Shown: positions 1-64,000 of the stretch, in pieces
Numbering within the stretch: the first letter of the stretch is position 1
Layout: each line of letters begins with the position of its first letter
Origin: Pempheris klunzingeri
Taxonomy: Eukaryota; Chordata; Actinopteri; Acropomatiformes; Pempheridae
Assembly: GCF_042242105.1 (NCBI RefSeq)
Contig: NC_092029.1
Location: 17,966,885 to 18,030,884 of the forward strand
DNA length: 64,000 nucleotides
Direction: 5' to 3'
Program-made: the position numbers and the translations under genes
The notes under the pieces: model-generated
The model's database searches: none
What the model was told of the DNA's origin: nothing
The model's input: the letters and a program-made list of their open reading frames with translations, nothing else

Positions 1-198
1 GACAAAAAGCAGCAAACGCTCACATCTTGGTTGCTGAAATCAATTATTAAAGGGGTTGCTGATTCATTTCATGTTGATCAACTAAACAATGAATTCATTA
101 AGTGTTTCAGCTCTAAACATCAGTAGAAAATTCGTGCGAATGCTGTTTTCACCACCGAGCACCAAAACACACAACAGCAGCACAAAAGCCAGATCCAC

Positions 199-2637
199 CT
201 TGAGTTTGAGCAGAGCCTCGGGGGTCATGAGGTTCATCTTCCTCCACATCTCCTCGGAGTTTCGGTGTTTGGTGGCTTCCATGATGATGTCCTTGTAGCT
301 CAGCAGGGCTGCTTTGATGTCTTTGACCAGCAGGGACTGCAGGGTGAACGTCAGGTCCAGGCCGATCTCAGTCAGATGCTGGCAGTGCTCCTTAGCCACT
401 TTAACACACTCCGCTGCCGTCGACAGGCTCTCCTTACTGTCAAACACCTGATGAAGACAGAAAATTCACTTTATTAGGATTTTTTTAGCATCATTATGCG
501 TTATGCTAGTTTCTCAGAGTCTCATCCTTCACCTACCTGCTTGCTGAAGGCGTCCACAAACATCCTCATGGCTGATCTGGACCAGACCACGAAGGCGGAG
601 TAGCAGCCGGTGTTCCCCGCAAAGTCCATCTCAAACTCCTTGGCCGTCTCCAGCAAGCTGGTGAAGAAGATGTTGCAGAGCTTGTGGATGTAGAGCAGCG
701 TGGCTCCCTCTATGCGCAGCTGCCGTATGGCCGTCTGGACGGCGGCGGCGCGGTTCTTCAGGAACAGCTCGCAGGCCTTGGTGGACTGGCCTGCAGCACA
801 GAGAGCAGTTCAAGTGGGATGACAATATTAGACGTAATGCTGTGAGACAGGGGCAGGTGGTTCGCAGTTTATGCTCCACATCTGGACATTTTCTAATCAC
901 ATATATGGTGTTTATGGATTATTTATGGATGTTCTTGACTACATTTTAAAATATGAGCGTGTAGCACATCATAATTTAAAAACATTTAGAACGTAAGTTG
1001 GGGAGATAAAGATTTCTGGAAAATAAATCTGAACTTGAATCAATAAATAAAATGTGAAATATTGTGAATTTTGTGAGTTCAGTTGGTGGCAAGTCAATGA
1101 CGTCCACCTTAGAGGTTCTGCTGGGACTATCTGGACTCACAACCTCAGTATTTCTAATCTCCTGGCTGTGGTGTGTCTCGTGTTTTCTGCTTTTCACATT
1201 ACTGTTGCTTTTCCATTAGCTTCCTCTGTCAGGATGCTCCCCAGCTGTGATTTTAAAACATCATACTTAAATGCTTCACTTGCACGTTTTAATAGTTGAG
1301 TCTGGTCCAAATGAGCCCGTTTATGTCCTGCATTTTCTTCACTTTAACCGCGCTATACTATGCAAAATACTTTCTATATCGCCATATTTTGAACTGTGAT
1401 GTTGTGCAACTGCAGAAAAGGCAAAGTCGGCTATTTTGCTGATGTGTGAGGTGCCATCAGTGAGGACAAGAAACATGCTAGGACCTAGTCTGATCAGCTG
1501 GGACACGGCCCGCCGGGTGGCTTTAGGACCTCCGCGAAGTGACCGATCTGGAGACAACTCGAACACCAGAACCTCCGTCAGCTGCCGCACCCGCTCTTCC
1601 ACCTTCAGCCTCAGCTCTTTGACCCTCTGGGTGACCGGCTGGTCTTTGAGGTACTCGTTGAGCTTGTCCAGCAGGTCCACGGCGCCCTCGAAGTCTCTCT
1701 GGGCGATGCAAACGTCCAGATCCTCCGGCAGCTCCTGGATCCACTCCAGGCTGAGGTCCACGCTTTCCGCGGCGTCTGCTGGCTCGTCGTCGTCGTCCAC
1801 GTCGAAAGGATTGGTGGACACCTCGGCCCTCACAGGAGAAGTGGGGACCTCCTCCTCTTTCTTATGCTTGTCCTTGGTTACTTTGTTCTTCTTGGTCTCG
1901 TCCAGGATCTCCAGCCACTCCTTCTTGATTTTGCTGTTCTCCGCCTGGAAGATGCGGCTGTCTGGGAACATGAGGATCTTGAACATGTCCTTCATGGGGG
2001 GGTTGTCCTTTACGTTGACAACAGCAAAGCTCTCCAGGTCATACAGGGCGTTGTATTTATACTTCACAGTCCCTCTGCGGTTTGGCAGCCAGGTGGCGAT
2101 TAGCAGACAGTCGTTCATGAGGAAAGCGTGCACCTTCTGGATGGGGGACATGTTGTCTACATCAAACTCCACAAGGTCCCCATTGTAGACTAGGTGTCTC
2201 CCTGGGGTGTCCATGATGTTTTTACCCCCCTCCACTTTCTCCAGCAGTGAGGTGAGCGTCCTCTGCTTCACCTCCTCTGTTTCTTTGGGGAAAGCAGCCT
2301 GCATCTCCTTAGAGGTCTCATCCTTGTCTGTGGACAGCAGGGCCTGGGTGATGCTCTCCATGATGCTCTTCTGCTCCGTCAGGATGTGGCTCAGCTGGTA
2401 CATCTCGCTCTCCAGGTAGGAGATCTCTTTGGCCGTTTCGATGAACTGTCTGTAGTTCTTGTAGACATTTTTCTTCAGGTTCTGAGCCGTTTCGTCGGCC
2501 AGGTTCTGGATCTTTTGACGATGCTCCTGCAAATCTCTGTCGCCATCGGACTGCTGCGACAGCTGCTTAACGTAATTTTGTGGGTCGAAATTAGGCGATT
2601 CGAGCAGCTTCCGTAGTCGGCTCCCCGTTTCCGACAT
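199..2637 (-). CDS. exoc8: Exocyst complex component 8 (Exo84), 3' end beyond the window
   Basis: This encodes the Exo84 subunit of the exocyst, which tethers secretory vesicles to the plasma membrane and binds Ral GTPases through a PH domain. Coding exons on the minus strand are 2637-1485, 790-537 and 447-199. They join in frame to 552 residues of a protein of about 720, so one or more 3' exons lie left of base 1. An N-terminal coiled coil covers roughly residues 15-110, the PH domain roughly 145-250, an acidic stretch follows near 275-290, and the helical Exo84 C-terminal region starts near 296. Exon 1 ends at SQLIRLG and continues with QSTKACE in exon 2, matching the mammalian protein. Without splicing, the first frame runs into the intron and stops at 1339. 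Mammalian EXOC8 is a single coding exon, so these introns are notable. The intron 1 donor (GTCCTA) is weak. The start ATG at 2637 gives the family N terminus MSETGSRLRKLLES. Confidence 0.95.
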
Positions 2638-3637
2638 CTTCTGTCGCGTGCGGGTTTACTTATTTATCCGAAATGTTGACAGATTAGTGACAAATGTAGA
2701 CACAAGAAGAGTTCATCGATGACTCCCTGTTCACATCCGCTTCCAACCTAAACAGGAAGTTGTACACTGGTTGACACCCTGAATAGTCACGGGAATGACA
2801 AAATGAGATGGCCAACAATCAGCATAGGACGAACATTTTAAAATTAAATTCGTCCATTCAAATGAGTCAGATTTGTTCTTCAATTATAGCACTTAATACT
2901 AAAGCCTTTTATCAGATGTTATTTGCAGTAAATGTTTTTCTTTTTATTACTAAACTAGAACAGAAAATTCCCGAGTTAGTTTTAGATTGGCCAACCACTT
3001 GAAATTGAGAGGACCACAAACCCCAGAGTTCATTTCTCTGTTTCAAACGAGCGGAAGTATCGTCAAGTTTGAGTTATTCAATTCGAGAGCGGAAGTGTTG
3101 TAACAAGGACCTCATATCATGTCACAACGATCGAAAAGCATTAATGTAGTGTATTTAACAGAACTACAAATTATTGTACTTTGGTTGTATAGAATATGCA
3201 ACACAAAAGGGGATAAAACAACTGTATTAAGCACACACTCCACTCTAAAAAAAAACAAAAAAAAAAAAACAGACGGCCATAGTTGTCGTTTCAAGAATTT
3301 TACTTTGAAATCCTCAACGGATTTTCTTTGGTTGAATTGTGTTAAACTTTACAGAAGAACCGTTGGCGCTAGCTGTGAACTGACTGTCTGAAAACATCTT
3401 CGTCCAACATGAAGCTAGTTAAGACGTAAGACGGGAATCATGACACAAATCCAAGTGTTTTTAAGGACAGTAATATCTGACAGACTGTATTCAGGCTCCG
3501 GAGATCCTGTCACGTTATGTGAGAGCTCTGTACATGTTATGTTAGCTAGTTAGCTTTAGCAGGATAACGTATACATTAGCTAGTCTACGTGGTTAGCTTC
3601 CTCAGCTAACGTCACCTCCTCCGCCGTTTCTGTTGAC
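2638..3637. promoter_or_regulatory. Shared intergenic promoter region of exoc8 and sprtn
   Basis: The two genes are transcribed away from each other across 1.0 kb. ETS/GABP-like GCGGAAG(T) cores lie at 3051-3058 and 3089-3096 on the plus strand and at about 2737-2744 on the minus strand. An A-rich run is at 3245-3270. No TATA box is placed convincingly. EXOC8 and SPRTN are also head-to-head neighbours in human, which supports an old shared promoter region. Transcription start sites cannot be fixed from the sequence. Confidence 0.5.
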
Positions 3638-6600
3638 ATGGACGCGGATCTACTGCTTGCCATTCAGCTACAGGAGCAGTTTAACAATGAATACGACACG
3701 TCAGTATTTTCTGCACACGGACTTGTAGATAATGACTTCGGACAAAGTAGCAAGAAACGCAAAGTGGAGGTAGCCGGAGGTGGCAGCGATGTTGTCCCCT
3801 ACTGGAAGCCGGCTGCTCAACCTGAGAGGCCCATGTCCATCGTGGACGAGTCATGGGAGATGCTGGACCCCAATCCGGATGTCAGAGCCATGTTTCTGGA
3901 GTTCAACGACATGTTTTTCTGGGGGAAACTCAGCGGTGTGGAGGTTAAGTGGAGCCCAAGAATGACGCTGTAAGTCACCTGCTATGTTTTTCTTGTGCTG
4001 TCAAAGTCCAAAACCACACTGACCTGTAGTTAAGTGCAGTTATGCCTTTACTGAAAACAAAATTGTCTGATTTTTGAATGGGGTTTGGTGTAACCATAGG
4101 AGAGAAGGGGCTGTGTCACATACTGCAGTGACATGCTTTGTTACCACATATGGTATGGTGTTTAACATACTGTAATATTAAAAATACAAGCAATACATTA
4201 TGCACAGAAACAAAATGTTAAACATCTGAAATACAACACATGCATTCAGTAAAAGATAAGAAAATTATGAATGTACTAATATGTGAAATAGTTTGGGATG
4301 CAGGGGAAGGATGGAGGTAACTGTCAACAAACATCAGAGGTGTGATCGTTTCAGTGTCTGTCTTCCTGTCTTTAATGTCTCTTCCTCTCCCTACGCTTTT
4401 CCTCTAGATGTGCCGGTGTGTGTTCCTATGAGGGCCGAGGCGGACTGTGTTCCATCAGACTCAGCGAGCCTCTTCTGAAGCTCAGACCGAGAAAAGACCT
4501 GGTGGAGGTGAGGTGGACGCTTACACCCATACTGCTTTTCCAGAAGGCCTTTAGAATATCTTGTCAAATTCATCCCTTATAACTAATAATCAAAATATTT
4601 CAAAGCTTTTAATTTGCAGTAAAGACACTTGTGTCCAAACAGTGACACAAACTGTTCCAGAATGATACTGAAAAGAGACTACACAATTGAATATATCATT
4701 TACGACCTCTTTACATTGGTAAAACCGCTCATTATAAGGCTTGAAATGTGTATAACCAGTTTACTAATAATGAGATTAGAGGTCAAAAACATTACATTCC
4801 AAATGCATGAGAAAAGTATCAGATTAGATCTCATAAAATCCACCCCAAATTCCTTTCATACATAATAGTAACTGTTTTTCCCAAGTCCCGGCTGTGTGTC
4901 AGTGTGTGCGATTGGAGCTGGAAATGCAAAGAAAGAACACACATTATTCTTTGGACAGATTTCCCTCGATTCATGTTTATTTTCTTGTTTCCACAGACTC
5001 TCCTTCATGAAATGATCCACGCGCTGCTGTTTGTGACCCAGAACAACAGAGACCGAGACGGTCACGGCCCTGAGTTCTGCAAACACATGAACCGAATCAA
5101 CAGCGCCAGTGGGACAAAAATTTCTGTAGGTTTGCCTTGTATTGCAAATTAGGCAGCATGGTGGTGTGGTGATTAGCACTGTTACCTCACAGCAAGAAGG
5201 TTCCAGGTTCTGGCAGCTTTGTCCTTTCTGTAGGGGTTCCTCCCACAGTCCAAAGACGTGTGATTGACACAGCCTTTTACAAAGATTGCAAAAATAAAAT
5301 AACCCTCTGAAACTTCTCTCTGTTTCCCGCCCTCTCGTCAGGTCTACCACAGTTTCCACGACGAGGTCGATGTGTACCGGCAGCATTGGTGGAAATGCAA
5401 CGGGCCCTGCCAGAGCCGTAAGCCCTACTTTGGCTTCGTGAAGAGGGCCATGAACCGGGCCCCGTCTGCTCTGGACCCCTGGTGGGAGGACCACAGGAGG
5501 ACGTGTGGGGGGACCTACACCAAGGTGAAGGAGCCTGAAGGATACGGCAAAAAGGGCAAGAAGGATGGTAAAAAGGACGGGAAGAGCTCAGAGAAGAGGG
5601 CCTCAGGAAATGGAAAGCCTTCCAGCACCACTACAGGTGATGAGCCGGTTCCTCTGGTGTATGTTCTGCTGCTGATGTATGTTCATCTTCATTATTTTAG
5701 TATTTTTTCATGGTTGGTATTCTCATGATTAGGATTAGGTCACATGTATCTTTTCTTTAGATCGCAGATGTATATTTCTTGTTATGATAATAAGAAAACA
5801 AAAGACCTCTTTCCCCTTGACTTTTCTGCCCATATTTAAAGGAATGGTTCAACATTTTGGGAAATTCTTTTATTTGCTTAATCACAATTTGTCAGTTTTA
5901 CGCTTCAGTGTCGATCATCTCATGAAACTCACAGCAAATAAGTAAGTGTGTTTCCCAAACTGCTGAAATATTCCTTACAGGCAGATATCAACATTTTTGA
6001 ATATTTTAGATGCAGAATGCAACTCCATAAATCAAGTGAATTCTACCACGTGTTTTAGAGAATCCTGCTAATGATTTATTCAGACGTGAACGTTGAACAT
6101 CTCAAAGAATTTCACTCTAATTTGCACCTTTTTTTCCTCTCAGGTTCTGGATTACAGGACATAAGGAACATTATCCCATTTAGTGGCAAAGGATTCCTGC
6201 TGGGAGGGTCACAGTCCTCCACGTCTTCCTCCCCAGCTCACAAACCAGCAGTGCCTGTTGCGGGAGCATCCTCGTTTCCCAACTCCCCAAACAAACCTGT
6301 CACCCCTTCATCTCCAGCTAAAAGCTTCACTTCTCCCATTCGCTCCAGTCTGGATAACAAAGGACTATCCAGCTCCTTTCCCTCCATCAAACCTGCTACC
6401 TCCACGGGGCAGAAGCCGCCTGTGAAGAGGTCTGTCAGTAACACGAGGGTTTTTGTCAACATTAACGGTTCTCCGGTGAGAATCCCCAAACCCCAAGGCA
6501 GCAGCAGTAGCCAGGAGGCAAATAAAAGCAAACAGAAGTCCATTGAGGACCTCTTCAGCAGCACAGGTCTCAGGAAGTCAGTGAGTCAAGCCTCCACCTC

Positions 6601-7168
6601 CAACACCGAAACCAAAAGAGACTCACTGACATCACCAAACAGCTCTAACTCTGCTTCCTTCTTTCCTAAAAAACAAAGTAACCATCCAGCTTCCTCCCCC
6701 GGAACATCTAAGCCCAGTCCCAGTAAATCCAGCAAGTATCCTGCTGTAGTTTCCACAGGAGCCAAAGGCAGCCCTGCGAAACCAGCACAGTCCAAGTATT
6801 TCAGTCATTCTAATAGTGACAGTGCATCGGGGGCTGCCGGAGGGGGTCAGGCATCGAGGAAGAGGCCGTGGAACGAGAGCAGCGGCTCAGCCAGCATCTC
6901 TGACTTCTTCCAGAGGACATTAGGCAGCGATTCAGCAGCGCTGAGGGAGTCGGCAAAGACAAAATCACCTACAACGCAGCAAAGAACTGCCACCGCCACT
7001 GCCTCTACGTCCTCCCCCCATTCCTCCTCAGGACCGCACACTTTTACCCCCTCCTCTTCCTCCTCCTCCTCCTCCTCCTCCTCGGCGCTGATGGTCAGCT
7101 GTCCTGTGTGCCAAGCGAAGGTGCAGGAGTCAAAGATCAACGAGCACCTCGATTCCTGCCTCTCCTGA
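3638..7168 (+). CDS. sprtn: SprT-like DNA-protein crosslink metalloprotease Spartan
   Basis: Spartan (DVC1) is a replication-coupled protease that degrades proteins crosslinked to DNA and recruits p97/VCP and PCNA. Exons 3638-3969, 4408-4507, 4997-5125, 5342-5636 and 6144-7168 join in frame to 626 residues. The SprT-like domain covers roughly residues 60-255. Its zinc-protease motif HEMIH is at residues 148-152, a downstream HGPEF segment follows, and a Cys-rich zinc-binding part contains CNGPC and CGGTY. A basic KKRKVE (39-44) looks like a nuclear signal. The SHP box for p97 binding (PFSGKG) is at about 297-302. QKSIEDLF (416-423) fits a PIP box for PCNA. A UBZ4 finger (CPVC..H..C) ends the protein. 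Human SPRTN has 489 residues; the extra length here is in the Ser-rich disordered tail, including a poly-Ser run coded by TCC repeats at about 7050-7083. The ATG at 3638 gives the conserved acidic-leucine start. Confidence 0.96.
5153..5268 (+). repeat. SINE-like dispersed repeat in sprtn intron 3
   Basis: The segment beginning GGCAGCATGGTGGTGTGGTG and ending near CACAGTCCAAAGACGTG matches a very common fish repeat that I recognise by its wording. The TGGTG-TGGTG-ATTAGC block resembles a pol III A box and the GGTTCCAGGTTC block a degraded B box, so a tRNA-derived SINE is plausible but unproven. It appears 5'-complete and 3'-truncated. Confidence 0.5.
5836..5978. mobile_element. Short TTAA-type inverted-repeat element (MITE) in sprtn intron 4
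   Basis: The left end TTAAAGGAATGGTTCAACAT and the inverted right end near TTTCCCAAACTG...ATTCCTTA form imperfect terminal inverted repeats around a 143-base unit. The left copy keeps TTAA; the right copy reads TTAC. The same family has a cleaner copy at 18830-19037. It has no coding capacity. Confidence 0.65.
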
Positions 7169-7219
7169 ATGAGGCGGAGCAGACTGGAGGAAGGACGGGG
7201 GCAGTTAAAGGAGTGCTGC

Positions 7220-7225
7220 AATAAA
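7220..7225 (+). terminator. Possible proximal polyadenylation signal of sprtn
   Basis: AATAAA lies 52 bases after the sprtn stop codon. A distal AATAAA at 8173-8178 is followed by T/GT-rich sequence and could give a roughly 1-kb 3' UTR. Either or both may be used. Confidence 0.4.
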
Positions 7226-8172
7226 AAACCAACTTCCAAACTGCGTAGAGAAGTTCCACAGAGTTTGCTGGATTTGAGTTTTAGTGATTTTTACATGACC
7301 GTGTTCTTCAGCTGAGATTTAGTGAAATTAATTCACTTTTGATTTGAAAATAGACCGTTTGACTATCAGACTGGAGTGTTTTCATTGTAGTCAACATTAC
7401 CTGACTATGATAATGGTCTCAGGAGTGTCAGTCTGACGTGTTTGTGCCTCAGTATGAGACAATAGAAAGAAAATTCCAGTAATTTCTTTCTGGTGGCTGG
7501 TGCAAGATTGTGTATTGTGCCAGAAACTGAAGCATTCTTGTTTTAATGTTGAATTTTTAAAAGATGGCTTTCTCATACTAATGTCTATCATACTGATGAG
7601 TTCTGTGAAAAAACGGTTCCATTGTATCACTATAGGGCTTCCTGCAGTAGCACATGCATGTCAGGGATCACACCCCACTTTACACTGGACCGGGAAACAA
7701 TTCATCAGTATCACGTAAAAACAATTAACAGGTGCCTACATGGTATTTCTGCCTCCTCTGAGGGCGGATCTGTCGGCCGGTGCCCGCTCAACATGTCCTC
7801 CGCCTCAGATTTGCATCTGCCTCCCCTCAGACACTGACTGGCCTCTGCTGATCTGCGAGAATCAGGTTTCACACTCGCCAGCTATTTATTTCTGCACATC
7901 CTCGCGTTTACGCTGCGCCCATCTGCAAGGTCAGGCGGTGCACGGGTATCTGATCGTGCCTTATGCAAAGTGATGCAGTACTGTGCTGATATTACCGACG
8001 CCCCTCATCAGTCAGATCTCCAGCAGAAAAACTGAGGGTTCACAGCGCTCGTGTTCAAGCTGTCATTGTGGTGGGGATGTTTAGAGTGCAAAATCTTCTG
8101 CTTCTACATGCTGTGTTTTCTTTTTTTTTTTTTTTAAAGGAAGTAACTAAATATGTTTAATTTGTGTTGTCA

Positions 8173-8178
8173 AATAAA
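8173..8178 (+). terminator. Possible distal polyadenylation signal of sprtn
   Basis: AATAAA is followed within 40 bases by TTTTTACCGTTCTGTTT and GATGTTTTGT, a plausible downstream element. It would give a 3' UTR of about 1.0 kb. Confidence 0.45.
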
Positions 8179-8339
8179 ATGTTTTTACCGTTCTGTTTAC
8201 CTCGATGTTTTGTATGAAGCTTCAGTTCTGCCAGTATCTAACAGTTAATCATCACACTTCAGGATAAAAACACTTGATGAATCTGTATGTTATCAAATCT
8301 ACATATTCACAGCAAACAATGAGAAGTCAATAGGATTCG

Positions 8340-8520
8340 GCCTCCGGGAGCCAGGAAATTTGTACAGAATTTAATGACAAATGATCCAAATTTTCCAGAC
8401 ACTTCACTGAATACTTGAAAGTTTTGGCCTGCTGGTGGCGCTACAGGAAAAGTCAAGTCAAGGGACTTTCTACGTCTGAATCAAATTTCATGGCAATCCA
8501 TCCAATGGCCTGGTGAACGT
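8340..8520 (+). repeat. Fragment of a common teleost dispersed repeat
   Basis: Phrases such as GCTGGTGGCGCTACAGGAAA and ATTTCATGGCAATCCATCCA are hallmarks of a repeat found throughout fish genomes. Related fragments occur in this window at about 21640-21785 and 38820-39250. I cannot name the family with certainty. Confidence 0.5.
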
Positions 8521-8889
8521 CGTAGCATCGAGCCGCTCGTGGTGAAAGGAGCTGTAGTGGAGACAGGGAGGAGAAAAGACAGGCAGAGAGTGGGTGTAAC
8601 GGAGCTGCTGGGTGCTCAGAAAGAAGAGAGTGTGGGGGAGGGGGGGTGAGGGCAGAGGTCAGACAGCGCGAGGCCAGCTGCTGATCAGGACTACGCCCTC
8701 CCGGCCCTGCAGGACAGACTGGAGCAAAGCCAGGGGCAGTGACAAAGCATGGCAGCATACACCCATCGCATTTCAATTACCACAGTCTGCCGCTGCACAG
8801 ATCTTTGATTACCCTCTGGCTGCAGCGAAGAGGAGATCATCTGGGACTTTCTCTGACGGTGGGGTGATGTAATAAAAGGAGCACAAGTG

Positions 8890-8995
8890 AGCTGACAGAA
8901 GTAAAAAGTAGCAGAGCGTACTCAAAGAGTACTCAAAGTACTTCAGAATTCGGAAGTGCAGTACTTCTTTAGTACTTTCTACCACTGACCTCCAC
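8890..8995. repeat. AGTAC-rich dispersed repeat fragment
   Basis: The repeated ACTCAAAGAGTACTC / AGTACTTTCTACCACTGA wording matches one end of a fish repeat that carries tandem AGTACT-like words. A fragment in the other orientation lies at about 28985-29130. Confidence 0.4.
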
Positions 8996-9401
8996 TCTCA
9001 GAAGTGGCAGTTTATGAGGGGGGGGCTCTTGAAGGTACCAAACAATTACATTCCCATGTCGAAATACTCCTCATTGTTTCCTGTCCTCTGCAGAGCAGAA
9101 AGCTATTTTACCCATCTAGTGTCACCGCTGGACCTGAACACAACACTCATGGTATTATGGTAGATGTGGCTCCCACATAGATTATTTTGTTATTTCATAC
9201 TGTGACCCCCCCCCCCCATTGTCACTTCAATTACCATAATTCATCCTGATCCTGTTCCTGTTCCTGTTCCACTCAGGGAGGAAGCTGTCATCCTCATCCC
9301 CTCCAGAGGCCCCTCATGACAGTGACAGCAGCTGTTCTTAGCGGCCACTCCTCTTCCCTGACCTGCTGTACGCTGACACACTGTGGGAAGCCGACCTGCT
9401 C

Positions 9402-9403
<2 letters not shown>

Positions 9404-9444
<41 letters not shown>
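9404..9444. repeat. CA microsatellite
   Basis: About 20 uninterrupted CA units. It creates spurious His-Thr and Cys-Val open frames on both strands. Confidence 0.95.
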
Positions 9445-9446
<2 letters not shown>

Positions 9447-12174
9447 CCTCCTTCCTTCCAGACCTATTGTCTCTCCCTGACAGTGATGCATCCCAGACAA
9501 GCTCCAAGTTCAATACAACATTGTTCAGTGGGGCATCGCAGCAGCTAGATGGGACTGAAGCACACGTTGGGGTGATCGTTTCTGGCCGAGGTGTCAGTTT
9601 GTTCCTTGCAAAAATGATCTTTCTAATATTTGGTTCTATGTGTTTTTGTCTATGTGAAGTCACCAAACTACCATCTTAGAGAGACATGATTTCATTTGAA
9701 TTCATTTGAGAATACAGAAATGTTAAAACGTATATTTATAGAGTGTGTGGCTGTCAGTTGCAAATGAAATCATCAACTTACAACACAAAGCATGACAGAG
9801 TCAAGGAGCTCATTTTTAAAATGAATCGTCTCTTGATTTTAGACTATTTTTTCTGTTTCTTATGACAGCATCATCGTAAAGCTGAATGATGACATCGTCA
9901 TTTAGTGCCACAGTCTGTGGGACGTCTGTGATTTCATTCATGATTCAGAGCAGAGAGTGTGGTGGAAAACCTCAAATGACTTATTCATTATGGAAAATGT
10001 CGAAACTAATATTTTATTCATGGTGGAAAAGATCTTATGAGCCAAAACTAATATATACAGTACAGTATTTATACAATGGGGCTGCAACTAATGCTAACTT
10101 TCACAATCTGTTATTATTATTATTATTAGTATCATTATTATAATAATAATTATTGTTATCATTATCATTGCGCTCAATATATTTATTTTAATGAATCGAT
10201 TGATCAGTGAGTTTATAAAATCCAAACATATTCAAGCATCTGCGATATAAAACAGATTAAAGCAGCAAACCGTCACATTTGAGAAGCTGGAGTCAGCTAA
10301 TATTTGGCATTTTGCTTGATACATTATTAATTGCCATCAATATTGCAGTCAGGACATCCTGTTGATAGATCAGTCATTTCAGCAGTGATGTGAAGCATCT
10401 TTTATGAGCACAAACTGATGTAAGCATTAAGGATAAGGCATAAAAGAACATCAAAAAGACAATGAGAAGGAAAACTGGGGGGAAATCAGAATAAAACTAA
10501 ATAAAAGACAATGACATAATATGTGATGGGAGCCGTCTGGGGCCCTTTTGTGCCTACAGGAGCACTTGCTACAATCTTTTTGGCCTTCAGCTAGAAATCG
10601 CTTTCCTGCAGAGACATAAGCGGATATCTTTAGATCATTATTAGCCGGCCTACACTAAGTGATGCAAACTCATTGTGCTTTTTAGCAAGGCAGATTAATA
10701 CAAGCCCGCTACGGTTACATGCGGCCCCAGGGGGTGCCATCATACGCCTAATCCTTTGATCTCAGGAGGCAGTGACGATGGTGATGGTGGTGGAAGCTTA
10801 TACACGGGTCCCTCTGCTCATAAAACCCACAGACAAAACAGATTGTCCTTGATCAGTCTCTTTAAAGACTAGTGCAGCTGTGCAGCTGTCAGCTGATGGC
10901 TAATTTTGTTAAGAGCAGGATTAGGCTGCACGGAGGGGATGTGATGCTTTTCAAGGGCGAATATAACTTACTGTATGACACTGTGTTAGCCGATGGTGTT
11001 GAAACAATCAAAAGCGCTTTGACACGCTGAAAAAGTTTATTATCTTTCCCAGAAAACACATATTTAGAAGTCAATGGAGGAGCATCATCATCGTCAGTCA
11101 ACACTGCATTGAGCACTGAGTTAATTTAAGTGCCATTTAATTATAAACTTGAACCCACGATAACTGTGGAGCCGGAAAACTGACAAAATGTAGCTAAAGG
11201 TATAGAGGTGTCAGTAAAAGTGTGCTAAACATCAGTGGAGCTAGCTAGCAAAAGGGCCGCGTGGCTCGCTAATGTAACTGAAAATGCGATTAGCTAATAC
11301 ACCGCACAGCCATTTTAGCCACTTAGGGTAACTTTTGTCATAAAACTACACCAGCTGGTGTAGGTAATGTTAACTATTCATATACTGTACTCCATCCTGC
11401 TGTAGCATCATGGTACACACTGTTGTAACCAGCAAGCTAACGCTAACCAGGTTAGCTAGCTATGGTTAATGCCTCTATCCTCATATAATACTTTAATATA
11501 ATATTATCAAATAATGTAATTATACAATATTGTATTATCGTTGACATTTATATGCTGGATTTAATCTTTCTTTTTTTGCTCCCAGCGTTAAAGAAACTAA
11601 AAACATTCAAAAAAGTAGATTAACTGATTGGAGGCTTAAGGAAAAGCAATAAAGCTTTATATTTATTTTTATGCTCCCCTTTAATTACTTATAATATGAT
11701 TTAATGATGCATTAAGTTATGTTTGACTTGTCTCATTTCATGTTATTTCAGTGCTCCATAGACAACACCAGTCATTTTGAAATATATCACAGACAATTTG
11801 CAAGTTAATGTCTTTTAGTGACAACAGTGTATGCAAATGAAGACTCTCTAAGAAACAAATCGTTTTTGCTGATTAATATTGATCTTCACCTCATGTGTCC
11901 CAAATGAGAAAGTGAACATGTGATATTTATTTCACAAAATGTTAAAGAATCCATCTGACAGCTTCGAAAACACATAAAAATCCAAATAGTAAACATTTGT
12001 ACAGCACCTTTAAACAACAAGGCCCAGGCTTTAATGAAGTGTCAGACCCCAGTATGGTGATTATTTTTAAGAAGCACATGATGAGTGTTTATGAGGGAAA
12101 TGAGTCAGGTTATTTCATTTCAGTCGAGCCATTAGGAATACCAGGCTCCAGGCTCCATCCATCTGCCTGACTCC

Positions 12175-12201
12175 ATGTGTGTGTGTGTGTGTGTGTGTGT
12201 G
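12175..12201. repeat. TG microsatellite
   Basis: About 13 TG units. A CA run at 12363-12384 lies 160 bases away in the opposite sense, so a transcript could form a long TG/CA hairpin. Confidence 0.9.
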
Positions 12202-13803
12202 GTACAGCACATGCTCCTCTTTTGCCGAAGAATGTGTGTGATGCTTTTGTGTGTTGATTTCAAGGTTATTGTTGTGTTATTGTTGTGATGGGGCTGCAGG
12301 CCAGCGGGGGCGGGAAGTGAAGCCCACCATCTGTCCTTTATGCTCAAACTATTGTTCTGCAAACACACACACACACACACACACTCCTGTCATGACCCCA
12401 AACCCTCTGTCTGCACTCTGCTGGGGAAAATCCATCAATTGGTTTTATTGTTAAGGATCAAATGAACACGATCCTCCATTAAACCAATAGGCTGACGTTT
12501 AGTGTAATGCTAAAAGGTATCGACCGTTCATGTTAACAGCCAGTAAGATTGACATCATTCATGTTATCTAACAACAAATATTAAAAGGTCATGAATTCAG
12601 TTCCCTTTCTTATTCAATAAACATGAATGAATTATAAGTAAGAGCAACTACTCCTTTATGCTGATGATATTTGAGTATTTAGTGCTTCAGGTGAAGTCAT
12701 GTTTATTTGGATTTGGAATGTATCACGCTGCTTCAACTGGAGAGAAAGTGTGCATCCATTTCTCTATATTTTAAATGTGATAGCCAAAAATGTTTTATTC
12801 AAAAAGGAATTTATGTGTCCCATCTCTCATCTCTTGTCTCTGTTTCCAATTAATTATGTTTATTACTTATTACTTACTTTATTATTATTATGTTTGGTTC
12901 TGGTGTTTAAACGATAAAGAAATAAATATAATGTGAAATTAAACTTTACATACATTTAAAAAAAAGACAGTTTTACTGTCTCAAGTGCTGGCAGGGAGAC
13001 GCCCAGCATCCACTGTGTTAAAAGGACAGGAAGCGGATTTATTCCAGCATCGTCAAGTGTTCAGCAATTGATGACAGCAACAACACAAGTTCAAATTCAA
13101 AATAAAAGCAGATTTTTTAAATATTATTATTTTTTCTGTAGGCTGTACTACAAAGCATATATTTTCAGTTCTGATCCGATTGGTTGTCCAGAGCTAATTC
13201 TGCTGGAGCCCATGTCAAGATTTGTATGTTGTCATTGCATGTGTTGTTTATTTGTCCGGTGGTTTTTCCATTAGGAAAAAAAATCTGGTTATCATTATCA
13301 TTATTATTTAACATTTAGGATTTAAATATCTTTATGGGACTGTGATCAACATGTTGCATCCTTAAAATGAAATGCATATTACATGAATGTTACATTGGGA
13401 AACCAATATGCCGATCTGACAATGACTCAACAAGGAGAATTATGTTTGTGTTATATTATTTATGTCATGAAATGTAAGGAAACTCAGGGCCCACAAATTA
13501 CATTTTAAACAAACTTTTATTTAAATTTTAAGTAAAAAAATAGCTTTAATAAATTCCCAACACTTATGTGTTCGCCTTGATGTTTTTATTTTGATACTCA
13601 TACCGGAAGTTCAACGCCTTGATTCCGGTTAACTTGACGTGGCGTCGCTGGCCGCCTCGGGCAGAGAAAACCACGGCTGTTGCTCGGTGTGTTTGGTCTC
13701 GGAGACGTCTGTTAATTCTCAGCGTTTGCTGAATTTAGGGACTAAACAGTCAACTTCACAGTGAACACTAGCTTTTACTCTTCGTTTAGTAACTCACAGG
13801 ACA

Positions 13804-16044
<2,241 letters not shown>

Positions 16045-18829
16045 GGCCTCGCTCTCAACATTTTCCTGCAGATGGATACAAGACTGGGTTAAGCTGGAGG
16101 AAATGTTGATCGGCTCTGGAAACCTTTTGGCCTCCGAGAAGGAAACTGGTTGGTTAGAGATGGCAGTTGATCGGCGTCTCATAGCCATAATAGACTTTGA
16201 ATATAAAGCTCCAGCTGAACTTCAACTCCTCCTCAGGTGAACCACACCCCTGCTTGTGCTGCAGAAGGCTTTTTTAAATTTTCTTTTTTGCAGCGTGACC
16301 AGGAGCTTCATCGGACTGAGTGGTTTGGTGTTTTTGACAAGTGGTTTGTTCACACCCCCTCACACTCAGGAGTTGAGATGGACTGTATTCCAAGACTCCA
16401 TATACTCAAAATTAGGCAATATATATTATTTCTTTTTATAAATGGCTCTGCTGCAGCTTCTATATCAAGTGGTTTTGCCAGCCAGTCATCCTTTTTGGCA
16501 GAACTTTTTTACACATACAAAATATATGAACAAAGTTGTATTATTTATTACATAATATAAATAGCAAGTTATTTGCTTTCCTGTTACTCTCTATGGGGGT
16601 TTTGTACTGCAACTCTCCACCCGGGTACAACAAGGCTACAGCATTTATAGGATGGGCATCCCAGAAAACACTGATGGGACTTCTGAACTCTACAGTCGTC
16701 TTCAAAGAGACGGTCGTCTGTGTGGACGTGTGTGTGTGTGTGTGTGTGTGGGGAAATCATTCATTTACATGAATCCAGAAGGTCTGGGCAGAAGTAGTCA
16801 GACCTGAAGAATGGAGAAAGAGGTGAAGTGCTCGTGCCTGTCATGCAGCAGTGAGGGCTACACTTTTTTTTTTTTTTTTGCCTTCTCTTAGGCGGAGCAG
16901 ATATTTGCTGAAAATGTGAAATGTACAAAATGCTGGACACGGTTTGAACTGTTCGCACAGAACCTGGAGGCCCAGCGAGCTAAGCTGTCGGTGCTTGGAC
17001 GCATCAGGGGCAGCTGTGATGCGTCACTGATTTCTGACTGGGTGGTGTAAAAGGCCCGGGCGGTTTTGATCTAACAAACTATGTGTTATATACTCTGCTG
17101 TGGTAATCGCTTTCATGAGGAGCCAACTGGGTCCTGTTTTCATAGTTAATGGCCACCGTTCTGTTTTGATGATAACTTTGTACGGGCCAAGTTAATTGCT
17201 GAGATGCGGGAGCGCGGCATCATCGCTGAAAAGGAGTCAAGACAGGGTAAATAACACGAGTGGCTATGTTATCACCATGAAAAACTATGACAATAAGCCC
17301 AAGTTGTAATTAAGAACGATTATCCTTCTACATAGCCAGTTAGCAAGTGCTCATTACTAAGCACTCAATAATCAGGACAAAACATCATTAAATGACCCAT
17401 TTAGTTTCTCATAAAAATCTAAAGACTTTTATTTTTAACACACTGTCAAATAAATGTTCCCAAGATTTGAGAAACTTCTCACATAATTTGCACTTGCTAG
17501 TTGGTTAATTTAACACAGCGACACTGTACATACACACACACACACACACACACAAAAAGAAAGTATTTTAATCAGATTGGTTTGAAAAGTTCAGTTTTGG
17601 TCCAACTAAAAGTTTCTGGCGTCACTGTGGCTTTGAAATGTTGCTTGCAAACTACACCTGGTAGCAGCAGTGAAATGAGCACAGGGTACTTTATCCCTCT
17701 TTGTATCCGACATGAGAATCTTAACTTATCCTAACAACACGTGCTCCGCTGCATGGAGCAGGTGTCTGGAGCTGCTACACTATACTGGCTCAACGCTTTA
17801 ACATTATCGAAGTGTAGAGTTTCGTTGTACCTGCAAAAAGCCCTCCAGGGACAGTTGAACTTTCTGCACCAGTTTCCAGTACTAGACAATACTGGTCTCT
17901 AACAAGATTGTAACGGCAAGCGTTTTGAATTCAGGGAATCCTGATGGATCCCTGCTTGCTGTTCAGAGAGTGTTTTTTCGATTGAAAAACGCACCACAAA
18001 GGCAGCCTTATTTTAGACTTAAAGTATGTTTTCTCACCATCGTCCTGCGCCGTCCATCCTGCGACCGGCCGAGACGTTTTGATGTGCAACTATTACTTCT
18101 GCTACACACACACACACACAAATGGTCTTGTGCAGTCTTCCTTAATATCTGAACTCCACAGCAAAGGCCACAGCTAAGACCTGTAGCGTGCGACGCCACG
18201 GCTCAACGAGCTGCTCAAGCAACTGTTGCATCGCTCAAACTGTCGACACCCACCGTCACGTTGAGAACGTGTGGAGAGTTCCACGGCGCGTCGATATTGT
18301 ATCCGCGTGGATCGTGTTACGTCATCAATTTCCTTTTGCAGACCACCCCACTATTTTTCGTGCTCGTGGAACACAAACCAAAGAAAAGCCCAGCACTCAA
18401 AATGAATGGTATTTGGTTTAAGGTGCTGAAGGAGCGTCCTGATTAACTGCTGACGTCCGCTGTCTTTAAGAATGTCTTTTCGAGTCAACGTGGTGCGTCT
18501 GTCCTGTAAAGTGAACCACTTTCATTGCGGTGGTGATGATGGCGGCGTTAGGCCTCTGAAAAGAATCATTAATGTTTTCAACTGTAAACCACAATAATAT
18601 AACAATAATATTCAATTTCTGTTTTCTTCTACATGGTTTTGGTAAAAAAACCAAACAACAACTGACTGACAAGTGAAAGTCTGTTGCGTCATTCATTGTA
18701 AAACACCTCCGCCTCTACACAGCTGGTGTGGAAAGAGCCCTTAGGTCAAAAAGTGTCAGTCACCACGTACCAACCCATAATTTCAAAGTGCCCTACAATA
18801 TTTATCACACGTATTACAGCAGTGTGACA

Positions 18830-19037
18830 TTAAAGGAATAGTTCGACATTTTAGGATTTAGGCTTTCCTTCCCACAGGAAACAAAATCCGTCTATCAGCA
18901 TCTCAGTAGCTCACTTTTGTCCCATATTTCATTTGTTTTTATCAACGCATGGTTTTAGCTTGTGCAGGACTAGAAGAAAGCAATAAGACGAGAAAGCAAT
19001 CAGTGTATTTTGCAAAATGTTGAAACTATTCCTTTAA
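18830..19037. mobile_element. TTAA-flanked MITE, clean copy
   Basis: The left end TTAAAGGAATAGTTCGACAT and the right end ATGTTGAAACTATTCCTTTAA are near-perfect inverted repeats of about 24 bases, bounded by TTAA at 18830-18833 and 19034-19037. The 208-base body has no coding capacity. TTAA ends suggest a piggyBac-type relation. Diverged relatives lie at 5836-5978 and about 55968-56035. Confidence 0.8.
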
Positions 19038-21639
19038 CATTTTGATCTTATTTCAAACTTGATGAAATTGATATTTCAACGGTGTTTGTCCTTTTCCATT
19101 CCGATCTGAGCTGTTAACTGCAATAAGATTTTCTTCTTCTCTCAAGCACTTCTCTGGAGATCCTGACAGTCATATGGTTGTCCAAATGTCCCATGAAGTT
19201 TTTAAATAGAACCAGAACCTAAAAAACACTCTTCGGTGGAGCACAACGGCACTGGCTCCATCGTCTAATAAGTTGGATTGAATGTTTTCTTTCTGTTGTT
19301 TGTTACAAATCTTTTCCGTCTGGGAAGAGTCACAGTCGATGAAACGTAACGTTTGGTCTGTACAGTAAACTTCCAGTCAAATCGCACGTTAAGGGTCGGT
19401 TAAAGACAGTTTCATCAGTAATCCGAAGCGCATTCGATCAAACGACATAATGGGTGCAGCTTAAAAGGTTTCAGTACAAACTCGACCCCAGACGGTGTAT
19501 TGGATGTCTCCCCAATGAGTGCCTTTGCAAACCTTCAGGTTTCAGACCTGCGGCTTGCTGTTCAAGATGGGGACAAGAATATACCATCAGCTGTTTATCA
19601 TTTGACTCGCTTGACACGCACTTGGTACTTTAAAGCTGCTACGTCTAGAATTTTAAACTTGGTGACAACCTCTTAAATCCTTCGGTGGTGGCGCGTTACG
19701 TCACTCCAAACGCAGAGACAAATGATTAAAAATACACATTTGTCTGGCTTTTTGAATTTCTCTGTCAGAGAAGTTATTTACGAGGATACAGCTGCAGGGA
19801 GTGGCGTGTTTCTGATGCTTCCTCCCTCTGAAAGTTGCTTTGAGTTGCTTCATGCTCTTCCTCTTGGGTTGATTCTTTCCAAAAAATTGCGCACATCAGA
19901 TGTGGACCAAAACATTTACACTTGCATGCATTTATTCTGTCTAAATCATTTTTAATCTCCTACATGTAGCAGCTTTAACTTCTAAAAGTTGTAACAGCCT
20001 TAAAAGCAGTCATGTTATTTACAAAAAAAGTATCCTCCTGACTTGTTCAAACTTTTCAAGTGTTCGGTTGTGATTTTGCACTTGTTTGTGATTGTTCTGT
20101 AAAACTAACCCAAATCTACAACTCGCTGATCCTCTTAAGGATGGTCTTCATTCCACAGGCACACGGTGCTCCCTCAGTAACTCCACTGTAACTAAATCCA
20201 GCACAAGAGAGTGAGAAAGGAGCTTTAAATGGAACACCAGCAAAACGGACCCAATATTGTACCATTAGAAGTTGAACAGTGCGTGTTTCCTACTTTTATA
20301 GTCCCCCTTTTCACACAGTAATTGGATGTGCATTGTGGTGATGTCATCTCAGGGTAAACTCGTGGCCCCTGATAAGAAAAAAAACATGTCTTCACCTTGG
20401 AGGAACAAAAAAAAAAAACCGTTTGAATGCGACTGTAACGTGTTATTTGGTGGTGTTTGTTTTCCATTCACATGAATAACTAGCCAAACGTACGGAATGT
20501 GATGTACCGCCCACATACCTGAAGTTGATTTATTTCTATGGAAATGTTTTGGTGCCAGTCTCTCTTAATCAAACAGCAAAGGGCTTCTCCGTTAAGCCAA
20601 CGTTTTTGCACCGACTTTGAACAGTCGCATGGAGAAATCAATCGTAGGAGGACGCGGAAAGTCCAATTTTTTCCACATAGTGGCCTCAATTGACCAGAAT
20701 GCAATGTAACCACAAAGACTTTGTGTGTTTTGACTGAAGTCAGGGGTATTACTGTAATCACACCCCTGCTTTAGCGGTTGTTAAGAGGCGCTCTGGGGAC
20801 TAAAGAAAAGACGTGGAAGTGGGTGTACCAAATACAGCAAATTCTGGCACTTCAGCACCAAACTGCATCAGCAGAGATTCGTGATATTTAATGAGAGTGT
20901 CAGAGGGATGATGTATGCATGAAACATGATTTGTATTGATTTGAGCTGTTGAATGGCCATGTTTGAGTCATTAGCTTCTAATGTCCCCAAAAGTGCATAA
21001 AAACATACATTTTTCACCAAAATTCTAAATTCTTCTTCTTTGGCTGACCTGTGTTGAGATCTGGGTTTCATCTGTCAAGAAAAAAAGAGAGCATTCTCAT
21101 TAGCGACTGTCAGCGTTGATATACTGAATATTAATATTGCAGCTGTTAAATTGAGACAGAAATGTAAGATGTCTGACTTCATATTTATACTGTATATCAC
21201 TCATCATAATCATTCATGAAGTCACTATAGTGGAAAAAAGGTTTAAATGTACGTTGTGTTGCAGAAGCGAACGGTGTTCAGAGAACATGTGAAGCCTGTT
21301 ATGTATCCATCCATCTTTACTCCTGTTCTTTAATCCATGAATGACCATACTACTGTTTCTTTGGACAATTAGTCTCAATGCTCTCTTACATAGTTACTAT
21401 ACTGATATGAATATAATAAAGTGATTCCATACTTTTCAGGTTGTGTGTGAACTTTTTTTTTTTAATTCCTCCACATAAAGCGTGCTTTGGACGACAGAAA
21501 CTGAACTAATATAAGTCTTGGTAGAAATTAGTTGGAGCATATTTTTGGGGCTAAATCAAATCAAACTTTGTCCTTTGCACATTTCTCCCCTTATTGAATA
21601 GACGTCACCCTGCTTTATCTAATCTGGAGCACGAATGTC

Positions 21640-21785
21640 TATATTCATCCATTAGTTGTCCAGACATTCCACTCCACACCTCCAACGTGAGCCTGGTGGT
21701 GCCAGAGGACCACCATATCCATTAGGATTCATCCTCTGAGGACCATGAATGTATTTGCAAAGCTTTACAGCAATCCATCATAGAG
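21640..21785 (-). repeat. Teleost dispersed repeat fragment
   Basis: It contains CATTAGGATTCATCCTCTGA, GGACCATGAATG and CAGCAATCCATCA, the same family wording as at 8340-8520 and 38820-39250. Confidence 0.5.
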
Positions 21786-22772
21786 TTGTTACCAGTATTA
21801 CCAGTTACCTTAAAAATACAAACTATAAACTATCAGCTGTCATCTAAATTGCCAACAAAACCCAGAAAAATCTCTACAAGACACGGCTCTCTCAGACCAA
21901 CCAGCAGTCTTCTTCTCTTCTCCGCTGCCCTACTTCTTTCTTTTTCCTCAGTGCCTCTCATTCTGACCTGCATTTAAATGCACCAATCTGCATTTTGGTC
22001 TTGAGTGGCTGCCACGCTGGTGCAGTTCCGCTTTAATTGATCATTACTGCGGCAGGCTGCGACTTGCTTTGATGCAGCGGCTCCTCGTGAGAGGTTCAGA
22101 TGAATTACTGATGATGATAACGCTGTTTATATTTTCCTGCTCTGAGACTCTCGATTTAAATTCTCACAAAGCGAAAGAAATGGGTCACGCGGCAGTCACT
22201 TCAACTCCTTATGCGTGGCATATGTTCTGGTGGTTTGGCATCACCGCTGGGCGAGCTCTGAAATCTGCAAGAGACAGGAGGTGCCTGTTAAAACATAATA
22301 AACCCACTGACAGATAAAGCAGCCTGTTGTGAGTAACCACTGGTGGACAGGTTACATGCACTTACAGGTCAATACTGTACTTTGTGCTTCATCTGACAGC
22401 TGTATGAAATACCAGGCACCTCTCATAAAAGTAAACCAAACCACCTAACAGGACATAAAATAGGTCAAATGAGCTCCAACCCAGAAATGCTGCTTACAGG
22501 TTAATGCATCAGCAATGATAATCCAATTTATTAATAGACAACAATGGAACACTGACAGAATCATTTTACATTTAAGCTTAAATTAATGTTTATATACTTT
22601 TATTCTAGAAAAAATGTAATACAGGACTTTTACTTGTAAAGGGAGTTTTGTAATTCTTCTTATGTTATAACATTTGAAATTGAGAGATCTGAGTGTAAGA
22701 TAAAAGACTAGACATATATGTATACATCAGGAAACATTTAAAAGCTCTTGGGCCTTGATTAGAGCTCGCGTT

Positions 22773-22773
<1 letters not shown>

Positions 22774-22842
<69 letters not shown>
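22774..22842. repeat. CT microsatellite
   Basis: About 34 CT units, pure over nearly 70 bases. It is a polypurine/polypyrimidine tract able to form H-DNA. Confidence 0.95.
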
Positions 22843-22844
<2 letters not shown>

Positions 22845-24126
22845 TCTGTGCTGCTGCCTGTCCCGAGCGTCTGTTGGGAGATTAGAGCAGATTAACATAA
22901 TCTTGACTGAGAGAGCAAATCCAAGGTGCGCATCACTCTCTCTCCACAGACGGGTGGATGGGACAGACTGCCACATCCGAGCGGGGCTGCGGGGGGGCCA
23001 GCAGACACACACACACGAAATGAAATCTGAATCATGAAATCTGTCTTTCTGCTGAATTAGCAGGTGATATTTTTGTATCTGAAGTTGCAGATTGCTGATA
23101 TTTCTGTGTGCCTTTTATTTGAGTTAATGCCTGTTTTGTTGGGCCCCCGTTTCCTCTGCGTTGCTCTTTTCAGTGCATTGATCCCACTGAGGCCAGTTCA
23201 TGGCAGACCTGGTTGTGCTTCAGGTCTTGTGTGGACCTGTTATCTCTTTGACTAAAAGACAATGACCACCGTGCTTACACAGTGGAAATGACCAGGAAAC
23301 GTGTTGGTAATTTCATAGTTCATCGTGTGTATATTTATAGAATATGTCTAATCCACCAACTTTTTCTGTTTGGAACGATTGATTATTAAATGGGAAGTTA
23401 CAACTATGACCTCTAGTCTGTTCTCAGAACGTCAAATATGAGCAAAAATCTGTTTTCAGCAAAGGTTTTCTACCAGCCTGTTGTACCAGGAGGGGAAACT
23501 GGCTTCAGGTTGGATTTACAGCCTCCAGTCTTTGGCTGCCACACTGCTCCAGACCAGGTAAGAGGCTGTGAGGTGACTGCTGCTCCACTAATCTGATTAG
23601 TCAAACTCAGATTAAACCACTGCATGCCTCAGTAATTGACCAACAGACTCCAACTTTCCAGACTCCACATTTAGAAACTCCCCTCAGGAGCCTGTTCACC
23701 AGAGAATCAAATACAAGTTACACTTACACTGCACGTGTTGATGCCTACGGTTGTTTCCACTGCTGTGCATCCCGAGGACGGAGATAAAAACAGGTAAACA
23801 AGAGTGATTTGAAAATGTGGCGCCTGTGCCGACAGACTTCAAAAAAAGACCCATAACAGACGAGTGATGCATTTTGGAAAGACTGCACATGGATGTATGG
23901 TATTTTAAAATCAAACTCCCACTATTGAACACTTAAATCCACTATACTGAATTCATATCCTTATCCATATTCACCCATATATGTATGTATTCACCCGTAT
24001 ATAATGGAACCTGTGCAGTCATTCCATTTTTATTCCAGCATCTTTGCGCTCTGCAACATTGCAAAACTGTCTTTTCACTCTTTGTCACAGTTTTTTAAAT
24101 CCATACTTATATCTATATGATTATAT

Positions 24127-24130
<4 letters not shown>

Positions 24131-24193
<63 letters not shown>
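24131..24193. repeat. TA then TG compound microsatellite
   Basis: About 23 TA units followed directly by about 8 TG units. Confidence 0.95.
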
Positions 24194-26399
24194 CTGGTTA
24201 TGTTTATGTACACAAGAGCAGTGGGAAAACCCACAGTCAAATTCCTTGTATGTTTTCACATACTTGGCCAATAAAGCTGATCACACAGTTGAGCTCAAAC
24301 TGGACCACCCTGTTTAATTGCCGTCTTACTGTTTATCTCTACAGATAGAATTAGACGTGGGCACGCTATGGTGGAGCCGGCTCGGACACAAACTGCAGCT
24401 GATCTCTCCGCAGAGACTGCAGATACAGATCCACCCAGGGTGAGGACACCTAACAAAACATTCCACATTCATGCGCCGTCTCCTCAACTATTCACAAGCC
24501 TGTCACAACATGCAACCATGTGCAGAGGCATCACTCACACATGCATACATACATACAGCCAAGTCAGTGCACACAAAGTATAGAATGGAGTATGTTAAAA
24601 TACAAATATGTCACTTTTTTTTTTTTTTTTTAAATCAGACAGCTCAGAGTGCACACATTGCAACATTTATGTACAATGTTTCTCTGCGGCTTGTTGCAAA
24701 CTGGCTCTACAAGTTCATGATTCATGAAAGAACTCCCTGCCAAATTTCAGGGCTTCTCTGTAACAGGGAGCCGCAGCTATCTCAGCATCTGCAACAAAAG
24801 TAGACAGTTCAAAAGGTGTAAATAATACACTATAAGTTTTGAGAATAAAACAGCAGCTTCAGGTCATTTGAAAATGTACGAGTATTTAATTTAAAAGGAG
24901 CAAAATGCAGAATTTTAACATCAGTGTATGCAGTCCTGCTCCTCGCTGGCAAAAAGCACTTCATAATAAAGGAGGATGGTAGACGGAGTGAAATGCAGAT
25001 GAAAAAAAGTCTCTTCTTGGGTCAGTAAAAATAAAAAAAACCCCACCAAAAACGGAAACATACATCAGGACATAATGTTTTGAAATAAAAACAGGAGTAT
25101 TTGCAGCGATACCAGATGGCAGAGATCATCTGTTTAAGGTCAACACAACAAAGTGTCACAATTCATTCGATGATTAATTGAAGCTACACGCTGAAACATT
25201 AAAAGCACTGAATGTCCTTTCACACGCCCGTGTGTAGTCAGCACAGCTGCCACAGATGGTTTTGTTCAGGAAGAATTCTGCCTCGCCTCTCGTCACATGT
25301 CCGGCTTCGCCCGGGTCATAATAACCACGCGGCTCCTGCTAAAGGCTCCTGGGGGCCGAGGCAGGTCCAGCTGGTCCTGTGACACTGTAGGTAAGTGCGC
25401 GGGATAAATACCCCTCATTCCACAGACACTCGGTCTGCTGCGGATGTTTGTTTGACTGATTGAACATTGCTCTGTTTACAGACACACACCAACACATTCC
25501 AGGGTCAGTTAGTGGAAGTGCTGTAAAGTTTTTTCCACTGCAGCAAGTTAACATGTTGCACGGTGACTACTGTAAACCAGATGTGGTGGATTTCACTCAG
25601 CACTGTAAAACCTAGAACAAATAAATGCTTGAATCGGTCTTCGCTTTCTATTGACCTCAAAGTTTCAGTTGTGAGTTTAAGTGACACGCGACGACAAAAG
25701 TGAAGAATCATTTTGAGGTTCTGGACAGTTAATCAGACAAACAAGCGATCTGAAGATGCCACCTTGGGCTCTAGGGAATTATATAGAGACCCATTTATTG
25801 ATTCATTCATTCTATTCTGACATTTTATACACTAGATGATTAATTGATTACTCTCAGTGTCAAACCAGAACTTCAGCACTCGCAGTGGCGCTTCTGTCCG
25901 ATGATCCCCTTGGTTAAGGGTTAAGGTAAGTATTTCACCAATGAGCCAAAGAATGTGAAAAGCATTCCTGTCACAAACAGAGAAGTACTTATTTTCGAAT
26001 TACAACCTCAGGCTCTGTGTTTTGTGTCATTAGAAAGTGGCTCCTGGGAATTAGAGCATCAGAAACAGTAGTTTCAATCAGTGGGTGTTCCCGTGCTGTA
26101 GCTCCTCTCTGGGACTTTCTTTGGAATGTAATAAAACTAAAAAATGTCACAGTGTCTACCATCTCACTCCAAAGCAGAGATGGATTTTTCTAACGAGTAC
26201 AGAGAAATGATAACGTCTCCTCTGCTGCTCTCCGTCTCCATTTGAGACAACCTGAAGAATGTGACTTCAAGTGTCCCCCCCCCCCCTCCAACCAGTGCGC
26301 GTAGAAGGTTCATTAAGAACCGGCACAAGCCAGCATCCGCGATCACCTGCTCACCCCCGACAGGGCTGACAATTTGTCTCAGTCCGACGAGGCAGACGT

Positions 26400-28726
26400 T
26401 CAGTCAAATGTCAACAAGTCCTGGATGCTCCATGGAAGCTTTTCACAGGCCTGAGCCACGCAGGTCTCTGACAGCAGGCCGAAACACACGGCCACCAGCG
26501 ACAGACGTCTGCTGCTGTTCAGGATCACTGGAGAAGAGACGCGAGGGAGAGAAAGGGATAAGAAAACTATGAGCACACACACACACACAAGCGTTCCACG
26601 AATATGTTCCTGCTGGAATCTGCCCCTGACAAACAGAAACTCTTCATCAGAGCAGTAAATCACTCAACAGCATCTCCCACTTTACTGCCAAACACTACGA
26701 GCACATTTATGTTCCCAGAGTTTCTGCTGAAGAAATAATTACTTATAGGAAGAAATGTGAGCTAAAACCTTTCGGTAACGTGATGCGTTTATTTTTTTTT
26801 TTTTTTACTGTCTGGGGTCTCCAGTATGTAGCCAGGAGCACAGCAGCAGGGGGGATTTTTTTTTTTTTAATTTTCAAGCAAAGAACAGTTTGATGCCACC
26901 TGCTGGTGCTTTCAAATGCTGTTTGAAGAATGAAGCACCAGCACTTCCCTGATGCCTCAAGAGGTATGAGCTTCTGTCTTGGGGCAAACTAAGTCTTCAA
27001 ATTAGAAAGTTACTCCTCGATTTGTAAAATATTAGCACATTGTGTCAAGTTCATACTTAAACAAGACAGAGAGTCTTCAATCATTGGGGCGGAGACAGAA
27101 ATCTCAGCTATCATTTGTGCGAATCAACCCTTAAAATAAATCTGCTCTCCTACCTCTGATAGCCTGCGAGTTCGAGGTGAGCACAAACAGTTTGATGAGG
27201 CCCAGGCAGAGCGGCGAGTAGTCATGCTCCCAGATGACGGCGGGGATGAGGAGGACCTTGCCGTAGCAGGACAGCAGCAGGGCCCTGAGGAGCAGGCCGA
27301 GCTCGACGGCCCCACCCTGCAGACGACCCACCACCAGCCAGAGGAAGCACAGCACGCCGCCGCAGAACGCCGACAGCTCTGCGCGACAGACGGGCACCCG
27401 GGTTCACACACTGATACACGTATTTCATGACACATATAGATACTGATGAGACTGTAGCCTCCTGTGCGATCGATGAAAAGTCCTTTATGAAGCAAAACAT
27501 TTCTCTGGGTTCCAGCTCCTTAAGTGTGAGGCTTTGCTGCTTTTCTCTGTTCTATACACTTGTATGTGAATGTGGGACAGCTGGTTGGTAAAAACAAGTA
27601 ATTTAAAGACTGTGGGCACTTGTGAAGGGCAAGAATTTGATTAGATTAATAGATTAGATTAATAAATAAAGAACAGTCATTTATTGTAGCCTAACTCCAA
27701 AGCAAACGGACTGTTTCCAGACCTTTGGATTACTGTCTGTGATTAGTTCAGCACTTCAATTAGATCAATGCACTACAGCAGTGATGCAGACAGTCTGACT
27801 CTTAACAGGCCTGTGACAGAGCTCCGGTTTTATCATCTTACCGAGGGCGGCCAATCCAAACATGCCGTAGAACTCCCATTCCTTGGTGTACCTGATGATG
27901 TCAGCGGGGTCGCTGCTGTGCTCGGAGCCATGGCGCAGAGACCACCTGAGGTAAGCCTCACACAGCAGGCAGAACACACACAACTTCCAGTGGATCTGCA
28001 CCAGATGGAGACACAAGTGTAAAGAGAGAAGCGCACCTGAACACACATCAGACGTGACAGCATCTGTGTGTACACAAAAAAAAACCACACGCGCAGAGAG
28101 AAATCCACGCAGTAGCTCTGCAAACTGAGCCTCAAACAGTTTTGAGAACTTGTGTGCAGTTTTAAATTGTTTGTGCATGTGTGCAAGGTGCTTAGAGGAG
28201 TTGGTGCTTCTTACATTCAGGCTTGTGTTGAACAAGATGTGCCTGAAGGCCTGCGTCTTGCACAAAGTGGCATCAATCAGGATGATAACTGGGTCATATT
28301 CGATGTACTTGTCCACTGGCTTCTGGCACGACTCCTGGAGATCACACACACACACGCACGCACGCACGCACGCACGCACACAGCAACGTCAACTCCAGCT
28401 AGTAACCGTGGCCGTTTGAATTATGAATTAAAAGTTCATATGTGATTAACAGGACACGGTACTAATAATAAAAACAAGTCTATACAATAATAATAATACG
28501 TTTCTAAAAGGAGCAACACAAGTTCTAGCTACGGACGCTGCATCTTGTCCATGTTAGCTAGCACCGTCATCACAAACAGGAGCAGTTACACCAAAACAAG
28601 TCAATTCCACGATGTTAACGGTAAACGCACACATATGGTTATCTTGAGGATCCCGTTGCTGTAATCTCTGTGCAACTCCGCCGCTGTTTCGTTACATTCA
28701 ACACACCTAAAGTCATCTTTCCCCAT
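26400..28726 (-). CDS. arv1: ARV1 endoplasmic-reticulum lipid-homeostasis protein
   Basis: ARV1 is an ER multi-pass membrane protein needed for sterol distribution and GPI-anchor synthesis. Minus-strand exons 28726-28631, 28334-28215, 27995-27842, 27378-27154 and 26527-26400 join in frame to 240 residues (human 271). The N-terminal zinc ribbon is intact: C8-x2-C11 in exon 1 and C32-x2-C35, with intron 1 exactly after C32. The ARV homology domain follows ([14 protein letters not shown], then [11 protein letters not shown]), with hydrophobic segments in exon 4 ([22 protein letters not shown]) and exon 5 that fit the membrane spans. The mammalian N-terminal Ala/Ser extension is absent. The ATG at 28726 immediately precedes the zinc ribbon. 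The intron 1 acceptor sits beside a TG/CG-TG repeat. The gene converges on fam89a and diverges from ttc13 across 0.9 kb. Confidence 0.95.
28347..28381. repeat. CA / CGCA compound microsatellite next to an arv1 splice acceptor
   Basis: On the minus (coding) strand this reads TGTG(CGTG)n(TG)n and ends a few bases before the acceptor ATCTCCAG of arv1 exon 2 (exon start 28334). It probably serves as part of the pyrimidine/UG tract. Confidence 0.9.
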
Positions 28727-28984
28727 TCTTCGCCCTGTGAATTTCTACGCAAACGGCTGACATGCGAGAGACAATTAGAGCGGAAGTGACACTGCGCCGT
28801 GCCGTTCCCCCTTCGAAATAAAAGCACAGATTTGCCAGGATCTGTAGGATTGAAAGAAACACCGTAGAAAGGGCTTATTACAAAAGCTGATTACCCTTTG
28901 CTGAGCAATTTATTTTCCATTGTTGAGTGTTAGTATTATATTATTATGCTAATATACAATTTTATGCCATACTGTTCTGTGGGC

Positions 28985-29130
28985 CTACTCAGGGGTGGAC
29001 TAAGTACATTTACTCAAGCATTGTACTTAAGTGCAAATATTTCAGGGGAAAACATTGTGCTTTTTTAATCCATTTCATTAATTTATCAGCTGCTGTCACA
29101 ATGTTACAATTACAGTGAACCCTTAAAGGC
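28985..29130 (+). repeat. AGTACTTAAGT-type teleost dispersed repeat fragment
   Basis: The wording GTGGACTAAGTACATTTACT, then GCATTGTACTTAAGTGCAAA, is recognisable from many fish genomes. It is diverged and truncated. Confidence 0.55.
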
Positions 29131-29255
29131 AATGGGATTCTTAAATCACATGCTTCATCCAACAATGCTTAAACGACATGTAAGATATTATAAAATATGT
29201 AAAGTGAGAATTATTAGACACTAGACATAAAATAGTGCAGAAGTTATAATGTAGG

Positions 29256-29258
<3 letters not shown>

Positions 29259-29351
<93 letters not shown>
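29259..29351. repeat. Long TA microsatellite
   Basis: About 46 uninterrupted TA units, 140 bases upstream of the ZNF143-like site and 290 bases upstream of the ttc13 ATG. It is likely to extrude a cruciform and to be length-polymorphic or mis-assembled. Confidence 0.95.
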
Positions 29352-29354
<3 letters not shown>

Positions 29355-29492
29355 TATATTACCGTGGTAGGAAGGCATTCTTAGCTAACTTTACTTGTGT
29401 AGTTATGTTTTAATTTGAAAGTTAGAAACGACAATCCTTTTTGTGTTTTATATCGAACTTCACACTGCCGGGACCGGTTTGACAGCCGCAGT

Positions 29493-29512
29493 GTATGTCG
29501 GGAAATGTAGTT
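29493..29512 (-). promoter_or_regulatory. ZNF143/STAF-like site upstream of ttc13
   Basis: On the minus strand this reads ACTACATTTCCCGACATAC, close to the known ACTACAATTCCCAGCATGC consensus. It is about 135 bases upstream of the ttc13 ATG in a GC-rich leader, a usual place for this factor at divergent housekeeping promoters. Confidence 0.55.
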
Positions 29513-29645
29513 GAAGCGGCATCCCCGGCTGCGGTCTTCTTGCTGGCCTCCCGGAGACTCGCGCGTGAGGAGTGGGGGCGTGTTCGGTTCGGTTTGGTCT
29601 AACTGCAGCAGCTTCCGCTCTCTGGCGTCACACATGTAGCACAAC

Positions 29646-30778
29646 ATGGCCCCTACCAGCCGGGCTGTTGTTGTGGTAGCGCTCTCACTACTGTACCTGT
29701 GCCGGGCTATCTTCTCCTCCGAGTATTTCTCCACTCTCACTTTGTTCAACAACGAGCTCCACAAGCAGGGATGCAGCTCGCTGTCCGAGTGGGAAGAGTA
29801 CGCGGCTGACTGCGGTAAAAACTCTCTCTTTTCGCTGTTACTTTGCCACGTCCCCCCCCCTCTCCACTCCCCGATTCAACTGTCACTGGTTAACCCGGCT
29901 AGCTTAACCATTTCTAAGCTAACGTGAAGAGGCTAATAACAACAAGGGGTGACAGCCCCAGAGGAGATAACGTTGACTAGAAGGAGCTCTTGCGCTTCCT
30001 GCCGTAAAGGTTTAACCGGATTTTAAACTACAGATAAAAGAAAGACAGTAGTAACCTACAAGTGAGAGTATATTGACGTGTACATGGCAGAAAGTAAACT
30101 CAACGATAGACTCACTTATAGACCGCATATTTTAGCATACCCTTAGAGGTCCACACCAAACTCCAGTCAAAAAATACCTAATTTTGGTGTTGCCATCCTC
30201 GACTGCTTAATTGCATGTTTAACAGAATTTAACCGAAACGCGTCTTCGATTACGATGAGCGTCTGGTGGATTCTGCCTACATCTGATGCACCCAGCTGTA
30301 AAGTCTTTTTTTAAAAATCACAGCCTTAATGACACACTGTTCCCCACAGTGTATTTTGCTGGAAGCAGAGTAGGAGAATGACAGGTGAACTGTTTGTTCA
30401 AATGTTTTCTTTAAATGCTCTAACAGAGCAATGGAGAAGTTGCTCCCTAGCAAACTGCCTTTTGGTCTGAAGAATGATTTCAAACCACATTGCTGGCATG
30501 CCTCTTTGGTGTGGAATCCAGTATGAGTGATGTCCATTGTCCAGACCGTTCTGTATGTACTCACATATATATATATATATATATATATATGTAATGGTGA
30601 AATACATTCCTATTATTAATTACTGTGCTTAGTGCTTCCCACAAGAGATGCTCAGAATATTTGTCTTTCCAGAGTCCTCAATTTTACAGTTGGAGGACCC
30701 AGACTGTGAGGAGGGAAGCAACCCGCCCTGCGAGTCAGTCTTCTCCCTTAACGCGGAGAAGATCCTGGTGAGATCTGT

Positions 30779-30809
<31 letters not shown>

Positions 30810-33800
30810 GTGCGCTAACACACACTAATCAGATATAGAACAGCCACAGTCTGTAACGGTTTCCTTTAGAGGAAAAAACATCCAGTCTAAACGGCCTGTT
30901 TTTATCTGAAAAGCACAATTCAATTGCGATCCACTGTAATTTATGGATGAAACATTACGCTACGCTCATGTTTTAGTTTAGTCCACATTCCTCTCAATTC
31001 TTGGTTTCATATTCTAATATTTTAAGCTAGTAATGGATGACAGGTGATGACTCACGTAATCTCTGAATTTCTGAGGGAAAAAAACGAAGCCTACTTGCAA
31101 ATCATGAACAAACTTACCACATGTATTTAAAAAAAAATCAATAAGCATTGTGATTTATTGAGAGGCTGAAATGAATCGGCGACCCCCGCTAGTCGACAGT
31201 TTCAGTTTAGGTGCGGTCAGACGTGTGCTGTGCTGCACTTGTAACCACACTTAATGATGTTGTTGCTGAGTGTACTAACCACACCTCTGGGTGAGAACCA
31301 CTGGTGAGGTTATCAATTCCAGGACCCTTAACTTTTATTTCAAACCCAGAGCAAATCCCTCCTTCTCTGACAAGTGAAATAAGAAAAATACCTTTATTAG
31401 AAAGCAGGGAAAAGAGAAATAGGTCTAACTTGACCAAGTTTGAAGTTTGTCATGTACTTGATTACATTGCAAACATCAGTACCAGTAGTGACATTCTTAG
31501 GGCATGGTATGTAATAAATAAGTAAATATATATATATAGAACAGTATTTACCTAAAATAAAGTACAGAAAAATGTTAAAGTTAGATTAGATAAAACAGGT
31601 ATTCAATGTAATAGTGACATTAATTAAAGTGACTAGTGGTAAACTATTTCGCAGTAGTTTTCCTTGAAGTGGCTACGTGTGTTGGGTAAGACCAGTCACC
31701 GTGGAATGTGTGTGTGTGCCACTGTCATACTACAGCTCGTGTGTGCAAGTGTCCGTTTCAGCTAGTGTCAGCAGTTCAGAGGCCTGATGGCTTGTGGGTA
31801 CTGAACCTGCTGGTTTGGGTCAGGGTGCTCCTGTACCGCCTGCCAGATGGCGGGAGCATGAAAAGTCTGTGGCTGTGATGGCTGAGCGTCACAGAGGGTC
31901 CGCTGTCACACTGACGATGTTGCTACTGTTATTATTTAAGGCTGTCTGATACCATAAACGATGGAAGTATATGTCTCGTCATTTGTCTTGTTGCTGTTTT
32001 AGTAACCAGAATTTGTGCCGCAGCAACATTTGCATGCTGTCAAATTTGCATCCTCTATTGTTGTACGCATTGTGTCATGCTGCCATTCTTCATTTGGGAT
32101 TGCACAGCAAATACAATGTGACACTTTGAGAAGGAGAGAAAACTAGCCTTTTGATGCAGTACATAGAATCTTTATTATTACACAGTGATTGGCCTGGCTG
32201 TAACAAGCATCCTTGGCATTTGATAGACATTTGTGGAAAGCTTGTTAAGCTTTTTTTTAACTAAATAAAACACAAAGGTTGTAATTTAAAGCATATTTTA
32301 TACATATATATATAAAATCTGCTTTTTATATAACAAAGTCTGACTAGATTCTAAAACTTTCAAAGAAACATAACACATAAGCTTCCACCTGCAGTATAGT
32401 CTGTGCTTCTCCTGCATTCGCTTGTTTCACACAGGAAATCCTTTACTTTGTTTCCCATGTGAAGCCGGTGCTGTCTTTTTCTTGATGCACAGTATGTCTG
32501 TGTCTTCACCTATATGCCTTTTTGTTTTTTCTGCATCCCTCACAGAACCAGGCCAAGTTGTTCATAGAACAGAAAAAAATCCCCTTCCCCGTAGATAACC
32601 ACAACACAAACGAAGAACTTGGTAAGTTGTTCGAGTGACGAACCGTACTTATGCTGAACGGATTTATGTGATTTTTGCCAGTCATTCATCATCATCATCT
32701 GTTCTGCCATTGCAGCTATAGGCTACGTTCTGATAGGCAACGGCCTTTATGACGAAGCCATCAAACACTTCTCACTCTTATTACAGGTGCGAGATTTTCT
32801 CTCAGTACATCTTTTAAAATTGCAGCATGCTGCTTTTTTTGCAGCCTAGCGTCAAAACACACCTTCCTTTCTTTGTGTTCACGCCAAGAATATTTTGCTG
32901 ACGTGTTGTGTCTTTGAAAAAGGGTGACCCAGAGCTGGTCAGTGCCATCTATGGGAGAGGGATAGCTTATGGGAAAAAAAGTCTACAGGTGAGTGATAAA
33001 TGTGGAATGCAACTGCACTGTTTAATGTTTCGTTTTATATGTTCTCTGTTTGTCCACTCCCTGAAATTCTATGTTATGGTTCTGTAAAAGCCGTCCACCT
33101 GTGAAACACCTAACTCTGGCTTTGAAATGTACAACAGAAATAAAGTTTACTTTGTCGGCTATTAAAGTGTCTTCAGGTCCATAAGATAGTAAATTATAAT
33201 GTTACAAACCAAATAATTAAGTTACGACTTAAGTTAAATCATCGTTATTACCCTGGAAGTGCGTTTCATCAGTAAGATACAAAGTGTTTCTGTTCAAAAT
33301 AATGCACTGAATCTTAATTGAATTGGTATACTCCCATCCTATCCCATATTTATAACAATGCCTGAAACCCACACTGGTATTTGGCAGCATGGAGAGCCGT
33401 TGTCTTTGTGCATTTTTCCTTTGGTTTCATTAGTTAGACATAAAACTCATGTTGAACGTTGGCGACAGCAGCAGTTTCAGGTAAACACAGAATGACTCTG
33501 TGGCATTCGATGAATGCAAATTCAATCTGCCAGGACTCTGCGGTTATCGGAGCGTGCCCTTCAGAGAAAGGCTGGACAGCAGTTTGTGTGTTTTTAGTTG
33601 TTTGTGGCTCTGCTCCTAGTTTTGTTCACTATCTATTAAGGTTTATGTCAACAGACTAACTGCCTCTCCATTTCCCCGCGTCTCCATGCCAGGACATAAA
33701 GAATGCTGACTTGGCATTGTACGAGCTCAACCGAGTCATCACTCTCGAGCCTAATTGGCCAGAGGTCTACGAGCAGAGAGCAGAGGTGAGGCCCGACCCT

Positions 33801-33834
<34 letters not shown>

Positions 33835-36800
33835 GTGGGAGAGAGAGAGAGAGAGAGAGACTCAGTGCCAGCACTAATTTATTATGGTTTGGCTTGTGAT
33901 GTTCCTCGTAGTATAAAGTATATTTTTAGAGGAGATGTCAAGTGTCATAACACACTTTAAGACTACAGCTCTCGCCAACAGTGGATGTATTTTAGCTGAT
34001 TTAATTTCCAAGTTAAACTAAGTTGCCTTCATTCTGTCTGTAGCTAATTTCTATGCTGTATATTGACAAATCACCACCGTCTCTGATCAGTTTTATCTTC
34101 AGATCAGCTAAGCGCCACTGGCTTCATGATAGCATGTGACGTGCACAGACGCAGAGAAGACCATATGGATAAATACACACATTGTTTTAAAGTGGTAAAT
34201 ATTTTGTCGTCAAGTAATGTATGCAGTGTAGTTGTACACAGCGGCAGCTAGTTATGTTTAGACACACAAACAAACAATCAGGAAGTCATGTGAGTTTATA
34301 GGTCAGAGGGTCCATTGTTGCAGCAGCATTAAGAGGTCAAAGAATCACGCCGTCAGCTTGAAAAAATGTTGTTTCCCCTGTGTGCCATTTAACTATTTAT
34401 CTGATGAAATCATGCTGACCTGCAAGTCACACAACAAGCATCACTTCTCTTCTCGTCTTTATCCTGACCGAATGCCCCTTTATGTCATGTAGTGTAGTTG
34501 ATTTTGTTGTACACATACTTAAAAACAATGCGTCAGAAAAATTTAACTCTGTAAGTCAACCTTTGGCCAAGTGTTCCTTAACTCCTATTCTTCGAGATCC
34601 TAGTGGTTATTGTTAAAACAAAGATATTTTGTAAAGGCTCGCTCTACCCTTTCCTGTAGAAGAATAGTCGCTCCTCTTAAAAAGGAATATTTTAAAATGA
34701 AAAATCAACCAGATGTAGTGGATCACGTGCAATATTTTTCTACCTTTTCAGCTGTTCAACAGTGTGATTTGCTTAAAAAAAGGACCTAAAACTTATTTTC
34801 AGCTGTAATGATCAAACCAGCTTTTCCTAATCCATCGGAAAAGGGATTTAAGAACAAAGAACCAAATAAGAATCTATGATTTTTAGGATGTTTTATATTT
34901 TTATGGAATATGTGCTGCAGCTTTATCTATTCATTTTGTTGTGTGTGTGTGTGTGTGTCTTTAGATCCTGTCTCCTCTGGGTCGTATCAGTGAGGCTCTG
35001 GCTGATCTGACAAAAGCCATCCAGCTGCAGCCCTCAGCCCGTCTGTACAGACACAGAGGAACACTGCTCTTCATTTCAGAGGTGTGATTATCATACGTTC
35101 TGTGTGTGCATGTGTTCTGCCTCCGTGGATGCCTTCATGGTGCCACATGCTGACCCTGTACTTTGCCTCTCCACCAGGACTATGTGGCAGCTATGGAAGA
35201 CTTCCAGCAGTCTTTAGAGCTAAAGAAGAATCAGCCTATAGCCATGCTGTATAAAGGCCTCACCTTCTTCCACAGGGGCATGCTCAAGGTAAGTTGCTAG
35301 CTGGCTCTTAATTATTGTCTCTCTTTCCAGCAGAAATGTGTGGATTTGGCTCTTTGGCTCTGCGAAAATGTCAATTGTGAAATACCATTTGTAGCACAAA
35401 CACTCATGTTTATTCTTTTTTTAAATTGTTCCTACTTAGAGGGACTCTAGTGCATATTTAGCACCTCATTTGTGCTTTCTATCCCCATTTGTTCTCCACA
35501 CTTTTCATGAGCTGTCAACATGACGAGGCCTTTTTTTTTTTTTTTTTTTTTTTACTGTAAACTGCTATGGCCAATAGTTCTAATGATAATGCAGCGACTT
35601 TCTGAACTATCGTCACTAAGTGCTTCACGAACAAGGACAAAATAAGACTAGAGAACAATTAAGCATCACGTAAAAACACAGTTGGATAAAACAATGGGCA
35701 AAAGTAATGCATAAAAATAGGAAGATAAGCAGATAAATAGTAAATAATAGAGTAAGTTTGGAGAGATGATTTAAAAGAGGGTGGTGAATTCTCACACAGG
35801 TCTTTAGCCTTGACAGGGGAATAGCTAACAAGGCCCTATCAGAGGCCCAAGCTAAGGGCTGGTGAATAATGCTTTAAAAGCTCAGCCAGGAAGCCCAATG
35901 CCACACCATCTAGGGCCTTAAATGTAAGGAATTATAACAGACGTGCAGCCAAGGGGAGCTAAAATATGGGAGGGATGGTCCTGCCGTAATGATTTGGTTA
36001 ACAGTCTAGTGGTAGTGCCTGCAGTGTCCTTTTGCTACTGGAAACATGCAAATAAATGTGGGTGAAAATCACTTTAAACTAATCCACTACTTTTAGAATA
36101 TTTCTGTATTTATGGCGGACACTGGTAGAAACAGTCTTCTCTATATTATGTTTACAGCAGGCAAAAATAAAGCATGGAGGAAAAGTTGCAATGCGATAAT
36201 GAGTTTGGCATACAGTACAGGCCAAAAGTTTGGACACACCTTCTCATTCAATGCGTTTTCAAATCCGCTGTTCTGTAATTGGTTATATATGATGTTGTTA
36301 GTACTTACTCTGTTACATATATATTTAGCGCAGTTAGTACAAATTTGAGGCTCAGTATTGTATAATTGGCCTTTTATAAGTAGTGATCAGAAGTAATAAT
36401 AAAATTCCCCACAGTATCAACCTGACTTCTGCACAACACAACTGATGGTCCCAACCCCATTAATAAGGCAAGAAATTCCACTAAGTAACCCTGACAAGGC
36501 ACACCTGTGAAGTGAAAACCATTTCAGGTGACTACCTCTTCAAGCTCATCAAGAGAATGCCAAGAGTGTGCAAAGCAGTAATCAGAGCAAAGGGTGGCTA
36601 CTCTGAAGAAACTAGAATATAAGACATGTTTTCAGTTATTTCACACTTTTTTGTTAAGCACATAATTCCACATGTGTTCATTCATAGTTTTGATGCCTTC
36701 AGTGAGAATCTACAATGTATATAGTCATGAAAATAAAGAAAACGCATTGAATGAGAAGGTGTGTCCAAACTTTTGGCCCGTACTGTACTTTGGACCAGAG

Positions 36801-39800
36801 TGAAACTCATGGTGTTGTGTGGATATTACGTTAGTACGGTTTTCAAATTTCTATTAGTTTCAATCATCTTTGAGTTTCTGCAAAGTATAGCGTGCTCTGT
36901 GAGAAATTGTGTGTGGGGTGAGTCTTAATGTTGAGCCATAATGAGCTCTTTGAGCGAGCCTCTCAGAAGGAGTTTCCTGTATCTGTTTACTGTGGAGGTA
37001 GTTTTCCTCCTTTAATGTAATGAGAAATAATAAGGAAATTGTGGTTCAAAACAAACAGGGTGTTTAGGGTGTCATTTCACACATACAGGAGCCAAATGTG
37101 TGATGACATTGTTCAGTAAACTGATGATAAAAGCAGAGGGTTACCTCTGTGTTGGGCCTGCCATTATTCTTTTGATAAAAATGCTTTTCATCCACTGCAG
37201 CAACTCCAGCAAATCAAAAGTTGTTGCTCCAAGCAACACGAGGAAAGTTGAAATTCAACATGTTTCCAATTCTGCCTTTGAAATACGATTCATCTAGATA
37301 AAACACTGCCTAAAGTATGTTGTCATTTTGTTGGCCCTCCAAAGCCTAGTTTAACACCAGTTTCACAGTGTTTCTCACACTTTGATAAGCTGATGTCAGA
37401 TCAAAAGGAGTGCAGAGCAGCATCTTCAGCCGTTTGGTCTGCGGTTTTTCAGGCTTGTCTGCGAGGCTTGTGTTTTATCCAGTCACGTGTGTGTACGGGG
37501 GTTTTCGGTAGTGTGAAGCACCCCTGTTAACCCTCGGCTAACTCATATCCTGCTGTTGACTACAAACAACAACAGCATACTGTACGTGTGATAGTGAGAT
37601 ACAGATGCTGCTTTTCTGTTTTTAAAGAGCATCATAATAGCTGAGCAAGCAGCAGCTGCACCCCCACTATTAGACTGGGGGGAGCATCTCCACCTTTTGA
37701 TCAGGCAACTTAGCGATTTTAAACATTGTAGCAAGTTTGGATTGAAATTAATTCTATTTTGCCGTGTCAAATGTAGTATGTGAATAAAAAATGACCTCTC
37801 CTGTCCTTACTTAAGCTGTCACATAAATTCTGGACAATTTCTGGAAAGTCAGTCCTTTTCACACATGCATTTTATACATGTCAATGGTAGCACACAACCA
37901 CACAGTCTATGTACACAACTTTTATGAGAAAGGATTTGGCTAGTATTCTTTAGAGTTTATTTTTTAGGGTTTAGAGTTACTCTTATAGGGTTTAGGGTTA
38001 CTTGTGGATTAGAAACTGAAATGCACATGATGTTGAATCAGGTCACAAACGCAACAGAAGCTTGGTTTTGAGTCGAAATAGGACCAGATGAGTAGCTTTG
38101 CAGTTCGTCTTGGCAAACTATGAAATATCTGCATTATGTCGCTCTGAGACAACATTCAGTCTGTCACTCACTGCTGAAACTAGAACACAATGAAAAAGTA
38201 ATATTATGTGGTGCTGGTATAAACTGGTCTTCATACTGAAAGAGCAGCTTAGTTGGTCATGATTAAAGGCTCTATATTCTAGGAAATGGCACTTTCAGGT
38301 GTTAATTAAATGAAAATGTTCCTGCCGTACCTCGACTTGCCTGTCATTAATCATGCACCCCCTCTTGTAACTATAACTAGGCGCCCATGAGGAGTACCAT
38401 GATGTATTCTGGGTGTTGGACTTAAATACTGTTTCCTGGTGGTGGAATTTGCTGCAGCTAGTTCTCATGAAAACAAAGCCAACATTGCACATCTGTTTTT
38501 TATCAGTACAAACACTGACTAGGGCAATATCATGTTCTGCGAGAAAGGAAAAATAGTGTGAATAGGCCCCGAGTCTGCTGACCCAGTAGGTGCCCCCTTT
38601 CTTGTCCACCTCATGAAAGCGAGGATCATATAGTCAACTTTTATTTTATTTAAGCTAAAGATGCTACTAACCTATATGGGAAAAATCTGCAGTATGTAAA
38701 TAATCAAATACTGTAGTTTGGTGCCAGGCAAAAATGTGTCAACTGATTTTAAGTTCATATTTGGTAGGTTTGATGTTTTTTTTTTGGCTATGCTAGAGGC
38801 ATGGTTCTGTTGATGGTAGTCAGTACTGTCCGTCAGCCCAGGCTGAAAAATCTCAACAACTATTGAAAGGATTGCTGTGAAACTTTGTACATGCATCATC
38901 CTGAGAGGAAGAATCCTATCGACTGAAATGATCCACTGAATTTTTCTGTAGCACCACCATAAGAATGAATTTGACAATTTTAAAACACATTCATGGTCCC
39001 CAGAGAATGAATTGTAATAAGACTGATTTTTCATCCAGCATCATCAGGTCAAAACTTTTATTAATTTGCTTTGCTTTATGACCCTGCAGAAGTAATGACA
39101 TCACCATTCGCTCAACTTTGTGTTGAGTCCTACTTAGCAAATGATAGCATGCTAAACCATGATGTGCTTGTTAAACAGTGTAACTGTTATCGCTACTAAA
39201 CACCATGATGTTGGTAGTGTCCTTGTTAGCATGCTGATGGTGAACATTTCCCCCATGTACATTAAATAATCTACACAGCCCATACAAGCCCATAATTCTA
39301 TGAGTAATCTACTATGAAATGCTTAAGGTGGAGGCACAAAACAAAATAATAAGGGACTGCCAGAAGTTTTAAAAAGATTTTTTGGTCAGTAACAGAAAGG
39401 GCAACAGCTTCAAGCCAATACAAGAGATTGATTCTTCTAACAAGTTAATTGGTCGTGTCTGGCATCTCTCCAGTACTGCAGTATCTCCAGTACACCTGCT
39501 ACAGAGATGCTTATATCCCAAACGATGATGATTTTGCCAAACAATTCAGGTCATAGGGGAGGTACAAGATCGACTGTCCTTTATTTGAATGGTCAAACTC
39601 GTATGTCGTCTGTGTAGTTTCCCATAGATAGTATCATGAGCATGAAAGCAAAATTCTCTCAGAAGTGGTCACTTCAGCTCCATTTGAGTCACGTTGTGGT
39701 GGTGTTTTTGAGCTACAGTTTGTAGACAACATCTGGATCGACTGTATCTCAAACAATGTGTGAACCATCTGCTAAGGCAGAATTCTAGGTTTAACCTCAT

Positions 39801-42800
39801 GTTCCCTTTTGCAATTTCCTGTTAACTTTGTGTGGTCACTCTGAAAAGTTGCTCGTTTCGTCTCATCAGGAAGCCATCGAGACATTCAAAGAGGCGCTGA
39901 AGTTGAAGTCTGACTTCATCGATGCCTATAAGAGCCTTGGACAGGCCTACAGGTACAATAAGCCTGTTTACTTCACGTCGTCTTTGCCCTGTGGGTTAAC
40001 ACAGCAGGTCCTTTTGTATTTAAGGAATTGAGAGTCATATTTTGTCCACCATTGTATCTCTTCTTCCTCTTCCCAGGGAGCTCGGTGATTTTGAGTCAGC
40101 AATGGAGAGCTTCCAGAAAGCCCTCATGTTGAACCAGAACCACATCCAGTCTCTCCAGCTCCGAGGCATGATGCTGTACCACCACGGCTCATTGCAAGAG
40201 GCCATAGGCAACTTTAAGGTACAAGAATCCACAGCTTTAAACTGCTCTATAGCCTGGGTTAGTTAGTAACACAAACAAATTGTAGCAGCCACCCGTTCAT
40301 CAATGAATATACTGTATAATATCCTTAACTGTGTACGTACTGTATACATCATGTCAGTCCAACCCTCCTAACCCTCTTCTGGCTTTGATCCCTTTGAATT
40401 TTTCCCACCTTTTCCTCCCTTCCCATTTGTCCTCCAGAGGTGTCTTCAGTTGGAGCCCTACAACGAGGTGTGCCAGTACATGAAGGGGTTAAGTCACGTG
40501 GCGATGGGTCAGTTCTACGAAGGCATTAAAGCTCAGACTAAAGTCATGCTGAACGACCCTCTGCTGGGACAGAAGGCCAGCTCTGAATACCTCAAAGTGA
40601 AATACCTCAGAGGTTAGCGTCCCATAATGCACACATCCAAATGGCTTTCATTCACACTCATTTTTCTGTGTTCCATTCAGTGCCGAAGATTATCAAGAAT
40701 CTCCTGCTCTATCCAATTCGTTTTATAATGATTACTCATATTCAACCTCAAATTCATATAGTTAAGTTCTGAATGAATGAATTATACTTTAGTCGTGTTA
40801 TTTGTAGAACCAAAACAAACAAAAAATATCACTTTTCTTTTCAAATTTGTTTGATAGTTACATGAATATCCATGCCAATGTCAATTGAAATAGATAAATA
40901 GATATCCTACTTCTACTGGATAATACCATGAGTCTCCGTTACACTGTACTGTATGTGTGTGATAGAAAAGTTTGTTAAATTCAGTTCAGTTCATCAGTCA
41001 TCCACAAATGCTCTAAGAATCAGTCAATACAATATTATTTATTCCTGTAAAGGCAACTAAAACCACTGAAACATTCAAAGGTTTTGAGTTTTAGAAAAGT
41101 CATCATGATTTGTATGAATGTATTTTGCAAAAACTGATTTTATGTAGTCATTGTCTATTCATGAAAAATATCCCAAAAGTAATTGCATCACTTATTTTAA
41201 GGTCAGACATGCTAAATGTACCTATAACTGGAAAACCTCCATTTCTAAAATACACCATCATTGGCATCTTCATCGTGACATCTTCTGTTTCCTCCTCGCT
41301 TTGTCCCTCTTGTTTTTCTACCAGAGTACTCTCGCTACCTGCACTCCCACCTCGACATCCCAGTAGCAGAGTACAACGTGGACCAGGACTTACCAGGGAA
41401 CTTTAAGAATCACTGGGCCAAAAACCTGCCTTTTCTAATAGAAGACTATGAAGAACAGCCTGGCCTGCAGCCACATATCAAGTAGGTTTCATGAGTCACT
41501 TACAGCTGGTTCACACCTAGAGGACTAATTGTAAGCTGTAATCAGTGGGCTTTAATATAATGGTATTAAACAAATAAGATTCATACATTTCTTGGTTTTA
41601 TTTGAAGTTGATATAGAATGTCTAACACTGGAAAAGCTGAAAAATCAGGATCAATAATCAACCTAATTTCCTGAGCTGCAATTTAGCTGGGATGAACGTT
41701 GGTGTTTCGTGGTTGAAAGCGAACTTGTGCCATTTTTTTCATATGATATGAAAGCTCCAGATGTTTTTACATGTTTCTGTCAGTAGGCTGAAACTTGAGC
41801 CTAAAACAGAAGGTCACCAGGTACCCACAGTGCGGTCCAGGAAAAACAGAAAGTGCACAGTTAATGAAAGCTCTGATACAATTCATTCTCAATGTCTGTC
41901 CGTATTTGTGGTTTGCAGGGACGTGCTGCCGCAGAACTTTGACAGCTACAGCAGCGAAGTTCAGAAGCTCGTCTGCACAGCTGACCACCTGGGGGCGCTA
42001 ATGCAATACGACACCCCTGGGTTCCTACCCAACAAGAGAATACACAGAGGTACGACTGCCATGCATGCTGTAGTTCAAATGGATGATTTAAACATTAACA
42101 ACGGCAGTAAAAAGAAGAGTTGTTTGTTTTGTTTTTTTTAGCCATGGGGTTAGCAACCCTGGAGGTGATGCAGGCTATGCATCGAACGTGGAGCAACTCC
42201 AAAGTGCGAGTCAACGGAAAGACCAGGCAAATGCAGTGGAGAGACATGTTCGACATAGCCGTTAAATGGAGGAGGTAAGGAGCAACTCAACATCGCCTTC
42301 TTAGCTCGAGTACGCTCCCTTCACAAATTCAAACTTTATATGTCAGGGGTGAGAGGTGGATGCCTTGTTGTTAAAAGGCATGCTGTACCAGATTTCTTTG
42401 GGGTTGGAATGACTGGATTTTTAATCGTAGAAGTAAATAATATGCGTCATAGTGAACTCTGTGGACCAGGTTCATTTGACAATATAGTACAGTGACTGTA
42501 GACAGAAATCACCACGTCAAAAAAGTGCTACTTTTAAAGCATGTGAGTGAAAGTTTGGTTTGGCTGGATGAGAGCAATGAGAGCAATGACCAAAACACAT
42601 CAAAATTTGTGTATCCAAGAGAAATTAATTGCAGCTCAGGAGCAACTGTGGAATCTAAATCATCCTCAGGAAATAGCCCTAATTCTTGAGGGAGCAAAGG
42701 AATAAGAAGAAGGCAGATGTCGATACACGATAGCCACCAATTCCTCCCGCTGAAGCTGTCTGGCGTGAAATAAAATTAAAGTCTAGACTGAAGCTCATAT

Positions 42801-45800
42801 TACAGAAAAATGAAGTTACAGAACAGAGAATGGAGAAGTCTGCCACCTAAATCTAAAGAGAGAGATTTGTCAGATTTCAGTCATTGTTTGCTTATAACAT
42901 AAAATTAAACACAGACATGAACAAAGTAAAGTTTTCCTCTGTCTCACTGACCATGGCAGACAAATTACGTTCCACCAAAGAGTCTTTGGTCCTCCGCTGA
43001 TTGGACTTTGGTATTGTTAGACTAAACAGGCATTTCCTGTGCTCGTAGGATCGCGGATCCAGACCAGCCAGTTCTATGGTTAGACCAGATGCCCGCCAGG
43101 AGTCTCAGTCGAGGCTTCAACAACCACATCAATCTAATCAGGTAACAAGTTGGCCCCGAGGACGGTGTCAGACGCTCTCATCGGCCCCTTGAGCAACTTG
43201 AATTTCCACACGGCCTTGCTTTGGGCTTTTCTCAACTTTGTAGTGCAAAAGCATTTTTCACATTTCTTGTAATATGACCCAGTTTCTTCTGTTTTTGAAT
43301 TGACTGCAGCTTTGGTTCTGACAGGTCCACTGAAAGCACTTTTCTGACAGTATGTTGAAATGATTTTTTCTGTCTCTTTTTTTTTTTTTTCCCTTCAGGG
43401 GACAGATTATCAACATCAGATACCTGGCCTACTTTGACAACATCCTCGACTTCATCAAAGACAGAATACTGGTGTACCATGGGTAACTAAACCAAAACCT
43501 CACCCAGTTTCTATCTATCTATGACTTTAAAAACACTTATAGAACACTTGTTTAATGATGTTGCTGCAATATTTTGAATTATTTACATTCTTTCCATCCA
43601 CTTACACTGAAAAACTCATTTGAATCACAGAACTCCAAATTGCCTTAAACGCTAGCACAATTCAGCCTAGCTGTAACCCGCTACATATTTGAGGTTATCA
43701 TCAGGATGTCTCACCTAAATAATTTCACAGTAGTTATATTATTATGTTGCCTGCTGCATGCTTCCCACAAAGTTGGATTATGCAAATTCTTTTTTCCTCC
43801 AGGCTTTATTCATTTTGCATGAGATTGTTGAGAAAAGTGTCCTATGCAAATATTAATGAATTATTTTTTTTTTTTCTTCATCAGTTTTCTCACTCTTCTG
43901 ATTTCATTAACTAATAAGTTCTTGTTGTCTGCCTCAGGGCGTACAACCCCAGAGGACTCTTAGAGGTTCGCCAAGCTCTTGAAAATGTGAATAAAGTAGA
44001 AGATCTTCTTCCCATAATGAAGGTAAGGACGAAAAAAGAGGAAACTTAGCTGGGAAAGAAGTGAACAAGAGGAAAAGACGATGAGTGATTTAGAAAAGAT
44101 GTTTCACACACACTCTCAACTCCACTTTCTTGTTCTGTCTGGAGTTTTCAGTCACGTCGCACTGCCCTCGTAAGCGGACCTTGAGTTGAGATTGTTTTGT
44201 TCCATAGTTGGTTTGCCAAATGTCTTTCTGTATGAGACCTTTGAAGCAGCACATGTAGTTGTTGTTGTTTTCAGCGGTTTTGCGCCTTGTAGCCGTTCAG
44301 CAGTGAAAACTCAGGATGGTTGTCTGTGTGTTTTATTTTCTGAAGCAGTTCAATAGTAAAACCAGAGATGGCTTCACCGTCAACTCCAAAGTGCCGAGTG
44401 TAAAGGATACTGGGAAGGAGTATGACGGTTTTACCATCACCATCACCGGAGACAGGTACGGAGTCAGCCAATTAATTTAATGTACTGTACAATCTGCAGT
44501 GTGGCCTTTTTTAGTTCACATGTACCTGTATTTTAGAGACAATACCATTAGATGTCATATAGAAATAGAATTGATATAATAAAATATGCATGAAAGTAAT
44601 ATATAATAAGAAAGAAAGAAAGAAAGAAACATTTGAATATATAAATAAAAAGTTACAGGAAGAGTTGCAGGACACTGACATATGTAAATGGTGGCATGTT
44701 TGCACAATAGTTATTTACCATAGAACTCATTTTTACAGCATGAAATGATGAGTTAAGAGCACTAAGTGAGTACCAGTCCCCTCTTTTGAACAGTTTTCTG
44801 TATTTTAGGGTGGGAAACATGCTGTTCTCAGTAGAGACCCAGACGACAGAAGAGCGGACGCAGCAGTACCAGTCAGAGATAGAGTCCATCTACAAAGACC
44901 TCACTGCCAAAGGAAAGGCATTAATGCTGTCCACTGAACTAGGGGTAAGACTTATCTCTCCAGTTAACTGGAAGCTTTCTGTTGGCACGACTTAAGCATT
45001 TTACACATAATAGAGAGCAGACACGTGTTCAGTACAGTGATTTGTGAGATGGTGGGAAACATTACATTTACGGGCAGTTTTAAATCGATCTTAACCCGAG
45101 GAGACAAAAAGTGCCCAATGAAAGCTTACAGCAGCGTCAGCAGGTTGTTAAGAGTAACCAGGATGTTGATTTCAGTGCTTTAAAGAGCACAGACTTCCAT
45201 TTACCTCTGTTGTATTGGGGTGGAGGCAGAAGTCTCAGCACAAGGAGATCTTTTAACCTCTGCAAATAAAATGTGACAGAGCTGAAAGAAATAATAGAGT
45301 TATTGATTTGTCATTTGGCAGAAAGTTAATGGCCACCATTGTATATTACTAGATTTTATTATTAGATTTATCATTATATTATTGGATTTTATATTGCTGT
45401 AAATTGATGCATACAATACAAATTTGCAAGTATTGATCCTTTAAATTGTACTGCTGGGAATTGGGTCAGAGCAGCACGAGGCGGTCAGAGAAAACTGACT
45501 GGGACATAAAGTAAAACAGTAATAGAGAACTAAGTGAACAGCCAGCACAGAAAGTTTCCCCCACAGCGTCTGACAACAGTCACCTCATTTTGCTGTTGAA
45601 ACTCTCCTCTCCTCTCACTTCCCCCTTCCTTTCCTCACTTACCTTTTGCAGGAATATCACAGCTTTCATTTTTCTGCACTTTACAGGGTTTTAGCACATT
45701 TAGATGTATTTCTCAGCTGGTTGCTGTAGACAGCTGTCTGCCTAACTGCATAGGAAAAGAGAGACTTTTAGACTTTATTATATGATATATTAATCCAAGC

Positions 45801-48800
45801 ATGAAAGAAGCCTTTTCACTTACTAAAAAGTCTGCCTGACTCAGTTTCTCTGATTGTTCAGCTTTTTGTTATTGTCACACTGATTTATACTGACAGCTGT
45901 AAGAACACCCAACAATGCCCCTTTAACTAGACATGGCTATTAACTGTGATCTGAAACCGACATCTGGGACAATATGAATATCCCCTTTTGTGTTTCGACT
46001 CTTGGCTCTTTTTATTATGTCTTCGGCCCTCTCCGGTTTCACCGTGTCTCGATAAACTGAAAAGGAAGACAATACACAGGGAAGACAGTTGACAACATGT
46101 CTGCAGAAACTCTTGCTCAGTTTGTAATGCAACAGTTGACTCTGTGATGGCTTTTGTTCTTTCAGGATGCAGATGCTGTGTGTAACCTGATCCTCTCCTT
46201 GGTTTATTACTTCTGCAACCTCATGCCCCTCTCCAGAGGATCCAGGTAAAAAGCAAAACAGCCAGCAGGCCAAACGTTATATAGTTCCATGGCTGAGTAA
46301 CCTATGGGAGAGTCTTGTGTTTTCCCGTGATCTATCTGCCCTGACAGGTTTAATTACCCTAACCCAGGTTGACTAACCCTAACCCTACCCCTAACCCTAA
46401 CCCTACCCCCTTTGGCAAAAAAACGTTAGAAACTGCTCTTAAAAACAGCAATTAGAACCATGATCACATGAACTCACAACTGCTTTTTTCAAATAATCAA
46501 GTCAACCATTTGCACTTCAGAGTAAAACAGGAAATTTAAATGTAGACTCGTCGACTAGTTTAAACTTGGTTGGCTGAGTTTGGCTAGCAGTGCTAGCGCC
46601 TGCAGCCTGATGTCTGCATGCCTGTGCCAAATGTGATTACGCACTGCGCCAGTCCACCGGTTATGTACCTGTTTACGCAGACACATACACACACCCCTAG
46701 ATGGAAATACTGCCATGTACCATGCTGATTTTATAAGATGTCATCGTAGTTTACATGCTAGCTACCAGGGCTACACGTAAAGTTAAGTGGCGTTGGACAT
46801 AGCTTAGCTTTGGCCCCTTCCAGGGCTGTGGCGGATTGTTGCGTAACATCTAAGATAAAACAGTTCACCTGTGTTTGACACTAAATAGCCCGCGAGTGTT
46901 ACACCACTAATTATAATATACTAGCGTTGTGAAATCCCTCAGGTATGTATTAGTAGGCTGTAATCCTCAAACTTTGTGAGTTTCAAGTCATAAAAGTGTT
47001 TCATACTCTCTCCTCCACATGGAGTTTGTGGCAACTTTCTGGAGAGGAAACCTGCCAGGCTGCAAGTTGCAGCTCTCTAAACGCCCTGACATGACTTCTG
47101 CTCAAAGAATAACTTGTTCTGCCTTCAGTGTGCTAAAGAGCACTCTGGGTTTTAAACTCTACATATGATACTAAAGTGTTTTCCTCATCTGCCTGTCCTC
47201 AGCGTGGTGGCTTACTCAGTCGTGATGGGGGCACTGATGGCCAGTGGGAAAGAAGTCATTGGTCGGATCCCGAAAGGAAAGGTACAGATGATCTCCTTTC
47301 ATGATGATCTAACTTCTGTTTTTGATATGAAAGGTGTACATTACATAATGGGGCAACCTGACCAGGGGAACAATATGACTTGTTGGCGAAACTAAATCTT
47401 ACCAGCTGTTACAAAGTCTGTCCTCATTATGTCCATGTTTCTTTTTCCTAGAATAAAGAATCTCTGGTGACGGGTGGATCTTAAGTAAATAAAGTCTTTG
47501 ACGTGGATGAAACAAGAGAACATGCAGAAAATGATATTCATGTTTTGAGCCTAACTGCAGATAATCTGCTACTAGTGTCAAAGAGATGACAGATTTTTAT
47601 TGGCATTTCTTTCAGTTAAATTATTTTTAGATGCCTGAAGAGGTCAAATAAAAAACCTCAGTATTTCACTAGTCTTAAGGTGTCACCTGGCCAAGAAACT
47701 ACATTTGGTTGTAAACAAGGTAGTTGAATTTCTGGTACATGGTCATACAGCGGGTAAAATAAGTGTTGGACACTTATTATTAATATATTTAATACTTCGT
47801 ACAAAAGCCTTTGTTGGTAATGACAGCTTCAAGATGCCTCCTGTATGGAGAAACTAGTCACATGCAATGCTCAGGTGTGATTTTGGCCCATTCTTCCACA
47901 CAAACAGTCTTCAAATCTAGAAGGCTTCATGGGCCTCTTCTGTGAACTCTGATCTTTAGGTCTTTCCATAGATTTTCTATTGGATTCAAGTCAGGTGACT
48001 GGCTGGGCCATTCTAGCAGCTTTATTTTCCTTTGCTGTGTGTTTGGGATCATTGTCTTGCTGAAATGCCCACCCTCGTTTCATCTTCATCATCCTGGTAG
48101 ATGGCAGCAGATTTTTTTTATCAAGAATCTCAGAAAAATCAATTCTAAATCAGTTCAGTGTTGGTCTCATCTGACCGGACTATATTCTCTAAGTATTTCA
48201 CAGGCTTGTCCAAATGTTGTGCAGCAAACTTTAAACAAGCTTCAACTTTTCACTTCAAGCTTCAACTTTTCACTTCAAATCTTGCGAGGAGCACCTGGTC
48301 ATGGCCGGTTTATGGGGAATTTATGTTCCCTCCACTTCCGGATCACGGCCTCAACAGGGCTCACTGGAAGTTTAGAAATTCTTGTGTAACCAATGCCATC
48401 AGTACGTTTTGCAACAATAAGGTTGTGCAAGTCTTGAGCGAGCTCTTTGCCTTTACCCATCATGAGATGTTTCTTGTGTGACACGCTGGTAATGAGACAC
48501 CTTTTTATAGGCCGTCAGTTGGGCCTGAAGCAGCTGATGTTAATTTGAACTGACAAAGGGCAGGATTGCTTTCTAATTACTGACTGATTTCAGCTGGTGT
48601 CTCAGCTCTCCGTGCCTTCTTGCACCTCCCTTTCTTCATGTGCTCAATACTTCTTCCCTCTGTCATTTCACATTATTACACATAACTTAATTCATGGACA
48701 TCTATGGTTTGATGTCTTTGCATGTGTGGATTGCATGGGGTTGTTACCAACATCTGGTGAAAATTCCATGTCAGTAGCACCTTTAGAAATATATTTACTG

Positions 48801-49261
48801 AGAAAAATGGTGACAATATTATGAATACTACGAATACTTACCTGCTGTATTTAGGAAATAATGAACCTCAAAATAAGGGAGATTGCAGCCACAGGAAGTT
48901 TGTGTCACTGCATCAGTAAAGCCTTGTTTGCACCTGCCTGCACTGAGTATGTATCCTCTAAACTGGGTTCGTTCTGTATTGTTTCAGCTGGTGGATTTTG
49001 AGGCCATGACCACACCCAGTCCAGACAGCTTCAGTAAAACAGCAAAGAGCTGGATGAACCTCAAGAGGTACAAAACAAAACTCTGTGTTTGTCATTCATC
49101 TTCTCGGCAGACATTCTTATTTTTCATTACGTTTCCTCCTCAACAGTTTGCCAAGTTGGTACCAGAGTCTTCCATCTGTAGCAGAGACCTTCCCGTCCAG
49201 CAGAACGATGATCGAGGTCCTCAACACAGACTCATCCTCACACTGTCCAAAGAAGTCCTAA
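29646..49261 (+). CDS. ttc13: Tetratricopeptide repeat protein 13
   Basis: TTC13 is a conserved TPR protein of unsettled function. Twenty-three exons join in frame to 826 residues (human 860): 29646-29814, 30673-30767, 32546-32621, 32716-32786, 32923-32988, 33693-33785, 34965-35081, 35178-35288, 39870-39952, 40077-40218, 40438-40612, 41325-41481, 41919-42049, 42142-42274, 43049-43141, 43399-43482, 43938-44022, 44346-44455, 44809-44944, 46166-46245, 47203-47281, 48988-49067 and 49147-49261. A signal-peptide-like hydrophobic N terminus covers residues 1-23. TPR units fill about 113-400 (for example [20 protein letters not shown]). The large conserved C-terminal region includes [18 protein letters not shown] and [15 protein letters not shown]. 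Exon 5 has a purine-rich acceptor (GAAAAAG). Exon 18 has a tandem AAGCAG acceptor. Introns 8, 20 and 21 are large and repeat-bearing. Confidence 0.96.
30565..30590. repeat. TA microsatellite in ttc13 intron 1
   Basis: About 13 TA units, 83 bases before exon 2. Confidence 0.9.
30780..30806. repeat. CA microsatellite just after a ttc13 donor
   Basis: About 13 CA units begin 12 bases after the exon 2 donor (GTGAGA at 30768). CA repeats bind hnRNP L and can modulate a nearby 5' splice site. Confidence 0.9.
31745..31910 (+). repeat. Dispersed repeat fragment in ttc13 intron 2
   Basis: TTCAGAGGCCTGATGGCTTG, CTGAACCTGCTGGTTTGGGT and CTCCTGTACCGCCTGCCAGA are phrases of a widespread fish interspersed repeat. 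The A/T-rich AGTAATAAA-like stretch from about 31510 may belong to the same insertion. I do not assign its class. Confidence 0.5.
33803..33859. repeat. CA then GA compound microsatellite after a ttc13 donor
   Basis: About 14 CA units start 17 bases after the exon 6 donor (33786), followed by about 10 GA units at 33840-33859. Confidence 0.9.
36213..36785 (+). mobile_element. Deleted Tc1/mariner-like transposon in ttc13 intron 8
   Basis: The left end CAGTACAGGCCAAAAGTTTG and the right end (inverted) CAGTACGGGCCAAAAGTTTG form long inverted repeats that continue through GGACACACCTTCTCATTCAATG. A TA lies at each side (36211-36212 and 36786-36787), the Tc1 target duplication. The 573-base body keeps only the 3' end of a Tc1 transposase: about 28 codons from 36536 to a stop at 36622, including [20 protein letters not shown]. 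The rest of the transposase is deleted, so the copy is non-autonomous. Confidence 0.9.
37963..38001 (+). repeat. Degenerate TTAGGG-like short repeat
   Basis: TTTAGGGTTTAGAGTTAC and TATAGGGTTTAGGGTTAC are tandem, telomere-like words in ttc13 intron 8. Confidence 0.6.
38820..39250. repeat. Long copy of the teleost dispersed repeat
   Basis: It contains CTGTGAAACTTTGTACATGC, ATTCATGGTCCCCAGAGAAT, the 'AACTTTGTGTTGAGTCCTAC' tract and repeated TTAGCATGCTGATG-like words, all typical of the family also seen at 8340 and 21640. It lies in ttc13 intron 8. Confidence 0.6.
46355..46409 (+). repeat. Interstitial telomere-like CCCTAA repeat
   Basis: A run of AACCCT/ACCCCT words including CTAACCCTAACCCTAC occurs in ttc13 intron 20. 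It is about 55 bases and imperfect. Confidence 0.75.
47748..48847 (-). mobile_element. Decayed full-length-class Tc1-like transposon in ttc13 intron 21
   Basis: The left end CAGCGGGTAAAATAAGTGTT and the degraded right end GAATACTTACCTGCTG form inverted repeats. A TA lies at each side (47746-47747 and 48848-48849). The minus strand carries transposase relics: a helix-turn-helix N-terminal part near 48484-48299 with [26 protein letters not shown] and IRKWREHKF, and further relics towards 47860. Frameshifts and stops break the frame, so it is a pseudogene. It is a different Tc1 family from the one at 36213-36785. Confidence 0.85.
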
Positions 49262-49292
49262 CACGACTTGCGCACAGGGGAGAAGTGGGTTT

Positions 49293-49298
49293 AATAAA
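49293..49298 (+). terminator. Possible proximal polyadenylation signal of ttc13
   Basis: AATAAA lies 31 bases after the ttc13 stop. A distal candidate at 51555-51560 is followed by the GT-rich CTGTTGTTGTTTTTTTTC, a stronger downstream element. Confidence 0.4.
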
Positions 49299-51554
49299 GT
49301 CTTAATAATGGAGCTTCTACACTGGGCAGACCTAAGGGACCTTCTTCTGCAACCCAAACTAAAGTGGACCGAGTTCTTCAACAACATCTTAGCTGTAATG
49401 GTAATCATTTCAGTTAGAAGACAGGAAGTCTGTCTCTCTGTCTCATTCACTATTCTTTCTCTCCTCTTACTCTATATTTTGAATTTGTTGATACATATTC
49501 AAAATATTGCCTCAGAGAGACTTTTGTGAGTGACGGCCAGTATTTGGTTTGCGGAAAACTGCAATTCCTCTTATTTCTTACTTAATTATATTGATATCAA
49601 ATCTCCACATTCTGCTCGGCTTTCAGTCGTCCTCCCTTTTTTAAAAACTCACTCACGCACAGCTCTTAACACCACAACAAAGGAAGCAAGCAACAGCAGC
49701 TCATAGAACACATTTGGTAAAAGCTCCGTATTGAATCTTTAGCTCGGAGAGACATTTTGGTGTCTGTGACAACACTACCTTGAATTAGTGCCACGGTTTT
49801 CACAGTTTGGGATGCAGAAGCGACTCTGTCCACCCGCGCTGTTTCTCTGCTTCATAGGCCTCACGCTGAAACACCCAAAGCACAAAGCCCAACTCACGAA
49901 CCATCAGCACGAACAATCTTCTGTTGCATTAGTCCTGCATTAGCTTTAGGTCACCTGTGAACTTTAAATTGGAGGTTCATTTGTTAATCGTTGGCTAAGT
50001 TTTGTATTGACACCACTGTCGGGTATCTAAAAGTTTTATTCAACATTCAAGATCGTAATTGGCCCTTTAAACTTACTTTAAATTCTCTAAACACACAGCC
50101 TATCAGCAGAGAAGGAGTTCGGGGATGTTGAAAATACGAAACGGAAACCTTCAGGGCTATCGAATTCCACCTTGGATACTTGAAGTCTCTTTGATTTAGT
50201 TTTCTCGACACTTGCAGGAAGCGTTGCTTCTCTTATCGGGGGGGCACCGAAACCCCGCTTTCATTTAATGTGACCAATAAAGGGTTGGTAAAACAACCGG
50301 CCGGCTGCTGAACTAGAACGAGAGCAGTCAGAGATTTCAGAGACTTTTCAGAGAAACGTGCGGTTTAAGTATTTTGTTTCAGTTTCTTGCGTAAAAATCC
50401 GAACCGGAGCAACTGAAATAGAAGCTGAGAAATAAAGACACCTGAATGTCCTCCGACTCTCTGACTGTTGTAGAGGATTGATTACAGGTGGGATGGGGGG
50501 GGGGACGAAGGAGCACAGCACACGGTTATTTTCTTTCCTATCATTCCTTTCACTTGCATCGGATGCCGTCTGTGTGTCTGGCATTTCTTAACTTTGGATT
50601 TGAATGAATTTGCCCGTACGAGCCGTTCTTTAACACACCTTAGATTAATAGTGTGAGAGAGGAAAAGCTCACATCCCTCCGAATGTCTCTCTGTTTATTT
50701 TTTTTTTTTACATAAATGAGTTGACTTTGCAAGGCCACTCTGTCTCATCACTTCACAGATATCTGCAGAAAACCTGGCCGTTTAAGTGGCTGTAAATTTG
50801 AAAGTGTTTGTGTTTGGTTGGTGTGGTTTTCTGTTTGGTTTTCTCTGTGTTGAAAGTGAATTAGTTTAAAAGTTCCCGATTTTGACATTGGATTCCTCCA
50901 GTGGATGCAAATCAAAAAAACCGACAGTGCGTTATGCTTTTCATAATTCGAGCTCACGTTGTTTTAATTTGGCAAATGGTCCTACGGGGGAAGTTAGTGG
51001 GATGTGATGTTTACATGGAGCAACCTTCTAGAACAAATTACCTGGGTGAGAGGCATTAAGGCTGATTAGTGTGGACACACCTGCTGCCTGCCTTTTTTTT
51101 AAATGACTCGTCAGTGTTGGTTTAAGCACAAGGAGGAATCATCTGACAGTCTTTTGAACAAATTTCAGCGGTTTTCTTTCTCTCGTACTGAACCTTAATT
51201 GATTTCAAGGCCTTTAACGCTAAAGTATCATCACTGAAAGTCAGATCAGTGCTGCAGTAGTTCTTCACTGAATGTCCAGTTTCCTCATTTTCTAGTCAAA
51301 GTAGATAATTTCCACAAAGTACGAACAAATGCAATCTGTCCAGTGGCAGATCTAATTTAATTCTGTGCACGGTCAAAAGTCCTACACTTGTTTTGCTTCC
51401 TCTCACTCGTCGTCTTCACATCGATGAATGTGCTGACCGGCCGTCACTTTCTTTGTCGCGCTGGGTGACCCAGTCATCCAGTGCTACGGTGGGCTTTAGA
51501 GTTAAAAACTTGAAGGAATGTTTTATTGAATGAGTGAATGAATGTTCAGCAGTC

Positions 51555-51560
51555 AATAAA
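51555..51560 (+). terminator. Possible distal polyadenylation signal of ttc13
   Basis: AATAAA is followed about 25-45 bases later by TGTTGTTGTTTTTTT. It would give a 2.3-kb 3' UTR. Confidence 0.4.
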
Positions 51561-52634
51561 CCTGGTTGACAGTTTTAACAGACTCTGTTGTTGTTTTTTT
51601 TCTAGAAATAGAAATCTATGGAAGAAAAAACAAAACGTTTGGTTTTATACAATGAAAATACTAAATTGGGGAATGATTATGAGATCAGACTTATTAAGAT
51701 GGACCTACCAGGAGTGTTTTTTGTTCTCATGCATCGCTTCATGTATTTTTTTCTTTCCATACAGAGTGGACTGACAACACCAAGCTTTTACAGAACAGTC
51801 ATTTTATGCTCTTACAATCTCTTCTGGTACTCTGATATAACCATTCATATTTAACATTACCTAATAATGCTTATGATAATGCTAATAATAATAAAAACGT
51901 ATGTAAGGATCCAACACAACGTGCTATGGTCTGATCTTGACTTCACATTTAGCATGAAACTCTGCAACTGTTAAATAATGAGTATGTTAAAATTAGATTC
52001 AGTGAGAATGACTAAACTCTACCTTCCACTGTGAAACGGCACAGATTGTGTTTAACTGTATTAACTGTAGTTTTCCTCTTCGGGTACATGTCCTGATGCT
52101 GACCCACAGCTGGTGGTGTTCTTCCCCGTTGGTATCAGAGCCCTTCATGTACATTCAGATGACCTCCCTGTCTACCAGAGCCACGGTCAAGGCTCTCAAA
52201 GAAATCCTTACTCAAACTGTGTGGATTACTGTTGAAATATTCATAAATCTTATCAAAAAAGATTAAGAACATAAAACAGAAGGGCAGAAAACACTCAGCT
52301 ACATAAAGTACAACCACCACACTAACTGTAAAAACCAAAGCATTAATAACATGTAAAAAAATAGAATTAAGTCAGATTTGCTGCACATTATTTAATATTA
52401 ATTGAGACATTTTGAAATCAGGATTTTTACTTCTAATTCTGTTTTTCTTTTGTTTTTCCTTTTTCTTCCAAGTGCTACTGTTCACCACTAGGTGTTGCAT
52501 GCATGCTGAGTCCCTCTCGAGGTTTGAACGCCCACATGATCCCGTCACATGGGCTGCAGGGTGCCTCTCAGCTCAGGTGGCTGTTGGTTGGCCGTGAGCT
52601 TCTCAGTGCAGGAGAGAGAGAGCGGCCAGTGATC

Positions 52635-55292
52635 ATGGCTGAGGACGTGAGCGCATCTCAGGAGACTGTAACAGGGGCTCTGACTCTGTTGGTCAGTTTG
52701 GGGAAAGTCCTCCTCCAGGAAGCCAAGCGGGAAGCAGAAGGTAGGGCCGACGTAGAGGGAGGACGCGCTCCGAGCGCCAGACCTCATTAGATTTTTGGTT
52801 GTTTTAATATATTTTGCATGCAAAAAAGTTAGAAACTTGTAGTTTTAGGATGAACTCTATCTAGGAGCGAATTGTGTTGGTCTCATGAGTAATTCGGCGT
52901 AGAGTAGATATAAAGTAGCTTTATGTGCATACAATTATTTAACATAACATAACCGTGATCCAATAATAAAAAATAATACTTTACATTCTTGTTCCTACAT
53001 ACATTATATGTACGCCGAATTGAAGAATAAATCAGATGAGTTCGGGAATAATGTTAAATTTAGTTTAGTTTAGTAACCTTTCTATTACTGGAGTTCAAGT
53101 TCAGGTTCAAGGTTCAACCGGATATCCTTGTTATTGGGTCCCAGCTGAAGCAGCTGTCAGCCAGTGGTTTCCTCCCTCTACCTGTGAGGCCTGTTGATGG
53201 TCTGATTGCCTTAATAAGGGTTTGTGCTTTGAACAAGGCATCACCAAGCTTGTCCAAGCGCGGTTCATCACCTCAGAGACACAGAGAAGATCAGTATTGG
53301 TTATCCGCAGGGACTGATGCTCATGCTGTCCTCTCCTCGCACCTCGATTACTGCATCAGCACTTGAGCAAACCATTTTACAGACAAAAAAAAAACCTTCC
53401 ACAATGGCCTGGATCCAGTTTATATCACAGATCTTTAGTCCCCCATGATCCCTTGCCTGGTGTGAGGTCCTTGGACAGAGGTCTTCTGTGTCTTCCAGAG
53501 TCCTGGCTGACATCTAAAGGGGACAGAGCCTTTGCTGTCTTTGTTGCTTTTACTGTAAAACACTTGTTTTGCTCCATAATTGCTGCATAACTAAAGTTTA
53601 GTTGAGGTCTGTGGCTCCGTTTTCACTATGTAGGATGAAACTCGCAAACCAGTTGAAATAAATAGAGAGATACATTTGCTATCCCTCATTTCACGAGGAC
53701 AGGTGTTACACTCGGCCACGTTTTTCACAGCTATCATGTAATATGAGTATAATTCACAAGTCTCCTTCTGTAAAATTCATAAACCGGCCATATAACACGT
53801 GATTCTCGTGAGGCGGTAAAGCAGGTCGAGTCACTGGATTAAATGGCCCTCTGGCACGAAGGCGGTGTAATGTAATCCATGTCATGCTTGTTGCCAACAT
53901 TGCACAACGTTGCATCAATCAGAATGTATCTGACTTAATGGCCCTTTGTTCTCACACAGACTCCCTGGAGAAGTTTGTCCCACATAAGATTGCAACTTTA
54001 TTCGGCCTGATAGGAGCCGGAACGCAATTCTACAAGAGGTGAGGGTCCGGCACTGGCCACAGTGTGATTCAGTTCATCTGCTGTTGACCTGTATTACACA
54101 AAATGTTACTATATTTTTATACTGCGATACACTTGTGTGTGTGTGTTTTGTTACTGTCGAGCAGCCTTGGAGTGAAGAAGAGGAGCGAAGCAGAGGCCGT
54201 TTGGCAGAAGTCTTATCAGTAAGTATGGGTATATAATGATAATACCTGTATATCTTATTGTTATATTGGCAAAACCATATGAACTAAGGTGTGATCATGT
54301 GAATGATCTGAAGCTTGTTGAGTGGCAGTTAATTGACATGCCAATTGTAATAAGCCTGGGAATAATGGCACAAAGCTTTTGCCTGGCTGGTATGTGTTTG
54401 GGGAGCTGTTTTTTTTGGGGGGGGGGGGGTTCACAGGTTTCTAGAGGTCTTCTGTTCCTCATTTCAATGGATAATTGTCCTCATTCCCTCCTGCATGTTT
54501 GTCATAAGACATTATAGGGATGCGTTACAAGTTTATAAGTTACTTTGTTTAAACCTGCACTAAGTGCCCCCCCCCCCCGCCCCATTTGCATTTAACAAAC
54601 AACCCAGTGGTCCCAAAATACTTTGCTGCATGACAGTACTGATGAACTTCACCGTCAAAAAAATGTAATACAGGCGAAGGTGACCCGCCGTTAAGACACC
54701 AGCCGATGGGTGTCGGATGTGACGTCATCGTCTTATTAGCTCTGAAGGGAAGTGAAACCTGGTTGTCGGCACTTTTTCATCACACAAAGTTTGTGTTTTT
54801 CCAGCCATGCAGCGGTGAGAGAGCAGGTAGAGGAACTTCTGCAGCTGGAGGTCTGTATGTCCGGAAGCCTTTTTGCTTTTTTAAAAAAATGTTTCAGGAC
54901 CTAAATTCAGCTCTGATTTTTACTTTGACTTAAAATTCAAATTCTCTAGTTTTTCTTCTACTCAAAAACATAATTTTATAGAATGTGTCCACATGGATTC
55001 CTGCAATAAAACAATACCACCTGCCAGTACATCGTCTCTTTATGAGTCTGTGGCATTAAAACATTTGATAAAATCGGCGTAAACCAGTAAAAGTGATCTT
55101 GTTTGATTGGAAACAAGAACACTGGATTAGATCTTTTCTATTTTCTTATACATTAGTTCACTATTGATTCATAATGCTTAAAGGAATCACAGATTTATGG
55201 GTCTTTACTTTATGTGTTGATTGATTTGTTTTTTGTATTTAGTTAGTGTCTTTAAACTAGTCTGTGATTGCCGTGATGCACTGGGGCTTATG

Positions 55293-55326
<34 letters not shown>

Positions 55327-57939
55327 ACTGAGTGGGACTCCTTCCTGGAGAGCGTGGACAAAGGTCTGCAGACAACAGACAGACAGCTGTCAGGAGCAAA
55401 GACAGCAGACAGCCTGAGTCCCGACTCTGCGTTCACAGATGGACGGAGTGGAAAGTGAGTTCACATCCTCATCTTGCCTGTTTGTGTTCAAACCACCTTA
55501 ATCAGCCAATCAGACCGTCCAGTTCAGGCTCCAGATGCTAATGAAAAACCACGTTTTGGTGGCTCTTTAATTCAGTGATTACGTTTTGCTGTGCAACAGC
55601 TCGATAAATCAAGTTGTGCTGCGTCATTGAGGATTTTGTTCCCGTGCTGTGCGTCTAAGGAGCGTGACTCTGGGTCAGTACCTGGGTCAGGGTCAGAAGC
55701 TGCTGCTGGTTCTCATCAGACACTTCGGATGACTGCCGTGACGAGACCACGTGGCCGAGCTGGAGGCCAGTCAGGTCAGTTTAGCCCCCCCGAACTGATG
55801 GTAGTTATTCAGCTGTAAGGAAACAACTTTGAATCATTCCAAACTGTTACGTCTCTCTTCACACAGTGCTTTTTGTGTTGATTAAGCAACAGAGCTTGCA
55901 TCTCTTGGTGGTCGAGACCCCTCTAAGATCATGTAGTCATTCTCTAGACTTTTTTTTCCAATCTTTGCTTTTGCTTTTCTTCAACTTTTAGCAAGAGAGC
56001 AAACCATTTCCCAAAATGTTGAACTACTCCTTTAACCGTGTGCGCTCTAAAATCATTTTTCTCTGCTCTGGCTACATCCACTTTCCATTTTTTGCAGCCA
56101 CCACCCATTGACTTTTATGCGAAATGAATTACTGACAGCTGAACAAAAGCGTGTAAAAGTGATTTTAACAGATCCCCAAGAAGCAAAAGTAGCTTTTAAA
56201 CAGGATCCGTCGTTCGCTTCGTCTCTCCGCAGGCTGCCCTGCAGGCTCGGTCAGTGCGGGTCTTGGTGATTTCTTTTGGAAGTGTGGAGGGAGCTCAGCT
56301 GTGGATGGAGCAGACTGGATGTACCTTCGACTTGCTGCTGGATCCACAGAGAAAGGTCAGGATGTGAGCCGGTTAGCCGGTCAAACGGCTGCAACCCAGT
56401 ACATTTCAGTAACATTATGAGGGACGAGACTGGTTTTACAGTGGATCAAATCTGTGCATCGGTTGTATTGACATACGTGTTAATTCATAGTCAGTGCCGG
56501 TGGGCAGGTGCATAAAGATTAAAGAGGTAACTATAAATTATGGAAAAGAGAGATGGCAGTGACTCAGTACAAACAGGCTGAGGGAAGCAGAGGATTTAGC
56601 AGTTGTTTGATGATGTGTCATGAATTCCCAGCGAGCGGAGCCTCCAAACCACCAAGTCACCCACCAGATGTTAGCAGATGTGAGGTGGAAACAAGGGCAC
56701 TCTACCAAATATGAAGACAGGAGATTTTCCACATGCCATAAAGGCAATCATCCGTCATGGTGCATGGTGTGTGTGTGTGTGTGTGTGTGTGCGTGCGTGT
56801 GTTTAACACTGCTAAATCCAAAGTGGATGTTTTGCCTTTCCTTGTGCTTTTGATGACATAAAAGTGCTAAAACGTGGTTTCAGCAGAAAACAGTGCACTC
56901 CTCCACTACAGCGGATGTCGTCTCTGCCACAGATATACAGGAGTTTTGGCCTCGGCTCGTCCTACGCCAAGGTGATGAAGTTTGGCTGCCTGCTGCAGTA
57001 CTCAGAGTACGGAGCGGTGGACAGAGACTTCCCTGACGTCCCTCCTCACCTGCTAGAAGATATCTACCAGGTACAGATGGACGACTTCGATACAAACACT
57101 TCGATGGAGTTGCTGGAGCCCTTATTAACTCCTCGTTACGCCCTTTCACTGTGCTGTGAATTGTAATTCTGCCGTTCCAGATTTAAAGAAGAGATTATTG
57201 GTATTGCAGAAACTTTCAAAAACGTCAGACCTCAGATCTACAGTGCATCTTTCTTAGTGATGAAAAAGTCAGAAGAACACACTGTGTAGTGCACTGAAGG
57301 GGGCCCCATACTAACTGTTACACCACCAAGCGGCATGCTGGGTACAGCTTCCTCTCTGTCACTTGCTACACTACATTCAGGCACGTTTTTCTTGGTAGTA
57401 GATCAATTATCAGTCCTATTCTGTTTGTTTTAGGATAAAACTTTATATGTATTTTTACAACTCAATCTCAACATGAAACAACATACTGAAGTTCTTGGTT
57501 ACAGTTTGATGCACTCGTAGATTTTCTTCATTTGTTGTAGTGAATAATACTTTAGTGCTCAATAACAGACAAAGTCAGACAGTCGCTATCCAGTCAAAAA
57601 TCTGGTCACAACAAGGCAAATGTCATTTCTATAAGTCACGACTAGATCGTCTTACATACTCAAAACCAGTTGTACTTTCACTTTAGTAAATGTTCAGCCC
57701 ATAAAACAAAAACAAGGAGCTAAAAGAGGCTAAAATAGAGCTGCACATTTGACTCCATGCTAGTATAGAAAGTGTCCAATATTGCGGCTTTAATACGTTG
57801 TTATTTTTTTCAGATGGGAGGTGACTTTCTGCTGGATGAAGCAGGGAAGGTCCTTCTCTCTCACGCCAGTAAAAACCCTCTGGACAGGCCGACTGTGAAG
57901 GACCTCCTGCAGGCCGGGGACCCTGCATGCAGGCTCTAA
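52635..57939 (+). CDS. selenol: Selenoprotein L with U-L-P-U redox motif
   Basis: Selenoprotein L is a thioredoxin-fold (peroxiredoxin-like) protein of aquatic animals with two selenocysteines in a UxxU motif, reported to form a diselenide. Nine exons join in frame to 304 residues: 52635-52740, 53960-54038, 54165-54218, 54805-54850, 55327-55454, 55660-55774, 56233-56355, 56933-57070 and 57814-57939. The only in-frame UGAs are codons 162 and 165 in exon 6, and both must be read as Sec. The coding frame, splice phases and protein similarity run uninterrupted on both sides. Residues 1-135 form a helical N-terminal region. From 138, SVTLGQYLGQGQKLLLVLIR is the thioredoxin-fold strand leading to UxxU, followed by VRVLVISFG, DLLLDPQRKIYRSFGL and GGDFLLDEAGKVLLSH, as in AhpC/PRXL2-type folds. 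A SECIS candidate follows the stop. A standard gene caller would stop at 55730 or skip exon 6. Confidence 0.93.
53300..53590 (+). pseudogene. Non-LTR retrotransposon ORF2 relic in selenol intron 1
   Basis: Broken reading frames carry HLDYCIS (about 53331-53351) and, further on, LVPHDPLPGVRSLDRGLLCL and SKGDRAFAVF. These phrases are typical of the C-terminal end of fish LINE reverse-transcriptase ORFs. Frames shift between the pieces and several conserved segments are missing, so it is inactive. The clade is not assigned. Confidence 0.7.
55295..55323 (+). repeat. TG microsatellite forming the selenol exon 5 acceptor
   Basis: About 14 TG units run straight into GCAG at 55323-55326, and exon 5 starts at 55327. 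The repeat replaces the normal polypyrimidine tract. Confidence 0.9.
55730..55741 (+). other. selenol: UGA-CUG-CCG-UGA: two selenocysteine codons
   Basis: The in-frame UGAs are at 55730-55732 and 55739-55741, separated by Leu and Pro codons. They sit exactly where thioredoxin-like proteins have CxxC, after the strand LLLVLIRHFG and before RDHVAELE. Frame is fixed by exon 5 to 6 splicing (AA|G) and by the phase-0 exon 7 that follows. Reading them as stops would remove the second half of the conserved fold. Confidence 0.93.
55968..56035. mobile_element. Right-end fragment of the TTAA MITE family in selenol intron 6
   Basis: The segment ending CCCAAAATGTTGAACTACTC then CTTTAA matches the inverted end of the MITE at 18830-19037. 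No left end is found nearby. Confidence 0.6.
56767..56800. repeat. TG microsatellite in selenol intron 7
   Basis: TG units with a few GCGTGCGTG interruptions, about 130 bases before exon 8. Confidence 0.9.
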
Positions 57940-57985
57940 GTGCTTCCGTTTTTTAATACATCACTGACACCACAGAAGAAGAGCG

Positions 57986-58069
57986 GCTCTTTGGCTCACG
58001 TTTATGACGTCACGTCTCGCACTCATGGCGCCATGAAGAGGTGTGACCGATGCAGAACGCAGAGAGAGC
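57986..58069 (+). ncRNA. SECIS element candidate in the selenol 3' UTR
   Basis: About 47 bases after the stop, a hairpin shows the SECIS plan. The quartet is AUGAC (58004-58008) opposite CGAU (58048-58051), giving U-U, G-A, A-G and C-C. Helix II is a 10-bp stem, GTCACGTCTC (58009-58018) with GAGGTGTGAC (58038-58047), containing two G-U pairs. Helix I pairs CGTTT (57999-58003) with GAACG (58055-58059), and GCTCTTT (57986-57992) with AGAGAGC (58063-58069). The 19-base apex holds a small CATG/CATG stem, and the usual 5' AA is not obvious; GCACU is in its place. All pairings were found by eye. Confidence 0.75.
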
Positions 58070-58575
58070 AAAGGCAACTGATCTTCTTTGTTGTGTCAGT
58101 GTTGTGATGGGAGTAATATTACTTACAATCATATTCAATATGAATTTTTATGTAATCTAATACAAATGTCTTTTTATCTACTCTGATTTTTACCCAGATC
58201 TGTAATATATTAGACAATGTGGCATTTCCTAAGGCTTTACTTTTGAAGCTGCATTTTTAGCATCTTTGGGTTTTTGGCGGCCCCAAGTGGCATTGACAGG
58301 TACTGCTCTGAATCAGGAAACACAAATTCCTCCATTACCCAGAAATCTTGCAACACGCTGTTCCCACTACCTACCTCATGAAACTTTTTCTTTTTCTCAA
58401 AGTGGCTGCAGATACATCGTTAGATAAAACGGCACTTTGAGTAGAGACAAAGATCCAATTACTGCTGTGTCACAGATCTGATCGTTTCACGTCTATGCGT
58501 AACATAAGCACATTATTTGTCATGAACTGTAAGCAGTGGGATGTTAAAACCCCTCAGGGTGTCATTTCTGACGAG

Positions 58576-59292
58576 TAGGGCTGGGTATGAACCCGCAACG
58601 CCTTTTTATTACTGGCTGACATGTGGCCACAGCACTGAGTTACAGAGCGGAAAATGTCCAGTACCAAAAACTGATCTGTTCCCGATTTAAAGGAGCAGTC
58701 AGCGAACCAAGTCCAATACAATATCAAATATCTCCCCATGATTTGCCAGCTATTTGTTCTGCGTGCGCTCTGAAGGGGGAGCGAGGGACAGTACGCCTGG
58801 CTCAAGCTAAATATCAACAATCCTAAAAGTTGATGGCGACACCTTTAACCCATAAGAACCTTAAATACCTTAATTTTTGTTTTTAAAAGGTACATTTCAA
58901 ACACTTTTACCAATTCTAATACTGTCCTAGGTTACAATTAACCTGTCCTGACCATATTTTACGTATATTTAACATTTCAGATCTTGCACTGTAGGGATAG
59001 TATCTCTAAGATAAGTTCAGAAGTGTGTTCCTTGTGGTCCATTTAGTCTGTTTTATATCCCCCATAATTCTACTTAAAGGAGAAATGGGGGCAGGTTCTT
59101 ATGGGTTAAAGCAAAATCTTTCCAGCTGAAGTTTTTGTACAGTTGCGTCAACATTTAATATCTTACTTGAAGACGGGTTCAGAAAACTGTGTCTACATTC
59201 CTCGATGTAAGCAAGTGTCAAAAAACAATGACTTGGATGTTGAAACCGAACCTCAGATATTGTTTTAACTCTGTATCCACCGCCCAGCCCTA
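58576..59292. mobile_element. hAT-like MITE downstream of selenol
   Basis: The ends TAGGGCTGGG (58576-58585) and its inverse CCCAGCCCTA (59283-59292) are bounded by 8-base near-duplications, CTGACGAG (58568-58575) and CTGAGGAG (59293-59300). Eight-base duplications and this type of end fit hAT elements. There is no coding capacity. The 717-base length includes a second element inserted at 58849-59105. Confidence 0.75.
58849..59105. mobile_element. piggyBac-like MITE nested in the hAT-like MITE
   Basis: The left end reads TTAA-CCCATAAGAACCT and the right end AGGTTCTTATGGG-TTAA, a perfect inverted repeat with TTAA at both sides (58845-58848 and 59106-59109). CCC...GGG ends at TTAA targets are the piggyBac signature. 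The 257-base unit is non-coding. Confidence 0.8.
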
Positions 59293-60053
59293 CTGAGGAG
59301 GCAGATCGTTCCTTTACCTAATGAGCATTGATTGATCAGAAAGTGGTGCTGTAAACCATGTCACACTTTAGTAAAGACTTATGAAAAACATTTACATTCA
59401 CCTTTTTTATGTACAGTTTTCTCATTTTAGTGTAGGACTTGGGATACATTTACACACAGGGATGGTGTGTCATTTTTGGAGGGTGAAAGTGAGACTACAG
59501 TCTAAAAACTGTTTTAGCCACATATGTTGAAGAATCAACAGTTTAACGGGGCAGTCACACCAGACTTTGTTAATATATCTTCAAAGATCAGAGAAAGGAA
59601 GAAGAGGCACTGCCTAATTCCCGTTGAGCCCAAATACAGGTTGATTTATATCTTCAGGAGGTTCAGCATGTGCTCATTCTGGAGAAAAGTGTCTCCTGCT
59701 CTTCCTGTTTTCTCTTTTTTGGAAAACTTTGAACAAATATTTGACTCCCCCGGCGTGAAATCACATCAGAGTCCTGGCTAGTTTACATTCATATCACTGC
59801 ACCTGCATGAATAATGACAAAGTGTTATTCAGTACTTTCAGAACTTAAATAGCGATACATACATTTGTGCGCATTTGGGACATAAGGTATGTTTAACGCT
59901 AAGAACGTTAAAATGATACTGGCTATTTCTATCACAACACTCTAGGTTTCCTATGGAGGATTGAAGACTTCCTCACCTTTGAATACAACCAATCCAACTA
60001 TGCGTAAAGTGTCTTTTAAAGGGAAATAAGTTACTTGAAAATAAAACTGGACT

Positions 60054-60059
60054 TTTATT
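60054..60059 (-). terminator. Polyadenylation signal of clec11a
   Basis: AATAAA on the minus strand lies about 63 bases after the clec11a stop codon, in an A/T-rich 3' UTR. Confidence 0.55.
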
Positions 60060-60121
60060 CCTAAAGTTTAAGATACTACTAAGGAGGTGAGAGAGTAAAT
60101 CTATCTTGAAAAGAGTTCATC

Positions 60122-62375
60122 TTAAAGTGCCACCCTGTCGTCAAACTCGCACACATAGTTCATGGTCCGATCGCAGTAGTGGTCCCACCAGTCGCCGTCG
60201 TCTGACGACATGGCCACACAGTTCTCCCGCTTCCCTCCGTCCGGCTGGCTGGACAGGAAGTGTTTGCGCCACTGGAAGTACGAGACCCGTGTCCCATCAT
60301 CGAAGAGGTACATGCCCTCAGATCGCAGGTCGTTGATGCCCAGCCACACGGGCCAGTTCCCGGGGCGGAAGAATGACTTGATGTAGTCGGCGAGGGCCTC
60401 CTGCTCCTTGCGGTCGCGGGGCATTGCCATGCGGCCTCCTCGTTCCAGGCACTTCCTGGATGCTCCGGCATAGTCCTCATGGCTATTGTACACAAGATAA
60501 CATTTGTATCCCATTCTGTGTCCCTTTTGGCAGCCTGGGAAGAAGAGAAGAACAAGACCTATGCTTTAATGCATGTATAGAATGAAATAGCTTTCTATTT
60601 TTTTTTTAGTCCTTGTTTTTGCTTTTTGTGGCAATGGAAGCAAACAAGAAGCAGGGGAGGGAGAGAGGGAGTCTAAAGGTCACCGTCTGGAACCGATGAT
60701 GTCAACCAAGGCGGTCCTGAGCTAGAAAATGTTGACTTCATCAGCCCTGCAGTGGTTTTCCCCCCCCAAAAAAAGACAAAAAGGCCATTTCATCCAGTCT
60801 TAAAACCTGCATCAGCACTTGTGGGCAGTGCAACAAGCTGCAAACACAACAGTGACCCACTATCAGAGACAAGGTTAGCAAATTGTTGTTATTTTACGGA
60901 TGCAGAGCTTGATAAGTTCATTTAATTCATTTGAAGTCATGTTTGCAAATCCAATAATCACTGCTCCTTTTAGCTCTGTTTTGGTCTCCACCAACTCGCT
61001 AACTTTGTCTGCCATTTGGTGCAGCAGGTAGTGTACAGTGAGTTTTTTAGGAATTTTAAAACAGCTGCCTTCTGCTCCTAAAAACAAAGTTGATGAGAGG
61101 GGTGACACTGAACCACAGCAGAAACATTGTGGGCCATAAAACCAAAACAGTGAGTGATATTTGAGCTGTAAAGGCCCCATGTTACGCTCTTTTTAAGGCT
61201 CATACTTGTATATGGAGGCCCTACTATAATAGGTTTACATGGCTCAGTGTTCCAAAAACACATTATTTGCTCGTACCTGACATGGCTGGCGGAGGCCACA
61301 TGGTTCCTGTTATGACATCATAAGGGGAACCAAATCAAAAAGATGTGTTTTTACACACGTTTACTTAAAGGTGGAGCAGGAGAGAAAGAGAGATGATGGT
61401 CTTTACTCAGTTTGATGGTCTCACCACACCCCTGGGAGACATTTATATTGAAAAGTCATGAAGAAATACATTTTGCACAATATGGGACCTTTAATATGAC
61501 TGGTTTTTACAACCATCTTTCCTATGTGCACTAAACTGAACACTGATACTTCATCTCTTATTCTGTGTACGTCTACGTATTCACAGATATTAAGTGACCT
61601 AAGATTGTTATTTTTCTTGAACAATGCCCCAAATGGAGCATCTAGTAATGGCTTACATGTACAGTATGTGACATGCAGAGCGCCGTGCTTGAAAACAAAC
61701 AGATCGCCTGCGTCCTTTCACCCACGTGTCTCTGTCATCGTTTTTTTAATGACAACTCAGCATCAAAGAGATACCTTCCAGTCTTCCTATCTCCTTGCGG
61801 TTGTCCTTGCTGTGCTGGTAGACCTCCCGGATGCTGTCCTCCAGCTCCCCGACTTTAGCTGGTGTTAGTGATGGTGGGAAGGAACAGAAAAGACAAGGAG
61901 ACGGAGACTGGAAGTCAGTACACAATGTTCTTCAAGTTAAAGAACGTCGACACATTAAAACTCCTTTCTCAAGTTGATTACAGATTATTCTGATTATTAT
62001 TATATGATAATAAGGGTGCATGAAGATTTGTGGGAAGAGGGGGATCGTTTCACCATCCATCCGGGACAGACGGTCCATCAGCTGGCTGACTTTAACATCC
62101 AGGGTGTAGTGGCCAACATTCAACTTGTGGATGGCCTGGTCTATATTGGCTAGTCTGGACACTGAAGAATAGAGAATACAATACAATAGAATAGAAATGG
62201 GTATGCTGGAGTATAAAAAGAGAGGCAGAAGAACAGGAAAAAGAATCTGGGGACTCACAGACATAGTTGTAAGAGTTTTCAAAGTCTGAAACTGGGGAGG
62301 TTGGCTCTGGTTCAGGCTCTGGGAGTATATCAGGGACGTCCCCCCTCGCCTTCTTAACCTCTGGCAGGGATGCCT

Positions 62376-62430
<55 letters not shown>

Positions 62431-63245
62431 AAAGAGAGATCACAATGTCAACATTTCATTTCTACCACATTTAACCACACACAGCTTCCCCGCAACCAAT
62501 CAACCAGCTTCAGATGCTCAAAACAAGCTCATTAGGACCATATCCCCATAATCCACATTACCTCCCTGTGCACATCTGGGCCTGGTTCAGTTTCAGAATC
62601 TCAGTTTTCTTACAGTAGAACAAAGAAATAGTCCAAGTCATCAAGTTAGGTCGCTTTGCCAACATCTTCAGTGTTCATCACAATTATGAAACATTATGAA
62701 ATTATGAAAAGTCTCTGGCCTTTTCCTGAATTAGCTGCAAGTGTGTAATCTTCATCTTCCACCTTTCTAACAAGGTCCACAATGGACATAAATGTAATGT
62801 CTTATGTGTCTTTATTCTCAATAATCTTAAATGTTTGCAAAATGCTATGTTTGTCTTGTCTTTGCCTTTAGTATTGTCCAAAAATGTATTCATCCATCAG
62901 TTTTAGCCTGAGACCGTGCAAACTCTGACCAACATCATCATTCTAATCACACTGCATCAACATGTTCCCTCAGTGGATAATGGCCCGACAGAGGAAGAGG
63001 GGTGTTTTATTTTGAAATGACACAACACTGAATGAATACAGACGCACAACAAACAGCAACGCCTCCAAACACAACATGTCAGTTTTCGGAAAACTGAGTT
63101 TCAGTAATAAAAAGAGCACATTCATGCACACAAGCACGCATACAGTCCTGACCTGTGTCGGTGCAGCATCGGCCGTCCCTGCAGGAACACACAGACCCAG
63201 AGAACATAAACACAGGAGAGCGAGCGAGGTGGCAGCCGGTCCCAT
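60122..63245 (-). CDS. clec11a: C-type lectin domain family 11 member A (osteolectin/SCGF)
   Basis: CLEC11A is a secreted growth factor for skeletal and haematopoietic progenitors. Minus-strand exons 63245-63153, 62373-62259, 62161-62054, 61858-61775 and 60534-60122 join in frame to 270 residues (human 323). A signal peptide covers about residues 1-23 (LALLCLCSLGLCVPAG). Next come an acidic-proline linker with RGD at 41-43 and EPEPEP, and a heptad coiled coil at about 68-130 (YVLSRLANIDQAIHKLNV, with LDV at 90-92). The C-type lectin domain starts at C135 and has NWPVWLGINDLRSEG, QPDGG, ENCVAM and WWDHYC...YVCEF. The NWPVWLG, YLF-DG and DDG-WWDH blocks match CLEC11A rather than CLEC3A or tetranectin. 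The human acidic N-terminal stretch is much shorter here. Exon 2's acceptor abuts a TG repeat. The ATG at 63245 opens the signal peptide. Confidence 0.93.
61168..61494. mobile_element. MITE-like inverted-repeat element in clec11a intron 4
   Basis: The left end TAAAGGCCCCATGTTACGCT and the inverted right end TTAAAGGTCCCATATTGTGC are imperfect terminal inverted repeats around a 327-base non-coding unit. The wording is common in fish genomes. It lies between exons 4 and 5 of clec11a. Confidence 0.65.
62377..62427 (-). repeat. TG microsatellite forming the clec11a exon 2 acceptor
   Basis: On the minus coding strand about 25 TG units end directly in CAG (62376-62374), and exon 2 starts at 62373. 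There is no other pyrimidine tract. Confidence 0.92.
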
Positions 63246-63291
63246 TTTCTGCTTCCTAATAACTCTGCTTTTCCCCCTGCTCCTCTGAGTC

Positions 63292-63295
63292 TCTC

Positions 63296-63362
<67 letters not shown>
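63292..63362. repeat. CTGT/CT microsatellite
   Basis: About 10 CTGT units followed by about 11 CT units, 50-120 bases upstream of the clec11a ATG. Confidence 0.92.
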
Positions 63363-63363
<1 letters not shown>

Positions 63364-63512
63364 CACTGCCTGCCTTCTCCCTCTTTTCACGCCAGACCTT
63401 CTTGCTTCCCTCAGAGATGTGGTCCAGGACTGTGCAAAAGCAGGAACATCAGCAGGACTCTCTCATTAGAAATGTGAATGAGAGCTGGTGTACACTCCCC
63501 CGCCCCTCCTTT

Positions 63513-63515
<3 letters not shown>

Positions 63516-63588
<73 letters not shown>
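63516..63588. repeat. CA microsatellite
   Basis: About 36 uninterrupted CA units. Confidence 0.95.
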
Positions 63589-63589
<1 letters not shown>

Positions 63590-64000
63590 CAGCTGAAATC
63601 CCAGGTAGTGAATTGCTCCTGCCTCTCCTCTCTCTGTCTCGTTCAGGACGTCTTGCCTCTCTAACCAAACAACAGGAAAGCTCTTTGTTTTTGCTCCCAC
63701 CTCCCATTTCCACTCTTTGTGTGAACTCTGCAGTTTTACACAGGGGGATGACATCACAGGTCTCTGTCCTATGGAAAGCACTTATCTCCAAAATGTCAAT
63801 TTTGTAAGAGCTGAGAAAAACAGCCTTGCTGTCTTTTTCAGCAAGCCTAATGTGTTTTAATGATCGAACAGGCTTAAGAAGCAGGAGAGTTTTGTCAACT
63901 CAATAAGGAACATTTCATCCCTCGGGTTCTGAGATGCTTGGTTGGAGATAGATGGTTTTCTTTGGACAGCGTTTGTAATCTTTAGTTTATCTGAAGGTTT

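Follow-up and report, generated by a model that had tools for sequence, protein, structure and literature searches.

The plus-strand gene at positions 52635 to 57939 of the DNA stretch analysed here raises two questions: whether it encodes a selenoprotein L (SelL) whose two in-frame UGA codons are read as selenocysteine (Sec), and, if so, which RNA element might direct this decoding. The stretch (hereafter, the window) spans 64 kb and corresponds to C18:17966885-18030884 of a 646-Mb genome comprising 439 contigs. A preliminary description of the locus had proposed nine exons that join in frame only if UGA codons 162 and 165 are read through, and exon ends, junctions, and frame all agreed with this proposal in our analysis. 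Exon 1 (52635..52740) starts with the ATG at 52635 and is followed by exons 2 (53960..54038), 3 (54165..54218), 4 (54805..54850), 5 (55327..55454), 6 (55660..55774), 7 (56233..56355), 8 (56933..57070), and the coding part of exon 9 (57814..57939), which ends in TAA. When spliced together, they yield an open reading frame of 915 nt, that is, 304 codons plus the stop codon. All introns have a GT donor and an AG acceptor, the 16 splice sites are intact, and the two junctions that flank exon 6 (55454/55660 and 55774/56233) are exact at the sequence level. Exon 6 measures 115 nt and carries both UGAs (codon 162 at 55730..55732 and codon 165 at 55739..55741) within the peptide HFG-U-LP-U-RDHVAEL. 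These two codons are the sole interruptions of the frame, whose 304 codons are otherwise free of stops and frameshifts. In silico omission of exon 6 led to a frameshift and a 149-aa product.

The family assignment of the encoded protein points to SelL as well. In profile searches, for which Cys was written in place of Sec, the protein matched the NCBIfam model SelL_rel_redox (NF040769) at 169 bits (cut-off 120; E 7.4e-50), with residues 135-297 aligning to profile positions 11-172 of 173; when X was placed at both UGA positions, the score was 153.6 bits, a loss of ∼15 bits. The portion after UGA165 alone (residues 166-304) reached 121.5 bits against this model, still above its cut-off, compared with 17.1 bits for the portion before UGA162, which confirms the earlier claim that protein similarity extends past both UGAs. 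It follows from these split scores that both codons must be read through for the domain to be made, and that a stop at UGA162 would take away most of it. Pfam matches above cut-offs comprised AhpC-TSA_2 (PF13911; 2.8e-15), AhpC-TSA, and, barely, Redoxin, and residues 1-134 matched no family in the Pfam and NCBIfam searches, the edges of domain hits aside. By sequence, the best match among solved structures was the thioredoxin-family protein 3kcm (E 1.4e-05), whose CxxC aligns to the UGA positions. The AhpC-TSA_2 domain is one that we take to group with prostamide/PGF synthase and other PRXL2/SelU-type proteins, and the window protein indeed matched the prostamide/PGF synthase 9us9 (E 1.6e-4); yet the SelL subfamily model scored far higher than AhpC-TSA_2 (7.4e-50 versus 2.8e-15), which sets the window protein apart from that group.

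Relatives of SelL were also sought in other sequence collections. A tblastn search of the plasmid collection returned no match, and none of the two pattern matches in viral contigs was confirmed. In the genome-contig collection, one out of 94 pattern matches was confirmed, namely a Nitrospinota stretch with 35% identity over query residues 29-88 and a 277-aa frame without TGA, which was dropped as a SelL relative.

A further line of evidence comes from the same genome. Searching it with the SelL protein gave 13 matches, eight of them on C18 (the gene itself) and five on C13, where an intact paralogue is located at C13:19653208-19656296 (L036:3208-6296). This second gene likewise consists of nine exons and 304 codons with zero internal stops, its exon phases are the same as those of SelL, and exons 3-8 are equal in length, including the UGA-bearing exon 6. 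In place of ULPU, the paralogue has CLLC, with TGT and TGC aligning to codons 162 and 165, respectively. Together with the 3kcm alignment, these Cys codons bear out the previous placement of ULPU at the CxxC site of a thioredoxin fold. The two proteins are 47% identical over 303 aa (E 1.3e-100), with 72/161 identical residues before the UGAs and 67/133 after them, and the paralogue itself scored 131.8 bits against SelL_rel_redox. Over 298 aligned codons, the two genes differ at 117, 84, and 199 first, second, and third codon positions, respectively (67/47/115 before and 49/36/80 after the UGAs). The pattern is thus alike on either side of the UGAs, as expected of two coding genes.

Against this background, it seems to us highly improbable that the locus is a pseudogene, or that its UGAs are sequence errors or are removed by alternative splicing. 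Splicing to an in-frame AG at 55769 might, in theory, eliminate both codons, and the exon 6 acceptor reads AAG rather than CAG; however, the AG at 55769 lacks a pyrimidine tract, and exon 6 of the paralogue starts at the same place. Two TGAs that fall exactly on two Cys positions would be hard to obtain through error, and the otherwise uninterrupted frame speaks against a pseudogene.

As to the origin of the Cys copy, near-full-length deiodinase matches exist on both C13 and C18, which is why we considered the teleost genome duplication. When the 1669 frames of the window were compared with the 30 kb around the paralogue, seven matched: five represent SelL exon regions or their antisense, and the other two are weak (one at the first bases of the window, the other from an exon 6 frame whose match falls outside the gene). 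Since this comparison revealed no gene clearly shared between the window and those 30 kb besides SelL, we do not claim such an origin, and the duplication that gave rise to SelL and its Cys copy may be older than the teleost genome duplication. Among the matches listed for teleost SelL paralogues or Cys-containing SelL homologues of fishes, the available text of the publications contains nothing that obviously describes this copy.

Both the protein and its UGA arrangement resemble what has been published. Known SelL (Shchedrina et al. 2007, as described in PMC2397514, PMC3473315, PMC2398784, and PMC3316567) is a Prx-like protein of fish with two Sec that have two residues between them, and the same is true here. 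The family has been known since 2007. According to PMC2397514, SelL 'has a diselenide bond' and is restricted to aquatic organisms. The preliminary description had called SelL established but rare; the former holds, the latter in relative terms, given its reported presence in fishes (PMC3316567) and in five of the six invertebrates of one table (Table 1 in PMC3473315). Considering the family score, the exon structure, the paralogue, and the SECIS-like element described below, we have little doubt that the window gene, judged by its sequence, is a fish SelL with two Sec codons, and the identity put forward earlier is thereby supported. It is a clean new and otherwise ordinary member of a known family, to which it adds a SECIS-like element of non-AA type and a Cys-Cys paralogue, neither of which featured in the preliminary description. 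Presumably, the gene is already contained in annotated fish sets under the SelL name.

Reading UGA as Sec depends on the decoding capacity of the genome. A tRNA-Sec gene was detected at C4:11951003-11951088 (78.1 bits; cut-off 47), and TGA codons lie inside eight of 17 glutathione peroxidase (GPX) matches and four of seven deiodinase matches, where they putatively specify Sec. From the tRNA gene and these TGA-containing matches, we infer that UGA is read as Sec in this genome, as is usual for vertebrates. Besides, the tRNA-Sec model had nine sub-threshold matches (42.5-42.7 bits) at C12:19646152-19663512, a cluster that is probably an ordinary tRNA array.

Which element, then, could recruit the Sec machinery to this mRNA? 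With the Rfam SECIS models, no match emerged in the 64-kb window at the gathering score or in subregions of 8 kb and 1.4 kb at lax thresholds. A covariance model, R1, was built from ten SECIS-like elements of the same genome. These came from a whole-genome search with Rfam RF00031, in which 150 of 15612 candidates were scored, resulting in at least 14 matches, at least seven of them over the cut-off. The training set consisted of the nine highest matches (L002-L010; 31.0-40.3 bits) and the lowest one (L015; 25.6 bits), the SelL element not being among them; L011-L014 (26.9 bits each), almost identical copies of a repeat, were left out. Of the ten training elements, four (L002, L008, L010, and L015) adjoin GPX exons, and the other six were tied to no gene. 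Run without filters on both strands of the window, R1 returned 57990..58068 on the plus strand as its best match (18.8 bits; E 0.0035, a rough value), with the next two at 9.6 bits. This 79-nt SECIS-like element starts 50 nt past the SelL stop codon, in the 3'UTR. It has the quartet core and helix II, with ATGA at 58004-58007, CGATG at 58048-58052 (GATG at 58049-58052), and a helix of 10 bp between them. The core begins 484 nt after UGA165, which falls inside the 207-5207 nt range given for mammalian selenoproteins in PMC3316567.

To put the score into perspective, R1 was applied to stretches of 2.0-2.5 kb beside six GPX and deiodinase loci outside the training set (a seventh locus, the deiodinase at C13:7506254, was not included). 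Coding-strand matches were obtained at five of these loci, scoring 30.1 (L044), 21.3 (L042), 17.2 (L043), 13.5 (L039), and 11.5 bits (L040), whereas the sixth (L041) gave a maximum of 7.1 bits on the coding strand and 9.1 bits on the other. Beside the five control matches, the SelL element ranks third. Downstream of the deiodinase locus in L044, a second match (L044:712-781; 11.7 bits) lies ∼0.3 kb before the 30.1-bit one and exceeds the weakest control, so that R1 scores near 11-12 bits are not decisive. In the 10-kb locus of the Cys paralogue, R1 peaked at 9.0 bits, and no SECIS above background was found there.

These data bear on the possibility that the true SECIS resides elsewhere, for instance on a spliced-on 3'UTR exon, and that 57990-58068 resembles a SECIS by chance, in which case the SelL identity of the gene would still stand. 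The folding energy of the element is no better than that of shuffled sequences (z -1.11 and 0.20), its apical AA is missing, and 3'UTRs split over two exons exist for some selenoproteins (PMC3316567). Simple hairpin scanning is not specific: a relaxed scan of 57940-60500 retrieved the element with its core at 58004 and nothing else, but the same scan had 113 matches on the plus and 137 on the minus strand of the 64 kb, and hairpins at -14.4 kcal/mol or better numbered 15 and 17, respectively, including the SECIS-like element. Nevertheless, the element is the top R1 match of the window with a margin of 9 bits, shares the strand of SelL, and starts 50 nt past its stop codon, and a strict scan for the AA/CC pattern downstream of the SelL stop codon produced only a feeble match at 61496-61539 (-0.9 kcal/mol). 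A SECIS located elsewhere appears improbable to us. PMC3316567 states that a single SECIS in the 3'UTR serves both UGAs of known SelL; here, one R1 match stands well above the rest and constitutes the candidate for this role, although neither Rfam nor the folding energy supports it.

What sets the candidate element apart is its apical motif. Twelve nucleotides after ATGA, it has CAC (58020-58022), and hence neither an unpaired AA nor CC. In all 15 other elements (ten training and five control), AAA follows the RTGA core, at a spacing of 12 nt in 13 of them and 13 nt in two (L009 and L039). Because two RTGA overlap in L004, its spacing was counted from the ATGA register of the alignment. This tally is biased, as ten of the elements were found by a model that expects AA and five by a model trained on those ten. 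According to PMC3316567, vertebrate SECIS carry AA almost without exception, CC being confined to those of SelM and SelO in mammals. A CC-type SECIS has been reported for Ciona savignyi DsbA (PMC2874816). Like the SECIS of mammalian SelM and SelO, the SelL element combines a normal core with the lack of an apical AA, yet it differs from these in having CAC instead of CC and in occurring in a fish and in SelL. It also differs from known SelL in having CAC for AA, and in coexisting with a Cys-Cys paralogue, a comparison that covered this one genome. The AAR motif has been called essential for Sec incorporation, although ribosomal protein L30 still bound after its deletion (PMC3706390), and SECIS variations are on record (PMC8704476).

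Judging from the sequence, either the CAC element works or its strength was recently lost. Under the second alternative, the SECIS would be damaged and the UGAs would now act mostly as stops, leading to a 161-aa product or mRNA decay, with the Cys paralogue taking over and the SelL identity of the gene being kept. The CAC in place of the AAA seen in the 15 other elements, the near-universal AA of vertebrate SECIS, and the intact state of the paralogue on C13 would fit such a scenario. On the other hand, the SelL frame is undamaged, as are its 16 splice sites and the two UGAs, the SECIS has retained its core and the distance of 12 nt between ATGA and apical motif, non-AA elements are known from SelM, SelO, and Ciona savignyi DsbA, and a paralogue of 47% identity is not an obvious stand-in. 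Overall, we regard recent damage as unlikely, albeit a good deal less so than a SECIS at another site. That the CAC element supports both Sec insertions has, in our estimation, a roughly even chance. Equally balanced is our judgement of the broader proposal, in which a SECIS of a vertebrate, with CAC as a mixed apical motif, would direct the insertion of two Sec three codons apart while a Cys-Cys twin is kept in the genome.

We consider the following sequence of events to be the most probable. The nine-exon mRNA would give rise to a 304-aa Prx-like protein of the thioredoxin fold with U-L-P-U at the CxxC position, both UGAs being most likely decoded as Sec via the single SECIS in the 3'UTR. 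The element itself, with its normal core and helix II, in our view still functions, perhaps in a weaker form. By analogy to published SelL work, an intramolecular diselenide probably arises between the two Sec and may be used in a low-potential redox or a peroxidase-like reaction. The diselenide known from a redox motif is that of SelL, whose function in the organism has, to our knowledge, not been established. As this fish possesses UxxU in one gene and CxxC in the diverged paralogue, diselenide and disulfide chemistry could be compared within a single animal. Furthermore, a functional CAC element might account for the failure of a standard SECIS search, in this case with Rfam, to pick up the SelL gene, and it would imply that the apical motif of vertebrate SECIS is looser than the rule laid down in PMC3316567.

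Further observations were made alongside. The four sequences left out of R1 training (L011-L014, on C1, C10, C16, and C23) all belong to one dispersed repeat; their aligned pieces, which reach 1.7 kb, show 95.7-99.2% identity, and every copy has a SECIS_1-like hairpin whose 26.9 bits lie under the 35-bit cut-off of Rfam; the frames beside this hairpin are, we assume, ERV-like. In addition, we take the window frames at 1342-2655 (minus strand), 3584-3970 plus 6059-7165 (plus strand), and 13765-14181 (plus strand) to represent EXOC8, SPRTN, and FAM89A, respectively, presumably neighbours at human 1q42, and the frame at 60125-60565, downstream of SelL on the opposite strand, presumably resembles a C-type lectin domain.
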